From: Bacteroidaceae bacterium
GTDB taxonomy: Bacteria; Bacteroidota; Bacteroidia; Bacteroidales; Bacteroidaceae
Assembly (NCBI GenBank): GCA_017522915.1
Contig: JAFWXX010000013.1
Coordinates: 1 to 64,000 of the forward strand
Direction of reading: 5' to 3'
DNA: 64,000 nt
Of the stretch, positions 1 to 64,000 are shown piece by piece (within the stretch, counting starts at the first letter, position 1; each line of letters starts with the position of its first letter). The notes under the pieces are model-generated. The model saw only the letters and a program-made list of their open reading frames with translations, searched no databases and had not been told where the DNA came from. The position numbers and the translations under genes are program-made.

Positions 1-1
1 C

Positions 2-1558
2 AAGTTGAAGGATGCTAACGGTGGCGTGGCGGCTACTGCATGGGTAAGCGCTGCTACCATCGACGGCAACAAGGTGACATTCGTATTCGAGATGAATGCA
101 ACTATATCAAAGACCGGTACTTATACATTCGAGATTCCTGCAGGCCTAATCAAGAGCGTGGACGGTGAGGAGTTCGCAGGACAGACATTCACATTCCAGG
201 TTGAGGAGCCTATTGCCAAAACGCTTAACGAGACTGTTGTATTCGACTTCGTAAACGGTGGATGGAATATCCCAACTATGGAGGAGAACAACTTCAGCAG
301 CATTAAGACAGCCGGTGAGTACACCGATGGTACAAAAACTATCAACATTGACCCGACTGCAAACACAGGTAGTTATATCTATGACAGCAAGGGCTTCTTG
401 AATATATCTAAGCCGGGTTCAAAGATTATTCTCCCTGCATTCGGTTTCGCAGTTGAGAAGATTGAGGTTGTCGGTCACTCAAGCGGAACAAGCTATGCTA
501 ATGTTGATATGAACGTATATGTTGGCGATAACGCTGTAAGTACAGCATGCATCGGAACTGCTGCAACATCTACATTTGAGATTGCAGCAGAGAACCAGGC
601 TGCCGGCAATGTTTACGAACTCGTTATCGGTTCTAACGGCGGCAACTACTCAAGTGTAATGTACATCACATATATTAAGGTATATCCGGCCGAGAACAAA
701 CTTGAGGCTCCGGCAATCGACCTCGAAAGCGGTGTTTATGTTGGTGCTCAGACCGTGAATGTACACTCTGCAACAGCAGATCTTAATGGCGTGACAAATG
801 TTACATACTACTACACAACAGACGGTAATGAGCCTACTGTCGAGGATGAGGAGACTGACGGTCAAATCACAATCGAGAACAGCTGTACTCTCAAGGTTAT
901 CGTTGAGCTTACATACGGCGACAAGACATACGTGAGTGCATCTACTTCGGCTGAGTACATAATCTCTGAGGCTGTTACATACCACAGAGCAGTAGCAGTT
1001 GAAAGCGGCAGCTACTTCATTGCAGCAAACGGCCATGTGGCAGCACCTCTTGCAAACAATGTCCTGCCAGCTGTTGAGACAACAATCAATGGCGATGACT
1101 TGACCGAGGCTGCTTACTATGCAATCACCTTGGAAGAGACTGCAGAAGGCGGAACATACTACATTAAGGATGTAAACGGCAACTATATCTACACATCTTC
1201 AATGTATGGTGCTTCCGGTCCAAAACTCAGTTCAAATGGCGCATATGTTCCAATGAGCAGCTGGACAATCACTGTTGCCGATGATGAGAACAGCACTGCA
1301 ACTATCGTAAGCGAGGGATTGACTCTTGTATATGACACTGTTGCTGGTGTATTCAAGGTTACAGATTCTGTTTCAAGCGATATGATACTTCCTACATTCT
1401 ATGGTACACATGCAACAGGCATTGACGGCATCTACGGTGACAAGCTCAATGGCATGAACGTAAATGAGGGTATCTACGACCTCCAGGGCCGCAAGATTGA
1501 AACCGTAACCAAGGGTGGTATCTATATCATCGATGGCAAAAAAGTTTTGGTAAAGTAA
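2..1558 (+). CDS. C-terminal part of a secreted multidomain protein with sorting tail
   Basis: The frame is open to the left edge, so the gene starts outside the window; the TTG at base 5 is not a credible start. Visible are about 518 residues rich in beta-type sequence. Residues about 235-315 resemble the chitobiase/hexosaminidase C-terminal fold (YYYTTDGNEPT motif) found as an accessory module in Bacteroidetes exoproteins. The last 30 residues (GIYDLQGRKIE, then GGIYIIDGKKVLVK) match the Por/type IX secretion C-terminal sorting signal. The protein is therefore probably exported and surface-anchored or released. Its catalytic or binding role cannot be told without the missing N-terminal part. 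Confidence 0.8.
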   Translation, partial: KLKDANGGVAATAWVSAATIDGNKVTFVFEMNATISKTGTYTFEIPAGLIKSVDGEEFAGQTFTFQVEEPIAKTLNETVVFDFVNGGWNIPTMEENNFSSIKTAGEYTDGTKTINIDPTANTGSYIYDSKGFLNISKPGSKIILPAFGFAVEKIEVVGHSSGTSYANVDMNVYVGDNAVSTACIGTAATSTFEIAAENQAAGNVYELVIGSNGGNYSSVMYITYIKVYPAENKLEAPAIDLESGVYVGAQTVNVHSATADLNGVTNVTYYYTTDGNEPTVEDEETDGQITIENSCTLKVIVELTYGDKTYVSASTSAEYIISEAVTYHRAVAVESGSYFIAANGHVAAPLANNVLPAVETTINGDDLTEAAYYAITLEETAEGGTYYIKDVNGNYIYTSSMYGASGPKLSSNGAYVPMSSWTITVADDENSTATIVSEGLTLVYDTVAGVFKVTDSVSSDMILPTFYGTHATGIDGIYGDKLNGMNVNEGIYDLQGRKIETVTKGGIYIIDGKKVLVK

Positions 1559-1560
1559 AA

Positions 1561-1775
1561 ATGTAATTTTTACTCGATAACTTGAGCAGCAACACTCGCG
1601 AGTAGCGTAGCCGAAGGTTACGCCTCGCGGGGTGCGAATAGCGAAAGTTATCAAGTAAATGTAATTTTTACTCGATAACTTGAGCAGCAATAGTCGCGAG
1701 CAGCGTAGCCGAAGGTTACGCCTCGCGGGATGCGAATAGCGAAAGTTATCAAATAAATGTAATTTTTACTCGGTT
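1561..1775. repeat. 98-bp structured tandem repeat, two copies plus a partial third
   Basis: Copies lie at 1561-1658 and 1659-1756; a third begins at 1757 and breaks off after about 19 bases. Each copy folds. Outer arms GATAACTT/AAGTTATC (1576-1583 and 1645-1652 in copy 1) enclose a hairpin of CGCGAG/CTCGCG (1597-1602 and 1624-1629) and GCGTAGCC-GAA-GGTTACGC (1605-1623). It fills the gap between convergent genes and looks like a REP/BIME-type intergenic palindromic element. No open frame here looks genuine. Confidence 0.85.
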
Positions 1776-1790
1776 AAAACCTAGACAATA

Positions 1791-1824
1791 AAGAGTGGGC
1801 AAGATTTCTTGTCCACTCTTTTGC
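1791..1824. terminator. Intrinsic terminator between convergent genes
   Basis: A 13-bp stem with one G-T pair (1791-1803 with 1808-1820) around a 4-base loop is followed by a T-rich tract on the plus strand and preceded by an A-rich one. It could serve both the secreted protein gene and the minus-strand nucleotidyltransferase. Confidence 0.8.
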
Positions 1825-1903
1825 TTATAAATGACTTCGGAATGTAAGGTAAGCATCCGGCACAAGCTGCGTCTGTGCTACGCGCGACCATTTGCTGCAA
1901 GTG

Positions 1904-2710
1904 TCATCGAGTATTGATGCGTATAAAATCTTCTGCAGATTTTAACGCATCAAGCTTACCGACATCAATGAACTCAAGATTGTCGGCTACAACACCATAT
2001 ACAGGATACTTCGCAGCCACCCACATATAGAAACTCATTATAGGAAAACGTGTACCCTTGACAGGGTCAACAGGAAGCCCCTTCTCCTTTACATACTCCT
2101 CCATAAGCGAGAGTACCCTATCGCTCAGTATATGTATTCCGGAGAAAGCCAATGCACGGCACCCCGAAGGAACGACGTCGGAAGAAACTACACTATAGTC
2201 GCCGGTATCGGTATTCATCCATCCCACCATACGCATTGTCTCTGGGTCGAAAAGAAGAAAACGGGTTGTCTTTCGCTCGCTCACCAACAATGTTGCAACA
2301 GCCTCATCCTTTACTTGTGATTCGAACCATTCTATGTCGCAGTTCGACAATATATCCACATTATGTATGATGAACCTGCCGCAACCCTCAAGGAAACGAC
2401 GTGCATGAAGCACTGCACCACCCGTCTCAAGCAACAGTTCGCGTTCATCGCTTATCTCGAACAACATCTTGCCGGCACTCTTGTCATCACGTTCGAAAGT
2501 TATCCACTCCTGAGCATCGGCCCACTGCTCTATCTTGTCGGCAAAGTAGTGGATGTTAACCACTGCCTCATCAATGCCTGCACGCTGTAGCTTACGCGCC
2601 ACGTGCTCCAGCAAAGGCTTGCCGCATACAGGCACAAGAGCTTTTGGAAGAGTATCGGTAAGAGGCTTAAGGCGTGTGCCTAACCCCGCTGCAAATATCA
2701 TTGCTTTCAT
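1904..2710 (-). CDS. Sugar-1-phosphate nucleotidyltransferase (MurU/GlmU-N-like)
   Basis: A 268-residue protein of the NTP_transferase family. The N-terminus carries the signature [20 protein letters not shown] (residues 10-29), which binds the nucleotide and transfers UMP, GMP or TMP to a sugar-1-phosphate. The length matches the short single-domain enzymes such as MurU (MurNAc-1-P uridylyltransferase, peptidoglycan recycling) rather than two-domain GlmU. The frame is open 21 codons further upstream, but the ATG at 2710 places the motif correctly at the N-terminus. No kinase partner (AmgK-like) is adjacent, so the exact substrate is uncertain. Cytoplasmic. Confidence 0.8.
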
Positions 2711-2809
2711 AATATATAAACAGGTATTTAAGATTTGACACGAAACATATTGTTCAAATGCGAAAATAGTCAATTATTCTTTACTGCCGGCAAGTTATGA
2801 GGGTAAAAG

Positions 2810-2840
2810 TTGCTATGTTCGGCACTTTGCAGTATCTTCG
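2810..2840 (+). promoter_or_regulatory. Bacteroidetes-type promoter for the DUF4199 operon
   Basis: TTG at 2810-2812, a 20-bp spacer and TATCTTCG at 2833-2840 match the Bacteroidetes pattern TTG-n20-TAnnTTTG with one deviation. It ends 17 bases before the ATG at 2858. Confidence 0.55.
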
Positions 2841-2857
2841 CTCGATAAAACAGCAGA

Positions 2858-3391
2858 ATGGAAGTACAAAGCAGCAATAGAGGATTCTACCATAGTGCCA
2901 TGTATTACGGCACCATGTTGGGTATTATATGGAGCATCATGTACGTTCTTATGTTTATTGGACTTAAAAGCCCGGTTCTTCTGTTGACATGCATTGCATT
3001 GTTCATAGGCTCTCCGTTCTTTGCTGCCTCTTTTGCAAAAAAGTACAGACGGAACGAATGCGGCAATTGCATAAGATACATGCAGGCATTCACATTCCTG
3101 TACTGGATGTATATATGCGCATGCCTTTTGAGTGCTCTTGTCATGTTCCTTTACTTCAGGTTTATCGATAACGGGATGTTCTTTGCAACTATACAGGAAG
3201 TTCTGACCGCATCAATGAACTTTCCGGGCATAGACGAAGCATACAGGCAACAGGCCGAACTGTCACTACAGACAATACAGAACTCAACAACAAGCGAGTT
3301 CGTTTGGTATATATTAGGAAACAACATATTCAATGCATCAATATTGCCGTTCATTATAGCAATTTTTGTACGCAGGAACAACAAAGGATAA
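2858..3391 (+). CDS. DUF4199 family integral membrane protein
   Basis: A 177-residue protein with four predicted membrane helices: about residues 19-35, 38-55, 75-100 and 150-172. Layout and length fit DUF4199, a Bacteroidetes family of unknown function. It is very often found, as here, immediately before a family 2 glycosyltransferase; only 4 bases separate the two. The pairing suggests a role with membrane-linked glycan or polyprenyl-phosphate-sugar synthesis, but this is inference from context. Confidence 0.8.
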   Translation: MEVQSSNRGFYHSAMYYGTMLGIIWSIMYVLMFIGLKSPVLLLTCIALFIGSPFFAASFAKKYRRNECGNCIRYMQAFTFLYWMYICACLLSALVMFLYFRFIDNGMFFATIQEVLTASMNFPGIDEAYRQQAELSLQTIQNSTTSEFVWYILGNNIFNASILPFIIAIFVRRNNKG

Positions 3392-3395
3392 AAAG

Positions 3396-4346
3396 ATGGA
3401 CATTTCAGTAATAGTACCCTTATACAACGAAGCCGAGTCGTTGCCCGAACTTGCATCATGGATTGAAAGAGTGATGAAGGAGAACAGCTACTCGTATGAG
3501 ATAATCTTCATCAACGACGGCAGCAGCGACAACTCATGGGAGGTGATTGAAGAGCTGAGCGGAAAGAACCCCAACATACATGGCATAAAGTTCCGCCGCA
3601 ACTATGGAAAATCACCGGCATTGTACTGCGGTTTCGAACGTGCAAAAGGCGATGTCGTAATTACTATGGATGCCGACCTGCAGGATAGCCCCGACGAGAT
3701 TCCGGCACTATACAAGATGATTACAGAAGAGGAGTACGACCTTGTTTCGGGCTACAAGAAGAAGCGTTACGACCCGCTAAGCAAGACAATACCTACGAAA
3801 CTCTTCAATGCTACGGCACGTAAGGTTTCGGGAATAAAGAACCTGCACGACTTCAACTGCGGCCTGAAGGCATACCGCAACGAAGTTGTAAAGAACATAG
3901 AGGTCTATGGCGACATGCACAGATACATTCCGTATCTTGCAAAGAATGCCGGATATGACAGGATAGGAGAGCTTGTCGTGCATCATCAGGCACGCAAGTA
4001 CGGCAAGAGCAAGTTCGGTATAAGCCGTTTCTTCCACGGATACCTCGACCTGATGTCGCTATGGTTCCTTTCAAGGTTCAGCTACCGTCCTATGCATATC
4101 TTCGGTCTTTGGGGCACACTGATGTTCTTCTTCGGATTCATCGCTGCCATTATTGTAGGAGGCATGAAGCTATATGCGCTTGCAAACGGCGAGACAAGCC
4201 GTCTTGTAACAGATTCGCCTTACTTCTACATTTCACTTACCCTTATGATTCTGGGAACACAGCTTTTCCTCACAGGCTTCATAGCCGAACTGATAAGCCG
4301 TACATCGCAGGAGAGAAACAGATACAACATTTCCAAAGAGTTCTAA
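3396..4346 (+). CDS. Family 2 glycosyltransferase, DPM1/GtrB-like
   Basis: A 316-residue enzyme. A GT-A domain (residues 1-225) starts with ISVIVPLYNEAESLP and has the DxD-region motif DADLQDSP. Two C-terminal membrane helices follow (about 235-263 and 277-300). This architecture is that of polyprenyl-phosphate hexose synthases such as GtrB, ArnC or DPM1-like enzymes, which put a sugar from a nucleotide donor onto undecaprenyl phosphate at the inner membrane. A start 10 codons upstream would overlap the previous gene; the ATG at 3396 fits the family N-terminus. Operonic with the DUF4199 gene. Confidence 0.88.
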   Translation: MDISVIVPLYNEAESLPELASWIERVMKENSYSYEIIFINDGSSDNSWEVIEELSGKNPNIHGIKFRRNYGKSPALYCGFERAKGDVVITMDADLQDSPDEIPALYKMITEEEYDLVSGYKKKRYDPLSKTIPTKLFNATARKVSGIKNLHDFNCGLKAYRNEVVKNIEVYGDMHRYIPYLAKNAGYDRIGELVVHHQARKYGKSKFGISRFFHGYLDLMSLWFLSRFSYRPMHIFGLWGTLMFFFGFIAAIIVGGMKLYALANGETSRLVTDSPYFYISLTLMILGTQLFLTGFIAELISRTSQERNRYNISKEF

Positions 4347-4387
4347 GAAAAACACTCTTTAAATCCTAAATCCAAAAGCATCCATAC

Positions 4388-4879
4388 ATGACAATCAGAT
4401 TCAAGCACATAACAGTTTCCTTTTTGGCCATGCTCCTGCTGTTTACCGGCTGTGAGGAGAGCTACGACTGCAGCATCGAGAATGTGGCATACAACAAGAT
4501 GGGATTCTACTGCGTAAGCGACGACAATGTCGAAAGCAAGTACAAGTACCCCGAAGCACTCACCGTATCGCTCATGGTGAACGGGAACGACTCCATAGTC
4601 GTGAACCACATAACCGACACCGACAATCTGAGGCTTCCTATGAGTTACACCAGCAATTGCGATACTGTAGTATTCCATTACGAAGGCGACTATACCGATA
4701 CCATATATGTAGAGCATGAGAATATACCGTTCTACATATCAATGGAGTGCGGAACAGTAATGTACCACAAGGTTACAGGCCTGAAGTGTACAAACAGTTT
4801 CATAGACTCGGCAGTCATTGCAAACGAAAACGTAAAATTCGACTACAATGAAAACATTAAGGTATATTTTATTGATTAG
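4388..4879 (+). CDS. DUF6452 family lipoprotein
   Basis: A 163-residue protein with a signal peptide ending in a lipobox-like LLFTGC (Cys about residue 21), so probably lipidated and facing the periplasm or outer membrane. The rest is beta-rich and includes an MECGTVMYHK segment. The pattern matches DUF6452, a small Bacteroidetes family without known function. The 3' end overlaps the next gene by 32 bases, indicating translational coupling with the DUF6048 protein, its usual partner. Confidence 0.75.
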   Translation: MTIRFKHITVSFLAMLLLFTGCEESYDCSIENVAYNKMGFYCVSDDNVESKYKYPEALTVSLMVNGNDSIVVNHITDTDNLRLPMSYTSNCDTVVFHYEGDYTDTIYVEHENIPFYISMECGTVMYHKVTGLKCTNSFIDSAVIANENVKFDYNENIKVYFID

Positions 4880-5561
4880 CATATTGCTGACACCCATTGC
4901 CGTACATGCCGACAACAAGGGGAAAGAGGCTGGGAAAGAAAAGAGCTTCATATCGGAACTGCTCTCCTTTAATGGCATCGGGGTTTCGGCCGACGTATTC
5001 GGGCTTGCATACTCCATGCTCGAAGACTATACAAGCTACGAATTTGCAGTTGAAGCGAATTTAGGCAACCGTCTCTACCCTATCGTAGAGATAGGCATGG
5101 GCTGGTGCGATGCTACGGACGAGACCAGAGGGATAAAGTACAAGACAAGTGCACCGTATTACAGGGTAGGATTCAACTACAACCTGTTGACAAGGAGAGA
5201 CAAGCCCAACCCGAAGAATTACGTATATGCACTCGCACGCTTTGGCTGGAGCAGTTTCAAGTACGACATAGACGCTCCTGCCATAAGCGACCCGGTTTGG
5301 GGCGGAGAGGTTCCCCTAATCCTCAACGACATTGACGGCAGCTGCTCATGGGCCGAAATAGGTATAGGAATTAAAGTAAAGATTGCCAAAGGGTTCCACA
5401 TGGGATGGACCGTACGATACAAGGCAAGACTGAGCGAGAAAGAGGGCGACAACTCCAGAATGTGGTATGTACCCGGCTTCGGAATCAACAAGAGCACATG
5501 CTTTGGAGGAACCTACAACCTGATATATGAAATACCTTTAAAGAAAAACCGCAACAAATAA
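4848..5561 (+). CDS. DUF6048 family outer-membrane-like protein
   Basis: A 237-residue protein with a cleavable signal peptide (hydrophobic residues 5-20, cut after VHA). It has alternating aromatic/polar beta-strand patterns ending in a charged tail, as in small beta-barrels of DUF6048. It overlaps the DUF6452 gene by 32 bases and the ApbE gene by one base, so the three are one transcription unit. The likely location is the outer membrane; the function is unknown. Confidence 0.75.
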   Translation: MKTLRYILLISILLTPIAVHADNKGKEAGKEKSFISELLSFNGIGVSADVFGLAYSMLEDYTSYEFAVEANLGNRLYPIVEIGMGWCDATDETRGIKYKTSAPYYRVGFNYNLLTRRDKPNPKNYVYALARFGWSSFKYDIDAPAISDPVWGGEVPLILNDIDGSCSWAEIGIGIKVKIAKGFHMGWTVRYKARLSEKEGDNSRMWYVPGFGINKSTCFGGTYNLIYEIPLKKNRNK

Positions 5562-6568
5562 TGAACAGCAAGCTAAGTGCAGGAAAAGTGATATTCCTCC
5601 TCTTCCTCATAGTAGGAACCATATATATAATAAGGAACAACCAGAAGCCTTACATCAACAACAGAGGAGAGGTCTTCGGCACATACTACAACATCACTTA
5701 CCAGAGCAAGACAGAACTTCATCAGGAGATAAAGAATGTACTTGAAAAGGTAAACGCATCATTGTCTCCGTTCAACAGGAATTCCATAATAACAGCTATA
5801 AACAACAATGAAGATGCCGTGCCCGACAGTATGTTCATAACGGTATTTTCCCTTGCACAGGAAATCTCGGAGAAGACCGGAGGTGCATTTGACATTACTG
5901 TTGCTCCACTGGTCAACGCATGGGGGTTCGGGTTCAAGAAGGGATTGCCGGTTGACAGCACGGCAATAGATTCCCTGCGCAACCTTGTCGGCTACAAGAG
6001 AGTCTCGCTCGTTGACGGAAAGGTCGTAAAGCAGAACCCCGGCACGATGCTCGACTGCAGCGCAATAGCCAAAGGATACGGATGTGACGTAGTTGCGTCG
6101 ATGTTCGACAGGCATGGAATAAATAACTACATGATTGAAATTGGCGGCGAGGTTGTTGCCAAAGGGAATAATGCCAGCGGAAAGAGATGGGGCATCGGCA
6201 TAAACAAGCCAGTAGATGACCCGTTGGCAAGCAACAAGGAGCTGTTCGGAGTTGTAAGGCTCGACGGCAAGGGAATGGCGACATCGGGCAACTACCGCAA
6301 CTTCCGCTACGAGAACGGCAGGAAAGTTGCCCACACGATAGATCCCAGAACCGGTTATCCGGTAGAACATTCGCTGCTTTCGGCAACAGTAATTGCCGAT
6401 GACTGCGCAACAGCCGATGCATACGCCACATCATTCATGGTAATGGGGCTTGAAAAGGCCATGGAGATATGCAGCAAGGAAAAAAGCATCGATGCCTATT
6501 TCATATATGCCGGCGAAGACGGCACGCTGAAGACCGCCGAGACCGAAGGAATGAAGAGATTCCATTAA
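5561..6568 (+). CDS. apbE: FAD:protein FMN transferase (ApbE family)
   Basis: A 335-residue protein with an N-terminal membrane anchor or lipoprotein-like signal (residues 8-24). The ApbE domain (about 35-325) includes the flavin-binding stretch MATSGNYRNF and the active-site segment HTIDPRTGYPVE, followed by DDCATADAYAT. ApbE enzymes act in the periplasm, cleaving FAD with Mg2+ and attaching FMN to Ser/Thr of redox proteins such as the Rnf and Nqr subunits. It starts in a TAATG overlap with the preceding stop. A strong hairpin follows the gene. Confidence 0.92.
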   Translation: MNSKLSAGKVIFLLFLIVGTIYIIRNNQKPYINNRGEVFGTYYNITYQSKTELHQEIKNVLEKVNASLSPFNRNSIITAINNNEDAVPDSMFITVFSLAQEISEKTGGAFDITVAPLVNAWGFGFKKGLPVDSTAIDSLRNLVGYKRVSLVDGKVVKQNPGTMLDCSAIAKGYGCDVVASMFDRHGINNYMIEIGGEVVAKGNNASGKRWGIGINKPVDDPLASNKELFGVVRLDGKGMATSGNYRNFRYENGRKVAHTIDPRTGYPVEHSLLSATVIADDCATADAYATSFMVMGLEKAMEICSKEKSIDAYFIYAGEDGTLKTAETEGMKRFH

Positions 6569-6580
6569 GAAAAAGACGAA

Positions 6581-6632
6581 TACTATAAAAGCATTAGAAC
6601 CGGCAATTGCCGGTTCTAATGCTTTTATAGTA
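6581..6632. terminator. Perfect 52-bp palindromic bidirectional terminator
   Basis: Bases 6581-6606 are the exact reverse complement of 6607-6632. In RNA this gives about 24 stem pairs with an AATT loop. It sits between convergent apbE and marC and directly touches the marC stop at 6633. T-rich arm ends occur on both strands, so it should stop transcription from either side. Confidence 0.85.
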
Positions 6633-7247
6633 TCAGTTTGCAGTTACCGATATCTCGTTTATAAGATAAGACAAGTTAGATGTAAACAGTTTTACAGATA
6701 TTGCAAGCAGGATTATTCCAAAGAACTTGCGGGTAAAGTATATACCGCCCTTGCCGAGCAGCCTCATTAAAAAAGATGTTGCACTGAGCATCGTAAACAC
6801 CACTACCGCATTCAGCAGAAGGGCCATAATTATATTCACGGGAGCATATTCGGCCTTGATGGAAAGCAGCGTGGTAAACGAACCGGCACCGGCAAGCAAC
6901 GGGAACACCAGCGGAACAATAGTTGCATCATTTGCGGCAATTGAGGAATCCTTGAAAATCTCAATATCAAGCACCATCTCAAGTGCCATAAGGAAAATCA
7001 CAATTGAACCGGCTACGGCAAACGAGTTTATATCAACGCCGAAGAGGTTCAGAATCCAGTCTCCGACGAAGAAGAAAAGGAACATAAGGCCGAATGCGAA
7101 GAAAACAGCCTTCACCGGGTTTATAATCTTGCCCTTGTCGCGTATTGAGAGAACTATAGGCATAATGCCGATAGGGTCAATCACCGCAAAGAGCACAATA
7201 AACGCACTCAAGAACTCAATAGAGCTGAAAGATGACAGAAATTCCAT
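6633..7247 (-). CDS. MarC family integral membrane protein
   Basis: A 204-residue protein with about six membrane helices and the MarC-family motif FAVIDPIGIMPIVL near residues 18-31. MarC/UPF0056 proteins sit in the inner membrane. Despite the name they have no proven role in multiple antibiotic resistance, and transport has been suggested. The ATG at 7247 fits the family start; the open frame extends 25 codons further upstream through unlikely sequence. Monocistronic, ending at the palindromic terminator. Confidence 0.88.
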   Translation of the reverse strand: MEFLSSFSSIEFLSAFIVLFAVIDPIGIMPIVLSIRDKGKIINPVKAVFFAFGLMFLFFFVGDWILNLFGVDINSFAVAGSIVIFLMALEMVLDIEIFKDSSIAANDATIVPLVFPLLAGAGSFTTLLSIKAEYAPVNIIMALLLNAVVVFTMLSATSFLMRLLGKGGIYFTRKFFGIILLAISVKLFTSNLSYLINEISVTAN

Positions 7248-7504
7248 AAATATATCTTGTTGATTTGTCCAACATTGCCAACCGGCTAAAGCGTACTGTA
7301 CCTTATTAACAAATAAAAGCAAGCAAAGATTTGCAAGAGCCGTTCAATTACAAAAGTACAAATATTTCACTAACCTGAAAAATAAGGAGCATCCTTTTCG
7401 GTGTCAATGCACAAGAAACCTGCTGCCGAAGAGGAAAAATCCCGAAATCCCGTCATTCCACATAATAGCTTTTTCACATTCATATTCAAAAATAGTCGCC
7501 CGAT

Positions 7505-7538
7505 TTTGAGGTTTTTTGACAAAAAAGCAGTATCTTTG
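7505..7538 (+). promoter_or_regulatory. Promoter of rpsA in a 341-bp gap
   Basis: TATCTTTG at 7531-7538 is a perfect -7 element and TTTG at 7505-7508 a possible -33 element with a slightly long 22-bp spacer. The gap 7248-7588 also contains short open frames that look spurious. No other structure was seen in it apart from A-rich sequence before the rpsA start. Confidence 0.6.
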
Positions 7539-7588
7539 CGCCCGAATTCTATCAACATAATGTCTAACTCATTAACTTTTAGAAAATT

Positions 7589-9388
7589 ATGAGCAACGAA
7601 ATTCTAACAGGCACACCCGATTTCAATTGGGAGTCTTATGAGAAAGGCGAGAACATCTCAGGTCTTTCACACGAGCAGCTGGAGCAGGCCTATGGCAGCA
7701 CACTCAACAAGGTATCCAGCCGCGAGGTAGTTAACGGTACTGTTATCGGTATCAACAAGCGCGAAGTTATTGTAGATATCAACTACAAGCAGGACGCTAT
7801 CATTCCTATCAGCGAGTTCCGCTATAACCCCGACCTCAAGATCGGTGATCAGGTAGAGGTTTATATCGAGAACCTTGAGGACAAGAAGGGTCAGCTGAAC
7901 CTTTCACACAAGAAGGCACGCGCAAGCCGTTCATGGGAGCTTGTAAACAAGGCTATGGAAGAGCAGGCTGTCGTACGTGGCTACATCAAGTGCCGCACTA
8001 AGGGCGGTATGATTGTCGATGTATTCGGCATCGAGGCATTCTTGCCTGGCTCACAGATTGACGTTAAGCCAATCCGCGACTACGATGCATACGTAGGCCA
8101 GACAGAGGACTTCAAGATTGTTAAGATCAACCAGGAATTCAAGAACGTTGTCGTTTCTCACAAGGCTCTCATCGAGGCTGAGCTTGAGGAGCAGAAGAAG
8201 AAGATCATCAGCACACTTGAGAAGGGTCAGGTACTTGAGGGTACTGTAAAGAACATCACTTCATACGGTGTATTCATCGACCTCGGCGGTGTTGACGGTC
8301 TTATCCACATCACAGACCTCTCTTGGGGCCGCGTAAACGATCCTACAGAGGTTGTAGCTCTCGACCAGAAGATCAACGTTGTTATCCTCGACTTCGATGA
8401 CGAGAAGAAGCGTATCGCTCTCGGCTTGAAGCAGCTCACTCCACACCCATGGGATGCTATCGATGCAGACCTCAAGGTTGGTGATGTAGTAAAGGGTAAG
8501 GTAGTCGTTATGGCCGACTACGGTGCATTCATCGAGATTGCTCCCGGCGTAGAGGGTCTTATCCACGTTTCAGAGATGTCTTGGAACCAGCACCTGCGTT
8601 CAGCTCAGGACTTCATGAAGGTTGGCGAAGAGGTAGAGGCAGTTATCCTCACACTCGACCGCGACGAGCGCAAGATGTCACTCGGTATCAAGCAGCTTAA
8701 GGAGGATCCCTGGACAAACATCGAGGAGAAGTATCCTATCGGTTCTAAGCACACAGCTAAGGTTCGCAACTTCACAAACTTCGGTATCTTCGTTGAGATT
8801 GAGGAGGGTGTTGACGGCCTTATCCACATCAGCGACCTCTCTTGGACAAAGAAGGTTAAGCACCCGTCTGAGTTCACACAGATCGGTGAGGCTATCGATG
8901 TTCAGGTTCTTGAAATCGACAAGGAGAACCGTCGCCTGAGCCTTGGCCACAAGCAGCTTGAGGAGAACCCATGGGATGTATTCGAGACAGTATTCACAGT
9001 AGGTTCTATCCACGAGGGTGTTATTACAGAGCTCATCGACAAGGGTGCAGTAGTATCTCTCCCTTACGGCGTTGAGGGCTTCGCAACTCCAAAGCACCTC
9101 GTTAAGGAGGATGGCACACAGGCTGCTGCTGAGGAGAAGCTCCAGTTCAAGGTTATCGAGTTCAACAAAGAAGCTAAGAGAATCATCCTTTCTCACAGCC
9201 GTATCTTCGAGGATGCAGCTAAGGAGGAGGAGAAGGCAGAGAAGAAGGCTGCTGCAGCAGCTCGCAAGAGCAAGAAGGCTGCTGAGGAGCAGGCACCTGC
9301 TATCCAGAACCAGGCCGCTTCTACAACTCTCGGCGACATCGATGCACTTGCAGCTCTCAAGAGCAAGCTCGAAGGCAAAGGTGAGTAA
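7589..9388 (+). CDS. rpsA: 30S ribosomal protein S1
   Basis: A 599-residue protein with six consecutive S1 RNA-binding domains between about residues 45 and 545. Repeated segments of the type VDGLIHITDLSWGRV and GVEGLIHVSEMSW mark successive domains. An Ala/Lys/Glu-rich tail follows. S1 binds mRNA on the 30S subunit. Its translation start has no Shine-Dalgarno sequence but an A-rich leader, typical of Bacteroidetes, where S1-type recognition is thought to matter more. Single-gene unit with its own promoter and a strong terminator. Codon use is visibly biased, as for a highly expressed gene. Confidence 0.97.
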   Translation: MSNEILTGTPDFNWESYEKGENISGLSHEQLEQAYGSTLNKVSSREVVNGTVIGINKREVIVDINYKQDAIIPISEFRYNPDLKIGDQVEVYIENLEDKKGQLNLSHKKARASRSWELVNKAMEEQAVVRGYIKCRTKGGMIVDVFGIEAFLPGSQIDVKPIRDYDAYVGQTEDFKIVKINQEFKNVVVSHKALIEAELEEQKKKIISTLEKGQVLEGTVKNITSYGVFIDLGGVDGLIHITDLSWGRVNDPTEVVALDQKINVVILDFDDEKKRIALGLKQLTPHPWDAIDADLKVGDVVKGKVVVMADYGAFIEIAPGVEGLIHVSEMSWNQHLRSAQDFMKVGEEVEAVILTLDRDERKMSLGIKQLKEDPWTNIEEKYPIGSKHTAKVRNFTNFGIFVEIEEGVDGLIHISDLSWTKKVKHPSEFTQIGEAIDVQVLEIDKENRRLSLGHKQLEENPWDVFETVFTVGSIHEGVITELIDKGAVVSLPYGVEGFATPKHLVKEDGTQAAAEEKLQFKVIEFNKEAKRIILSHSRIFEDAAKEEEKAEKKAAAAARKSKKAAEEQAPAIQNQAASTTLGDIDALAALKSKLEGKGE

Positions 9389-9403
9389 TTGACACCACAT
9401 TAT

Positions 9404-9444
9404 AATAAAACAAAGGCTGCCCAAGTGGCAGCCTTTGTTTTATT
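9404..9444 (+). terminator. Intrinsic terminator of rpsA
   Basis: A perfect 18-bp stem (9404-9421 with 9427-9444) around a 5-base loop. The descending arm ends in T-rich sequence. It begins 15 bases after the rpsA stop. Confidence 0.92.
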
Positions 9445-9479
9445 TATGCCACAACTCACCTATTTACAGCAATAATTGT

Positions 9480-9487
9480 TACATTTG
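9480..9487 (+). promoter_or_regulatory. Candidate -7 element for rnz
   Basis: TACATTTG matches TAnnTTTG and lies 40 bases before the rnz ATG. No convincing -33 element is seen. Confidence 0.4.
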
Positions 9488-9527
9488 CAACTGAAGACAA
9501 AAATCTATTGTAGAATATCTGTCAAGA

Positions 9528-10442
9528 ATGGAACCGTTTGAAGTACATATTCTCGGATGCGGGTCGGCACTGCCTACTACACGCCACAATGCCAGTTCAC
9601 AAGTGATAAGGATTGGCAACAAGCAGTTCATGATAGACTGCGGAGAGGGCACACAGCTCCAGCTCAGGAGAGGGCATGTACATTTCTCATTCATCAACCA
9701 TATTTTCATTTCACATCTGCATGGCGATCACTGCTTCGGACTCATAGGACTGATATCGACATTCGGCCTGCTGGGAAGGACTGCGCCACTGCATATATAT
9801 GCCGACCAGATGCTGGAAAAACTGATGAAACCACAACTTGAATTCTACTGCAAGGGAATGAACTACCCCATATTCTTCCATAGCATAGACGCGGCAAGAC
9901 ACACTGTGATATTCGAAGACAACACAATAACCGTTGAAACCCTGCCACAGAAGCACCGCATACCGTGCTGCGGATTCCTCTTCAAGGAAAAACCGAAGAA
10001 AAGACATCTCATAGGCGATGCCGCCAACTACTACAATATACCGGCATACATGAGAGCTTCGATAAAGGATGGTGCCGATTTCGTAACTGCCGAAGGAGAG
10101 ACCATACCTAACTCTAAGCTGACGAAAGATGCCGACCCGTCGCGCAGCTATGCATACTGCAGCGACACTCTGCCCTGCCCCGAAAACAATATGCTTATAA
10201 AAGGCGTGGACCTGCTATACCATGAAGCCACCTTTGCCGAGAGCGAGAAAGGACGGGCTGCAACAACATTCCATAGCACTGCGCGGCAAGCTGCAACAAT
10301 AGCAAAGGATGCCGATGCGAAAAGGCTTGTAATAGGACACTTCTCATCACGATACGACGACTGTGAAATGCTCATAAATGAAGCAAGGGAGATATTCCCG
10401 AACAGCATAAACGCAGAAGAGGGAATGGTTATCAGCATTTGA
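9528..10442 (+). CDS. rnz: Ribonuclease Z
   Basis: A 304-residue metallo-beta-lactamase-fold endonuclease that trims the 3' trailer of tRNA precursors. The zinc ligands of HLHGDH lie at residues 63-68, with further ligands in a later DLLYHEATF segment and near GHFSSRY. The N-terminal LGCGSALPTTRHNASS is typical of the family. The length is that of the short RNase Z form (about 300 residues). It lies between the rpsA terminator and the ECF sigma gene and is probably transcribed on its own. Confidence 0.95.
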   Translation: MEPFEVHILGCGSALPTTRHNASSQVIRIGNKQFMIDCGEGTQLQLRRGHVHFSFINHIFISHLHGDHCFGLIGLISTFGLLGRTAPLHIYADQMLEKLMKPQLEFYCKGMNYPIFFHSIDAARHTVIFEDNTITVETLPQKHRIPCCGFLFKEKPKKRHLIGDAANYYNIPAYMRASIKDGADFVTAEGETIPNSKLTKDADPSRSYAYCSDTLPCPENNMLIKGVDLLYHEATFAESEKGRAATTFHSTARQAATIAKDADAKRLVIGHFSSRYDDCEMLINEAREIFPNSINAEEGMVISI

Positions 10443-10468
10443 CAGCCTTGGATTGCATCAGACCTTTA

Positions 10469-10494
10469 AACCTTTTTGTTCCAGAGCAGTCTAA
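10469..10494 (+). promoter_or_regulatory. ECF-type promoter upstream of the sigma gene
   Basis: AACCTTTTTG at 10469 and GTCTAA at 10489-10494, with 16 bases between AACC and the hexamer, have the AAC/GTC look of extracytoplasmic-function sigma promoters. A second copy with the same geometry precedes 11115, implying autoregulation. Confidence 0.55.
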
Positions 10495-10514
10495 GGTAAA
10501 GAATAATACAGACC

Positions 10515-11069
10515 GTGAGCCGAGAAAAGTATAATGAAAAGAATATAGTCGCGCAACTCAAGGACGAATCCTTGAGAGCCGCCGCATTCTCGGCTATAGT
10601 AGAAAGGTACAGCGAACAGATATACAGGCACATACGCCGTATGGTACTCTCGCACGAAGATACCAATGACTTGGTTCAGGAGACATTCATAAAGGCATGG
10701 ACAAACATTGACAAGTTCAGGGGAGAATCGCAGATACAGACATGGCTCTACCGTATTGCAATCAATGAGACGTTGACATTCATAGGCAAGAACCGTGGAA
10801 GTACAATATCGATTGACACTCCTGAAGGAGCCGTAGCCGACAAGCTTGAAAGCGATGTGTTCTTCAACGGAGACAGAGCTGAGGCACTATTCCATGAGGC
10901 TGTAAGCCGTTTGCCGGCAAAGCAACGCCTCACATTCAACATGAAGTATTACGAAGAGATGAAATACGAAGAGATGTCGGCACTGCTTGATACCAGCGTT
11001 GGAGCGTTGAAGGCATCGTATCACATTGCGGTAAAGAAGATTGAAGAGTTTTTAAAGGAGAATAATTAA
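10515..11069 (+). CDS. ECF-family RNA polymerase sigma factor
   Basis: A 184-residue sigma-70 family protein. Region 2 (about residues 25-95) contains DLVQETFIKAWTNIDKFRGE and the WLYRIAINE segment. Region 4 (about 125-180) contains the helix-turn-helix YEEMSALLDTSVGALKASYH. It starts at GTG 10515, about 20 bases after the ECF-like promoter. The gene is followed by a small membrane protein and a secreted protein under a matching promoter, the usual Bacteroidetes layout of a sigma factor with its regulator. The signal sensed is unknown. Confidence 0.93.
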   Translation: MSREKYNEKNIVAQLKDESLRAAAFSAIVERYSEQIYRHIRRMVLSHEDTNDLVQETFIKAWTNIDKFRGESQIQTWLYRIAINETLTFIGKNRGSTISIDTPEGAVADKLESDVFFNGDRAEALFHEAVSRLPAKQRLTFNMKYYEEMKYEEMSALLDTSVGALKASYHIAVKKIEEFLKENN

Positions 11070-11094
11070 ACCTTTGTTGCCTTAGGGCATCTAA
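11069..11094 (+). promoter_or_regulatory. Second ECF-type promoter
   Basis: AACCTTTG starting at 11069, overlapping the sigma stop codon, and ATCTAA at 11089-11094 repeat the spacing of the promoter at 10469 exactly (16 bases between AACC and the hexamer). It ends 20 bases before the ATG at 11115. Confidence 0.5.
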
Positions 11095-11114
11095 AATAAT
11101 AGAACGATTCAGAT

Positions 11115-11495
11115 ATGAGACTTGAAGATTACAAGAAGAAGGACCCGTTTGCAACGCCTGAAGGATATTTTGCAAAGCTGAACAGCAATATTCTGAAAGC
11201 GACTTGTGGCAACTCTCTTCCTCAGGAAAAGAGAAAGAAAGTAAGCCTTGTTTCACGCATGCGTTGGGTGGGCTACGCAGCTATGATAGCTATAATCGCA
11301 ACAGTTGCGGCAGGCATCATATCCGTTCCAGGAACCGACTGGAAAAAAGGGAACGCTTCCAATGAGTTCACTGCAGGAAATACAAGCGAATATGACAACA
11401 GTATTGACGGCGAATATATTGACAACATGCTGGAGAGTTATCCGATAGACGAATACACTTTCTATTGTTACCTTACAGATACTGACAATAACTAA
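11115..11495 (+). CDS. Small single-pass membrane protein, possible anti-sigma regulator
   Basis: A 126-residue protein: a cytoplasmic-looking N-terminus (about 55 residues, RLEDYKKKDPFATPEGYF), one membrane helix (about 56-72) and an acidic outer segment of about 50 residues. The PFxTPEGYF motif is common in Bacteroidetes proteins encoded next to ECF sigma factors. Position, topology and the shared promoter suggest control of the sigma factor, but it has no recognisable zinc-binding anti-sigma domain, so this is inference. Confidence 0.65.
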   Translation: MRLEDYKKKDPFATPEGYFAKLNSNILKATCGNSLPQEKRKKVSLVSRMRWVGYAAMIAIIATVAAGIISVPGTDWKKGNASNEFTAGNTSEYDNSIDGEYIDNMLESYPIDEYTFYCYLTDTDNN

Positions 11496-11505
11496 AACCA
11501 CAAAT

Positions 11506-12003
11506 ATGAAAAAAGCAATATTATCATTGGCTATAATACTCTGTTCCATAGCCGGCATGACTGCGCAAGAGAAGCAGCAACAGGGTAAGAAAAGGCATTT
11601 TTCACACGAGGAGTTCCAGGCTAAGCAGAAGGAGTACATTACACGCAAAGCCCAACTGACACCAGAGGAAGCCGAGGCATTTTTCCCTCTCTTTTTTGAA
11701 CTTCAGAAAAAGAAGTTCACACTTGAACGAGATGCCCGCAGAAGCATAAAGAAAAAGCGTGGCGAAAAGATGAACGAAGAGCAGTGCCGCGAGTTCGTAA
11801 ACAAGATGAGCGATGTGAAGATAGAAGTTGCAAAACTCGAAAAGGAGTACAGCGCAAAATACCTCAATGTCATTCCGGCATGCAAACTCCTGGGAGTACA
11901 GCACGCCGAGATATCATTCCAACGCGACCTGATGAAGAAGATGATGCAGGAACGCGTCAATCGCCAAAAAGGAGAAGCCAAACCCAACGAAAAAAGAGAA
12001 TGA
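11506..12003 (+). CDS. Secreted charged helical protein, Spy/CpxP-like
   Basis: A 165-residue protein with a signal peptide (residues 1-20, cut near MTA). The mature part is highly charged and alpha-helical, with LTPEEAEAFFPLFFELQKKK resembling the LTxxQ-type motif of periplasmic stress chaperones and metal sensors. It lies 10 bases after the small membrane protein and ends at a terminator, so the sigma gene, membrane protein and this gene probably form one envelope-stress-like unit. Function is inferred only. Confidence 0.6.
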   Translation: MKKAILSLAIILCSIAGMTAQEKQQQGKKRHFSHEEFQAKQKEYITRKAQLTPEEAEAFFPLFFELQKKKFTLERDARRSIKKKRGEKMNEEQCREFVNKMSDVKIEVAKLEKEYSAKYLNVIPACKLLGVQHAEISFQRDLMKKMMQERVNRQKGEAKPNEKRE

Positions 12004-12025
12004 CTAAAATGTCAATTTTACAAAG

Positions 12026-12061
12026 AAACACCCTCGTTAGAATACTCTATCGGGGGTGTTT
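12026..12061 (+). terminator. Terminator after the ECF operon
   Basis: An 11-bp stem with one G-T pair (12026-12036 with 12051-12061) has a 14-base loop. It lies between the ECF operon and the minus-strand zinc-ribbon operon and may act on both strands. Confidence 0.6.
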
Positions 12062-12091
12062 GGTCAAAAAAGCTTTTGGATTATCCTCTTT

Positions 12092-12808
12092 TTATATATG
12101 GAAACTTATTATATACAGAGCTATATTCATAATAAGACCGAACACTGCATATACCAAAGCGGATTTTGCTCTAATAGGAGATGTCTTGAACTGTATAAAG
12201 AAATACACCACCCAGGCAATCCAGAAAAGAAAAGCTACTACAATTCCTAATAACTGGGATATCACCTTATCGCTTTTGAAAAGTATTCCATTAGAGTATA
12301 ACTCATAACCCCACAAATCAAACTCTTGGTTAAGATTGCATACATATTCACGAGCAGGGTCAAGTTCTAAGGAAATTTTACAAAGAGCCGGTATGGAGAA
12401 GGATTTTTGTGGCCTTACGACAATATCCATTTTAGACGATTCAATAGGTATACACACCTCAAAACCATCATAGGCATAATATTTTCCAAAATTTCTACCA
12501 TTGACATCTATCTCAACATAGAACTTATCTCTTATGGAGCCACCCTTATAAACAAGTTTCAGCACACCCGGACCATGCAATAAGTTAACACCGGCATCCA
12601 CATCAGGGGTTGACGGGTACTGTGAAGGGGCAGAAACGACAAAAGGCAAGCCACACTCAGAACATTCCGACAAACCAGCTGCGACCATTGCACCACACTC
12701 TGGACATCTGATGAGATTTGCATTCGCTACTGGTGTTCCACAATGAGGACACGATTCAGCCTTATCCGAAACGGTCTTGCCACATACACGACAATTAATT
12801 AAAGCCAT
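12092..12808 (-). CDS. Double zinc-ribbon protein with C-terminal membrane helices
   Basis: A 238-residue protein. Two CxxC...CxxC zinc ribbons occupy residues 4-24 (CRVCGKTVSDKAESCPHCG) and 34-54. A beta-rich soluble domain spans about 75-180, and two hydrophobic helices lie near 185-208 and 215-237. The first ribbon closely resembles the N-terminal ribbons of the proteins at 12836 and 16642 in the same operon, suggesting a shared docking or adaptor module. It is the last gene of the seven-gene minus-strand operon. No catalytic motif is visible and its function is unknown. Confidence 0.75.
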   Translation of the reverse strand: MALINCRVCGKTVSDKAESCPHCGTPVANANLIRCPECGAMVAAGLSECSECGLPFVVSAPSQYPSTPDVDAGVNLLHGPGVLKLVYKGGSIRDKFYVEIDVNGRNFGKYYAYDGFEVCIPIESSKMDIVVRPQKSFSIPALCKISLELDPAREYVCNLNQEFDLWGYELYSNGILFKSDKVISQLLGIVVAFLFWIAWVVYFFIQFKTSPIRAKSALVYAVFGLIMNIALYIISFHI

Positions 12809-12835
12809 AATTATTAGTATTAGGATTTATAAAAA

Positions 12836-14833
12836 CTATTCAACATACACATCATCGGCGTACTCAACATCAACGATCTCAGCAGAGTCCAAAGGAGTTT
12901 CTTCCCTCATTACAGTCAGTTTATCCTTATGTCTCTCAATAAACTCTTTTATTATCTCCTTCTGAGAAATACCTTCTCCTTTATATCTTCCTCCTCTATA
13001 TCCTTGTTTATTTATATCTTCAATTACCCAATCTCCGTCTAAACGAACAAACTCAATTCTATGCAAATCCATAGGACCTAGCCAGCTATCTGTTAACTGA
13101 ACATATACATGCAACGATTTATCGGACACTCTCTCATATTGAATAATCTCAAATGACAAAGTTTCAAAGTCCTGAGCATCTATCCATGAAATAAAATACT
13201 GTTCATCTATAAAATCATCATAGCCGCCTGTTCTTTCAGCCCATGAATCCGCAATATTCCTAGCTTTGTCAAGCATTGATTTGAGTTCAGGCGAATACGG
13301 TACCTGGTATTTGTATTTATTCTCATTTAAGGAATGACAGATATTCTTGATGATATTTTCCAAAGCCACTTTCTCACTATCCGACACATTGTCATCAACC
13401 GTTGTTTCTTCGGGTTCATTGTATGCATCTAAAGCTAAACGAAGACCATTGCTGTAACCTTTTGCATCGGGCTTGCAATAATTCCTGAGAGAGATTCTGC
13501 AATGACGCTCCGGCAGGTCCCAACTTCCGCCACGGATAACACGATGTGTTCCTGTATCCGGGCCTTGAGGATTCTTCTCTGGACTTATGGAATAATAGTC
13601 ACGGTCATACCAGTCGCTGCACCATTCATACACATTACCGCTCATGTCGTAAAGACCTAGTTCATTAGGTTCCTTCTGTTTCACATTAGACGGCGAGCCT
13701 GCACTATTTCCTTTATACCATGCAATCTCATCAACTCGCATATCTCCGCTATAAATATATGAATGGCGTTTCTCTCCCCCACGTGCAGCAAACTCCCATT
13801 CTGCTTCTGTAGGCAGACGAAAACGACAACCTTGGGGCAACTGCGCAGCAAGCAGATCGTTCAACTTGCATATAAAAGCCATACATTCGTCATAGCTAAC
13901 TTTCTCAACAGGATTATTTCCTGACTGGAAATGAGAAGGGTTATTCCCCATCACTGCCAGCCAGAGGGACTGTGTCACCTCCGACTCACCTATGTAATAA
14001 TTGCTTAGAATTACACTATGAACAGGCTTTTCATCGTCATACGCACCACCTTGTTCATGAGTCGCACCCATAACGAAGCCTAAGTTGCCACCACTTACAG
14101 CAACCATCTTGAAAGATACATCACCTAAAGCAAAAGTGCGGTTCTTAAACACTCTACGCTCCGCTTCGGCTGCAGCTGCTGCTATAGAATCACGGCGTTG
14201 TTGCTCAAGCAATGCCAAACGTTCACGTTCGACAGCAGCTATAGAATCTGCTCTATGCTGTTCGGCCGCAAGGGCTGCTTTTCTTTTTGCTTCTTCAGAA
14301 AACGAGATGATAGTCATAGTACAGATTACAGCCAATATAATGATTGATACTACAGATATAAATAAAAGCCTGCTTCTATTCTTCCCTTCATCGGTTTCAA
14401 CTGTGCCATTAATCTCTTGCAAATAGTCAACTATAGGCTTTTCCACCTCAGAATTATCTTCTTCGGACGGAACTTCCGGCACTTCGTGTCTGCAACCGCA
14501 CTCAGGACAAGAACTTTCTCTGTCACTATATTCAAAGCCACACTTACTGCATACAATTTTGTTATCCGATTCCTGACAGGGTTCTGCAATCGGCTGCTCC
14601 ACGCCATTCTTTTCCGTTGGAATTTCATGTACATCATGCCTATTGCCACACTCCGGACAACAATCCTGGTTCTCGCTATATTCAAAGCCACACTCACGGC
14701 ATATTATGGTATTTCCGGTTCCAGGGATGCCGGGCAAAGCAGCATCGTCACCTACAGGAGCGCCGCATACAGAACAGAAATCAGCCTTGTCCGAAACAAG
14801 TTGACCGCATTTTCTACATTCAATTAACGCCAT
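12836..14833 (-). CDS. Zinc-ribbon membrane protein with formylglycine-generating-enzyme-like domain
   Basis: A 665-residue protein. Three zinc ribbons lie in residues 5-120 (CRKCGQLVSDKADFCSVCG first). A membrane helix follows near 155-175 and an Ala/Glu/Arg coiled coil at about 175-225. An SUMF1/FGE-sulfatase domain spans about 230-455, with FRLPTEAEWEFAARGG, MSGNVYEWCSDW and RGGSWDLPERHC. A C-terminal domain (480-640) follows. Aligned on the FGE motif, the second active-site Cys is present (HC) but the first is Leu, so true formylglycine generation is unlikely; a binding role is more plausible. The topology puts ribbons and FGE-like domain on opposite membrane sides. Central gene of the locus. 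Confidence 0.8.
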   Translation of the reverse strand: MALIECRKCGQLVSDKADFCSVCGAPVGDDAALPGIPGTGNTIICRECGFEYSENQDCCPECGNRHDVHEIPTEKNGVEQPIAEPCQESDNKIVCSKCGFEYSDRESSCPECGCRHEVPEVPSEEDNSEVEKPIVDYLQEINGTVETDEGKNRSRLLFISVVSIIILAVICTMTIISFSEEAKRKAALAAEQHRADSIAAVERERLALLEQQRRDSIAAAAAEAERRVFKNRTFALGDVSFKMVAVSGGNLGFVMGATHEQGGAYDDEKPVHSVILSNYYIGESEVTQSLWLAVMGNNPSHFQSGNNPVEKVSYDECMAFICKLNDLLAAQLPQGCRFRLPTEAEWEFAARGGEKRHSYIYSGDMRVDEIAWYKGNSAGSPSNVKQKEPNELGLYDMSGNVYEWCSDWYDRDYYSISPEKNPQGPDTGTHRVIRGGSWDLPERHCRISLRNYCKPDAKGYSNGLRLALDAYNEPEETTVDDNVSDSEKVALENIIKNICHSLNENKYKYQVPYSPELKSMLDKARNIADSWAERTGGYDDFIDEQYFISWIDAQDFETLSFEIIQYERVSDKSLHVYVQLTDSWLGPMDLHRIEFVRLDGDWVIEDINKQGYRGGRYKGEGISQKEIIKEFIERHKDKLTVMREETPLDSAEIVDVEYADDVYVE

Positions 14834-14849
14834 TATCCTCTAAATTATA

Positions 14850-15170
14850 TCAATCATCCAAAATACCGCCTAGCAAACCGCCTAAGAAAGCACCTGCCAC
14901 AGCAAGACCGCCACCGCCACTATCTCTCTCCTCTACAACAGTCTTGGTATTGTTAATGATAACCTTCTCCGGTGCCTTTATTGCTGACGGGAAAGCACTC
15001 TCACAATACTCACATGCAACATTATTCGTAACAGGAGCACCACAGTTCGGGCAATTGCTCAAGCCTGTCTGATTTGAGAACTTTGAAACTGTCGGATTAC
15101 CGCATTCCGGACAACAATAAAGACTCTCGTTATAACTCATTCCACATTCACTGCATCTTACCATAATCAA
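14850..15170 (-). CDS. Small zinc-ribbon protein with glycine-rich hydrophobic tail
   Basis: A 106-residue protein with two zinc ribbons (CSECGMSYNESLYCCPECG at residues 5-23, then CPNCGAPVTNNVACEYC near 39-55), a short linker and a Gly-rich hydrophobic C-terminus (GGLAVAGAFLGGLLGG) that could insert in a membrane or oligomerise. Its start overlaps the stop of the upstream gene by 4 bases and its stop is 16 bases before the FGE-like gene, showing tight coupling. Function unknown. Confidence 0.75.
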   Translation of the reverse strand: MIMVRCSECGMSYNESLYCCPECGNPTVSKFSNQTGLSNCPNCGAPVTNNVACEYCESAFPSAIKAPEKVIINNTKTVVEERDSGGGGLAVAGAFLGGLLGGILDD

Positions 15171-15541
15171 CTGTTTTTAATTGAAAAAAGATATGTAATC
15201 ACAAGCAACAATAATTGAATAGCAACAATGGCGGCAACACTCATTACATAGACATTATCGGAGAATACCGCCGGGGAGAGTGCTGCCAGAACGAATTCAA
15301 CAACTCCTGAAACAACAAACAGGAAAGTAAGTGAAATCTTGAACGCATCTTTCAGGAAGTTCTTGCACAACGTACACAAAAATGCAAGATTTACAAGAAG
15401 AACAACCGATGTGAAAACCAGATTGAATCGCTCATAACCGCTAAAGATTGCTCCTGCCAACAAATTGATGGCAAAAAAGAGTATAAATACAATAAATACG
15501 TATATCATGTTCTTTACATATTTGGTAATGGAGGAGGACAA
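15167..15541 (-). CDS. Small integral membrane protein
   Basis: A 124-residue, almost entirely hydrophobic protein with four predicted helices (about 12-31, 36-57, 68-90, 96-120). It overlaps the SPFH gene by 28 bases upstream and the small zinc-ribbon gene by 4 bases downstream. No family is recognised. It may be a membrane subunit of the complex built by this operon. Confidence 0.65.
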   Translation of the reverse strand: MSSSITKYVKNMIYVFIVFILFFAINLLAGAIFSGYERFNLVFTSVVLLVNLAFLCTLCKNFLKDAFKISLTFLFVVSGVVEFVLAALSPAVFSDNVYVMSVAAIVAIQLLLLVITYLFSIKNS

Positions 15542-16626
15542 CTCACAAAAAATGAAGCAAACTCAGGTACGTTCTGAATTTTGTCCCAATTAGCCATTCC
15601 TTGTTTCCAGACAAATGTTCCTGAAGATACTGTGCCGTTGTTTATCAATGCAGAAACAACATTAAAGTCGTACGGTCCCTGTGATTGGCCATTCAAGGCC
15701 AAATGATACATTGTCGCTTGTGGCAATGGAGGCGGAGTTGCTGAAACCGGGCTTACATTCATATTTGCCCCTAGAGTGCCCGCAGCCTGAGTGCCGACAT
15801 TCATGCCGACACCTAAGCCAAGACCTGCACCGACAAGACCACCTGCTGCACCTTCATTTGAGGCAGCATTATCCAAAACATTGAAGCTTCTGTCCATCTG
15901 ATAGATGTCACGTCCGGCAATTTTCACTCTTGCAGCAAGGTCTTTCGCCTCCTTAAGTTTCATAAAGCTTGGGTCGTCTTCCTTAACGCTTATAGACATG
16001 ACATCGAATGTCTGCACAGAAAGACCATAACGGCCAAAACTTTGCGATATCCTCTCCTTGCAGTATTCAGATATATCTGCTAAATGAGAATTGATATTAA
16101 GCACACTTATATTATCCCTTGTCAGTTTGTCGGAGATGATATTTGTCAACTGCGACATTATGTTTCCTTTGAAATAGCGGTTCAATTTGTCAACAGAGAA
16201 CGAAGACATATTGCCTATCAGCGATTCCATAAAGGTACGAGGATTTTCAATACGGAAACCGTACTGCCCATAGGAACGTATCGGAACGATAACCTCATAT
16301 TTAGGGTCTTCTATTTGCAAAGGAGTTGCTGTTCCCCATTTTGAATCAAGAATTGCAATCTGGTTTACAAACCATACTTCTGCTGTAAAAGGCGTGTCTC
16401 CGCCAAAAGGAAGATTGATAAGCTTGTTCAACAGTGGAATATTCGATGTCTTCAAGGTATATGTACCCGATTCGAATTCATCAAATATCCTGCCACCTTT
16501 CACAAAAAAAGCCGTTTGGCCCGGATAAACGACCAATTGCGTTCCCATACGCAGATCTTCGCTTGGGAACTTAGCTACAAGTTCGCGACTGTTCATCGCG
16601 CACTTCACGACATCTATTATTGCCAT
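15514..16626 (-). CDS. SPFH-domain protein with C-terminal GYF_2 domain
   Basis: A 370-residue protein. An SPFH/prohibitin-like domain spans about residues 30-235, with GQTAFFVKGGRIFDEFESGTY-type sequence and no N-terminal membrane helix. A Gly/Ala/Met-rich linker (255-295) and a Pro stretch (SATPPPLPQ) follow. The GYF_2 domain (about 305-355) has the pattern GQSQGPYDF...WKQGMANW. SPFH proteins assemble into membrane-associated rings; GYF_2 domains bind proline-rich peptides. The protein may be the scaffold of the locus, with its own Pro-rich segments as possible ligands. Confidence 0.85.
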   Translation of the reverse strand: MAIIDVVKCAMNSRELVAKFPSEDLRMGTQLVVYPGQTAFFVKGGRIFDEFESGTYTLKTSNIPLLNKLINLPFGGDTPFTAEVWFVNQIAILDSKWGTATPLQIEDPKYEVIVPIRSYGQYGFRIENPRTFMESLIGNMSSFSVDKLNRYFKGNIMSQLTNIISDKLTRDNISVLNINSHLADISEYCKERISQSFGRYGLSVQTFDVMSISVKEDDPSFMKLKEAKDLAARVKIAGRDIYQMDRSFNVLDNAASNEGAAGGLVGAGLGLGVGMNVGTQAAGTLGANMNVSPVSATPPPLPQATMYHLALNGQSQGPYDFNVVSALINNGTVSSGTFVWKQGMANWDKIQNVPEFASFFVSCPPPLPNM

Positions 16627-16641
16627 AATTCAATAAAACAA

Positions 16642-17094
16642 TTAATAATAAACATTCCTGAAAATAGCATCGTAGTTCATGTATATCAGAGAAATGATGT
16701 TAAGGACAAAGAACACCAAGCCTACCATTTCCCAGGAATCCTGTACGCGTTTAAAATGAACCGGGTTATCCCATTTCTTATACTTCTGGGCAAGTCGTCC
16801 TCCGTTGAAGCCCATATACAATGATGCAGCGACATGAGCTACGACGATAAACGACGCCGGAACAAAGATAAATGCCATGGAAATAAGAATCAGCCACCAC
16901 ATTCCATTTGCGAATCCCCAAATAGGCCAAAGCCCTGCAGCTCCCCAATTAAACTTGTTTATACAACTCTCAAGATCAACATTCTCTTCATGTGTCTCAT
17001 GACCGGCAGCGTTGAGTACCTTACCGCATTTAGGACAAGACACTGCTTTCTCAGAGATACTGCTTCCACAACCTGGACATTGAATTAAAGCCAT
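16642..17094 (-). CDS. Zinc-ribbon membrane protein (DUF2628-like)
   Basis: A 150-residue protein. The N-terminal ribbon CPGCGSSISEKAVSCPKCG (residues 6-24) resembles those at 12092 and 12836. An FNWGAAGLWPIWGFANGMWW segment and three hydrophobic stretches (about 50-95 and 122-142) resemble DUF2628-type membrane proteins. It lies 15 bases before the SPFH gene. Probably an inner-membrane component of unknown function. Confidence 0.7.
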   Translation of the reverse strand: MALIQCPGCGSSISEKAVSCPKCGKVLNAAGHETHEENVDLESCINKFNWGAAGLWPIWGFANGMWWLILISMAFIFVPASFIVVAHVAASLYMGFNGGRLAQKYKKWDNPVHFKRVQDSWEMVGLVFFVLNIISLIYMNYDAIFRNVYY

Positions 17095-17144
17095 AATATA
17101 TAAATTTAAAAATTAATACACTAATCCATTATGATATAAGCCTA

Positions 17145-17423
17145 TCAGTCCAATATTTCCCAAGCAAAGCTATCGCCATCATAGACAACATTTACAGCAT
17201 GGTCGTATGTACCTCCATCATACCTTAGCCTTACAACACCGGTATAGTAGTTTCCTTCCTCGTGAACAAGCGTGAGATTGACAATTGACACACCTATTTG
17301 TCCTTCTTTAATGAATGTTTCACGCATTGACTTACGCACCTCCCTGTTCAATTGAGATGTTGTAAGTTTTTGGCACGACAACAACAATGCAGAAATTGCT
17401 ATTGCAAACAAAAATTTCTTCAT
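17145..17423 (-). CDS. Small lipoprotein, first gene of the zinc-ribbon operon
   Basis: A 92-residue protein with a signal peptide and lipobox ALLLSC (Cys about 17). The mature part ends with a compact beta-rich domain (YTGVVRLRYDGG...YDGDSFAWEILD). The frame is open 62 codons further upstream, but that stretch overlaps the structured RNA and terminator, so the ATG at 17423 is chosen. It lies 50 bases before the zinc-ribbon membrane gene. Confidence 0.7.
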   Translation of the reverse strand: MKKFLFAIAISALLLSCQKLTTSQLNREVRKSMRETFIKEGQIGVSIVNLTLVHEEGNYYTGVVRLRYDGGTYDHAVNVVYDGDSFAWEILD

Positions 17424-17455
17424 GATTCCCCCTTTGGCTTTTAGAATTAAACAAT

Positions 17456-17700
17456 AAAAAAGCGTGAGCACAACTTTTACCCAAATGGAGGCCTTCGACT
17501 GCCTGTACGAAAGATAAAAGAAAAACAGCTCACGCCCTTGGGGATATATGCGTATAGTTACATACATACATGCACCAAAGGAGAGAAGGTTGTTTACTTT
17601 ATATTCCAATCGTACTGTGAGTTGTCGAAGTTCACCATTTATGGAATAAAGCTAAAACGCTCCCTAAATAATGTCTTGTCGCAAGGGACAAAGCCCTAAC
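17456..17700 (-). ncRNA. Structured ~245-nt RNA or leader with own promoter and terminator
   Basis: On the minus strand the transcript would run from about 17700 to 17456. It ends in an intrinsic terminator: GCGTGAGC (17535-17528) pairs perfectly with GCTCACGC (17469-17462), followed by six T (17461-17456). Upstream are further hairpins, including TTGTC/GACAA (17676-17691) and ATTCCA/TGGAAT arms flanking a GTGA...TCAC element. A consensus promoter sits at 17708-17736. It could be a stand-alone RNA, or an attenuating leader of the operon starting at 17423. The family is not identified. Confidence 0.6.
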
Positions 17701-17707
17701 AACATGG

Positions 17708-17736
17708 CAAAGATAGTAAACTTTTATTAAAAGCAA
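17708..17736 (-). promoter_or_regulatory. Promoter for the structured RNA / zinc-ribbon operon
   Basis: On the minus strand TTG (17736-17734), an 18-bp spacer and TATCTTTG (17715-17708) match the Bacteroidetes consensus. The predicted start is near 17700. Confidence 0.65.
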
Positions 17737-17867
17737 CCATCTGCGAGCTGTTTTTCATTTTCGTCAAAGATATATCATTAACAGCAAAGCGGAAACAGAA
17801 ACTGCGACCATTTCCTCCATTTGCGTCCATTTCACTAATTACAGAACAGAATATTGATAAAATATCG

Positions 17868-17875
17868 TACTTTTG
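17868..17875 (+). promoter_or_regulatory. -7 element for the DNA-binding/kinase operon
   Basis: TACTTTTG matches TAnnTTTG. It lies inside the upstream extension of the next open frame, so transcription should start after it; this supports the ATG at 17912. The rest of the gap (17737-17867) holds nothing recognisable. Confidence 0.6.
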
Positions 17876-17911
17876 CAAAATACAGGACCAAACGACTGTA
17901 CAGGCAAAGAA

Positions 17912-18463
17912 ATGAAATTTACACCTTATATAATAGAACTGCTAGGGAAGGAGTGTGGAAGGGAAATAAGGATACCGGCAGACTGTGAATTCCTCGCACT
18001 TGACATTGAAAGCAAAACAAAGACCCATATAGGCTCTACAACCCTGAAACGCCTCGTTGGCTTTACCAACGATGAACGCACACCTCACGCCTCTACCCTT
18101 AACACAATAGCCGGTTATCTCGGACACCGGAGCTGGGAAAAGCTCATTGACATTGCCGACAAAAGCAATTCGGCAATAGACTGGCATAGCCATGAGGTAC
18201 GCTCTTCGGAACTAGAAACCGGGTGCAAAGTAGAGATCACATATCTGCCCGACCGGAAAATTACATTCAGATATAACGGTGAGAATAACTACACAGTTAT
18301 AGAAAGCATAAACAGCAAATTGCAGGAAGGAGATATATTGGAAATAACTAACCTCATACTAGATCATCCCATGTATGCAAAGAGCGTACGCAGAGGGACA
18401 GAAACAATTGGAGAATATACAGCGGGAATAATTTCCGGAATATCTTCTATAAAGATTATTTAA
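17912..18463 (+). CDS. Probable DNA-binding protein of a Bacteroidetes HTH-like family
   Basis: A 183-residue protein. The N-terminal half carries a pattern frequent in Bacteroidetes regulators and phage-type proteins: STTLKRLVGF followed by TPHASTLNTIAGYLGHRSWEKL, suggesting a helix-turn-helix fold. The C-terminal half (about 90-180) is beta-rich with no known motif. It lies 7 bases before the kinase gene, so the two are co-transcribed and divergent from the zinc-ribbon operon. It may regulate the locus or be a kinase substrate; both are inference. Confidence 0.6.
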   Translation: MKFTPYIIELLGKECGREIRIPADCEFLALDIESKTKTHIGSTTLKRLVGFTNDERTPHASTLNTIAGYLGHRSWEKLIDIADKSNSAIDWHSHEVRSSELETGCKVEITYLPDRKITFRYNGENNYTVIESINSKLQEGDILEITNLILDHPMYAKSVRRGTETIGEYTAGIISGISSIKII

Positions 18464-18470
18464 GACAGAC

Positions 18471-19751
18471 ATGGAAACATCCATATTCAGTGAGAGCTGC
18501 AATACAGAAAAATACCTGGAGAAGATAGAGACCAGAGGTGCTACATGCGACACTTTTCGCACAAAAATGTACGGAAAGCTTGTTTTTGTAAAACGCCTTA
18601 AGGAGAAATATATATCGGACATAAGATACCGGGAAGCACTGAAAAAGGAATTTGAGGTTGGGTTCAGAATGGAGCATCCCAACCTGCCACGATACATTTC
18701 ATTCAACGGCAATGAAATCTTGCTTGAATACATTGACGGTGAGACCCTTACAGAGAGAATCAAGAACAATCCCGAATACTTCACAAGAAAAGAGAACAGC
18801 GACAAGTTCATAAGCCAGCTCCTTTCTGCCGTAAAGTACATGCACCGCAATCAGATCCTGCATCTTGACATCAAGCCCGACAACATTCTCATTACACGCA
18901 TAAACAATGATGTAAAGCTTATTGACCTTGGCTTCTGTTACACCGACTGTTATACCGACACCACTGGGCACACAAAACAATTTTGTTCACCAGAACAGTT
19001 GAAAGGCAATTCCATTGACGAACGCAGTGACATCTACTCGATAGGACGCATTATAGAACTTCTTCCGAACAAGCACCTTTACAGGAAGATTATCACACGC
19101 TGCACTGCCAAAGACAAGGACGAACGCTACAAAAAAGTCGAGGATATTTCATTGCCAAAGAATCGCAGATGGAAGTTTGCTCTCATTGCAGTATTTGTTT
19201 CAGCAATACTCATTATTGTATTAATGGCACAGCATAACAGAGAACAAGAAGAGCCTGCACGCCATATTGCAACAGAGATAAAGAAACAAAGCAGCAGACC
19301 TATCATACAAGAGGTACGTGACAGCCAATATCAGGAGAAGGCAAAACCGCTAAAAGCCGAAACCAAGAAGAAGCCAACACCCAGTTTGAAAGAAATGCTT
19401 GAACAGGATGAGGAATACAAGAGAAACATTGCAAGAGCATACGAATCGGGAAGATTATACCGGCAGAAAATGGAAGAGGATTTTGAAAAATTCAAGCCTA
19501 AATTGAATGAATACCTGAAGGATATTATAGACTTTGTCAACAATGACAAGTTCCTTAAAGAACACCCGTCATATCTTGAATACAATGCAAAATATAAAGA
19601 ATTATGGAGAGAGGCATTGAATAGAATGTCATATGATGAGTGGACCTACAAATACTACAAGAGCCTGGATAACCCTTTCTCTACATTCAAAAGCGATTTA
19701 GTTGACAGTATTGAAAGAAAATTCCAAAGCAATGCCAACAAACTGCCATAG
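18471..19751 (+). CDS. Transmembrane Hanks-type Ser/Thr protein kinase
   Basis: A 426-residue protein. The compact kinase domain (about 15-230) has VFVKR (Lys41), catalytic loop HLDIKPDNIL (Asp133, Asn138), IDLGF in place of DFG (Asp152), SPEQL and the alpha-F Asp187. All key catalytic residues are present, although the glycine loop is degenerate. A membrane helix follows at 235-253, then a charged outer region with coiled-coil character (about 255-420) and no sensor domain of a known type. This is the usual single-pass eukaryote-like kinase layout. It is paired with the HTH-like gene and faces the zinc-ribbon/FGE-like operon. Confidence 0.9.
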   Translation: METSIFSESCNTEKYLEKIETRGATCDTFRTKMYGKLVFVKRLKEKYISDIRYREALKKEFEVGFRMEHPNLPRYISFNGNEILLEYIDGETLTERIKNNPEYFTRKENSDKFISQLLSAVKYMHRNQILHLDIKPDNILITRINNDVKLIDLGFCYTDCYTDTTGHTKQFCSPEQLKGNSIDERSDIYSIGRIIELLPNKHLYRKIITRCTAKDKDERYKKVEDISLPKNRRWKFALIAVFVSAILIIVLMAQHNREQEEPARHIATEIKKQSSRPIIQEVRDSQYQEKAKPLKAETKKKPTPSLKEMLEQDEEYKRNIARAYESGRLYRQKMEEDFEKFKPKLNEYLKDIIDFVNNDKFLKEHPSYLEYNAKYKELWREALNRMSYDEWTYKYYKSLDNPFSTFKSDLVDSIERKFQSNANKLP

Positions 19752-19770
19752 AAGCAAAACATGGAAGACG

Positions 19771-20556
19771 TTAAAGCCCTTCCTGTTTTGCCTCATTCCA
19801 CAAAGCATCCATCTCCTCGAGCGACATATCCTTAAGATTCATGCCCTTCTCCTTTGAATGTTCCTCAACATAGTTGAACCTGCGGCGGAACTTGGCATTT
19901 GTCATCTCAAGAGCATTATCCGGATTTATTCCGTAAAGGCGTGCAGCATTCACAAGGCTGAAGATGAGGTCACCGAACTCTTTCTCGCAATCGGCCTTGC
20001 TGCCATTCTTCATTTCGGCTTCCACTTCGGATATTTCCTCACGCACCTTTGCCCAGACATCCTCCTTATTTTCCCAATCAAAACCGACGTTGGCAGCCTT
20101 CTCCTGCATGCGGAAAGCCTTTATGAGAGATGGCATAGAATTCGGAACACCGCTCAAAAGGCTCTTGTTGCCGTCCTTTTCGGTCATCTTAAGCTGTTCC
20201 CAATTCTTGCACACCTCACCGGCTGTCTCTGCAACAGCATCCCCGAACACATGCGGATGACGGTATATCAGTTTGTCGCACAAACGGTCACACACATCCT
20301 TCATATCGAACTGCATCTTCTCGCTCGCTATCTTTGAATAGAATGCAACATGAAGCAGCACATCGCCAAGCTCCTTGCAGATATTCTGCGTATCATCGGC
20401 TATCAGCGCATCACAAAGTTCAAAACACTCCTCTATGGTATTGGGGCGCAAACTATGGTTTGTCTGCTTGCGGTCCCACGGACATTTCTCGCGCAACTCG
20501 TCGAGTACATCCAAAAAACGCCCGAAAGCCTCTAAAATTTCTTCTCTGCTATGCAT
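19771..20556 (-). CDS. mazG: Nucleoside triphosphate pyrophosphohydrolase MazG
   Basis: A 261-residue protein with two MazG domains. The first has CPWDRKQTNHSLRPNTIEEC followed by E-x-x-D/E-type metal ligands (ELGDVLLHVAFYS). The second has KEFGDLIFSLVNAARL near residue 205. MazG hydrolyses NTPs to NMP and PPi and clears aberrant nucleotides in the cytoplasm. The frame extends 45 codons upstream to a TTG through repeat sequence; the ATG at 20556 matches the family. Convergent with the kinase gene. Confidence 0.95.
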   Translation of the reverse strand: MHSREEILEAFGRFLDVLDELREKCPWDRKQTNHSLRPNTIEECFELCDALIADDTQNICKELGDVLLHVAFYSKIASEKMQFDMKDVCDRLCDKLIYRHPHVFGDAVAETAGEVCKNWEQLKMTEKDGNKSLLSGVPNSMPSLIKAFRMQEKAANVGFDWENKEDVWAKVREEISEVEAEMKNGSKADCEKEFGDLIFSLVNAARLYGINPDNALEMTNAKFRRRFNYVEEHSKEKGMNLKDMSLEEMDALWNEAKQEGL

Positions 20557-20616
20557 AATAACTATTTTCCTCACGAAGATACGAATAAACAAGCAAAAGT
20601 TGTGCAAGCGAATGGG

Positions 20617-20814
20617 TGAAAATTTATTTTCACACGCAATGAGCGCAGCTAAACTTCGCTGAAAGCAATGTTGTGCAAGCGAAATTCTCAATTAAGCGAG
20701 CATAACACAAACTTGTTTGATGTTATACAGCGAGCGAATGAGAATTCAACGGAGTTAATGGATGAAAATTTATTTTCACACGCAATGAGCGTAGCTAAAC
20801 TTCGCTGAAAGCAA
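20617..20814. repeat. Pair of 52-bp direct repeats upstream of valS
   Basis: Copies at 20617-20668 and 20763-20814 differ at a single base. Each begins with a TGAAAA/TTTTCA hairpin and contains an AGCG...CGCT inverted pair. A further hairpin, GCAGAA/TTCTGC, lies at 20855-20871. They occupy the 392-bp gap between mazG and valS, which holds no credible gene. They look like intergenic palindromic elements, not coding DNA. Confidence 0.8.
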
Positions 20815-20898
20815 ACTCCATTTCGGCAATTACCGACAAGCTCAGCCTGTTTTCGCAGAATTTTATTCTGCAGAGAGAGAAAATTTAAAAATAAGAGT

Positions 20899-20906
20899 TA
20901 ACTTTG
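20899..20906 (+). promoter_or_regulatory. -7 element for valS
   Basis: TAACTTTG matches TAnnTTTG and lies 42 bases before the valS ATG. The -33 element is not clear. Confidence 0.5.
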
Positions 20907-20948
20907 CAGATAGGTTTAATTTGGAATAACTATATAAAATAAGATACT

Positions 20949-23699
20949 ATGAGCTTAGCAAGCACCTACATACCCGCAGAGGTTGAAGAGAAGTGGTACG
21001 GATATTGGCTGAAGAACAACCTGTTCCATTCAGAGCCGGACGAGAGAGAACCATACACCATTGTGATACCGCCGCCAAACGTTACCGGCGTGCTTCACAT
21101 GGGACACATGCTCAACAACACTATCCAGGACATTCTTATACGCCATGCACGTATGCTGGGCAAGAACGCATGCTGGGTACCAGGCACAGACCATGCATCA
21201 ATAGCAACCGAAGCCAAGGTTGTAAAGAAACTTGCGGCACAGGGCATAAAGAAAAGTGACCTTACACGCGAAGAGTTCCTTAAGCATGCATGGGAATGGA
21301 CCGATGAGCATGGCGGCATAATTCTGCAGCAGCTTCGCAAGCTCGGTGCATCGTGCGACTGGGACCGTACATCGTTCACCATGGACGAGATACGCAGCAA
21401 GAGTGTGATAAAGGTATTCTGCGACCTCTACAACAAGGGACTTATATACCGCGGATTGCGCATGGTAAACTGGGACCCGAAGGCACAGACAGCCCTCAGC
21501 AACGAAGAGGTTATATACAAGGAGGAGAAAAGCAAGCTATACTACCTTAAATATTATGTTGACGAGCCGGCAGGAAGCACTGACGGTGAGGAGGCTGATG
21601 CAGTGACATTGTCGGCAACCGATACGTTCGACCCCACAGTAAAGCATCAGGTACTTCACCGTGACAGCGAGGGCCGTCGCTATGCAGTGGTTGCTACAAC
21701 ACGCCCTGAAACAATTATGGGTGACACCGCAATGTGCATCAACCCTAAGGACCCGAAGAACACATGGCTAAAGGGAAAGAAGGTTATCGTTCCATTGGTA
21801 AACCGTGTTATACCGGTAATCGAGGACCGCTATGTGGAGATTGAGTTCGGTACAGGATGCCTTAAGGTAACGCCTGCGCACGACACCAACGACTACATGC
21901 TCGGCAAGACCCACAACCTTGAGACCATAGACATATTCAATGCCGATGCAACACTGAGCGAGGCTGCAGGGCTCTATGTAGGCATGGACCGCATGGATGT
22001 TCGCAAGCAGATTGCAAAGGACCTTGCCGACGCCGGACTTCTGGAGAAGGTTGAGGACTATGACAACAAGGTAGGCTACAGCGAACGCAATGCCGACACT
22101 GCTGTAGAGCCACGCCTCTGCATGCAATGGTTCTTGCGCATGCAGCACTTTGCCGACATCGCATTGCCGCCGGTAATGGAGTACAGACTCAAGTTCTACC
22201 CTTCAAAATACAGGACAACATACAACAACTGGCTTGCAAACATTCAGGACTGGTGCATCAGCCGCCAGCTATGGTGGGGACACCGCATACCTGCATACTT
22301 CCTGCCTACAGCAGAGGGTGCTGACGAAAAGTTCGTTGTTGCGGAGAGCCGCGAGGAGGCTCTTGCGCTTGCAAAGGCAATTCCGGGCTACGAGAACATC
22401 ACCGCAGATGAGCTCCGTCATGACGAGGATGCCCTCGACACATGGTTCAGCTCATGGCTATGGCCTATCTCGCTGTTCAACGGAATTCTTGACCCAGGCA
22501 ACAAGGAGATAAGCTACTACTACCCTACCAATGACCTGGTAACAGGACCGGACATCATATTCTTCTGGGTAGCCCGCATGATTATGGCCGGCTATGAGTA
22601 TCAGGGCGAGATGCCGTTCAAGAATGTATATTTCACAGGTATCGTACGCGACAAACTGGGACGCAAGATGAGCAAATCGCTCGGAAACAGCCCCGACCCG
22701 CTCGACCTTATCGCAACCTACGGTGCCGACGGTGTACGAATGGGTATAATGTTATCGGCACCTGCCGGAAACGACATTCTATTCGACGAGAGCCTTTGCG
22801 AGCAGGGACGCAACTTCTGCAACAAGATATGGAACGCATTCCGCCTTGTAAAGGGTTGGAACGTAAGCAATGATATCGAGCAGCCCGAAAGTTCCAAGCT
22901 TGCAATCAGATACTTTGAGGAGACACTTGCCCAGTCGGCAGCCATGCTTGAGGACCAGTTCGGGAAGTACCGCTTGAACGAAGCACTGATGAATGTATAT
23001 TCACTCTTCTGGGACGATTTCTCGGCATGGTACCTTGAGATGATAAAGCCTGCTTACGGCTCACCGATTGATGCTGCTACATACGAAGCGACGTTAGGCT
23101 TCTTCGACAGCCTCATGCGCCTGCTCCACCCGTTCATGCCGTTCATTACAGAGGAGTTATGGCAGAACATCATGGAGCGCAAGGAGGGAGAGAGCCTCAT
23201 GGTGCAGAGCGTCAAGGAGCTTGCAAGAGAGCATGACGAGGCATTCATCAGAAAGATATACACCCTCAGGGAGGTAATAGGCAATATACGTGCGATACGC
23301 CAGCAGAAGAACCTCTCGCCACGCGAGGCCCTTGCGTTGCAGATTGTAGGCGAGTCACCGGTTGCAGGCCTCGAAAGTGTACTGACAAAGATGGCGAACC
23401 TATCATCAATAGAGAACGTGACTACACCCGACGATACTGCCGTATCGTTCCGCGTAGGAACTTCGGAGTTCGCTATTCCTATGGGTTCCCTAATCGACAA
23501 GGATGCAGAAATTGCCAAGATGCAGGAAGAGCTTGCATACCATGAGAAGTTCCTGAAGAGCGTTGAGGCAAAGCTCAACAACCCGAACTTCGTAAGCAAG
23601 GCACCGGAAAAGATTATTGCCATCGAGCGCAAGAAGCAATCGGATGCAACAGAGAAGATTGCAATGCTTAAGGAAAGCATCCAGAAATTGTCAAAGTAG
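20949..23699 (+). CDS. valS: Valyl-tRNA synthetase
   Basis: A 916-residue class I aminoacyl-tRNA synthetase. The HIGH-type motif is [17 protein letters not shown] near residue 40. The editing (CP1) domain contains [10 protein letters not shown]. The KMSKS motif [14 protein letters not shown] lies near residue 575, followed by the anticodon-binding domain. The C-terminal coiled-coil arm (about 850-916, rich in Lys/Glu with [15 protein letters not shown]) is typical of ValRS. It charges tRNA-Val in the cytoplasm. Full length for the family. Confidence 0.98.
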
Positions 23700-23724
23700 A
23701 ATAACCCGATAACTATTAAGGAAT

Positions 23725-24609
23725 ATGAACAGCAACAACCGCTTAGTAACTATATTGAGTATAGTGTCCGTACTCCTTGTGATTGCCGGATGCGTACTCT
23801 CCTACGCGCTCTTCCGCAGTGAAGAAAGAAAAGAGGAGGTAGAAGAGCTTATGGCTCTCGAAAGGGAGGAGATGCTGAACGACCTTGCAACAGCACAGGT
23901 GCAGTACGACGAGCTGATGGTACGCATCAACAACGACTCATTGAGAATAAAGCTAGAGCAGGAACAGTTGCGTACACAACAGCTGCTTGAGGAACTGGAA
24001 CGCACAAAGACCACAAGTGCTGCCGAGATTACACGTCTCAAGAAGGAGTTGAAAACCATACGCGCAGTTCTAAAGAACTATGTGATGCAGATAGACTCCT
24101 TGAACCGCGAGAATGCCAACCTCAAACAGGAAAACACAGCTGTACGCGAGAAGTACAATGAAGCGTCAAGGCAGATAGACAACCTTTCGGAGGAGAAGAA
24201 GATTCTTACCGAAAAGGTAACGTTGGCTTCGCAGCTCGATGCATCCAACGTGAGGATGACACTAATCAAGAAGAACGGCAAGAGCACCGAGAAACTCAAA
24301 CGCGCCAAACAGATTGAGGTACGTTTTACAATAAACAAGAACATCACTGCAGAAACAGGAGAAAAGGTAGCATACATAAGGATTCTGCAACCCGACCAGG
24401 AGCCTCTCGTCAAGAGCCAAGGCAATACGTTCCAGTATGAGAACCGCAACATCGGCTACTCAATGAAACGCAGTTTTGAGTTTACAGGAGAGGAACAGCA
24501 CATGACACTGTTCTGGAACATAGAGGAGACTTTGCAGAAAGGGAAATACAGTGTATATATTTTTGTTGACGGAAACATGATTGGTTCCGGCAGTGCAATT
24601 TTTGATTAA
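23725..24609 (+). CDS. Membrane-anchored coiled-coil protein, conserved in Bacteroidales
   Basis: A 294-residue protein. One N-terminal membrane helix (about 8-28) is followed by a long Glu/Leu/Arg coiled coil (about 32-175) and a C-terminal beta-rich domain (about 180-294). The latter includes IEVRFTINKNITAETGEK and GKYSVYIFVDGNMIGSG. The coiled coil should face the periplasm, carrying the C-terminal domain away from the membrane. No function is known to me. It lies 25 bases after valS and 9 before the decarboxylase gene, so it is likely co-transcribed. Confidence 0.75.
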   Translation: MNSNNRLVTILSIVSVLLVIAGCVLSYALFRSEERKEEVEELMALEREEMLNDLATAQVQYDELMVRINNDSLRIKLEQEQLRTQQLLEELERTKTTSAAEITRLKKELKTIRAVLKNYVMQIDSLNRENANLKQENTAVREKYNEASRQIDNLSEEKKILTEKVTLASQLDASNVRMTLIKKNGKSTEKLKRAKQIEVRFTINKNITAETGEKVAYIRILQPDQEPLVKSQGNTFQYENRNIGYSMKRSFEFTGEEQHMTLFWNIEETLQKGKYSVYIFVDGNMIGSGSAIFD

Positions 24610-24618
24610 GAAGAGAAG

Positions 24619-25554
24619 ATGAAACGCATACTTGTAACAGGAGGAGCCGGCTTCATAGGTTCGCACCTATGCGAAAGGCTGCTGAAGGACGGCAACGATG
24701 TCATCTGCCTCGACAACTATTTCACCGGCAGCAAGGACAACATACGCCACCTTATCGGCAACGACCACTTTGAGTTGGTACGACATGACATCACACAGCC
24801 ATACACCGCCGAGGTTGACGAGATATACAACCTTGCATGTCCTGCATCTCCGGTACACTACCAGCACGACCCTGTAAAGACAATACAGACCTGCGTGATA
24901 GGTTCAATGAACATGCTGGGCCTTGCGAAACGTGTAGGAGCAAAGATACTTCAGGCATCGACAAGCGAAGTATATGGCGACCCGAACATACACCCGCAGG
25001 TAGAGAGCTATTGGGGAAACGTGAACCCGATAGGAATACGCTCGTGCTACGATGAGGGAAAACGATGCGCCGAAACGCTTTTCATGGACTATCATCGCCA
25101 GAACAACCTGCGCATAAAGATTATACGTATCTTCAACACATACGGCCCGCGCATGAGCATGAACGACGGACGAGTGGTATCGAACTTCATCGTACAGGCA
25201 CTCAAGGGCGAGGACATAACAATATATGGCGACGGAAAGCAGACACGCAGTTTCCAGTATGTCGATGACCTCGTTGAAGGAATGGTACGCATGATGGAGA
25301 CACGCGACAGTTTCTTAGGACCCGTCAATATAGGCAACCCAGGCGAATTCACCATGCTCGAACTGGCAGAAAAGGTTATAGAGCTTACCGGCTCAAAATC
25401 AAGAATTATCTTCGAGCCTCTGCCGCAGGATGACCCTCGCCAACGCAAACCGGACATTTCGCTTGCCGAGAAGGAACTTGGCGGCTGGCAACCGGAAATC
25501 AAGCTCAACGAGGGCTTGCAATACACAATCGATTATTTCAGGAAATTAATTTAA
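24619..25554 (+). CDS. UDP-glucuronate decarboxylase (UDP-xylose synthase)
   Basis: A 311-residue extended SDR. The Rossmann motif [12 protein letters not shown] (about 8-19) binds [21 protein letters not shown] and the catalytic SCYDEGKR (Tyr and Lys) are characteristic of UDP-glucuronate decarboxylases, which convert UDP-GlcA to UDP-xylose. The substrate could come from Ugd, encoded at 45596. It lies 9 bases after the coiled-coil gene and 13 before lysS. Confidence 0.9.
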
Positions 25555-25567
25555 AACGATATACAAG

Positions 25568-27295
25568 ATGAATATTCTAGAACTTAGCGAACAGGAGATA
25601 GTACGCCGTGAGGCACTTGCCGAACTGCGTAACATGGGAATAGAGCCATACCCTGCTGCAGAATACCCTACGAATGCATTCTCAACAGACATTGTTGCAG
25701 AATTCAAGGATGATGAGGAGCCGCGTGAAGTATGCATTGCAGGACGAATGATGAGCCGCCGCGTCATGGGCAAGGCATCGTTCATCGAACTGCAGGACTC
25801 AAAAGGCCGAATCCAGGTATATATAACACGCGATGACATATGCCCTGGCGAGAACAAGGAGGGCTATAACGTGCTTTTCAAGAGACTGCTTGACATCGGT
25901 GACTTCGTTGGAATAAAGGGTACCGTATTCCGTACACAGACAGGCGAGATTACAGTACATGCAAAGGAACTTGCATTCCTATCAAAGAGCATACGTCCGT
26001 TGCCTATCGTAAAGTACAAGGACGGCGTTGCTTACGACCGTTTCGAGGACCCGGAGCTGCGCTATCGCCAGCGTTATGTTGACCTTGTAGTGAACGAAGG
26101 CGTGAAGGAGATATTCATCAAGCGCAACAAGATATACAGTTCTATGCGCGAATTCTTCAACTCAAGAGGTTACATGGAGGTGGAGACACCGGTACTGCAG
26201 TCAATCCCAGGCGGTGCTGCAGCACGCCCGTTCATCACACACCACAACGCACTCGACATACCTCTCTACTTGCGTATTGCAAATGAGCTATACCTGAAGA
26301 GACTTATCGTTGGCGGATTTGAGGGTGTATATGAGTTCTCAAAGAACTTCCGTAACGAGGGTATGGACCGCACACACAATCCGGAGTTCACATGTATGGA
26401 AATTTATGTTTCCTACAAGGACTACAACTGGATGATGTGTTTCACAGAACAGATGCTTGAAAAGATTGCACTCGATGTAAACGGAACTACAGAGGTGCAG
26501 GTCGGCGAGCACACTATCAGCTTCAAGGCACCGTTCCGCCGCGTGACAATGCTCGATTCCATCAAGGAGTTCACAGGCTACGACCTCAACGGAAAGAGCG
26601 AAGAGGAAATCTTCGCCATCTGCAAGGAACTCAAGATGGAGGTTGACGACACAATGGGCAAGGGCAAGCTCATCGACGAGATATTCGGCGAGTTCTGCGA
26701 AGGCAACTACATACAGCCTACATTCATCACCGACTATCCTATCGAGATGTCACCTCTCTGCAAGCGTCACCGCGACAACCCCGACCTTACTGAGCGTTTC
26801 GAGCTTATGGTCAACGGCAAAGAGCTTTGCAACGCATACAGCGAGCTCAACGACCCGATAGACCAGGCTGAACGTTTCCAGGAGCAGTTGCGTTTGAGCG
26901 AGAAGGGCGATGACGAGGCAATGTTCATCGACAAGGACTTCGTACGTGCTCTTGAGTACGGCATGCCTCCGACATCGGGTATGGGTATAGGAATGGACCG
27001 CCTGGCAATGCTCATGACCGGGCAGACAACAATCCAGGAAGTCCTGTTCTTCCCGCAGATGCGCCCCGAAAAGAAAGTGCCGAAGGACAATGCCGCTGCA
27101 TTTGCAGCCATCGGAGTGCCCGAAGAGTGGGTTCCGGTTCTGCACAAGGCCGGCTACAACCTCGTAAACGACCTCAAGGGCGGCAACGCGCAGAAGATAC
27201 AGATGGAGATTGGCGGCATAAACAAGAAGTTCAAGCTCGGTTACACCACTCCTGCCGTAAGCGATGTTGCTGCATGGATTGAGAAACTGGGTTAA
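25568..27295 (+). CDS. lysS: Lysyl-tRNA synthetase, class II
   Basis: A 575-residue protein. The N-terminal OB-fold anticodon domain (about 60-165) is followed by the class II catalytic core: motif 2 [20 protein letters not shown] near 260-280 and motif 3 [15 protein letters not shown] near 475. A C-terminal extension of about 70 residues ([12 protein letters not shown] onward) has a helix-hairpin look. This extension is seen in Bacteroidetes LysRS and makes it longer than the usual 500 residues. Confidence 0.97.
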
Positions 27296-27313
27296 CATAT
27301 AAAAAGAAGCACT

Positions 27314-28312
27314 ATGGAACTATCCAACAAACAGGTTGCCATTATGGGCGGCGGAAGTTGGGCAACGGCAATAGCCAAGATTATTCTCAACAACGTCGAT
27401 TCCATAAACTGGTACATCAGAAGGGACGACCGCATAGAGGACTTCAAGCGTTTGGGACACAACCCGGCCTACCTCTCAGCTGTCAAGTTCGACACCGACA
27501 GGATAAACTTCTCGTCGGACATAAACAAGATAGTAAAGGAGAGTGATATCCTGGTATTCGTCACACCTTCGCCATACCTCAAGAACCACCTTAAGAAACT
27601 TAAGGCCGACCTTGAGGACAAGTTCATAGTAAATGCCATAAAAGGTATCGTTCCCGATGAGAACCTTATAATATCGGAATACTTCAACAAGGTGTATAAG
27701 GTCCCTTACGAGAATATTGCAGCAATCGCAGGCCCTTGTCATGCCGAGGAGGTTGCATTGGAGCGTCTGTCGTACCTTACAGTTGGCTGTTCGAGCATAG
27801 ACCATGCAAAGCAGTTTGCGAAGAAGCTTGCCAACAGTTTCATCAAAACATCGGTAAGCGACGACGTGGTAGGAATCGAATACGGTTCGGTGCTTAAGAA
27901 CATATATGCCATTGCAGCAGGAATATGCAGCGGACTCAAGTATGGAGACAACTTCCAGGCTGTCCTCATGTCAAATGCAGCGATTGAGATGAACCGTTTC
28001 CTTAACGTCGTTCACCCTATCGAGCGCACCATAAACGACTCGGTTTATATGGGTGACCTGCTTGTCACCGGTTACTCGAAGTTCAGCCGTAACCGCGTAT
28101 TCGGAAGCATGATAGGAAAGGGATACTCTGTAAAGAACGCCCAGATAGAGATGGAGATGATTGCCGAGGGCTACTATGCCGCAAAGTGCATAAAGGAGAT
28201 AAACGAGCACTATCGCATCAATACTCCTATCATTGATGCCGTATATAACATCCTCTATGAGGGCATATCACCGGTCATAGAAATAAAGTTGCTGACCGAT
28301 TCATTCAAATAA
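27314..28312 (+). CDS. gpsA: Glycerol-3-phosphate dehydrogenase [NAD(P)+]
   Basis: A 332-residue protein. The NAD-binding motif MGGGSWATAIAKII is at the N-terminus, followed by AIAGPCHAEEV and EYGSVLKNIYAIAAGIC with the catalytic Lys. It reduces dihydroxyacetone phosphate to sn-glycerol-3-phosphate for phospholipids, and here perhaps also for CDP-glycerol in the surface polymer locus. It lies 18 bases after lysS and 24 before pgi, in a run of same-strand genes. Confidence 0.96.
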   Translation: MELSNKQVAIMGGGSWATAIAKIILNNVDSINWYIRRDDRIEDFKRLGHNPAYLSAVKFDTDRINFSSDINKIVKESDILVFVTPSPYLKNHLKKLKADLEDKFIVNAIKGIVPDENLIISEYFNKVYKVPYENIAAIAGPCHAEEVALERLSYLTVGCSSIDHAKQFAKKLANSFIKTSVSDDVVGIEYGSVLKNIYAIAAGICSGLKYGDNFQAVLMSNAAIEMNRFLNVVHPIERTINDSVYMGDLLVTGYSKFSRNRVFGSMIGKGYSVKNAQIEMEMIAEGYYAAKCIKEINEHYRINTPIIDAVYNILYEGISPVIEIKLLTDSFK

Positions 28313-28336
28313 GAAAAAATAAAAACAAGAACAGAT

Positions 28337-29680
28337 ATGAAGAATATTTCATTGAACATCGACAAGGTTACAGGCTTTGTCACACGCGAGCAGATTCTTG
28401 CTCTTGAACCGCAGGTAAAGAACGCACAGAAGGCACTCGAAGAGGGCACATTGCCAGGCAACGACTTCCTCGGCTGGCTTCACTTGCCTACATCAATCAC
28501 TCAGGAGCATCTCGATGATATAAAGGCAACAGCGCAGACACTCCGCGAGAATTGCGAGGTTGTAGTGGTAGCAGGCATTGGCGGAAGCTACCTCGGCGCA
28601 CGTGCCGTCATTGAGGCACTCAGCAACAACTTTGCTGCTCTCATTGGCGACAGCAGCAGCCCTAGGGTGATATTTGCAGGACACAATATCAGCGAGGACT
28701 ACCTTTTCGAGCTTACAGAGTACCTCAAAGGCAAGAAGTTCGGTGTCATCAACATCTCAAAGTCGGGTACAACTACAGAGACAGCTCTTGCATTCCGTCT
28801 TCTCAAGAAGCAGTGCGAGGAGCAGCGCGGCAAGGAGATGGCAAGCAAAGTTATCGTTGCTATCACCGACGCAGTAAAAGGTGCAGCACGCATCACTGCC
28901 GACAAGGAGGGTTACAAGAGTTTCATTATCCCTGACAACGTAGGCGGACGCTTCTCAGTACTCACACCGGTAGGATTGCTTCCTATTGCAGTTGCAGGAT
29001 TCGACGTAGAGGCACTTGTAAACGGAGCACGCGACATGGAGAAGGGGTGTGCCCCGGAGGTACCTTTTGAAGAGAACATCGCAGCGATGTACGCAGCGAC
29101 ACGCAACGCGCTTTATGCAAGCGGCAAGAAGATTGAGATTCTTGTAAACTACCAGCCAAAGCTCCACTTCACATCGGAATGGTGGAAGCAGCTTTACGGC
29201 GAGAGCGAAGGCAAGGAGAACAAGGGCATATTCCCGGCATCGGTTGACTTCACTACCGATCTTCACTCAATGGGACAGTGGATTCAGGAAGGCGAGCGCA
29301 CTATCTTCGAGACAGTGCTTTCAATCGAGAAGCCAAACAGTTCACTCACCGTTCCTAGCGACGAGGAGAACCTCGACGGCCTCAACTTCCTTGCCGGCAA
29401 GCATGTAGATGAGGTAAACAAGATGGCCGAACTGGGCACACAATTGGCACACGTTGACGGCGGTGTTCCTAACATACGCATCTCAATACCGGAGCTGAAC
29501 GCCTACTACATAGGCCAGTTGCTCTACTTCTTTGAGATAGGTTGCGGCATCAGCGGCTATATCCTCGGAGTGAACCCATTCAACCAGCCGGGCGTAGAGG
29601 CATACAAGAAGAACATGTTCGCTCTTCTTGACAAGCCGGGTTATGAGGAGGAGAGCAAGGCTATACGTGCAAGACTCTAA
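28337..29680 (+). CDS. pgi: Glucose-6-phosphate isomerase
   Basis: A 447-residue enzyme interconverting glucose-6-P and fructose-6-P. Its length is that of the shorter bacterial isomerases (about 450 residues), not the 550-residue form of E. coli. Signatures include [42 protein letters not shown] and, near the C-terminus, [14 protein letters not shown] with the catalytic Lys region. Confidence 0.97.
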
Positions 29681-29712
29681 GAACCGTTATCAGGAATTTT
29701 ATACAGTCTCTA

Positions 29713-30444
29713 ATGGATTACAATAGAGCAATTGAAACATATAAGCAACTGCAAGGCCACAAAGCCTTGCAGTTGCGTGCTGTATTATTCGACATGGACG
29801 GTGTACTGTTTGACTCTATGCCATATCATGCCGACGCATGGTCGAAGGTGATGACCGATGCAGGCTTTGCCTTCAGCCGCGAGGATGTATATATGAACGA
29901 AGGGCGTACAGGTGCCGACACAATCAATACGGCAAGCATGTCCCAGTTCGGCAAGAGTGCTGCAGAGGAGCTTATCGACTCTCTCTGCAAGGCTAAATGC
30001 CGCATATTCGACACATATCCCCCAACTCCGCGCATGCCGGGAGCAATAGAGCTTGTACAGAAAGTCAAGGCTTGCGGACTCACCCCAATGATTGTAACCG
30101 GAAGCGGAACACCAACCCTTCTCGACCGCATACAGAGCAATTTTCCAGGCCTGTTCGACGAGAACCACATCATAAGCAGTTTTCATGTGAAACGCGGCAA
30201 GCCCTACCCCGACCCGTATCTTCTGGCACTGGAGAGAGGCGGTCTTGAACCGCATGAGGCCATTGTTGTGGAGAATGCCCCCCTTGGCGTAACAGCCGGC
30301 GTTGCAGCCGGCCTTTTCACCGTAGCAGCAAACACAGGTCCACTCGACCCACAGGTGCTCACCAATGCCGGTGCAAGCCTTGTATTCCCATCAATCGAAG
30401 CACTCTGTAGCGAATGGGAGAAACTATTTGAAGCGCTGAAATAA
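29713..30444 (+). CDS. HAD-family hydrolase, beta-phosphoglucomutase-like
   Basis: A 243-residue cytoplasmic HAD phosphatase. Motif I is FDMDGVLFDSMPYHADAW (nucleophile Asp near residue 27), motif II TGSGTP, motif III Lys in KRGKPYPDPYL, and motif IV ENAPLGVTAGVAAG. The cap type and the HADAW-like sequence place it in the phosphoglucomutase/sugar-phosphatase branch. The substrate is not determined. Last gene before the insertion sequence. Confidence 0.88.
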   Translation: MDYNRAIETYKQLQGHKALQLRAVLFDMDGVLFDSMPYHADAWSKVMTDAGFAFSREDVYMNEGRTGADTINTASMSQFGKSAAEELIDSLCKAKCRIFDTYPPTPRMPGAIELVQKVKACGLTPMIVTGSGTPTLLDRIQSNFPGLFDENHIISSFHVKRGKPYPDPYLLALERGGLEPHEAIVVENAPLGVTAGVAAGLFTVAANTGPLDPQVLTNAGASLVFPSIEALCSEWEKLFEALK

Positions 30445-30472
30445 GACTTATATACATATTTAAATAGTGATG

Positions 30473-30506
30473 AGGGTGACCCAAAAGTAAGATTGGGTTG
30501 CCCTCT
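30473..30506 (+). terminator. Hairpin in the left end of the IS
   Basis: A 13-bp arm at 30473-30485 pairs with 30494-30506 (11 of 13 Watson-Crick, the rest wobble). It lies directly inside the left end and may stop transcription entering from the HAD gene. Confidence 0.55.
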
Positions 30507-30554
30507 TGCTTATTATTAGTCCAGCTCCTACATTTCTGCAGGATGATAAAAAAT

Positions 30555-30589
30555 ATAGCTATTCCTTTGATAAACATCGGAATAGCTAT
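30555..30589 (+). terminator. Second hairpin before the transposase
   Basis: An exact 11-bp stem (30555-30565 with 30579-30589) is followed by T-rich sequence. Together with the first hairpin it would insulate the transposase from outside promoters. Confidence 0.6.
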
Positions 30590-30659
30590 TGTTTGTTTGG
30601 AGAATATTTACTATCTTTATACTACCACATAAAAAGTTAATAACCTAGTCCCAAACAAC

Positions 30660-32261
30660 ATGACAAAGATAATGCATAAAAATTACAATCAAAACGATTC
30701 TCTCCTTCTTCCTCCCTCTTTGGGTGAACTTATACCTCTTACTCACCCGGTACGTATTGTAAGCGACATTCTGGACAAGTTCGACATCAGTGATATCGAG
30801 TCCACTTACAAGAGTGGCGGCACCAGCAGCTACCACCCCCGTATGCTTCTCAAAGTAGTGGTGTATGCCTATCTATGCAATGTCTATTCGGGCAGAAAGA
30901 TGGAAAAGCTACTGCATGAGAATATCCATTTCATGTGGCTCAGCGGCATGAACAGGCCCGATTTCCGTACAATCAACCGTTTCCGAAGCGAAAGGCTTTC
31001 CGGCGGTCGCCTTGAGGGCGTGTTTACCAAGGTTGTAGAACTGCTTAACAGCGAGGGTCTTGTTTCCCTTAACGTGCAATACATAGACGGCACCAAGATT
31101 GAATCCGTAGCAAACAAGTACACCTTTGTATGGAAAGGCAGCGTCGAGAAGAACAAAGCCAAGCTGGTAAACAAGGTGCGTGAAGTACTGTCTGCCGCAG
31201 AGAGGGAACTTGCGATTGAAGAATCCTCTGAAGCCCCCGAAGAACTGCCACAGGATGAGTTCGAACGTCGTTCAGAGAGGATTCTCTCCAAGATGGACAG
31301 CATGGGAATAAGCAAGGGCAAACAACGTCGATTGGTTGAGAAAACCGTAGCGGACAGTGTCGAGAAGATTAATGAGTACGACCGTCACCTTGAAACCCTT
31401 GGCGAGCGCAACAGCTACAGCAAGACCGATCCCGATGCTACCTTCATGAGGATGAAAGAGGATGCGATGAACAACGGACAGACAAAACCCGGATACAACG
31501 TGCAGGTATCTACAGAGAACCAGTTCATTACCAATTACGGCATATATTGGCGTCCTACAGATACGGGAACCCTTATTGATTATTTGGAGTCATTCAACGA
31601 CAGATACGGCAGACAAAGCACAGAGATTGTAGCAGACTCCGGTTATGGCAGTGAGCAGAACTACAAATACATGTTTGACGGCGGGATGATACCTTATGTA
31701 AAGTACAACATGTTCCACGCAGAGATGAAAAGGAAATACAAGAACAATCCCTTTCTGCCAGACAATATGTATTACAATAAGGAACAAGACTATTATGTAT
31801 GTCCGATGGGACAACACATGGACTTCGCCTATTATAAAAAAGAAAAATCAGAGCTTGGTTACATATCCACTAAACAGGTGTATATGGCAAAGGACTGCTC
31901 AAGATGTCCGCTACGGGGAATGTGCTACAAAGGGAAGGTCGACAGGCGAACCATTGAAGTCAACCACAGGAACAACGCATACAGGGCAAAGGCAAGAGAA
32001 CTGCTTATGAGCGAAGAGGGACTGATGCATAGAAGCAAAAGACCGATAGAGCCTGAAGCGGTCTTCGGAAACATAAAGTTCAATCACGGTTTCAAGCGTT
32101 TCAGACTGAAATCGGCAGAAAAGGTCTCTGTCGAATGGGGACTTGTGGCCATTGCCCACAATCTTAGGAAGTATATTGCCCGAAAAACGGAAAAAAGCAA
32201 CTGTCAAAGACTTTTTATTGCCAATATTGGAGCATATTTGGAATGTTGTCGGGCGGCATGA
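30660..32261 (+). CDS. IS1182-family DDE transposase
   Basis: A 533-residue full-length transposase. The N-terminal domain (about 1-100) has YKSGGTSSYHPRMLLKVVVYAY. The catalytic residues are probably the Asp in YIDGTKIES, the Asp in IVADSGYGSEQ and the Glu in VEWGLVAIAHNLRKY. A central Lys/Glu-rich insertion (about 160-240) and a Cys cluster (CSRCPLRGMCYKG) near residue 420 are typical of the family. No frameshift or stop is seen, so the element may be active. Confidence 0.93.
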   Translation: MTKIMHKNYNQNDSLLLPPSLGELIPLTHPVRIVSDILDKFDISDIESTYKSGGTSSYHPRMLLKVVVYAYLCNVYSGRKMEKLLHENIHFMWLSGMNRPDFRTINRFRSERLSGGRLEGVFTKVVELLNSEGLVSLNVQYIDGTKIESVANKYTFVWKGSVEKNKAKLVNKVREVLSAAERELAIEESSEAPEELPQDEFERRSERILSKMDSMGISKGKQRRLVEKTVADSVEKINEYDRHLETLGERNSYSKTDPDATFMRMKEDAMNNGQTKPGYNVQVSTENQFITNYGIYWRPTDTGTLIDYLESFNDRYGRQSTEIVADSGYGSEQNYKYMFDGGMIPYVKYNMFHAEMKRKYKNNPFLPDNMYYNKEQDYYVCPMGQHMDFAYYKKEKSELGYISTKQVYMAKDCSRCPLRGMCYKGKVDRRTIEVNHRNNAYRAKARELLMSEEGLMHRSKRPIEPEAVFGNIKFNHGFKRFRLKSAEKVSVEWGLVAIAHNLRKYIARKTEKSNCQRLFIANIGAYLECCRAA

Positions 32262-32462
32262 AGGATTTATGCGTACAAAAATGATATTTTTTCGAATTTG
32301 CAGGCAAAAACGGAAAAACCACCGAAAAATGAGACCGAGCCAAAATTACTTTTGACCCGGCCTCATCACTATTTAATACGTTCTTACCATAAATCTCCAT
32401 TAGCTATAGACCAATCTAATGATTTATATTCAGTTACATTGATCGTTATTTTGCTATTTTTT

Positions 32463-32498
32463 CTGAACAAAAATGCGTATATACGCAAAAATATTCAG
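32463..32498 (-). terminator. Terminator of the minus-strand surface-protein cluster
   Basis: The exact palindrome TGCGTATATACGCA (32474-32487), with extra CTGAA/TTCAG arms, is followed on the minus strand by TTTTTG. It lies just after the lipoprotein stop at 32519. Bases 32373-32462 hold nothing recognised. Confidence 0.65.
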
Positions 32499-32518
32499 TA
32501 GGATTATGGAGATTATCA

Positions 32519-33106
32519 TTATTCCGACGTTACAATTCCAAGGTCAAGGGACATTGGAGAGTCCACATCGCCCATATGTTCATCGGGCCGGAACGTGACA
32601 TACGAAGGACTTTGATACATATGCTTGCTCTTTGATGAGTAATACTTGAACGTCAAAGTTTCGTTGTTGCCCGTGCCATATATCAGTGCAACCCATATAT
32701 GGACACTATCTTCTATCTCAAGCCTTTCGGCAATCCCCCTGCACTCCGAAGAACTGAATATTGCAAGTTCATCATTCCAATCTTCCTCAATACCGGCCGA
32801 TGCGGGAATCGACATATAGGCAGTCATGCTATACTCGTACCTGCTGTAGTTATCGACCTTCCATTCAGGTGCCTCAAACGTGGGGTACTCCGGTTCGTCA
32901 GGATCGTCGGGTTCATCAGGGTTGTCCGGGTCGTCAGGGTTATCCGGATTGTCAGGGTCATCGGGGTTATCCGGGTCATCGGGATTGTCGGGGCCCGGAG
33001 GTGTCACTACCGGCGGATTCGGATCGGTCACATCGTCATCGCCACCGCCTCCGCAAGAAGCGATTAAAAACACAAACAGCAATAACAGGAATTTAATCTT
33101 ATTCAT
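32519..33106 (-). CDS. Surface lipoprotein with Pro-Asp/Asn repeat stalk
   Basis: A 195-residue protein with a signal peptide and lipobox FLIASC followed by GGGGDDD, a Bacteroidetes lipoprotein export-like signal for the cell surface. Residues about 30-75 are a repetitive stalk of DNPDDP-type units, coded by near-identical 9-18-bp DNA units. The C-terminal domain (about 80-195) is beta-rich with no known fold. The ATG at 33106 is chosen over one 14 codons upstream because the signal peptide then starts correctly. It lies 4 bases after the giant gene. Confidence 0.78.
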   Translation of the reverse strand: MNKIKFLLLLFVFLIASCGGGGDDDVTDPNPPVVTPPGPDNPDDPDNPDDPDNPDNPDDPDNPDEPDDPDEPEYPTFEAPEWKVDNYSRYEYSMTAYMSIPASAGIEEDWNDELAIFSSSECRGIAERLEIEDSVHIWVALIYGTGNNETLTFKYYSSKSKHMYQSPSYVTFRPDEHMGDVDSPMSLDLGIVTSE

Positions 33107-33110
33107 AAAT

Positions 33111-36100
33111 CTACTTTTTAACAATCTTAATAATATTTGCCCCACCATTTATGGTAACCTTCACAAGATATACACCCGATGAGAGGCCAGCCATACGGTA
33201 TGTTCTTTCGCATCCGCCTTCCATACCGTGCTCTGAATACTCCTTTATCACCAAACCAGCGGTATTATATATTGCTACAGAGAAATCACGTACATCGCGT
33301 TCATTCACATAAATGGTAAGTTCATCGGTCACTATGCTCTGGGGAACATGGAACCTGCTCGTCAGTCCATCCTGTACGAACCTTATCTCCTTAGGCTTGC
33401 CGGTATTGCCCAACACGCGGTTCGGTTCATATGATACCGGGGTTTCGCTGGTAGCGATTACCTCGCCATTGCGCAATACAGAGAAGCTTATGTCGCTCCT
33501 TTCGTCACCTGATACTGTCAGGAAGATATTGTCCGTGCTGCCGACAATAGCACATCCCCTTACACCGTTGCCAGCGTATGCGATGACACTGTCACCCTCA
33601 TGCAGTTCAACACCGGTCGCACGCGCAACGATATTCATATTGTTCGCATACGGATGATGAGCGGTTCTTGCATTTGCGGCATCCTTGACTACTGTTGCCG
33701 GATATTTGAATGTCTGCACTGCGGCATTGTCGGCACGTTTCAGCATATAACCTTTACCCGGGTACAGTTTCTCAAGACTGCCCTCCCAACCATTGCCGGA
33801 GGAGTATATTGCAAATGCATCCTGGGACTTTATCACATCGTCGTCCTGTGCTGAGTAGTCAGCCAATGCTTCCGCAACGCTCAGGCTGCCCATGGGCAGG
33901 TAGGCTATATAATTCCAGCCCGGGCCGACAGGCATATCAGTTTCCATTGGATTGACAGCCTCCCCGACAAGATTCAGTGTCTGCTCCACCGACGAGTGTA
34001 TCATGTACATTCCTGTATTTTCTATTCTGCCGTTGCTTGACAGGGTGCCGACCCAACGGCCTTGTCTGTTCGAATAGGAATCGGTATAAAGGTTGTTCTT
34101 TATCTCGTCACCGACGGCCCATGCTCCACTTTGCAGGGCACTATTCACATTGTTCAGCACACTGTCCTTCATGTTGAATGCAACCCAGTTCCACCCCTTG
34201 TCCAGGACAACACCGGCGGTACTCTGCATTATTCTGTAGACGAATGTTGCTACTTCGCTGGCCTCGCCATAGCTGTTTTCGGCAACAGCCTTTATATTCA
34301 CATCAGCAGCAATAACAATGGGGTCACTGTAGAGAATCCTGGTACCGTTCTCGTCGCATGGGCAACTGTCATCGGTAGTGTACCATATGCTGTACTCATC
34401 CGAAGCGGCAGAAAGGGTGACCTCGGTTCCGCGATAGACCGATGTGCCGGTAGGCAGGGAAGCCGTAGGCATCTCTATCATTTCGTCAACGGGCTCTACC
34501 ACCTTTACATATGCTGTTGCCTTGATGTCGGAACCTTCGACACTGAATGTTATGGCAGATGCTCCCATAAGCTCTCCCACGAGGGCGAATTGCGCTGTTC
34601 CGTCCTCACCGATTACCGCATCGCTCTCTTCCAAAGAAACGATTGCCGCCGATGCTGTTGCAGCATACAGAACCTTACCCTTTGAAGCGTCGGCTGGCAG
34701 CACCGTTACTGTAACCATGGCTGCACCGCCATAAGGCACATCAATGGTATCGCTGACGGCTATCTCCTTTATCTCCTTCTCGACCTTGAACGTCTGCTGG
34801 AAATAATCATTCATGTTCACATCGGCATAACTCTTGACCTTGTTGCTTACAAGCAGGGTTATTTCACCTCCTGACACTGGCTTGTCAAATACAAAACGTG
34901 CTTTTGATGCATACGTATCCTCCTTGCCTTTATATGCAATCTCTTCATTGAGCATAGTAACAACACCAGATAACCTATTGCCCTCACGCACAACATAGAT
35001 ATTATCCTCATTCAGTGAAGCCGGCTGCATATATTTGTCGAACTCAATGACAACACCTTCTTCATAAGCGTGTACATTCTTGACCTCGGGTTGCTTGTTC
35101 TGCACCATAGCAATATTCACCTCGAGCTGAGGAGGAGGAACCGGCAACCACTCGCTGTAAGCAGTCTCATACCCCTCTTTCTCAAACTTCACCTGCCACA
35201 AACCTTGTGGAACATCCCAACGATACATTCCATTTTTATCAGTAAACAATGGGTTTTCCTGAGCATATTCCTCAGCATCCCACAATACAACATTCTCATG
35301 CAAATCTCCGTACATATCTTCTACGATTTCCTTGTAATAGCAAGAAGCCATTACACCCTCTATGCGGTTAGAAGATACACCTTCATAAACGTAGCCAGAT
35401 GGGTCAATGACAGGCGTAAGGGGTGGATTGGAAAAATCATCTTTTTCATCGTTTTCCTTTTTATCGTCTTCCTCATCTTCTTTTTCACAAGAAGAATAAG
35501 ATTTTTTTATATCTGTTACAATATCAATATAACCTTTACAGATTTTTTTTGAGGCATCACAATACCAATCTGAAATTATTTCTTTAGGTGGCTTGCTGTC
35601 AATATAATCACCAACAGCTTCGCTAAAAACTTGACCATAGGCTTCTATTATAGCAGTATTAACAACTTCAGAGGATATTCTTTCACAAATAGAAGCTGAG
35701 TGCTTGAAGAAGATTCCAAGAAAAGATGAGAGACCACTAACTATGGCACCAGCAGCAGAAATTACCACATTTGCAATACCTTTTAAAGAACATCTTAAAC
35801 GTAATTGTTCCTGCTCGTAATCAACAAGATTCTTTAATTTTACGAAATAGTTATTTGTAGAAATCCACCAAGCATTTATAGCATTTAGATGAGAATTATA
35901 AATATCACGATCCTTTATCGTAAAAGTTCCATCATCACACAGAGCATTTAAGTACTCAAATAATTTTTGATAATCTTTATTCCATTTTTCTCTATCTAAA
36001 GTTAGAGTTTTGTACCAAAACTGGATTTCAGGTTGGTTAAGATAATATTCTAAAACAGCTGTACCAATTCCATACGTAGCAGAAAGAATTAAAGGTAAAA

Positions 36101-39100
36101 TCCTCTGTTGACCATTATTATGATGAAAAACAGATGAGCCATTATCAATTATTGAATATGCTTCTTTCTTATTATTGTCCCAAATTGTAAGCTTTGACAT
36201 TGTTCTTGTAGTTTCTACATAAAAACAATAGTCTAATTCATTGTCTATTATATGATACACAACATTGGAAGAAGTGTTTTGAACAACATCGGCATAATCT
36301 TCTATGATAAATTTAAAATACTCCTTATGTTCATAATTATTAGGAGTGATGCTAAAATAAAGCTCTTTTTCATACTCATTTATTAAATCTACTTTACAAT
36401 TTTTGTATGCGCTATCTATTTCATCCAACATTTCATCGAATACTTTTGTAAAATCAGCATCCATATCATCATCATATATAAGAGTTTGCTTGGTATTTAA
36501 ATAATCTACCATCACATTTATAGGCAACTTATCACTGCTACTATATTTTGATTTGGCAACCCAAAGTTGCTTAACTCCATTGTATTGTGCATCAAGACTT
36601 CTTATCGTTCCGTCTGACGCCAGTACTTCAAATTTCACATTTTTTACAACTGAAGTATCTGTGTTTACAAACTCCGCTGTAAAAGTAAATTCATCATTTC
36701 CTGGTACATAAGAATAAGTATTTGTACTATTTTTTCGCTCTATCGGATCGAAAACAACAGTTGTACCACCGTATATCATTGTAACTTTTGATAAAGAAAC
36801 ATAGTTCTTATCAAATTCCAATAGTTTGTTAATAGTCTTAAAAGTTTTGCCATTTAACGAAATAATTTCAGCGCAAATAGAATGGTAAGACCTTGAATAC
36901 GGTTTATACAATTCTACCTTTGATGACCACTGTCCATTAGCAATACTACGTGTTGTTCCAACCAATACTCCATTATCGTATATACGCACCTCACTATCAG
37001 ATGTTGCAACACCATTCACTACAACGGATGTCGAAGATGTGATTTGAGGAACACTAATACCCATAAGTTCTGCTTCAAATAGAGCAGTTCCTATTGGTTG
37101 CTGAATCTCTTGCCCATCAAACATAAATTGAACAAAAGCACTTGGTTTGCATTCTCCTCCTGATGTCGGTATTATGCAAAAACGCACAACATCGTCCATA
37201 TCTACAACATCTACAACAATACGATTTTTTTCAACAGAATAACCACCAGTTCCAGAACCTGTCAATACTGAATTCTCTACAAATTCACATGATTCGGGTA
37301 AATCAAAGACAAGTTTAACATCAGATACTTTGTCGGCATATTTGCTTTTAAAATCAACTTTTGCACGCAATGTAACGTAATTACCGACAGTAACAGATGA
37401 CTTATTTACTGTAAATGACGTATTAGAACCTGTATAATAGAACTTACTATCATCAAAGTCTGGAACATTATCTATAACCAAAAATGTAATTTTTCCACTT
37501 TGTATTGTAACATTATTTTTTACAAAATGAACATCTTCTACAAGTCCTGATTTTTCAAGCTCATCTATATTCAGAATAGAGTTAAAAAAATCGCTACTCT
37601 CCATTGTTACAAGAGTATATGAGGCATCTTTCAAATTACCCAATGTTAACGAAGCTTCGTTATATGTTATTTTTCTCAATAATTCACCTTTGTTGTCATA
37701 TAAAATTCCAACAACTTTGCTTGAAGTACTATTATTATATGCTACTTGCAACTTTCCCCATTCAACAATTGGAAATGTTACATTAATACTATTTATAACA
37801 TCTACAATAACGTCAGCAGTTACATCCTTAAATGCACCATTCCGACTTATTGCAGTAATGCTTAACAAGTCACCTTCTGCAATATCCTCAAGCAACAAGA
37901 TATATGGTGATTGTACCTTAAACCCGGTTATATCTTTTTGTGTAGTCTTGTTATATATTGAATATGAAATATTGCTATAATCATCATATCCGTCTATTGT
38001 TTCTGCAACTTCACCTTCAAAAACACTAGATGTATATGTAAAGTCTGTTTTTACTCTAATTCCGGTAACTTTCTTTAGTTGGATATCATTTAATACATCA
38101 ATATTTTTCAAATCAGCAATTTTAAATTCCTGAGAAATATACTCATTTGCGGCAACAACAATTTCACAAGACGTATAATTAATTGTTGATGAAAAAACAC
38201 CGGAGTTATCAGTCCTTGCAACAACTGATTTTGAATATTTTCCATTAAAGACTTGCGAAATGGTAACGTTTGCATTATACAAAGGCAAACCAGTATCCAA
38301 ATCTTTTACTATTCCCGAAATAACTATCTTTTCAAAAGGTTGTAATTCCAATGATATGTTGTTATTCTCAGAACTAACAGTATGTATAAAATCAAGAGGA
38401 GTCATATATTGCGTTGACAATTCTTTTTCAAGAGACATACTACAACTTATTTTTGAAGTTTCAACAATACCCTTAAGTTCTGAACCTACGCCTAAATATT
38501 TTCCATTTTCATTAAACCATGTTATTGTTGTTTGTGAAGTAACATCAACATTTTCAGGAGTAACAATCTTCACAGAAACATTCCGTGGTTGCAAAAGAGA
38601 ATCAAAAGCAATATTAACGTCATTATCAATAATATTTATATCAAAAATAGTACCTAATACAACGCCCAAGGAATTCTTAACCAAAACATTATACTTAGTA
38701 TCTTTAATAAGGTTAGCAAACGAATACACAGTACGATCAGTGATAACATATTTCAAAACCTGACCACTTGATATGTTATTCAACTCCAATGTCATATTCT
38801 TGTAACGTCCATCACCAGCGTCTGCAGGTAAAGAAACATTCAAGCTGTACGTATCTTCATCAAGTGGCAATATAGTCATGTTTTTCCAGACATCAGCCTC
38901 TCTATAAAGATCCAGTGAAACAAATGGAACACGAACAACCAATCCCGCAGTAGAATCAAATGCTGAAGCACTTAATAAAGGAGGAACTGTTGCGTAACAC
39001 ACAAATTCAGACAAATTATTACAACCGCTAAAAGCCTTATTATTTATTTGTTTAACTGTTGATGGAAGAATTATTTTTGTCAACGCATTCATTCCCTCAA

Positions 39101-39962
39101 AACTCCATGCAGGAATATCTGTATAACCAGTTGTTCGTGATAAATCTATAAATGAACAATTGTTCAAATTATTTGAAAACCCAAAATCACTACTTGTCAT
39201 CTGTCCTACAACAACTATAGATTGTACCAACGAATAGTTTTCCCAACCACCAACGGTTGATGATATAGCACTGTTAAGATTCCCGGCTGAAAACTTATCT
39301 ATAATCAACTCACCTGTTGCCACATTAAAATTATTCACACCAGGTTCTTCTGGACTTGCAGGATCATACACGAATGTTGCCGTATATTCTAAATCTTCGG
39401 TATCCATTTTTATGTTTAATGGATTCTCTGTTGATATGATTTTACCATCCTTTTTCCAGGAAACAAAACGATATCCGTTCCTTGGGTAAGCATAAATTGT
39501 TGTTACTTCACCCTCGGTGAGAGTAAAACTCGATGAATTGAAATAGCCGCCAACCGAAGGAGTCGCATACACTCTCACGTTGTGCTTGTAACCATCTGCA
39601 AACGGGTCGCCGGGATTCTCGGGATTGTACCCCTCATATTCAAAGAAGGCAACCAATGCCACATTTTGTGCCGGCATTGTATATCTGAAACTACTTTGTG
39701 TAGATACAAGAGAATCACCCATCATCCATTGCTTGAAAACATAGCCTGCCTTAGCATAGGCATAGCAATATACCGTCTGCCCGGCTTCAACAGACATTCG
39801 GCTTGTTCCTACTCTACCGCCACTACGTGGAGTAACTTCCATTGTCAATGTATAGAACACCGCGGGGTCGGCAGGGTTTTCGGGGTCATAATCGACACCG
39901 CTCTGCGCCCACGCCGTAAGGCTCATCATCCATACAAACAGTAAACTATATAAATATTTCAT
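33111..39962 (-). CDS. Giant mosaic secreted protein with sorting tail
   Basis: A 2283-residue protein. After a signal peptide (1-19) come two InlB-B-repeat-like modules (about 35-200), BspA-type leucine-rich repeats (about 205-370) and a carboxypeptidase-regulatory-like domain (540-620). A long, poorly conserved region follows, with a hydrophobic helix pair (about 1400-1425) and an acidic Lys/Glu/Asp stretch near 1500. Then come a second regulatory-like domain (1515-1600), an SbsA-type Ig-like domain (1600-1690), a Big2-like domain (1735-1825), a chitobiase-C-like module (1830-1915) and a Por C-terminal sorting domain. Likely a type IX-secreted surface protein; ligand unknown. The middle of the gene is much more AT-rich than both ends. 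Confidence 0.8.
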   Translation of the reverse strand: MKYLYSLLFVWMMSLTAWAQSGVDYDPENPADPAVFYTLTMEVTPRSGGRVGTSRMSVEAGQTVYCYAYAKAGYVFKQWMMGDSLVSTQSSFRYTMPAQNVALVAFFEYEGYNPENPGDPFADGYKHNVRVYATPSVGGYFNSSSFTLTEGEVTTIYAYPRNGYRFVSWKKDGKIISTENPLNIKMDTEDLEYTATFVYDPASPEEPGVNNFNVATGELIIDKFSAGNLNSAISSTVGGWENYSLVQSIVVVGQMTSSDFGFSNNLNNCSFIDLSRTTGYTDIPAWSFEGMNALTKIILPSTVKQINNKAFSGCNNLSEFVCYATVPPLLSASAFDSTAGLVVRVPFVSLDLYREADVWKNMTILPLDEDTYSLNVSLPADAGDGRYKNMTLELNNISSGQVLKYVITDRTVYSFANLIKDTKYNVLVKNSLGVVLGTIFDINIIDNDVNIAFDSLLQPRNVSVKIVTPENVDVTSQTTITWFNENGKYLGVGSELKGIVETSKISCSMSLEKELSTQYMTPLDFIHTVSSENNNISLELQPFEKIVISGIVKDLDTGLPLYNANVTISQVFNGKYSKSVVARTDNSGVFSSTINYTSCEIVVAANEYISQEFKIADLKNIDVLNDIQLKKVTGIRVKTDFTYTSSVFEGEVAETIDGYDDYSNISYSIYNKTTQKDITGFKVQSPYILLLEDIAEGDLLSITAISRNGAFKDVTADVIVDVINSINVTFPIVEWGKLQVAYNNSTSSKVVGILYDNKGELLRKITYNEASLTLGNLKDASYTLVTMESSDFFNSILNIDELEKSGLVEDVHFVKNNVTIQSGKITFLVIDNVPDFDDSKFYYTGSNTSFTVNKSSVTVGNYVTLRAKVDFKSKYADKVSDVKLVFDLPESCEFVENSVLTGSGTGGYSVEKNRIVVDVVDMDDVVRFCIIPTSGGECKPSAFVQFMFDGQEIQQPIGTALFEAELMGISVPQITSSTSVVVNGVATSDSEVRIYDNGVLVGTTRSIANGQWSSKVELYKPYSRSYHSICAEIISLNGKTFKTINKLLEFDKNYVSLSKVTMIYGGTTVVFDPIERKNSTNTYSYVPGNDEFTFTAEFVNTDTSVVKNVKFEVLASDGTIRSLDAQYNGVKQLWVAKSKYSSSDKLPINVMVDYLNTKQTLIYDDDMDADFTKVFDEMLDEIDSAYKNCKVDLINEYEKELYFSITPNNYEHKEYFKFIIEDYADVVQNTSSNVVYHIIDNELDYCFYVETTRTMSKLTIWDNNKKEAYSIIDNGSSVFHHNNGQQRILPLILSATYGIGTAVLEYYLNQPEIQFWYKTLTLDREKWNKDYQKLFEYLNALCDDGTFTIKDRDIYNSHLNAINAWWISTNNYFVKLKNLVDYEQEQLRLRCSLKGIANVVISAAGAIVSGLSSFLGIFFKHSASICERISSEVVNTAIIEAYGQVFSEAVGDYIDSKPPKEIISDWYCDASKKICKGYIDIVTDIKKSYSSCEKEDEEDDKKENDEKDDFSNPPLTPVIDPSGYVYEGVSSNRIEGVMASCYYKEIVEDMYGDLHENVVLWDAEEYAQENPLFTDKNGMYRWDVPQGLWQVKFEKEGYETAYSEWLPVPPPQLEVNIAMVQNKQPEVKNVHAYEEGVVIEFDKYMQPASLNEDNIYVVREGNRLSGVVTMLNEEIAYKGKEDTYASKARFVFDKPVSGGEITLLVSNKVKSYADVNMNDYFQQTFKVEKEIKEIAVSDTIDVPYGGAAMVTVTVLPADASKGKVLYAATASAAIVSLEESDAVIGEDGTAQFALVGELMGASAITFSVEGSDIKATAYVKVVEPVDEMIEMPTASLPTGTSVYRGTEVTLSAASDEYSIWYTTDDSCPCDENGTRILYSDPIVIAADVNIKAVAENSYGEASEVATFVYRIMQSTAGVVLDKGWNWVAFNMKDSVLNNVNSALQSGAWAVGDEIKNNLYTDSYSNRQGRWVGTLSSNGRIENTGMYMIHSSVEQTLNLVGEAVNPMETDMPVGPGWNYIAYLPMGSLSVAEALADYSAQDDDVIKSQDAFAIYSSGNGWEGSLEKLYPGKGYMLKRADNAAVQTFKYPATVVKDAANARTAHHPYANNMNIVARATGVELHEGDSVIAYAGNGVRGCAIVGSTDNIFLTVSGDERSDISFSVLRNGEVIATSETPVSYEPNRVLGNTGKPKEIRFVQDGLTSRFHVPQSIVTDELTIYVNERDVRDFSVAIYNTAGLVIKEYSEHGMEGGCERTYRMAGLSSGVYLVKVTINGGANIIKIVKK

Positions 39963-39985
39963 CTTGTGCTGTTGTTTTGTTATGA

Positions 39986-42775
39986 TTATTTCGTAACCAC
40001 ACGCTTTACATACTTATTGCCGTTCTTTACAAGATAAACTCCAGCAGGCAAATTATCAACACCAGTAACTTTTTTACCATCAAGTGTATATATATCGCAG
40101 GCTGAACCTTCATCCGCAACACACTCTTCAATAGCAGTAGTGTTAACCAAAGAAACCGTAAAGCGGTTGTTGCATGTACCTGCAGTGGCATTGAATGTAT
40201 AGCCACAAACAGAAAGGTCGGTCTTACAGCCCGTAAGCTGGTCGGTAAGTACGACAGAAAGATTGCTGTCGGGATTATCGAGCAAAGAAAGTGTATACTC
40301 ACCATCTTTGCCAAAATATGCACCCAAACCTATCACACCAGTTCCCAAAGGACGTTCGTCAATGGCAAACTGCACACCATTGTCACTAATATACAACTGT
40401 GGAACATCGGCATTGCTACTCAAAAACTTGCCTGCATCGCAGTTTATCTCATAGTCCATGCTTGCATTTTCATTAACAACCAGTCGCGCACGGTCTGCAT
40501 ATTCAGAATTTTTCAACACGAAGTTATATACTGAGCGCGAAGAAAAAGATTTGCTTACGTGGTGTGCAGATGGCGCTCTGTATTCATCATAATTATCCAA
40601 ATAGTGCAAACGTCCTTCTTTTTTGAACACGATAGAATTGGAATCAGCCGGGCGCTGCACAAAGAAAGCCTCATTTGGTGTCAGCACATAGTTGTCGTCG
40701 AGCAGAGAGTAAGCCGTATAACCATCGCCATTCCACACTGTGATGGGGGCATTGAACTCCATATCGCGAGTGTTGAAATAAGATGGATATGGATTGCCTA
40801 CGAGATTCCAAGAACGGTTATGCGCATACTCTGCCGGGTATTCGTTCAGCACACGAGTAACATCGGTATGTGCAAACAGCGTTCCAGAATCACTGCTTAC
40901 AGAAGGGAAACTGACACAGACTTTATCACTTTCTTCGTAATAAAAATGGAATATATATCCTTCACCGGCTTTCAGTGTCATTCCATCGGTCATGTTCTGC
41001 CAAGTGTTGCCTGTCATATTAGCACGGTCACTGCCCGAATACTTGCGTATGACCCAAAGCACACCCTCGGGAACAACAATATCAGACACGTTCACATCAT
41101 AAGGGAAAGATATGAAATTCCAACGTCCGTCGCACATATACAAATGTGTGCAAACACTATCGGCTGTAATAGCATTCTGGGCAATAAGAGTTGTACAATA
41201 AGGATAAATGTAACTGTTATCGTCGTAATCATAATCATAACTATACAAATCTTGATACTGCTCATATTTTCCTAAAGATAGTGCTGAATTTGCATTGACT
41301 GTCAATTTTGCATCTGAAGAAAGTGTTATATCTATCTTGTCAGCCAATCCTGCATAATCATAGATTGCAAATTCATTATTGATATTCAATTTCTCCAAAT
41401 CACCTTCAATTGGCACAGTTTTTGCAAAATTGTACCAATTATCGTGCAAACGATAGCTGTTTATACTAAATTCCGGAACGTGCAAGGTTGCATGTGCCAT
41501 ATTACTGAAATTAGTTGTTGGAAGAGGGACAAGACAATAACAATATACATCAGTCACTTTTGATGTATTAAATGAATTAGATTCAATTGATGTAACAGTA
41601 GAGGGAATAGAGATTACAGTAAGCGAACAATCTCTGAAAGCGCTATATTCTATTGTCTTAAGGCCTTCAGGGAGTATTGCTTTTGTCAAACCAGAACCAT
41701 AAAAAGCGCTATATTTAATATACTCCAATGATGCCGGAAATTCAAAATCCTTTAACGATTTACAATTATTAAAACAATAACTCGAAATCTCACGTACATT
41801 CGGCATTGTTACCTTTGATAATTTTTCACAGTCATAAAAAGCAGAATTTCCAATAGTTTCAGCTTTGGGTAAATCAATGCTTGTCAAAGCATTACAACCA
41901 TAAAAAGCAGAATTTCCAATAGTTTCAGCTTTGGGTAAATCAATGCTTGTCAAAGCATTACAACCATAAAAAGCAGAATTTCCTATGGAAACTACGTTGG
42001 GAAGTGATATTGAACTCAAGAGATTACAACCAGAAAATGCACTTTCTTCCACAGCAACAACTGTTGAAGGCAACATAACAGTCTTTAGATATTTCAAACC
42101 GTTACAACCTGTCATTGATGTTATATCAGTCTGTGACAAATCAAGAACAACCATATTTGTCAAACGTGACAAATATGCCAAATCCGCTGTATTCAGGCTA
42201 CCACTCAATGTCAAACTTTCTACATCAGTCCATTGCTCAATCTCGTTCAACAACAGATGACCAAGCTGCCCTGCTGAAGGTACATTAATATTGTATTCGT
42301 TATACCCTGTTGAAAAATTATGGCCAAAAACTATATTCATACCATCAGAACCTTCAAACCGAAAGTACAACTTTTCATTATTCATTTTACCGCTGAGGTT
42401 ACCTATGTTATAATATGTATTACCATAATTATACTTTACTATTATTTGGCTTGCCTGAAAATACTTTACTCCATCTATTTCTTCAACCACAACAACATCA
42501 GCAAGAATTCCATAAACATAACTTGACAAACCATCACAATCCAATGTCAACTTACTTATTGTAGCGTAATGTTCAACAGTAACATTAGCCTGTGTGGTAT
42601 AACTACCATTATAATATAAATAAACATCATCGGTATATCCAACCGGAGCACCAGACTCTACATTTTTCTCATTGGAGATGTTCAATACCAAAGGAGTATT
42701 GGTAAAACTTTGTAAAGAGACACTGCACAGCAACAGCAGCGCAGTAAATAGATGTTTAAAGTAATTGTGTTTCAT
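39986..42775 (-). CDS. BspA-like leucine-rich repeat surface protein
   Basis: A 929-residue protein with a signal peptide (1-24). LRR_5/BspA repeats span about residues 195-450, of the type GCNALTSIDLPKAETIGNSAFY. Beta-rich modules follow, and the Por sorting tail DIYTLDGKKVTGVDNLPAGVY ends the protein within its last 40 residues. BspA-like proteins are surface adhesins binding host or matrix proteins. Two repeats are identical at DNA level. The 23-base gap to the giant gene suggests joint transcription. The ligand is unknown. Confidence 0.88.
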   Translation of the reverse strand: MKHNYFKHLFTALLLLCSVSLQSFTNTPLVLNISNEKNVESGAPVGYTDDVYLYYNGSYTTQANVTVEHYATISKLTLDCDGLSSYVYGILADVVVVEEIDGVKYFQASQIIVKYNYGNTYYNIGNLSGKMNNEKLYFRFEGSDGMNIVFGHNFSTGYNEYNINVPSAGQLGHLLLNEIEQWTDVESLTLSGSLNTADLAYLSRLTNMVVLDLSQTDITSMTGCNGLKYLKTVMLPSTVVAVEESAFSGCNLLSSISLPNVVSIGNSAFYGCNALTSIDLPKAETIGNSAFYGCNALTSIDLPKAETIGNSAFYDCEKLSKVTMPNVREISSYCFNNCKSLKDFEFPASLEYIKYSAFYGSGLTKAILPEGLKTIEYSAFRDCSLTVISIPSTVTSIESNSFNTSKVTDVYCYCLVPLPTTNFSNMAHATLHVPEFSINSYRLHDNWYNFAKTVPIEGDLEKLNINNEFAIYDYAGLADKIDITLSSDAKLTVNANSALSLGKYEQYQDLYSYDYDYDDNSYIYPYCTTLIAQNAITADSVCTHLYMCDGRWNFISFPYDVNVSDIVVPEGVLWVIRKYSGSDRANMTGNTWQNMTDGMTLKAGEGYIFHFYYEESDKVCVSFPSVSSDSGTLFAHTDVTRVLNEYPAEYAHNRSWNLVGNPYPSYFNTRDMEFNAPITVWNGDGYTAYSLLDDNYVLTPNEAFFVQRPADSNSIVFKKEGRLHYLDNYDEYRAPSAHHVSKSFSSRSVYNFVLKNSEYADRARLVVNENASMDYEINCDAGKFLSSNADVPQLYISDNGVQFAIDERPLGTGVIGLGAYFGKDGEYTLSLLDNPDSNLSVVLTDQLTGCKTDLSVCGYTFNATAGTCNNRFTVSLVNTTAIEECVADEGSACDIYTLDGKKVTGVDNLPAGVYLVKNGNKYVKRVVTK
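41833..41964 (-). repeat. Exact 66-bp tandem duplication inside the LRR gene
   Basis: Bases 41833-41898 are repeated identically at 41899-41964; a third unit begins the same way at 41965 and then diverges. The unit is exactly one 22-residue LRR, so copy changes keep the frame. Confidence 0.9.
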
Positions 42776-42841
42776 AAAACTATAAATTAAATTAGTAATA
42801 ATTCGTTATTTATAGTCATACGCTTTTTGTATTGCTATTCT

Positions 42842-43089
42842 AGGACCGGATTGATATTTCCATGGCGTAAACGCAAAGATTGGTTACCTGGATAAATATT
42901 TGAGGCGATGCAATAAAAAAAGACGTGAGACTTTGTTGCCTTACGTCCACGAATCTTAGGCATCGCCAAACGCCCTAACAGAATGAACAGTGAAGAAACA
43001 ATATTCCCACGCCGTGATATATACGTGGGAATGTACCGAAGGTACTTCACCGGCATATACACAGAATGAGCATTGATTGCTTCGGTCCT
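42842..43089 (-). ncRNA. Large structured RNA candidate in a 691-bp gap
   Basis: AGGACCGGA (42842-42850) pairs with TTCGGTCCT (43081-43089) to close the whole element. Inside, GGCGATGC/GCATCGCC (42904-42911, 42960-42967) encloses GACGTGAG/CTTACGTC (42922-42929, 42940-42947). GTGAAG/CTTCAC (42990-42995, 43045-43050) encloses ATTCCCACG/CGTGGGAAT (43003-43032) and a GTACC-GAA-GGTAC hairpin. On the minus strand the inner hairpin is followed by seven T, like a terminator. It could be a leader of the BspA-like gene (start 42775) or a free RNA such as a 6S-type RNA. Strand and family are uncertain. Confidence 0.55.
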
Positions 43090-43407
43090 CTGTTTAAAAT
43101 TTGGCGAATTTAAGATTCGGACTTAAAACAAAATGCTTTTTAATGTTGATGTATTTATTATATTAAACCACTTTCGCTCGGCAAAGCAAGTAAATTTTTT
43201 TGCTCTCGCTTAAACGTGGTTTTCTCCTCATCAACGCCACGAAGATAGCACAAAAAAGCGAAATATCAAAAAGAATAAATGCTTTTATACAAGCAACATA
43301 TCACCGCATTATAGCAACAACGTTTTCCCTGCAATCAATGCTCAATTGGAATATTATTTCTTCACATAGAAGTAATACAACGTAGACATATTTTAAAAGG
43401 ACTATTC

Positions 43408-43438
43408 TTTGTTTTATAATTAAAGGCTGTTACCTTTG
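43408..43438 (+). promoter_or_regulatory. Promoter of prmC-recX-comF
   Basis: TTTG (43408-43411), a 19-bp spacer and TACCTTTG (43431-43438) match the Bacteroidetes consensus well. Transcription would start about 20 bases before the prmC ATG. Bases 43090-43407 hold only small hairpins (43105-43119) and no credible gene. Confidence 0.7.
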
Positions 43439-43466
43439 TATAAATTTTAAATTTCCGAACCAATCA

Positions 43467-44303
43467 ATGAAAACCATTGCAAACATAATACGTGAAGGAT
43501 TGAGCAGCCATTACCCCACTGGTGAAGTGACAGCCTTGACACGCATTATAGCAACGGAGTTGCTCGGATTTTCACAGACAACGTTCTTTTTAAAAGACGA
43601 TGTTACACTGGCAGCAGAACAGGAATCACTGCTATGCAATGCCATTAAGCGCCTGAAAAAGCATGAGCCAATAGAATATATCCTTGGTTATAGCGACTTT
43701 TGCGATTTGAGGTTCAAGGTAACACCGGCGACACTTATCCCGCGCCCCGAGACAAGCGAGCTTGTGGAATGGGTAGCAAGTGAAGCCACCGGCAAGGAGA
43801 ATATATTGGACATTGGTACCGGAAGTGGTTGCATAGCCATTAGCCTTGCGCACAAACTGCCACAAAGCAAAACAACAGCGTGGGACATTTCACCCGATGC
43901 ACTTGCCGTTGCAGAAGAGAACAACAGAAGCAACGGAACCGAAGTGACTTTTTCACAAGTTGACATTCTGGCATATCAGCCGCAGTGTGAAATGTTCGAT
44001 ATTATCGTCAGCAACCCGCCATACATAAAAGAGAAGGAGAAAAAGAGTATGGAAGCCAATGTACTCGATTGGGAACCGCACACTGCACTTTTTGTCCCCG
44101 ACAATGACCCGTTGCTGTTCTACCGTGCCATAGCAGAAAAAGCACTTGCGATGCTCACATCGGGCGGAGCACTCTATTTTGAGATTAACCGCGCACACGG
44201 CGCAGAGACCGTAGAGATGCTGCAGTCGCTCGGTTACAAGGATATAGAGCTCCGCAAGGACCTCGCCGGCAACGACAGGATGATTAAAGCAACAAGACCA
44301 TGA
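43467..44303 (+). CDS. prmC: Peptide chain release factor N5-glutamine methyltransferase
   Basis: A 278-residue SAM-dependent methyltransferase that modifies the Gln of the GGQ motif in RF1/RF2. The N-terminal helical domain (1-80) includes EPIEYILGYSDFCDLRF. The SAM motif is ILDIGTGSGCIAISLA and the catalytic motif IVSNPPYIKEKEK (NPPY). The 3' end overlaps recX by 4 bases (ATGA). Confidence 0.96.
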   Translation: MKTIANIIREGLSSHYPTGEVTALTRIIATELLGFSQTTFFLKDDVTLAAEQESLLCNAIKRLKKHEPIEYILGYSDFCDLRFKVTPATLIPRPETSELVEWVASEATGKENILDIGTGSGCIAISLAHKLPQSKTTAWDISPDALAVAEENNRSNGTEVTFSQVDILAYQPQCEMFDIIVSNPPYIKEKEKKSMEANVLDWEPHTALFVPDNDPLLFYRAIAEKALAMLTSGGALYFEINRAHGAETVEMLQSLGYKDIELRKDLAGNDRMIKATRP

Positions 44304-44779
44304 AAAAACCGTTGACACCTGCAGAAGCTCTGAACAAGGCAGCCGCCTACTGTACACTTTGCGAGAGGTGTACAAGCGAAGTCACCTCCAAGCTCACACA
44401 ATGGGGAATCGAACCTTCGGAACAGATAAAAATAGTAGAAAGGCTGCAACAGGAGGGCTTCATCGACGAAGAGCGTTATTGCAGAGCATTCGTCAACGAC
44501 AAGGTGCGCTTCAACCGTTGGGGACGCATAAAGATCACAGCATCATTAAGGGAAAAGATACTGCCTGCAGACGCAATACGCAAAGCAGTAAACAATATTG
44601 ACAGCGAGCAATACACACAGAGCCTCATGGAGGTTATAGAAAGCAAGCGCAGGGAGCTTAAGGGAAAGGACGACATCGCCTCCCAGCAGAAGATTATACG
44701 TCATGCCGCAAGCCGCGGCTATGAACCGGCACTTGTGATAAGAAGCATTAAATACAAAGGCGATGAAATGGATTTCTGA
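44300..44779 (+). CDS. recX: Regulatory protein RecX
   Basis: A 159-residue all-helical protein made of three-helix RecX repeats, with LCERCTSEVTSKL, EGFIDEERYCRAFVNDKVRFNRWG and the C-terminal RHAASRGYEP. RecX binds RecA filaments and limits or modulates recombination. Here it is not next to recA but overlaps prmC by 4 bases and comF by 17, an arrangement common in Bacteroidetes. Confidence 0.9.
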   Translation: MKKPLTPAEALNKAAAYCTLCERCTSEVTSKLTQWGIEPSEQIKIVERLQQEGFIDEERYCRAFVNDKVRFNRWGRIKITASLREKILPADAIRKAVNNIDSEQYTQSLMEVIESKRRELKGKDDIASQQKIIRHAASRGYEPALVIRSIKYKGDEMDF

Positions 44780-45452
44780 CCTGCTTGACATAATATTTCC
44801 AAGACGTTGCTGCGTATGCGGTGAGCTTCTGTCGTCACAGGAGCAGGATATATGCCTCAATTGCCTTTATGCCCTGCCGAAAGTAGAGCCGCACGTATCG
44901 GCGGAGATAGAAAAAATCTTCTGGGGCAAGATTGGTATAGAACGCGCCGCATCATTCATCTACTACCACAAAGGTTCGCCATACAACAACATAATCCATG
45001 CTCTCAAGTACAAAGGACGCCCATGGACAGGCTTGCTCTTTGCCGGCATGGCTGCTGCCGAGCTGAACGAAAAAGGTTTCTTCGACGGCATAGATGCCAT
45101 TATACCGGTACCGCTTTCAAGGGAAAAGAGACGCAAGCGCGGATACAACCAATGCGACTACATTGCCGACGGCATATCCCAGGCAACCGGCATACCGGTA
45201 TTGAAAGATATTGTCGAGCGAAACATCTCCAACGAGACACAGACCGACAAGAGCCGCGATGAGCGTTGGGAGAACGTAAAGGGCATTTTCACGCTCAAGA
45301 GGCCCGAACTTCTTGAAGGCAAGCACATTCTTCTTGTCGATGACATTCTCACTACAGGTGCCACTCTGGCCAGCTGTGCATCGGCTATACAGGCATGTTG
45401 CAACTGCAGAACAAGCATTTTCACCTTAGGCTACACATCGCAGGCCGTTTAG
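44763..45452 (+). CDS. ComF family phosphoribosyltransferase-like protein
   Basis: A 229-residue protein. An N-terminal four-Cys zinc motif (CCVCGEL...CLNCL, residues 16-35) precedes a type I phosphoribosyltransferase fold with PRPP motif HILLVDDILTTGATL near 192-206 and PVPLSREKRRKRGYNQC. ComFC/GntX proteins are linked to DNA uptake and to single-strand DNA handling. It overlaps recX by 17 bases. Confidence 0.9.
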   Translation: MKWISDLLDIIFPRRCCVCGELLSSQEQDICLNCLYALPKVEPHVSAEIEKIFWGKIGIERAASFIYYHKGSPYNNIIHALKYKGRPWTGLLFAGMAAAELNEKGFFDGIDAIIPVPLSREKRRKRGYNQCDYIADGISQATGIPVLKDIVERNISNETQTDKSRDERWENVKGIFTLKRPELLEGKHILLVDDILTTGATLASCASAIQACCNCRTSIFTLGYTSQAV

Positions 45453-45513
45453 GGCAAAATATCAACAGGAAGGTACCCGAAACAGCAATTACGAACATTT
45501 AACGGCAACAGAA

Positions 45514-45544
45514 TTGTTTATTTAATATAATAATTCTAAATTTG
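45514..45544 (+). promoter_or_regulatory. Promoter at the start of the polysaccharide locus
   Basis: TTG (45514-45516), a 20-bp spacer and TAAATTTG (45537-45544) are a clean Bacteroidetes promoter, 51 bases before the ugd ATG. Confidence 0.75.
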
Positions 45545-45595
45545 CATGTTAAGACATTGGCAACCAAAGGTTGTCATAGCCCAAAACAGAGTATC

Positions 45596-46834
45596 ATGAA
45601 AATTGCAGTTGCCGGAACCGGATATGTGGGATTGAGCATAGCAACACTGCTGGCTCAGCACAACAAAGTAACAGCCGTTGACATTGTCCCCTCGAAAGTG
45701 GAGATGATAAACAGGCGCATATCCCCTATCCAGGACGAATACATAGAGAAATATTTTGCCGAGCGTGAGCTCGATCTTACAGCAACGCTCGATGCCGAGA
45801 CCGCATACAGCGATGCCGACTTCGTTGTTATAGCCGCCCCTACGAACTACGACAGGGCAAGGGATTTCTTTGACACCTCGGCTGTCGAAGATGTCATAAA
45901 GCTGGTAAAGCAGTACAATCCCAATGCTATCATGGTCATAAAGAGCACTATACCAGTAGGCTTCACAGCTGCGATAAGAGAGAAGCTGAAGACCGGGAAT
46001 GTACTTTTCTCGCCGGAGTTCCTTCGCGAGAGCAAGGCACTGTACGACAACCTTTACCCCAGCCGTATCATTGTCGGACGCCCCGAAGACGATACGCGCC
46101 TTGACAAGGCAGCCCGCACTTTCGCATCACTCCTGCAGCAAGGAGCAGAGAAGAAAGATATCCCGACGCTCATCATGGGGCTTACCGAAGCCGAAGCCGT
46201 AAAACTGTTCGCCAACACCTACCTCGCATTGCGCGTGAGCTATTTCAATGAGCTCGACACCTATTCCGAGATGAAAGGGTTAAGTTCCCAGGAAATCATC
46301 AGCGGCGTATGCCTCGACCCACGCATCGGCAACCACTACAACAACCCCTCTTTCGGCTACGGCGGCTACTGCCTGCCGAAGGACACCAAGCAGCTGCTTG
46401 CCAACTACCGCGATGTTCCGCAGAACATGATGAGTGCCATTGTAGAGAGCAACCGCACACGCAAGGACTTCATTGCCGACCAGGTACTGAACAAAGCCGG
46501 ATACTACGACTACTACAGCTGCGGCGATTACCATGCCGGCAACGAACATGAATGCACCATAGGCGTTTATCGGCTCACAATGAAGACCAACAGCGACAAC
46601 TTCCGCCAGTCGTCGATACAGGGAGTGATGAAACGAATCAAGGCCAAGGGAGCAGAGGTCATCATCTACGAACCGACATTGGAGAACGGCAGCACATTCT
46701 TCGGAAGCCGCGTAGTAAACAATATAGAAGAGTTCAAGAAAGCGTCGCACGCTATCATAGCCAACCGCTACGACAGCATCCTCGACGATGTAAAAGAAAA
46801 AGTATATACCCGCGACATTTTCCGCCGCGACTGA
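45596..46834 (+). CDS. ugd: UDP-glucose 6-dehydrogenase
   Basis: A 412-residue enzyme oxidising UDP-glucose to UDP-glucuronate with two NAD. The N-terminal [19 protein letters not shown] binds NAD. The active site includes the Lys of [15 protein letters not shown] and the catalytic Cys in [14 protein letters not shown]. The ATG at 45596 gives the family N-terminus; the frame extends 18 codons upstream across the promoter. First gene of the surface polysaccharide operon. A decayed, divergent fragment of a second ugd lies at 56605. Confidence 0.95.
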
Positions 46835-46844
46835 CAATAATGGC

Positions 46845-48191
46845 ATGAAGAAAGTAATCACATACGGCACCTACGACCTCTTGCACCATGGGCACATAAA
46901 TCTATTGCGTCGTGCAAAAGAGCTTGGCGATTACCTCATCGTAGGAGTCACGAACGACAATTTTGACCAGGAACGCGGAAAACTCAACGTTTGCAACAAC
47001 GTACTCGAACGCGTAGAGGCCGTAAAAGCCACCGGCCTTGCCGACCAGATAATCATCGAGGACTACTTTGGACAGAAAATTGACGATATACAGAAATACG
47101 ATGTTGATATTTTTGCCATAGGCAGCGATTGGGAGGGCAAATTCGACTATCTGAATGAATATTGCGAGGTCGTATATCTTCCGCGCACCGCAGGCATATC
47201 ATCCACAATGTTGCGCGAAGAGCAACAGACAACAATAAAAGCCGGCATTGTAGGATGCGGAAAAATAGCCAGACGTTTTGTACCCGAAGCCGGATACGTG
47301 AATGGCATCAACCTTACAGGAGCATACGACCATGACCCTAAGGTGCTCAATGAGTTTGTACAAACTTACGGTTTGAATCATGCATACGAGTCATACGACG
47401 CGATGCTCGACGACGTCAATGCCGTTTACATAGCCACTCCTCATCTCAGCCATTACGGATATTGCAAACAGGCACTGCTTGCCAAAAAGCATGTCCTTTG
47501 CGAGATACCTCTTGTATTGGAGGAGGAACAGGCATCAGAGCTGTACACCCTGGCAGAGTCACAAGGAGTCGTGCTTCTGGAGGCACACAAAACCGCGCAT
47601 TGCCCGGCATTCAACCATCTTATCGTAATGATAAAGAGCGGTGCCATAGGTGAAGTAGTGGACATCGAAGCCTCCCTTTCACGTCTTCTTCCCGACAGGA
47701 CACGTCGTGAATTCGACCTGGTTCAGGCCGGCGGCTCAATGTACGAATCGGGAGTCTATCCCTTGCTGCCGATATTCAAGCTGCTGGGAACCGGTTACAA
47801 AGAGTTAAGCATCTACTCCCGAATGGAAAACGGGATTGACATATATACAAAGGGAGTGCTCCGCTACCCTAGAGCAGTATGCTCATTCAAGTTAGGCCTT
47901 GGAGTAAAGACAGAGGGCAACCTTGTTATCTCAGGAACAAAAGGATATGCCTATGTCCCTGCCCCCTGGTGGAAGACCGACTATTTCGAATTGCGTTACG
48001 AGGACCAGAACCAGAACAAGAAGTACTTCTACAAGTGGGAAGGCGAGGGACTTAGATATGAAATCCAGGAATGGATCTCCTGCATCATGAACAGACGCAG
48101 CGAGAGCACACGCTGGAGAAGAGCCGAGAGCACGGCAACAGCAAGAACAATGCAGCAGTTCACCAAACGTACAAACTTCATGGAGATATGA
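46845..48191 (+). CDS. Cytidylyltransferase (TagD-like) fused to Gfo/Idh/MocA oxidoreductase
   Basis: A 448-residue two-domain protein. Residues 1-125 are a TagD/GCT-type nucleotidyltransferase (TYGTYDLLHHGHINLLRRA with HxGH, and RTAGISSTMLRE). Residues about 130-445 are a Gfo/Idh/MocA NAD(P) oxidoreductase (AGIVGCGKIARRF, then an AHKTAHCPAFNH segment). This suggests a bifunctional enzyme that reduces a keto/aldo-phosphate and makes a CDP-polyol, analogous to CDP-ribitol or CDP-glycerol supply; the order of reactions is inferred. It overlaps the SDR gene by 4 bases and is followed by a glycerophosphotransferase that would use the product. Confidence 0.85.
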   Translation: MKKVITYGTYDLLHHGHINLLRRAKELGDYLIVGVTNDNFDQERGKLNVCNNVLERVEAVKATGLADQIIIEDYFGQKIDDIQKYDVDIFAIGSDWEGKFDYLNEYCEVVYLPRTAGISSTMLREEQQTTIKAGIVGCGKIARRFVPEAGYVNGINLTGAYDHDPKVLNEFVQTYGLNHAYESYDAMLDDVNAVYIATPHLSHYGYCKQALLAKKHVLCEIPLVLEEEQASELYTLAESQGVVLLEAHKTAHCPAFNHLIVMIKSGAIGEVVDIEASLSRLLPDRTRREFDLVQAGGSMYESGVYPLLPIFKLLGTGYKELSIYSRMENGIDIYTKGVLRYPRAVCSFKLGLGVKTEGNLVISGTKGYAYVPAPWWKTDYFELRYEDQNQNKKYFYKWEGEGLRYEIQEWISCIMNRRSESTRWRRAESTATARTMQQFTKRTNFMEI

Positions 48192-48883
48192 AAACAGCAA
48201 TAGTTACAGGCGGAACATCAGGCATAGGATTGGGAGTAGCTGAAATGCTTGCCGTGAAAGGTTATCATGTGTATGTTACATACGCCCACAACGCCCCTAA
48301 AAAGAAGACCGCAAATATTGAAGCGATAAAGGTTGACCAAAGTAACCGCAAGGAGCTTTACAGTTTCATCGCACACATAAAGGAACATTGCGCAACAGTT
48401 GACTGCATTGTATGCAATGCCGGCACAACGATAAGAAAATCCTTCACGGAATATACCGACTGCGATTGGGATACAATGATGGAGATTGCAGTAACATCCC
48501 ATTACATTCTTATACGCGAGCTCTATACGCTTATCCCCAATAATTCACGCATACTCTTTACCGGTTCACAGATGGGAATAACCCCGCATGCCACCGTCCT
48601 CTCCTATGGAGTCACAAAGGCAGCAGTCCATGCCCTTGCCAAAAATCTGGTAAAGGAATTCGAAGGGAGCGGAACAACCGTAAACACGGTAGCCCCCGGT
48701 TTTGTCGAGACCCCTTGGCATACAGGCAAGCCACAAGAAATAAGAGAGAGCATCTGCAACAAAACGGCAATACACCGTTTTGCAACAGTCAGCGAGATTG
48801 CTGACGCTTTCAGGTTCTGCATTGACAACCCGTTTGTCAACGGCAGCCTCATTGAAGTCAACGGCGGATATTCATACAAATAG
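48188..48883 (+). CDS. SDR-family oxidoreductase
   Basis: A 231-residue classical short-chain dehydrogenase: cofactor motif TGGTSGIGLGV (8-18), NAG motif VCNAGTT, and the catalytic Tyr/Lys in SYGVTKAAV. The C-terminus VNGSLIEVNGGYSYK is typical. The ATG at 48188 overlaps the previous stop; the frame extends upstream but inside the fusion gene. Its place between the cytidylyltransferase fusion and the glycerophosphotransferase suggests it makes or modifies the polyol or sugar that is CDP-activated. Substrate unknown. Confidence 0.88.
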   Translation: MKTAIVTGGTSGIGLGVAEMLAVKGYHVYVTYAHNAPKKKTANIEAIKVDQSNRKELYSFIAHIKEHCATVDCIVCNAGTTIRKSFTEYTDCDWDTMMEIAVTSHYILIRELYTLIPNNSRILFTGSQMGITPHATVLSYGVTKAAVHALAKNLVKEFEGSGTTVNTVAPGFVETPWHTGKPQEIRESICNKTAIHRFATVSEIADAFRFCIDNPFVNGSLIEVNGGYSYK

Positions 48884-48890
48884 CATTGAC

Positions 48891-50003
48891 ATGAAGATAT
48901 CCCATGCCATATTGTCCTTAATATTCAGGCTGATTCCAAAATCGGGCAGGATACTTGTATATTCAAGTTTCCCGGATTGTTCCGACAACTCATATGCTAT
49001 GCATGAATACCTATGCAGGAACAGAAAAGGCAAGTACAGGCATGTATGGATATACTCCGACAAAGAGTCTGCTGCAAAGTACCCGAAATCAAAAGGATTC
49101 TACAAATACTCGATAAAGGCATTCTACTATTTTTCAAGAGCGAAATATGTTTTTACCACACACGGCATATACATGTTTCTTGATTTGAAGAAGGACAACA
49201 AGATAGTAAATCTATGGCATGGCATGCCGTTGAAGAAGATTGGATGCATGGATTCCAAAAGCGATGAGGGCAACCATAGCGCAGCAGGATATATGGTTGC
49301 CACAAGCAGTTTCTTCCAGGAGATAATGGCTAAATCATTCAGGGGAATGGAGATCGACCGCGTTCTGTTGGTCGGGCAGCCAAGAAACGACTTGATGTTC
49401 GAAGATACCTGTTTCTTCAAGAAAAGGAACATCGATCCTAAGGGATACAGCTCCATAGGGGTATGGTTGCCTACATACAGGCAGTCAATCATTGGAGACA
49501 TACGCAAGGATGGAATTTACAACGGAAACGGCATTTCATTCCTCACTATGAACGAACTGCACAGGCTCGACAGTTTTCTGCAGAAGACCTCATCCTTGCT
49601 CATAGTCAAGATACACCCGATGGACGCTTTACAACTGATAGACTTCGACAATTTCAAGAACCTTCTTATTGTAAAGCCTAAAGAGTTCCAGGAACAGCTC
49701 TACCCCCTTTTGGGAGCAAGCGACTACCTCCTCACCGACTACAGTTCCGTATGGATAGACTATTGCATACTTAAACGCCCTATCGGTTTTGTCATGAACG
49801 ACATCAAAGAGTATAAGGACTCGAGAGGATTGACAATTGAAGAACTCGACAAAAAGCTCCCAGGCACAATAATAGACACATACGAGAAACTCACCGCATT
49901 TATAGGTTGCCGTCCGAAGTTTGATGACAGGAATTCGGATATATACAACAAATACAACGACAACAAGGCTTCGGAACGCCTTGCCGAGAAATTAGGATTA
50001 TAG
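48891..50003 (+). CDS. CDP-glycerol glycerophosphotransferase family protein (TagB-like)
   Basis: A 370-residue protein of the TagB/TagF family, with FTTHGIYMFLDLKKDNKIVN, LWHGMPLKKIG, a VKIHPMD segment and YLLTDYSSVWIDYCILKRP. These enzymes move polyol-phosphate from a CDP-polyol onto a membrane glycolipid. The length matches the TagB primase rather than the much longer polymerase TagF, so adding one or few units is likely. The ATG at 48891 follows the SDR stop by 7 bases; an upstream extension overlaps the SDR gene. Confidence 0.88.
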   Translation: MKISHAILSLIFRLIPKSGRILVYSSFPDCSDNSYAMHEYLCRNRKGKYRHVWIYSDKESAAKYPKSKGFYKYSIKAFYYFSRAKYVFTTHGIYMFLDLKKDNKIVNLWHGMPLKKIGCMDSKSDEGNHSAAGYMVATSSFFQEIMAKSFRGMEIDRVLLVGQPRNDLMFEDTCFFKKRNIDPKGYSSIGVWLPTYRQSIIGDIRKDGIYNGNGISFLTMNELHRLDSFLQKTSSLLIVKIHPMDALQLIDFDNFKNLLIVKPKEFQEQLYPLLGASDYLLTDYSSVWIDYCILKRPIGFVMNDIKEYKDSRGLTIEELDKKLPGTIIDTYEKLTAFIGCRPKFDDRNSDIYNKYNDNKASERLAEKLGL

Positions 50004-50055
50004 AAAGACCATACATTCAACAACAAAAGAGAGAAATTTACAGATTACAGACAAT

Positions 50056-51192
50056 ATGGCAAAGAAAGTTTTTGTATCGGGATGCTACGACATGCTCCAT
50101 TCGGGACATGTAGCATTCTTCAAGGAGGCAGCCACACATGGCGACCTCTATGTAGGCATCGGTTCAGACGCAACCATACGCGAACTCAAGGACCGCAAGA
50201 CCATCAACACCGAGCGCGAACGCCTCTACATGGTAAAGGCAATCCGTTATGTAAAGGACGCCTTTGTAAACAGCGGCAGTGGCATGCTCGACTTCGAAGA
50301 AGATGTAAAACGCTTGAAACCGGATATTTTCTTTGTAAACAGCGACGGCTACACACCAGGCAAGAAACGCTTCTGCGAGGAGAACGGCATCGAGCTGGTT
50401 GTCAGCACACGCATCCCCGAAGCCGGATTGCCCACACGCTCCACAACAGCACTTCGCCAGGAATGCAACATACCCTACCGCATTGACCTTGCCGGCGGAT
50501 GGCTCGACCAGCCATACGTGAGCAAGCACCATGCAGGCCCGGTGCTCACCATAAGCATCGAACCCGACTATGACTTCAACAACCGCGGTGGCATGAGCAC
50601 ATCATCGCGCAAGGCGGCTATAGAGATGTGGCATGTAGATATACCCGAAGGCGACCGCGAGACACTTGCCAAGATGGTATTCCGCTACGAGAACCCTCCC
50701 GGAAGCCCATATATCAGCGGTTCTCAGGATGCCATAGGCATTGTAATGCCATGCCTCAACCGGCTAAACTACAACGGAGGCTACTGGCCCGAAAGCATCG
50801 AAACCGTAAAGGACGGAGCCGTACTCGACTTCATTGAGAAGAACCTATGGCTCATACCACTCGCTCCACGTGACAGCAATTACGACGTGCTTGCCGACAC
50901 CCGCATCGACGAAGCCGGAGCGCGTGCCCTCGCAAAGGCCGCCGACGACTGCTGGAAAGCAATCAACGCACAGGACGTTGATGCCTGGGGCAAGGCATGT
51001 ACCGAAAGCTTCGAGGCACAGACAGCCATGTTCCCCAACATGATTTCTCCGCATGTACAGAAGGCCATCGACGAGTATAAAGGCCTTGTAAAAGGCTACA
51101 AGATTACCGGAGCCGGCGGTGGCGGATACTTGGTTATAGTAAACGACACTCCGATAAAGAACGCAATACAGATAAGAATCAGAAGAAACTGA
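50056..51192 (+). CDS. Cytidylyltransferase-like domain fused to GHMP-kinase-like domain
   Basis: A 378-residue protein. Residues 1-130 form a cytidylyltransferase-type domain (VSGCYDMLHSGHVAFFKEA, HxGH). Residues about 145-370 look like a GHMP small-molecule kinase: RIDLAGGWLDQPYVS, an altered second motif GGMSTSSRKAA and the C-terminal ITGAGGGGYLV. The pairing would phosphorylate a sugar or polyol and activate it with a nucleotide, as in heptose activation, but the substrate is unknown. It lies 52 bases after the TagB-like gene. Confidence 0.82.
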   Translation: MAKKVFVSGCYDMLHSGHVAFFKEAATHGDLYVGIGSDATIRELKDRKTINTERERLYMVKAIRYVKDAFVNSGSGMLDFEEDVKRLKPDIFFVNSDGYTPGKKRFCEENGIELVVSTRIPEAGLPTRSTTALRQECNIPYRIDLAGGWLDQPYVSKHHAGPVLTISIEPDYDFNNRGGMSTSSRKAAIEMWHVDIPEGDRETLAKMVFRYENPPGSPYISGSQDAIGIVMPCLNRLNYNGGYWPESIETVKDGAVLDFIEKNLWLIPLAPRDSNYDVLADTRIDEAGARALAKAADDCWKAINAQDVDAWGKACTESFEAQTAMFPNMISPHVQKAIDEYKGLVKGYKITGAGGGGYLVIVNDTPIKNAIQIRIRRN

Positions 51193-51209
51193 TTGCAAGG
51201 CAACAGACA

Positions 51210-52346
51210 ATGCAAACGGACAATACATCAGGAGCAGGAGAACGCTCCGCAACGGAGTTGTTCTTCTCGCTCATAAGGTGCGGAATAGGCAATGAAAAAG
51301 CATTGCCCTATACTCCCACGCCCGAACAATGGCACGAACTGTTCGACATTGCAAAGAAACAGACCCTTGCAGGAATAGCCTTTGCCGGAATAAAGGAGTT
51401 GCCGCAGGAGCAACGACCGCCCAAAGAGATACTCCTGCAATGGTTTCAGCTAAGCAACATAATACAGAAGAAGAACGCCGACCTTAACAGGAAGAGCGTG
51501 TTTGTAGCCAAGAAGTTCCTCCACGACGGATTCCGCAACTGCATTCTCAAGGGGCAAGGAGCAGCACAGCTCTACCCCGACCCCACCCTGCGCACACCCG
51601 GAGATATCGATATATGGCTCGAAGGCGGACACGAAAAAGTTCTGACCTATGTAAAGAAATATATCAACAATTGTGACCCGACATATCATCACGTCGATTT
51701 CCCCATCACACCCGACCTGGACATTGAGATACACTACAGGCCTACATGGATGTACAATCCATTTACCGACAAACGCATGCAAGCATATTTCGACGGCCAA
51801 GCAGACGAACAGTTCTGCAACACCGTACATACAGCGGAAGGCAACTTCAACGCACCCACCGCAACGTTCAACAGAATATATATGCTGCTGCACATATACC
51901 GCCACCTCTTTTTTGAAGGCATAGGCATGCGCCAGCTTCTCGACTACTATTTTGTAATGAAGCAAGGAATGACAGACAAGGAAAAGGAGTTGTACAGAAA
52001 CACAACCAGAGAGTTCGGGATTGAAAGATTCGCTGGAGCTGTAATGTACGTCATGCAACACATGTTCCACCTCGATTGCAGCCAAATGCCGGTTGAGCCT
52101 AACACAAGGCACGGCAAATTCCTTTTGCGCGAGGTTATGCTTGCCGGCAATTTCGGAAAACACGACACACGGTACATTCAGAATGAAGGTATATTCCCAA
52201 AGTTGTTCAACAACACCCGACGACTGCTCACCCTTATGTGGTACTACCCGCAGGAAGCGTTGTGGATTCCATATTTCAAGCTATGGCACTGGTTCTGGCG
52301 ACGCAGGAACCGAAAAGAGCGATATAAATCCGACAACGCGGGCTAA
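51210..52346 (+). CDS. Nucleotidyltransferase family protein (NTP_transf_5)
   Basis: A 378-residue protein of the NTP_transf_5 group: an early NCILKGQGAAQLYPDPTLR segment followed by the catalytic-type Asp pair in TPGDIDIWL, and HHVDFPITPDLDIEIHYRP. The group is frequent in capsule and lipopolysaccharide clusters, with unproved function, perhaps transferring a nucleotide or phosphate group. It lies 17 bases after the fusion gene and ends the ugd operon. Confidence 0.78.
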   Translation: MQTDNTSGAGERSATELFFSLIRCGIGNEKALPYTPTPEQWHELFDIAKKQTLAGIAFAGIKELPQEQRPPKEILLQWFQLSNIIQKKNADLNRKSVFVAKKFLHDGFRNCILKGQGAAQLYPDPTLRTPGDIDIWLEGGHEKVLTYVKKYINNCDPTYHHVDFPITPDLDIEIHYRPTWMYNPFTDKRMQAYFDGQADEQFCNTVHTAEGNFNAPTATFNRIYMLLHIYRHLFFEGIGMRQLLDYYFVMKQGMTDKEKELYRNTTREFGIERFAGAVMYVMQHMFHLDCSQMPVEPNTRHGKFLLREVMLAGNFGKHDTRYIQNEGIFPKLFNNTRRLLTLMWYYPQEALWIPYFKLWHWFWRRRNRKERYKSDNAG

Positions 52347-52481
52347 ATGGACTTCCAGGCTTTGGATCCGGCCACACATGCGTCTCTAAAAGCCCCAATG
52401 AGATCAAGTGCCATTTTGAAGGCATGCAATAGTTTTTTTTGACAAATCTTTCATTCCAACAGAAAAAAACATTGCCCAAAA

Positions 52482-52513
52482 TTGTTCTATATATAAATTA
52501 TTTAATAGATTTG
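52482..52513 (+). promoter_or_regulatory. Promoter for the small gene at 52639
   Basis: TTG (52482-52484), a 21-bp spacer and TAGATTTG (52506-52513). The leader is about 120 bases long and contains nothing recognised. Confidence 0.6.
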
Positions 52514-52638
52514 CTTCGCCGAAGTATCGTGCAGCTCATAAAGCGAGCAAGATAACCATAAACAAAAAAAGCAGAACCAGGAGCATTGCCTGTCATCATG
52601 ACAAGCAACCGCCATACGCTCCCCAAACAACAAGTTCA

Positions 52639-52923
52639 ATGGATAAAGACGAAATCGAGAAAATAAAGAAGAGGTTATCCGACCCTAAGGTCTTGGCCGA
52701 GATATACCTCGGAGCAGCCAAGGCACTCCTCTACACCGACGAGGAGATTCGTGCCGTGCTCGAAGAGGATGAAGCACAAGAGTTCATCGATCTCCGCAAC
52801 AAGTTTATTGCCACTCATGGCAAAAGATTGTCCAAGTACAGCAACGACAACACTTTCGGCCCACAGTTAGCAGCAGAGGACGACTCGTACCCCTACAGCA
52901 TCACACCCGAAGCCGAATGTTAA
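52639..52923 (+). CDS. Small acidic helical protein of unknown function
   Basis: A 94-residue cytoplasmic-looking protein, helical and charged (DKDEIEKIKKRLSDPKVLAE; LLYTDEEIRAVLEEDEAQEF). It has no signal peptide, no membrane segment and no recognised family. It has its own promoter and lies between the first polysaccharide operon and a short transcription unit. Length and base composition look genuine. Confidence 0.6.
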   Translation: MDKDEIEKIKKRLSDPKVLAEIYLGAAKALLYTDEEIRAVLEEDEAQEFIDLRNKFIATHGKRLSKYSNDNTFGPQLAAEDDSYPYSITPEAEC

Positions 52924-52982
52924 GGACAGCCATAGCCAAAATACATTTTGGCAATAAGGCAAATCCATAATTGGCAAAACAG

Positions 52983-53013
52983 TTGCAAAACAAGAAGAAG
53001 GATTATATCTTTG
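52983..53013 (+). promoter_or_regulatory. Promoter of a very short transcription unit
   Basis: TTG (52983-52985), a 20-bp spacer and TATCTTTG (53006-53013): a near-perfect Bacteroidetes promoter, directly followed by a terminator. Confidence 0.7.
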
Positions 53014-53018
53014 CACAT

Positions 53019-53087
53019 GGCACAACTACACAATAATGCCATGCCCGTCTATGTTATGGTCAACGACCGCATAGACGGGCATTTTTA
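53019..53087 (+). ncRNA. Candidate ~65-70-nt small RNA ending in an intrinsic terminator
   Basis: The predicted start is about 53019-53022. A perfect 13-bp stem (53041-53053 with 53070-53082) is followed by TTTTA. The transcript would be little more than a leader plus terminator hairpin. An open frame from 53017 to 53136 (39 codons) runs through the terminator and is less likely to be used. Confidence 0.5.
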
Positions 53088-53268
53088 TACCACGCTTGAC
53101 GGTGCTGCCGACAGCATTGCCGTAGTTCAACATTAAACGTCAAACATTTCCATTTTCCCCCTCACTTTGCGGAACTCTCCTAAAGAAATTAAGGGGAACA
53201 CTATACAACACAAACGTTTCACCTAAAACATTAAACCATAAACAACATTCCACCAAAATCGAAATTCA

Positions 53269-53301
53269 TTTGCAAAAGCGGTATCACAAACTGTATATTT
53301 G
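53269..53301 (+). promoter_or_regulatory. Promoter of the sigma-like gene
   Basis: TTTG (53269-53272), a 21-bp spacer and TATATTTG (53294-53301), 20 bases before the ATG. Confidence 0.7.
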
Positions 53302-53321
53302 CCGGTAAAAAAGCAAGAATC

Positions 53322-53801
53322 ATGAAAAATCACAACCGCATTGCAAGCGCAATCGACCTGAGTGAAATAATGTACGCACATGCGCTGAGACTGACCAACG
53401 ACAAACACCTTGCCGACAAACTGATACAGGAAACCATGTTGCAGATAAGAGAAAAGGCAGCAACATACATCGCAGGCATGCCCTTCGTGACATGGATAAA
53501 AATGATAATGGAAAACACCTATCTCGCCACCTTTAAAGATGCCGACCTGCAACAGCTGCACCGTCTTTGCTTCTGCGGCAGCACAAACCTGTTTGCAATC
53601 AACTACCACGACACATACAGCACAAAAGAAATATACTTTGTAATGTCGCGCCTGACACCCGGCCAGGCAGCAGCCGTCACCCTGCGCCTGAAAGGCTACA
53701 AGCCCAACGAAATCGCAAGAAAAATGCGCATCACAACACAACGCGCCGAGAAGCACTTGGCAGAAGCGACACACAACCTCATTCACACAATGGACAATTG
53801 A
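53322..53801 (+). CDS. Divergent ECF-like sigma factor in the polysaccharide locus
   Basis: A 159-residue protein. A sigma-70 region 2-like part (about 12-70: LSEIMYAHALRLTNDKHLADKLIQE) is followed by a region 4-like helix-turn-helix (about 105-155: LTPGQAAAVTLRLKGYKPNEIARKMRITTQRAEKHLAEAT). It is short and weakly conserved in region 2, with no anti-sigma partner. Its last 73 bases and the following promoter are duplicated at 56807. The location suggests control of polysaccharide genes, but no ECF-type promoter was seen beside them. Confidence 0.75.
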   Translation: MKNHNRIASAIDLSEIMYAHALRLTNDKHLADKLIQETMLQIREKAATYIAGMPFVTWIKMIMENTYLATFKDADLQQLHRLCFCGSTNLFAINYHDTYSTKEIYFVMSRLTPGQAAAVTLRLKGYKPNEIARKMRITTQRAEKHLAEATHNLIHTMDN

Positions 53802-53831
53802 CTGTCTCCTTTATTTTCATCAATTGCACCT

Positions 53832-53867
53832 CAACACAACCGGCAATAAAAATTGCCGGTTGCGTTG
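53832..53867 (+). terminator. Terminator after the sigma-like gene
   Basis: A 16-bp stem with one mismatch (53832-53847 with 53852-53867) and a 4-base loop, followed by a T-rich tract. It is duplicated at 56911-56946. Confidence 0.75.
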
Positions 53868-53926
53868 GATTATTTTCACCATTCGGGAATATTCAAACTA
53901 TTTTCAAAGAAAATAGCGTATTAGAA

Positions 53927-53957
53927 TTGCTATTTATATATATATTTAATAAATTTG
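53927..53957 (+). promoter_or_regulatory. Promoter of wecB
   Basis: TTG (53927-53929), a 20-bp spacer and TAAATTTG (53950-53957). The same promoter occurs at 57006-57036 as part of the duplication. Confidence 0.75.
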
Positions 53958-54038
53958 CTTGTTTTAAAGTAATTAGATGAATTGTGTACACTTGCCTAAT
54001 TACAATCCCAAAGAAAGCCAATATAAACGAGTAACAAC

Positions 54039-55187
54039 ATGAAAACCATAATGCTTGTATTCGGAACCCGCCCCGAGGCTATAAAGATGGCTCCGTTGGT
54101 GAAGGAGTTCCAGAAATATCCCGAAACATTCAAAACAGTAGTGTGCGTTACTGGCCAGCACCGCCAGATGCTCGACCAGGTACTGCAACTCTTTGAAATC
54201 ACCCCCGACTACGACCTCAACATAATGAAACAGGGCCAGGACCTCTACGACGTTACAGCCCGTGTGCTAACCGGCATGCGCGACGTACTTAAAGAAGCAC
54301 AGCCCGATGTAGTTCTTGTACACGGCGATACAACAACAAGCACTGCGGCAGCACTTGCAGCTTTCTACCAACAGATACCGGTGGGCCATGTAGAGGCAGG
54401 CCTTCGCACACATAACATATACAGTCCCTGGCCCGAAGAGATGAACCGCCAGATAACAGGCCGCATTGCAACATACAACTTTGCCCCAACGCCATTGAGC
54501 AAAGCCAACCTGCTTCGTGAATCTGTTGCCGAAGAGAGCATTGCAGTTACCGGCAACACCGTCATAGACGCTCTTCACCTCGTAGTGGGCAAACTCAATA
54601 AAGATGCAGAACTTGCCAAAGAACAGGACGCCATTCTTCTCGGTGCCGGCTACGATGTAAACCGTCTTGCCAATGGAAAAAAGCTTGTACTCATCACCGG
54701 CCACCGCCGCGAGAATTTCGGTGACGGCTTCATTCGTATGGTGACAGCCATGAAGGACCTTTCAGAAAAATATCCCGAGGTTGACTTTGTTTACCCCATG
54801 CACTTGAATCCTAATGTGCGCAGGCCAATACATGAAGTATTTGGCGAAGACCTCACTCGCCCGAATTTCTTTTTCATTGAGCCGCTCCAGTACCTTGAGT
54901 TTGTCCACTTGATGTCAAAGTCAACCATCGTGCTCACCGACAGCGGCGGCATACAGGAAGAGGCTCCCGGTCTTGGCAAACCTGTACTTGTGATGCGCGA
55001 CACTACCGAACGCCCCGAAGCACTTGAAGCCGGTACTGTAAAACTTGTGGGCACTGACTACAACAAAATTGTGAGCGAAGTATCACTGTTACTTGACGAT
55101 ACCGCATACTATGACAAGATGAGCAAGGCAGTGAACCCGTACGGTGACGGGCTCGCCTGCGGCAGAATCGTTGAGAGATTGAAATAA
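54039..55187 (+). CDS. wecB: UDP-N-acetylglucosamine 2-epimerase (non-hydrolysing)
   Basis: A 382-residue enzyme of the WecB/MnaA family interconverting UDP-GlcNAc and UDP-ManNAc. Signatures are FGTRPEAIKMAPLV at the N-terminus, VHGDTTTS, GHVEAGLRT, TGHRRENFG and DSGGIQEEAP. The UDP-ManNAc feeds WecC (to ManNAcA) and/or the TagA/WecG transferase at 57108. It lies 34 bases before wecC and is transcribed from the promoter at 53927. Confidence 0.96.
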   Translation: MKTIMLVFGTRPEAIKMAPLVKEFQKYPETFKTVVCVTGQHRQMLDQVLQLFEITPDYDLNIMKQGQDLYDVTARVLTGMRDVLKEAQPDVVLVHGDTTTSTAAALAAFYQQIPVGHVEAGLRTHNIYSPWPEEMNRQITGRIATYNFAPTPLSKANLLRESVAEESIAVTGNTVIDALHLVVGKLNKDAELAKEQDAILLGAGYDVNRLANGKKLVLITGHRRENFGDGFIRMVTAMKDLSEKYPEVDFVYPMHLNPNVRRPIHEVFGEDLTRPNFFFIEPLQYLEFVHLMSKSTIVLTDSGGIQEEAPGLGKPVLVMRDTTERPEALEAGTVKLVGTDYNKIVSEVSLLLDDTAYYDKMSKAVNPYGDGLACGRIVERLK

Positions 55188-55221
55188 TAAAAAGAAAGCA
55201 ATATACTAAAACAAACAATTT

Positions 55222-56427
55222 GTGAAAGCATGTTTCATGGGACTCGGCTACATTGGCCTCCCCACAGCAATCATTGCAGCAAAGCATGGAGTTGACGTCG
55301 TTGGTGTTGACATCAACCCCAAAGTAGTAGAAGTGACAAACCAAGGTAAACTCCACATCATCGAACCCGGAATAGAAGAGATGTTGCAGGAAGTAATTGC
55401 TGCAGGCAAGTTCAAGGCATACACCACTCCGCAGGAGAGCGATGCCTATTTTATGGTAGTACCCACTCCATTCAAGGGCGACCACGAGCCCGATGTATCA
55501 TACGTTGAAGCTGCGACACGTGCAGTGCTTCCACTTTTGAAGGAGGGAGACCTCTATGTAATCGAGTCAACATCACCCATTGGCACAACAGAAATGATGG
55601 CAAACATCATTTTTACCGAACGCCCGGAACTCAAGGATAAGATTCACATTGCATACTGCCCCGAGCGCGTGCTCCCAGGCAACGTAATCTATGAGCTCGT
55701 TCACAACGACCGCGTAATAGGCGGTCTCACCCCCGAGAGCACCGATAAGGCTATCGAGTTCTACTCACAGTTCGTACAGGGTGAGCTCCACAAGACCAAC
55801 AGCCGCACAGCCGAGATGTGCAAGCTCACCGAGAACAGCAGTCGCGACGTGCAGATAGCATTCGCCAACGAACTTTCTCTCATCTGCGACAAGGCAGGCA
55901 TCAACGTATGGGAACTTATAAGCCTTGCCAACAAGCACCCACGCGTGAATATTCTGCAGCCAGGCTGCGGTGTAGGCGGACACTGTATTGCTGTTGACCC
56001 CTATTTCATCACTGCCGACTACCCAGCCGAGAGCAAGATTATTGCAGCTGCACGCAACATCAACAACTACAAGAGTTTCTGGTGTGCCGAGAAGGTAAAG
56101 AGCACCATGCTCGAATTCGAATTGAAGAAAGGCTATAAGCCGGTTGTTGCCATGATGGGCCTTGCATTCAAGCCGAACATCGATGACTTGCGCGAATCAC
56201 CTTCAAAGAATATTGTGGGCAAGGTAATGCAGATGTGCAACAATGCCGACATACTCATCGTCGAACCCAACGTAGAGGAACACAAGCAGTTTAAGTTGAC
56301 CGATTATAAGGAAGCATACGAGAAGGCCGACATTGTTGTAATGCTCACCGCCCACAACCAGTTCAAGGAACTGCCTTGGGACGACAGCAAGATAATCCTC
56401 GACTTCTGCGGTATATATAAAAGATAA
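55222..56427 (+). CDS. wecC: UDP-N-acetyl-D-mannosamine dehydrogenase
   Basis: A 401-residue member of the UDP-glucose/GDP-mannose dehydrogenase family. NAD motif GLGYIGLPTAIIAAKHG; catalytic region TENSSRDVQIAFANEL; active-site Cys in PGCGVGGHCIAVDPYF; late MGLAFKPNIDDLRESP. Next to wecB this indicates oxidation of UDP-ManNAc to UDP-ManNAcA. It starts at GTG 55222, which matches the family N-terminus exactly. Confidence 0.94.
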   Translation: MKACFMGLGYIGLPTAIIAAKHGVDVVGVDINPKVVEVTNQGKLHIIEPGIEEMLQEVIAAGKFKAYTTPQESDAYFMVVPTPFKGDHEPDVSYVEAATRAVLPLLKEGDLYVIESTSPIGTTEMMANIIFTERPELKDKIHIAYCPERVLPGNVIYELVHNDRVIGGLTPESTDKAIEFYSQFVQGELHKTNSRTAEMCKLTENSSRDVQIAFANELSLICDKAGINVWELISLANKHPRVNILQPGCGVGGHCIAVDPYFITADYPAESKIIAAARNINNYKSFWCAEKVKSTMLEFELKKGYKPVVAMMGLAFKPNIDDLRESPSKNIVGKVMQMCNNADILIVEPNVEEHKQFKLTDYKEAYEKADIVVMLTAHNQFKELPWDDSKIILDFCGIYKR

Positions 56428-56486
56428 GGCTATTATTGTCATCCCGACAGAGCGCAAGTGACGAAGGATCTCAAAAAGACTAATAT

Positions 56487-56511
56487 CCCATAGGCTTAAT
56501 AAGCCTATGGG
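56487..56511. terminator. Hairpin after wecC
   Basis: A perfect 11-bp stem (56487-56497 with 56501-56511) and a 3-base loop, followed by A-rich sequence on the plus strand and hence T-rich on the minus strand. As a plus-strand terminator it is weak. Confidence 0.5.
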
Positions 56512-56523
56512 AAAAAGAAGAAC

Positions 56524-56574
56524 GTAACCGCGCAGGTGGGACACAAATGTCTGTGGTTCGATACCACCGGTTGC
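56524..56574 (+). other. tRNA-like fragment at a recombination scar
   Basis: GTAACCG (56524-56530) can pair with CGGTTGC (56568-56574) as a 7-bp acceptor-like stem. Inside lie a GACA/TGTC hairpin and a T-arm-like GTGG-TTCGATA-CCAC (56553-56567). There is no D-arm and no room for one, so it is not a functional tRNA. It may be a relic of a tRNA end or a chance structure. Confidence 0.3.
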
Positions 56575-56604
56575 TACATACAAAAAACAAACAAAAACAA
56601 TAAT

Positions 56605-56757
56605 TATAAAAATGCAGTAGCAGGAACAGGCTATGTAGGCCTTAGCATCGCCACTCTTTTGGCACAACACAATGAAGTGGTGGCTGTTGATGTAATTCCA
56701 GAGAAGGTAGAGAAAATCAACAACCGAATCTCGCCCATTCAAGACGAGTACATCAAA
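56605..56757 (+). pseudogene. 5' fragment of a second ugd gene
   Basis: About 51 codons match the N-terminus of UDP-glucose dehydrogenase ([20 protein letters not shown] to ISPIQDEYI). The start codon is lost and the sequence breaks off after DEYI. Synonymous sites differ widely from the intact ugd at 45596, so it came from a different ugd allele and not from a recent local copy. Confidence 0.85.
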
Positions 56758-56789
56758 GAAGCGTCTGAGCAGATGTGGAGTTACCGCAC

Positions 56790-56880
56790 ACTCGACCGAA
56801 ACATCTCATCACAATACAATGTGCAGCGAAGCACCTGGCAGAAGCAACACACAACCTCATGCACACAATGGATAATTGAC
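56790..56880 (+). pseudogene. C-terminal remnant of a sigma-like gene
   Basis: The last about 23 codons, read in the frame ending at TGA 56880, give [17 protein letters not shown]..., nearly identical to the end of the protein at 53322. It is joined directly to the ugd fragment and has no start. It marks the left part of duplication copy 2. Confidence 0.8.
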
Positions 56881-56910
56881 TGTCTCCTTTATTTTCATCA
56901 ATTGTCACCT

Positions 56911-56946
56911 CAACACAACCGGCAACTTTTATTGCCGGTTGTGTTG
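56911..56946 (+). terminator. Duplicated terminator
   Basis: A perfect 15-bp stem (56911-56925 with 56932-56946), followed by a T-rich tract. It is the counterpart of 53832-53867 and isolates the TagA/WecG gene from upstream transcription. Confidence 0.75.
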
Positions 56947-57005
56947 TAATATTTTCACCATTCGGGAATATTCTAACTATTTTCAAAGAAAATAGCGTAT
57001 TAGAA

Positions 57006-57036
57006 TTGTTATTTATATATATATTTAATAAATTTG
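57006..57036 (+). promoter_or_regulatory. Promoter of the TagA/WecG gene
   Basis: TTG (57006-57008), a 20-bp spacer and TAAATTTG (57029-57036), inside duplication copy 2. Confidence 0.75.
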
Positions 57037-57107
57037 CTTGTTTTAAAGAAATTAGGCGAATTGCGAGCACTTGCCAAACAACAATTAAAAAAGCGCAGAA
57101 AGTATAA

Positions 57108-57854
57108 ATGGAGAAATATTTCGACATACGATATGAGTTTGACGTACCTACCGTGCACAAATCCATTGAAGAGCAAGTTGCCAGCGGCAATCCGGGCTAT
57201 ATATGCGTTGCCGACGGGAACATACTCACAATGGTATATAAAGACGAAGAGTACCGCAAGGTAATCGACGGCAGCATGTTTTCCATTTGCGACAGCAGCT
57301 GGGTTCCCAAATTCGTCAGGTGGATATACGGTTACGAGCGTAGCCACTACTGCGGAAGCGACATCTTCATAGACATTGTGCGCCAACGCAAATACCGCAT
57401 GATATTCCTTGGCACAAAGCAGACCGTGCTCAACGCCCTGCAGCAGAACCTCGCCAAAGAGAACCCCGATGTTACAGGAATGACATTCAAGGAACTTCCG
57501 TTCTGCACCGTTGACGAGTTCGACTACAAGGGCATTGCAGAGATGATTGAGCATGACGGTGCAGACATCATTTGGATAGCCCTTGGCGCGCCAAAGCAGG
57601 AACAGTTCATGAACCGCCTGCAGCCATACCTGAAGCACGGTGTGCAGATAGCCATCGGCGCAGCCTTCAATTTCTATAGTGGCCTGGCCGATGCACCGCA
57701 ACGATGCCCGGCATGGATGCGCAAACTGCACCTTGAATTCGTGCACCGTATATTCAAAGAACCCAAGAAACAGATAAAACGCTGCTGGGGAATTGTCACT
57801 ACCCTGCCGGCAATATTCAACAAAGAGAGGAAAGTAAAAAAACAGAACAAATAG
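57108..57854 (+). CDS. WecG/TagA/CpsF family glycosyltransferase
   Basis: A 248-residue GT26 enzyme. The family motifs ALGAPKQEQFMNRL and IGAAFNFYSGLADAPQRCPAW are clear, and the C-terminus is basic, as needed for membrane contact. TagA transfers ManNAc and WecG ManNAcA to GlcNAc-PP-undecaprenol. With wecB and wecC just upstream either donor is possible; with the TagB- and TagD-like proteins nearby the TagA reaction is attractive. It has its own duplicated promoter and a terminator at 57910. Confidence 0.9.
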   Translation: MEKYFDIRYEFDVPTVHKSIEEQVASGNPGYICVADGNILTMVYKDEEYRKVIDGSMFSICDSSWVPKFVRWIYGYERSHYCGSDIFIDIVRQRKYRMIFLGTKQTVLNALQQNLAKENPDVTGMTFKELPFCTVDEFDYKGIAEMIEHDGADIIWIALGAPKQEQFMNRLQPYLKHGVQIAIGAAFNFYSGLADAPQRCPAWMRKLHLEFVHRIFKEPKKQIKRCWGIVTTLPAIFNKERKVKKQNK

Positions 57855-57909
57855 TTCCTCGTCTCCAACTTAGATATATCACCACTTGGTATATATAAAT
57901 AAAGCAGAA

Positions 57910-57949
57910 GTACCTCAGTGCACCAGCAGGTGCATTGGGGTACATTTTT
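57910..57949 (+). terminator. Terminator after the TagA/WecG gene
   Basis: A 15-bp stem with two G-T pairs (57910-57924 with 57929-57943), followed by ATTTTTA. It overlaps the stop codon of the small minus-strand gene. Confidence 0.75.
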
Positions 57950-58109
57950 AATAAAAAATCATACTGTCATCTGCTACAAAACCCACAGACGACTCCTTCA
58001 CAAATCTCCATTCACATTCATCCCATTTAAAGACATTTCCGTTAACCATCAAATTCGGCATGCCGCACGGAGTAATCGAGCTCACATATTTCATAAGATA
58101 TTCTTCCAT
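57948..58109 (-). CDS. Small 53-residue protein encoded antisense to the operon
   Basis: The open frame starts at ATG 58109 (MEEYLMKYVSSITPCGMPNL) and ends at TAA 57948. The composition is balanced (2 Cys, 2 Trp, several acidic residues) and it has no membrane segment. A minus-strand TAAATTTG promoter element lies 28 bases upstream, which makes expression plausible. No homologue is recognised. It may be a real small protein or a fragment of a lost gene. Bases 58168-58263 hold nothing recognised. Confidence 0.45.
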   Translation of the reverse strand: MEEYLMKYVSSITPCGMPNLMVNGNVFKWDECEWRFVKESSVGFVADDSMIFY

Positions 58110-58136
58110 TATTAGGTTTTATTTTAAAATTTTTGA

Positions 58137-58167
58137 CAAATTTATTTCAAGTTTCCACACCAAACAA
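58137..58167 (-). promoter_or_regulatory. Minus-strand promoter for the small protein
   Basis: On the minus strand TTG (58167-58165), a 20-bp spacer and TAAATTTG (58144-58137). Confidence 0.5.
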
Positions 58168-58263
58168 CAGCATAAACGTTTTCTAACACAGCTACCAGCA
58201 ACTTACTAACACACAGCCTCTAATATATGGCAGAGTCAAAACGGCAATATTTTGTCTTTAAAA

Positions 58264-58293
58264 TTGTTTATTAATAATAGATTATTAATTTTG
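58264..58293 (+). promoter_or_regulatory. Promoter of the KAP NTPase gene
   Basis: TTG (58264-58266), a 19-bp spacer and TAATTTTG (58286-58293). The surrounding 35 bases (58261-58295) are nearly identical to those at 60933-60968. Confidence 0.7.
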
Positions 58294-58396
58294 CATAAAA
58301 AGGTATCCACATATACACAAAAATACATCAAAATCTAAACCAATTTAGGCTAAAAAGAGACAGCCAACACACATAACAACAATAAACATAATAGCA

Positions 58397-60877
58397 ATGA
58401 GATTTCCATTTAACAAAAAAGATTGCACATTAGCTATTTTACTAGCTCTTCTAATACCAATATGGATGGGGGTAGCACCAGAATGGTACACCTGGTACAA
58501 CCAAGATAAAAATGCGCAATACATCAAATGGCTATACACACTACTCAATGAACGCTGGCTTGTCAACATCCCAATATGCAGCGTCATTATCTACTTATCT
58601 ATTTGTAGCTATCATAAAATTTGGAAAGATAAAAGTTGTCGTTGCGTAATGCTCCCCCTGTCAATATTAGGCTTAACACTTCTTTATTGGGACAGTCAAG
58701 TCATCTACGCAAATATCGTACACGGACTAAATTACAAAACATTATTTTCTACACTACTAATAATCACAGCAACAATAACATTCATCAAGATCTTAAAAGG
58801 AATACTACCAACCAAAAGAAATAAAGACACTAATGCAGCAGGTTTTTCCACAGACAACATCAGCACCGAAGACACCCCATCTAACCTAAAAAACTATGCA
58901 TCTACAATAATAGACAACCTGCTTGCCACCGACATTTACGAACAATCTTATGCTCTGGGAATAACCGGAGAATGGGGATGCGGCAAAACAACATTCCTCA
59001 ATCTGTTAAAAGGCCAATTAAAGGACAAAGCCAACATTGTTGAGTTCAACCCATGGATGTGCCGTACCCCCGAACAAGTGACGCACGACTTCTTCGCGTC
59101 CTTAAGACATCAACTATCTACAAAATACAGTTCACTCTCCAACCCCATCAAGAAATATGCAAAATATATAAACAATTTATCACTTACGCCACACAATATC
59201 CTTGGCACAGACATTTCATTTCCTTTAAATGAGAAGAGCCTGTTCGAAAACAAAAAAGAGCTGTCGGACATCTTTTCAAGCCTACCACAACCCGTAGCCG
59301 TAATTATTGACGACATAGACCGGTTAGAAAGAGAAGAAGTTTTCGAAGTCTTGAGACTCATTAGAAACACCGCCGATCTATGCAACACCATATACATTGT
59401 TGCCTACGACAAAGAATACGTAACATCCGTCCTAGAAGAAAAAAACATAAAAGAAGCGGCATCATACCTTGAAAAAATATTTCAGGCCGAAGTACACCTT
59501 CCCAAGGTAAGCAAACACATGATTTGGGAGTGTTTGCAAACCGCCATCAAGAAACAAAGCAAACACAACAGCAATTTTTCATTGACCCTGTTCCAGCACT
59601 TCAGCCAGGAAGACAACAACCTCATTCTGCGAGCACTCGACAACTACCGCCGCGCCAAACGTTTCGCCCGCATATTCATGCTCAACATCGCCTACTTCGA
59701 TCAACATTTCAACAAAGAAATCTATACGACAGACCTCTTCTGGCTAGAACTCCTGCAAATATACGACAAGCCAGCCTACGACAAACTCTCCAACGACACC
59801 AGTTCCCTACTATACAGCAACAGCGAGAGACTCATGCTCCGTCCCGGAATAGCCCATAAAGCAAGAGAAAAAGAAAGCACCAGGTACAACGGAGAAGAAT
59901 TCTGGAAGAGAGACACCCCCAAGATACTGGAAAAGTTGTTCTCCCCCCACACCAAAGCCAGAAAAGAAAGTATTTGCCACACCGAGAATTATGAAAAGTA
60001 CTTCGCATTAAACATCTCACCACACCAGCTATCAATCAAAGAAACAAACGAACTCTTCGCCCCAGGATGCAACCACAGGGAAACCATACACAAATGGATT
60101 ACCAACGGCAAGCACCCAGGCTCCATCATATACCAACTCAAGCAGATAGCCATCATTAGACTACCCGCAGACAAAATTCAAGTGCTCATTGAAAGCATAC
60201 TTCATCTGGCACTTGCAATATCCCGACACCCCCACCACACAAGAGAACTAAAAAGAATTCTACGCAAAGAACAGTTCAACAACAGTTCAATGACAGAACT
60301 TGCACACGACACCACACTCTCATGGTTCAACAGTCGGATAAGCGAAGGCACCACCCCACTTCACCTGAGCACACTACTGAACACATTATATGTAACCCGA
60401 CATTTCGATCCCGAAGGAAACGAAGAGCCCATGCAACCATTAATAATCAGCAACCAGGAAATAGAAGAATTCCTGGTTAAAATCATTGACAAATACCTTA
60501 CAAGCAACCCACAATATACAGCCCTCGACATCATAAAAGAAGACAACGATCTCCACAAACTTTTCAACAACTGCAACGTAACCACAGCCGATCTTTCCGC
60601 ATTCGACAACAACAACGAGTACAAACAAACAGCCTTTGACACAATAATAGAATACTTCGCAAACAAATGCGAAAAGCCCACCCAAAAAGAATTCCAGCAA
60701 GCATACAACGCTTTCACCCATCAGCCCCCCCCCGAATTCTCCAACCCCGACGAAGAGGAATATTGGTGGAGTTGCTACACCGAACATATAAAATACAAAC
60801 TGGAAAAAAGCTTCGGCACTTCATACAGCGACAAGTTGAAAGAATTCGAATCTAAATGTTTCATACCAGGCCCATAA
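58397..60877 (+). CDS. KAP-family P-loop NTPase with N-terminal membrane helices
   Basis: An 826-residue protein. Four membrane helices (about 11-29, 55-72, 84-98, 115-133) come before the KAP domain. Walker A is GEWGCGKTT (191-199), followed by VEFNPWMCRT, and Walker B is AVIIDDIDR (301-309). A long helical C-terminal part (about 420-826) has no known domain. KAP NTPases are membrane-associated STAND-like ATPases; several act in phage exclusion (PifA is a member), so defence is a reasonable guess. The gene is A-rich, unlike its neighbours, and is bracketed by duplicate promoters, suggesting arrival as a cassette. Confidence 0.88.
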   Translation: MRFPFNKKDCTLAILLALLIPIWMGVAPEWYTWYNQDKNAQYIKWLYTLLNERWLVNIPICSVIIYLSICSYHKIWKDKSCRCVMLPLSILGLTLLYWDSQVIYANIVHGLNYKTLFSTLLIITATITFIKILKGILPTKRNKDTNAAGFSTDNISTEDTPSNLKNYASTIIDNLLATDIYEQSYALGITGEWGCGKTTFLNLLKGQLKDKANIVEFNPWMCRTPEQVTHDFFASLRHQLSTKYSSLSNPIKKYAKYINNLSLTPHNILGTDISFPLNEKSLFENKKELSDIFSSLPQPVAVIIDDIDRLEREEVFEVLRLIRNTADLCNTIYIVAYDKEYVTSVLEEKNIKEAASYLEKIFQAEVHLPKVSKHMIWECLQTAIKKQSKHNSNFSLTLFQHFSQEDNNLILRALDNYRRAKRFARIFMLNIAYFDQHFNKEIYTTDLFWLELLQIYDKPAYDKLSNDTSSLLYSNSERLMLRPGIAHKAREKESTRYNGEEFWKRDTPKILEKLFSPHTKARKESICHTENYEKYFALNISPHQLSIKETNELFAPGCNHRETIHKWITNGKHPGSIIYQLKQIAIIRLPADKIQVLIESILHLALAISRHPHHTRELKRILRKEQFNNSSMTELAHDTTLSWFNSRISEGTTPLHLSTLLNTLYVTRHFDPEGNEEPMQPLIISNQEIEEFLVKIIDKYLTSNPQYTALDIIKEDNDLHKLFNNCNVTTADLSAFDNNNEYKQTAFDTIIEYFANKCEKPTQKEFQQAYNAFTHQPPPEFSNPDEEEYWWSCYTEHIKYKLEKSFGTSYSDKLKEFESKCFIPGP

Positions 60878-60935
60878 GCAGACGGCTAAAATCAACTTTC
60901 AACAAGACATATAGGCAGTTTATCAACATTTTAAA

Positions 60936-60966
60936 TTGTTTATTAATAATAAAATTATTAATTTTG
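60936..60966 (+). promoter_or_regulatory. Promoter of wzx
   Basis: TTG (60936-60938), a 20-bp spacer and TAATTTTG (60959-60966). It is a near-copy of the promoter at 58264. Confidence 0.7.
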
Positions 60967-61008
60967 CAAGAGTTAGTATTTTAATAGCAAAAGCAACCAT
61001 ACAACAAA

Positions 61009-62547
61009 ATGAGCGACAACGCACAAAATAATAAGCGTATTGCAAAGAATGCAATGATGCTGTATATAAGGCTATTCCTAATAATGGGAGTAAACTTTTA
61101 TATGTCGCGCGTCGTGTTGCAGATACTTGGTGTTGAAGATCTGGGTATCTACAATGTTGTTGGAGGAATAGTAACAATGATGACATTCCTCAACAGTTCC
61201 TTGAATATAACCACCCAAAGATTCATGAATTATGAAATGGGCAAGGGACGGTTCGAGAACCTGAACAAGATATTCTCAATGTCATTCTGGAGTTACGCCA
61301 TAATTGCCATTGTAGTCCTGGCTGTTTGCGAATCTATTGGTCTGTGGTTCTTCTACGAACACTTGAATATTCCCGAAAACAGGTTGGATGCTGCATTCTG
61401 GGTATATCAGTTGTCTATTCTCACATTCATCATCAACCTGCTCACTGTGCCATACACATCGACTATTATTGCACACGAGCAGATGAACTTCTACGCATAT
61501 CTGTCAATAGGCGATGTAATCCTGAAGCTTGCTCTTCTCTACGTATTAAGCTACATTAGTCACGATAAGTTGACATTCTATGCCATTCTAATGTGTGCAG
61601 CAACCCTGTTCATCTGGTTCTGCAACTGGATATACTGCCGAATGAAGTTCAACGAGTGCAAGTTGCGTTTAATGTGGGACAGTACCACATTAAAGAAGTT
61701 ACTTTCATTCTCGGCATGGAATTCTGTTGGAGCCATTGCATCCTCTGTTAACGAGCAGGGGGTGAATATTATTATCAACATATTCTTTAATTCCGCATTA
61801 AACGGTGCACGGGCAATTGCATACCAGGTAAAGATTGCCATAAATTCTTTTGCAGCGAATTTCCTTACAGCAGTAAGGCCGCAGCTATTCAAGTCCTATG
61901 CCGAGGGGAAATTGGATTACATGAACAAGCTGGTATTTTCAAGTACCAAATTCTCAATATATCTGTTATTAATATTAATTCTTCCCATTTTATTCAATAC
62001 CGAATATATTCTTAATTTATGGTTGGGTGAAATAACACCCGAGATGGTCTCATTCACCCAGTTGGTAATCATAAGCGTACCTGTAAGCACCTGTTTCCCA
62101 GTACTTGCCAATGTTTCACAGGCTACAGGAAAAATAAAATGGTACCAGATAAGCGCCTCAATTATGTTCATTATGATACCAGTCTGCACATATATACTTT
62201 ATAAATGCGGCATGGTTGTTGAATGGGCTTTCATAATGACCTTTGTCTGGGACGTCATAGGTTTGGTAGCACGCTTGGCAATTCTGAAGAAAGACATCCA
62301 ATTCCCCATTGGCAAGTATATAAAAAAAGCTATTCTTCCGCCGGTCCTAATATGTATGATTGTAACTTTTGCTATTGCCTACCCCATTACATTTATTGGA
62401 ATATCCGGTTGGAAGTTCCTGATATTATCAAGCGGAGTAATCATTGCTTCAATACTGTTATGCATATGGCTGATAGGACTTGAAAAACAAGAGAAACAAC
62501 TCATTGGAGCTTACATTGCAAAGATTATAAAGCACCGAAAAAGATAG
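61009..62547 (+). CDS. wzx: Wzx-type oligosaccharide flippase
   Basis: A 512-residue polytopic protein with about 12-14 membrane helices and the MATE/MVF-like pattern of polysaccharide exporters: YIRLFLIMGVNFYMSRVVLQ near the start, then GVEDLGIYNVVGGIVTMM. It would flip undecaprenyl-PP-linked repeat units across the inner membrane, supporting a Wzx/Wzy-type pathway for this locus. It lies 24 bases before the Fe-S protein gene. Full length for the family. Confidence 0.92.
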   Translation: MSDNAQNNKRIAKNAMMLYIRLFLIMGVNFYMSRVVLQILGVEDLGIYNVVGGIVTMMTFLNSSLNITTQRFMNYEMGKGRFENLNKIFSMSFWSYAIIAIVVLAVCESIGLWFFYEHLNIPENRLDAAFWVYQLSILTFIINLLTVPYTSTIIAHEQMNFYAYLSIGDVILKLALLYVLSYISHDKLTFYAILMCAATLFIWFCNWIYCRMKFNECKLRLMWDSTTLKKLLSFSAWNSVGAIASSVNEQGVNIIINIFFNSALNGARAIAYQVKIAINSFAANFLTAVRPQLFKSYAEGKLDYMNKLVFSSTKFSIYLLLILILPILFNTEYILNLWLGEITPEMVSFTQLVIISVPVSTCFPVLANVSQATGKIKWYQISASIMFIMIPVCTYILYKCGMVVEWAFIMTFVWDVIGLVARLAILKKDIQFPIGKYIKKAILPPVLICMIVTFAIAYPITFIGISGWKFLILSSGVIIASILLCIWLIGLEKQEKQLIGAYIAKIIKHRKR

Positions 62548-62571
62548 ACACTTTTAACAAGAACAATTCAT

Positions 62572-63828
62572 ATGATAGACATAAAGGATAAAAGCAATTG
62601 CTGTGGATGTGCAGCCTGCGTGCAGCGCTGTCCAAAGCAGTGCATCTCAATGGTAGAGGACAATGAAGGATTCCTATACCCCAAAGTTGACACGCAAGTG
62701 TGTGTTGATTGCGGAATGTGTGAGAAGGTATGTCCTGTCATCAACCAAAGCGAAGAGCGTAAACCTCTTGGTGCATTTGCCGCGGTTAATCCCAATGAAC
62801 AGATACGTAGAGAGAGCAGTTCGGGAGGCATATTCACCATGCTTGCCAATAAGACTATAGCGAAAGGCGGTGTGGTATTCGGTGTAAAGTTCAACAAGGA
62901 TTGGATGCCCGAGTTCGGTTATGCAGAAACAATGGAGGATATTGCACCTTTCCGTGGAAGCAAATATGTGCAAGCAATTGTTGGTAATGCATATAAAAAG
63001 GCAGAGGAATTCCTGAAGGCAGGCCGCGATGTGCTGTTCAGTGGCACATCATGCCAAATAGCAGGCCTGAAGAAATTCCTGCGCAAAGATTATGAGAATT
63101 TGCTCACCGTAGACATAATATGTCATGGCGTTCCTAGTCCCAAAGTTTGGAACATGTATCTTGAAGAGACATGCTCCAAACTTATGAAGACTAGAACGGA
63201 TGGAAAAAATTCAGTCGTCTCCGCCAAAGGCGGAGAATATAAATCTTGCATTGAAGCTGTAAGCTTCAGAAGCAAGATTAACGGATGGAAAAAATTCAGT
63301 TTTCTGCTAAAACTAAATTTTTCCACCTTCGATGGAAAAAATACAGATGTTTTTTTGGAAAATGTCCAAAAAAACATCTATTTGCGTGCATTCCTCAGCG
63401 ATATGATTCTGCGCCCATCATGCTACTCATGTCCGGCAAAATCAGGCAAAAGCGGCAGTGACCTTACATTGGCCGATTATTGGGGCATATACACCCTTGT
63501 CCCAGAGCTCGATGATGACAAAGGAGTGTCGGCAATTACTGTAAATAGCAAACGTGGGGAATCGCTGCTGAAAAATCTTGGAATCATACTTCACGAAGCA
63601 CCATTGGAAGATTTAATACACAAGAACCCTGCATTTGCAAAACCTACAAAGAGACCTGAAAACAGAGACGAATTCTTTAAGGATGACGGCAACGGTGTAT
63701 ATGATAAGGTTAGGTTACTATGCAAAGTCCCTTTTAAGAAAAAATGCAAACGTATTATCAAAAATATTGTTTTCGGAATGTTTAGTGCAAAGACATTAGG
63801 AAAAATAAAAAAATCAATAACAAGATAA
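62572..63828 (+). CDS. Fe-S / F420-hydrogenase beta-subunit (FrhB)-like protein
   Basis: A 418-residue protein. Two 4Fe-4S motifs lie at the N-terminus (CCGCAACVQRCPKQC and CVDCGMCEKVCP, residues about 10-62). FrhB N- and C-domain-like sequence follows, with SSGGIFTMLAN, FSGTSCQIAGLKKFL, CHGVPSPKVW and CYSCPAKSGKSGSDLTLADYWG. Such proteins sit beside polysaccharide pyruvyl transferases in many capsule loci, as here, probably as a redox sugar- or pyruvate-modifying enzyme; the reaction is unproved. An apparent insertion around residues 209-225 carries repeats. Confidence 0.88.
   Translation: MIDIKDKSNCCGCAACVQRCPKQCISMVEDNEGFLYPKVDTQVCVDCGMCEKVCPVINQSEERKPLGAFAAVNPNEQIRRESSSGGIFTMLANKTIAKGGVVFGVKFNKDWMPEFGYAETMEDIAPFRGSKYVQAIVGNAYKKAEEFLKAGRDVLFSGTSCQIAGLKKFLRKDYENLLTVDIICHGVPSPKVWNMYLEETCSKLMKTRTDGKNSVVSAKGGEYKSCIEAVSFRSKINGWKKFSFLLKLNFSTFDGKNTDVFLENVQKNIYLRAFLSDMILRPSCYSCPAKSGKSGSDLTLADYWGIYTLVPELDDDKGVSAITVNSKRGESLLKNLGIILHEAPLEDLIHKNPAFAKPTKRPENRDEFFKDDGNGVYDKVRLLCKVPFKKKCKRIIKNIVFGMFSAKTLGKIKKSITR
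63196..63300 (+). repeat. 20-bp direct repeat with hairpins inside the FrhB-like gene
   Basis: The same 20 bases occur at 63196-63215 and 63281-63300, read in different frames. Between and after them are inverted pairs: CTCCGCC/GGCGGAG (63219-63235), GAAGCT/AGCTTC, and a long A/T-rich hairpin formed by the second copy with the bases after it. Confidence 0.8.
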
Positions 63829-63830
63829 AT

Positions 63831-64000
63831 ATGAAGATCGGAATATTGACATTTCATTGGTCCAACAATTATGGAGCTGTAATTCAGGCATACGCGCTGC
63901 TTTCAAAACTAAAAGAACTTGGGCACGAAGCATATATAATTGACCGCAGAATTGTTTACAAAGGCATTCTGCGTAAGTTATACCATAAATTTTCGTATGA
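63831..64000 (+). CDS. Polysaccharide pyruvyl transferase family protein, 5' end
   Basis: The first 56 codons are visible before the window ends. The N-terminus MKIGILTFHWSNNYGAVIQA, then YALLSKLKELGHEAYIID, is the signature start of the polysaccharide pyruvyl transferase family, which adds pyruvate ketals to surface sugars. It begins 2 bases after the FrhB-like gene, its usual partner. Confidence 0.88.
   Translation, partial: MKIGILTFHWSNNYGAVIQAYALLSKLKELGHEAYIIDRRIVYKGILRKLYHKFSY

Follow-up and report, generated by a model that had tools for sequence, protein, structure and literature searches.

An accessory island in a Bacteroidaceae genome combines separable modules with an SPFH/zinc-ribbon operon and a probable new family of cis-acting structured RNA

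Background

The closest described relative of the operon presented here is pspA-ydjGHI of Bacillus subtilis, in which YdjI is an SPFH protein, YdjG carries zinc ribbons and YdjH is a membrane protein (PMC8581546, PMC11237479, PMC9239133). Shared features are an SPFH protein of the Band_7_1 family that needs membrane partners, zinc-ribbon proteins encoded in the operon and a small membrane protein alongside. The present operon differs in the GYF_2 domain at the C-terminus of the SPFH protein, in its variable zinc-ribbon proteins and in its RNA leader. Unlike YdjH, the membrane partner has four transmembrane (TM) segments and no TPM domain was found.

A terminator hairpin that covaries and excludes another fold is a hallmark of attenuators, and leaders with several types of compensatory pair in most helices and two exclusive folds are rare outside known riboswitch classes. 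Like riboswitches and attenuators, the RNA leader is promoter-proximal, structured and placed before a start codon, with a rod and a U-tailed hairpin that exclude each other and both covary. Unlike the known ones, it has no match in Rfam 15 and precedes SPFH/zinc-ribbon and surface-protein genes. It resembles 6S RNA and 6S-Flavo (RF01685; PMC2864571) in being a long rod of roughly 200 nt, but is unmatched by Rfam and occurs in several copies per genome, each before a gene. The HMP2 set of structured-RNA candidates from the human microbiome includes many from Bacteroidetes, some with terminators (PMC8040213); by the description of that set, the basis of this comparison, the leader may overlap with it.

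Like Hanks-type receptor kinases, the kinase of the locus has an extracytoplasmic part and a full set of catalytic residues. FGE-like domains do occur in kinase proteins in the PDB (5nxl, 7spq), but in this locus such a domain belongs to a zinc-ribbon protein, and the partner of the kinase is a separate HTH/beta-barrel protein.

Organisation of the island

The window, the whole stretch of 64,000 nucleotides that was analysed, contains the following block:

12004..19770, no strand: hypervariable slot holding the whole block, between the '165' gene and mazG
17145..17423, minus strand: LIPO, 92-aa lipoprotein with a lipobox, first gene of the operon; a homologue is first in the G023 operon
16642..17094, minus strand: ZR-TM, leader zinc ribbon and membrane domain (Zn_ribbon_3, 2.7e-6); homologue in the G023 operon
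15514..16626, minus strand: SPFH protein with Band_7_1 (4.8e-48), a glycine-zipper stretch and GYF_2 (9.5e-16), with flanking PPPLP motifs (Pfam)
15167..15541, minus strand: TM4, four-TM protein whose gene shares 28 nt with the SPFH gene; homologues are present at SPFH loci
14850..15164, minus strand: ZR-D, double zinc ribbon and C-terminal glycine zipper (Pfam)
12836..14833, minus strand: ZR-FGE, three zinc ribbons, a TM segment, an FGE-like domain (FGE-sulfatase, 9.4e-46) and a C-terminal alpha/beta domain; accessory
12092..12808, minus strand: ZR-A, leader zinc ribbons and two C-terminal TM segments (Pfam); accessory

The '165' gene and mazG are adjacent in G037 (MazG 96% identical) and in many other genomes; the slot is empty in the closest relative and filled by other cargo in G032 and G023. 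The reading that best fits the data, to which a probability of about two in three is given, takes the block to be an accessory island whose modules are separable and whose LIPO/zinc-ribbon/SPFH operon begins with a cis-acting structured RNA of a new family.

An earlier note on this DNA had described seven tightly packed minus-strand genes and, divergently, an HTH-like gene with a transmembrane kinase, and both are found (12092-17423 and 17912-19751). Its inventory does contain seven genes, but counts the FGE-like membrane protein twice, this being one of the three leader-ribbon proteins, and overlooks the four-TM protein (15167-15541). The note knew of no named system with this set, and no match to the full gene set was found, although the SPFH part is similar to an operon already described, pspA-ydjGHI. 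No specific anti-phage defence system was recognised with PADLOC, and this reading was set aside: only generic kinase models matched, and the remaining island proteins had no or negligible matches.

The structured RNA leader

17451..17682, minus strand: structured RNA leader of about 230 nt forming a long rod (covariance model R2, 172.7 bits; fold z; covariation)
17708..17736, minus strand: Bacteroidota-type promoter TTG-N18-TATCTTTG, found by pattern; the predicted start is the RNA 5' end
42912..43161, minus strand: another copy of the leader, diverged from the first (covariance model R3, 55.5 bits, E 9e-8; E-values of R2 and R3 are rough)

The RNA at 17451-17682 lies in the divergent intergenic region, where the earlier note had overlooked it, and 27 nt separate its end from LIPO, the first operon gene. 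A -7 box is found 5' of 51 of 56 RNA copies, compared with 6.9% of control stretches, and the distance from the 3' end of the copies to the start codon has a median of 49 nt. The intergenic DNA of the window and of G032 shares near-identical stretches of 60-70 nt; their coding DNA is about 70% identical.

Fold z-scores range from -3.6 to -4.5 for the RNA in the window and from -3.7 to -8.1 over 11 copies. A first covariance model, R1, which rested on a poor alignment and contained just 9 pairs, was dropped. In a structure-blind MAFFT alignment the rod has 90.7% of cells paired and a covariation of 0.484, compared with 0.221 when shuffled and at most 0.148 when slid. Both sides change in 43 of 48 pairs among 37 model-fitted copies (0.647 versus 0.194), an alignment that was fitted to the structure and thus leans towards the rod, which the MAFFT alignment was not. 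Alternatively, the 3' part forms a U-tailed, terminator-like hairpin that excludes the rod, with a covariation of 0.357 (0.214 shuffled, at most 0.127 slid). Terminator and antiterminator folds that exclude each other are both seen to covary before a gene, with the U-rich end about 50 nt from the start codon. The covariation of the rod-excluding hairpin suggests that the leader is a transcription attenuator, with predicted transcript start and termination.

RNA copies occur in many gut Bacteroidales, ahead of membrane-scaffold, zinc-ribbon and surface-protein genes; Phocaeicola sartorii JCM 17136 (locus L199) and Parabacteroides sp. PM6-13 (L203), the latter with an HTH-kinase pair, are cultured carriers. 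A search with R3 placed the RNA 5' of the SPFH gene in 42 of 73 loci, with 50 of 51 matches on the SPFH strand, and about 40% of the SPFH loci, including the G023 operon, are without a recognisable copy. The RNA is also found 5' of zinc-ribbon operons of the MALI type that have no SPFH gene (L165, L178, L183, L186, L187 and L189), before a few lipoprotein genes and BspA-like surface genes, and beside other HTH-kinase loci. Two copies lie within 3.3 kb in one locus (L204). Five copies were found in the 1.45 Mb scanned of the 2.41 Mb genome to which the window belongs, two of them beside HTH-kinase pairs. The second copy in the window lies 137 nt before a surface-protein gene (39986-42775), and no -7 box was found before it. 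In the slot of G032 the leader is followed by a nuclease/AAA/radical-SAM operon, which shows that the RNA goes with more than one function.

The RNA could instead be a free-standing small RNA, transcribed from a promoter and ended by a terminator of its own, that is either 6S-like or a partner of the zinc-ribbon/SPFH proteins and merely situated beside the operon. The -7 box, the terminator-like end and the 6S-like rod shape are consistent with this, as are the calculated energies; in most copies these put the full rod several kcal ahead of the combination of terminator and 5' folds, which also counts against the attenuator reading. However, genomes carry several copies; all lie on the strand of the gene that follows, with little variation in the distance to its start codon, and folds that exclude each other covary. 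The Rfam 6S and 6S-Flavo families are also unmatched; Rfam 15 gave no gathering match in the window and none that was convincing at relaxed thresholds in at least nine diverse copies. A free-standing RNA is thus rather unlikely, and a new family of cis-regulatory RNA controlling an envelope regulon is the best reading.

The SPFH core module

The SPFH protein was compared across 80 named loci with at least 49% identity to it. A TM4 homologue lies 3' of the SPFH gene in 70 of the 80 and is the most conserved partner of this gene; a zinc-ribbon gene likewise lies downstream in 70 of the 80. In G023, of the same genus, LIPO, ZR-TM, SPFH, TM4 and ZR-D follow one another as they do here, but at a different place in the chromosome and with no kinase. 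The Band_7_1 SPFH protein with GYF_2, TM4 and zinc-ribbon proteins form a core module of Bacteroidota.

The operon could be nothing more than the phage-shock (pspA-ydjGHI) system for envelope stress in its Bacteroidales form. The Band_7_1 family is the same as in B. subtilis, where the control genome matches the model, and zinc ribbons with a membrane anchor are known from YdjG and YdjH (PMC8581546, PMC11237479). Against this, PspA (PF04012) is not found in the window's own genome (92% complete) and is over the cut-off in only 1 of 50 carriers, while the control was matched in 9 of 14 genomes. GYF_2 replaces the C-terminal ribbon, TM4 matches no Pfam family, and the TPM domain of YdjH is in no protein of the operon at E up to 1. 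Of Band_7_1, PspA and the TPM domain, only the first was found; membership in the PSP (ydjFGHI-type) system was rejected for want of PspA, and the simple equation with phage shock is unlikely.

Zinc ribbons were detected by Pfam in four proteins of the operon. The near-identical N-terminal ribbon ascribed to three proteins in the earlier note is borne out by a leader, MA[LI]I-x-C-x2-CG, common to ZR-TM, ZR-FGE and ZR-A. This leader is absent elsewhere in the same genome, and of the family's 301 genomes only 50 have it. Leader ribbon and Band_7_1 are found together in 19 genomes when about 8 are expected (Fisher p = 3e-5, uncorrected for phylogeny). As proof of one complex the shared leader was rejected: within the genus it is specific, but across the family a strong Band_7_1 is missing from 31 of the 50 genomes that carry it.

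ZR-FGE is not linked to the core in G023, where a copy stands alone in the mazG slot. The FGE-like domain named in the note is recognised, but a catalytic FGE identity was rejected: in the alignment with 6muj, L440 takes the position of the first catalytic cysteine and C445 that of the second, and the same holds in G023. The model of the C-terminal domain (pLDDT 45) is unusable for testing an NTF2-like parallel with YdjG.

The HTH-kinase pair and the mosaic of modules

17868-17875: -7 box of the HTH gene itself, found by pattern
17912..18463, plus strand: HTH partner of the kinase, XRE-like HTH and small beta-barrel (homologue alignment; model pLDDT 91)
18471..19751, plus strand: Hanks-type kinase with one TM segment and an extracytoplasmic part (Pkinase, 8e-30)

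The catalytic residues K41, E60, D133, N138 and D152 are all present, in agreement with the note, and are invariant across 19 homologues. The HTH half of the partner is weakly similar to EspR, DdrO and CI in a fold search (Z 5-6). For the barrel, the best Foldseek matches include LSm chains (E 0.03-0.4), and the VIA Z is about 4, tied with unrelated barrels. No self-operator palindromes were found upstream of the HTH gene in 7 of 8 loci, and nothing relevant to an HTH-kinase pair of Bacteroidetes, or to a link between RNA, BspA and kinase, was found in the literature.

The earlier note proposed that ribbons, SPFH protein and kinase are one physical membrane assembly with phospho-signalling. 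An HTH-kinase pair is indeed present in the retrieved flank of the SPFH gene in 8 of 50 genomes against 0.23 expected, in at least four arrangements that look independent, and the RNA leader lies within 3 kb of 10 of 26 HTH-kinase loci, four of these ten having been retrieved by SPFH; the shared leader ribbon points the same way. However, the core of G023 has no kinase, the HTH-kinase pair of G032 adjoins mazG without any SPFH or ribbon gene, and 25 of the 50 genomes with the SPFH operon lack the HTH partner. Kinase and zinc-ribbon genes thus do occur independently, a result that the note itself had named as speaking against its proposal. What survives is a looser link, and a single assembly is improbable. 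Rather than a single obligate assembly of kinase and SPFH protein, the gene cluster is a mosaic whose modules can be separated. Because the modules are found apart while the same RNA leader occurs at HTH-kinase pairs and at SPFH/ribbon operons, co-regulation is favoured over a shared physical complex.

A MITE-like nature of the element, as mobile and palindromic DNA, is very improbable, and so is a role as recombination site marking exchangeable cargo. Although the hypervariable slot has different cargo behind the same element in the window and in G032, copies of the element are few, lie on the same strand about 50 nt before a start codon and behind a promoter, have compensatory changes in 43 of 48 pairs, and were not matched in phages, viral contigs or plasmids by the patterns and searches used.

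Proposed mechanism and implications

With the terminator fold, transcription would stop before the operon is reached. If the rod forms instead, its 5' arm would capture the 3' half and the polymerase would pass through, so that the SPFH-GYF/TM4/zinc-ribbon set is made. This set may provide a membrane scaffold that is independent of PspA and serves for the assembly of zinc-ribbon proteins whose C-terminal domains vary. The HTH-receptor-kinase pair, a recurrent neighbour, is a candidate controller of the RNA-headed regulon; the kinase would sense outside and the HTH partner would be in the cytoplasm. A more specific chain is doubtful: the kinase would phosphorylate the HTH/beta-barrel partner, which would bind the RNA leader and switch the terminator, so that an extracellular signal reaches the SPFH/zinc-ribbon/surface-protein regulon. 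The barrel has a weak likeness, equalled by that to unrelated barrels, to Sm-like RNA-binding folds. If true, this would be a signalling route from a kinase to an RNA switch.

With the SPFH-TM4-zinc-ribbon core, a system so far investigated mostly in Bacillus gains a relative that is independent of PspA. The putative regulon marked by the RNA leader brings together SPFH membrane scaffolds, zinc-ribbon proteins and surface proteins, and the leader is found repeatedly next to receptor-kinase pairs. Once the signal of this leader is identified, envelope regulation in Bacteroidota would become directly accessible.

Gene content and separable modules

The annotated genes of the locus were borne out, and those inventoried in the earlier note are present, although that inventory overlooked the four-TM protein TM4 and entered the zinc-ribbon protein ZR-FGE twice. 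The minus strand carries, 5' to 3', the lipoprotein gene LIPO, then ZR-TM, SPFH-GYF, TM4, ZR-D, ZR-FGE and ZR-A (ZR, zinc ribbon), and the plus strand an HTH gene and a kinase gene. The SPFH protein belongs to the Band_7_1 family, to which B. subtilis also gives a match. PPPLP-type proline-rich motifs lie on both sides of GYF_2 in the window protein (15514-16626 (-)); across five aligned homologues (alignment A1: window, L062, L063, L064 and L067) they flank GYF_2 and form the protein end. Because of these flanking motifs it is conceivable that SPFH-GYF self-associates by GYF binding to its own PPPLP motifs, as the sequences suggest.

In the 80 named loci taken from a scan of the whole collection, TM4 lies downstream of SPFH in 70, a zinc-ribbon gene likewise in 70, and 62 loci have both there; the zinc-ribbon proteins have variable partner domains (TM2, WG repeats, SH3, YARHG, TonB_C, TPR). 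The ydjFGHI system of B. subtilis has similar parts (domains in PMC11237479); there, membrane recruitment of the SPFH protein YdjI requires YdjG/YdjH, and YdjI ties PspA to the membrane (PMC8581546). Identity with that system was rejected because the genome studied here lacks PspA and just one carrier genome in 50 has it above the cut-off.

The '165' gene and mazG, which border the hypervariable slot (12004-19770), are near neighbours in the genus and directly adjacent in most genomes examined; in G037 (MazG 96% identical) about 0.4 kb separates them. The slot of G032 holds an HTH-kinase pair and, behind the same RNA leader, other cargo, while that of G023 holds ZR-FGE alone, the LIPO-ZR-TM-SPFH-TM4-ZR-D core being sited elsewhere. 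Kinase, core and ZR-FGE, which the earlier note had suggested might form one phospho-signalling membrane assembly, therefore travel separately, and the locus is an island of separable modules.

L082 3519-8556: G032 cargo behind the leader (nuclease-like, TM, radical-SAM activase-like, AAA ATPase)
Window 30660-32261 (+): transposase-like gene
Window 56536-56949 (+): short stretch, probably a remnant or a frameshifted copy, resembling the UDP-sugar dehydrogenase-like gene 45542-46834

Almost every locus inspected has HTH and kinase side by side; where they are not, gaps in gene calling mostly account for it, and L238 has a kinase without HTH. The HTH protein combines an XRE-like HTH with a small beta-barrel (model pLDDT 91; structural matches weak only), and the kinase has every catalytic residue and a variable extracytoplasmic part, LRR-like in L090-L096. 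The pair lies near SPFH in 8 of 50 genomes against 0.23 expected. L226, L228, L239 and L241 have a block in common; counting it once reduces these to some four independent cases (p about 1e-4). A further FGE/kinase association occurs in G062 (L083 2059-3600), where an FGE-domain protein without zinc ribbons directly adjoins the pair.

A structured RNA leader

Between the window and G032 the intergenic DNA is far better kept than the genes. The minus strand of this region folds at -57 kcal (z -3.6), and 11 strong copies reach z -3.7 to -8.1. In a structure-blind MAFFT alignment (A11) the rod has 48 pairs, 22 of them altered on both sides, with covariation of 0.484 against 0.221 shuffled and at most 0.148 slid; 43 of the 48 are compensated among 37 copies in A13, an alignment that was fitted to the model, which biases it in the model's favour. 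The 3' half has an alternative fold, GUGUGAGC...UUAUCC..AGGC-AGUCGA-GCCU..GGAUAA...GCUCACAC-UUUCUUUU, whose hairpin draws on the same bases as the rod and also covaries (0.357 against 0.214, slid at most 0.127). The leader matches no family of Rfam 15, even at relaxed thresholds; the HMP2 candidate list (PMC8040213) lay outside this comparison.

The covariance model R3 places the leader 5' of SPFH and in the same orientation in 42 of 73 SPFH loci, a prevalence conditional on loci fetched with SPFH, leader-ribbon and HTH queries; 50 of the 51 matches there are on the SPFH strand. The MAG contigs searched are fragmentary. The median distance from RNA 3' end to start codon is 49 nt, and a Bacteroidota -7 box (TAnnTTTG) stands just 5' of 51 of 56 copies, against 6.9% of control stretches. 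The RNA also heads operons without SPFH whose zinc-ribbon proteins carry the N-terminal MALI motif (L165, L186, L183, L178, L187, L189), and small XRE regulators (L083, L207, L230, L219/L225, L220), the latter of about 80 aa and of the type 'I.IG..IR..L......WLA..'. Of 26 HTH-kinase loci, 10 have a copy no more than 3 kb away; four of the ten were fetched by SPFH. The 1.45 Mb scanned of the own genome holds five copies (E-values of the covariance models are rough):

Copy 1: before the present LIPO/SPFH operon
Copy 2, L097: before a lipoprotein operon adjoining a second HTH-kinase pair
Copy 3, window 42912-43161 (-): diverged, before a large surface-protein gene, 39986-42775 (-)
Copy 4, L328: before a surface-protein gene; marginal with model R2, E 3e-6 with R3
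Copy 5, L298: before a lipoprotein gene

The surface protein behind copy 3 is of the 'MKHN..LFTALLLLCS' type, relatives of which are divergent from adjoining HTH-kinase pairs in L093, L096, L101 and L103.

Proposed mechanism

The data show, in front of specific genes, an RNA that is promoter-proximal, conserved and covarying and has two mutually exclusive folds. The full rod is the fold with the better calculated energy, so kinetic folding or a bound factor would have to decide between it and the alternative fold. We infer that the RNA acts by transcription attenuation, and likewise infer which way it switches, its signal and a role for the kinase. On the most economical reading the RNA is a cis-acting switch governing an envelope regulon, the whole-genome breadth of which was covered for 60% of one genome.
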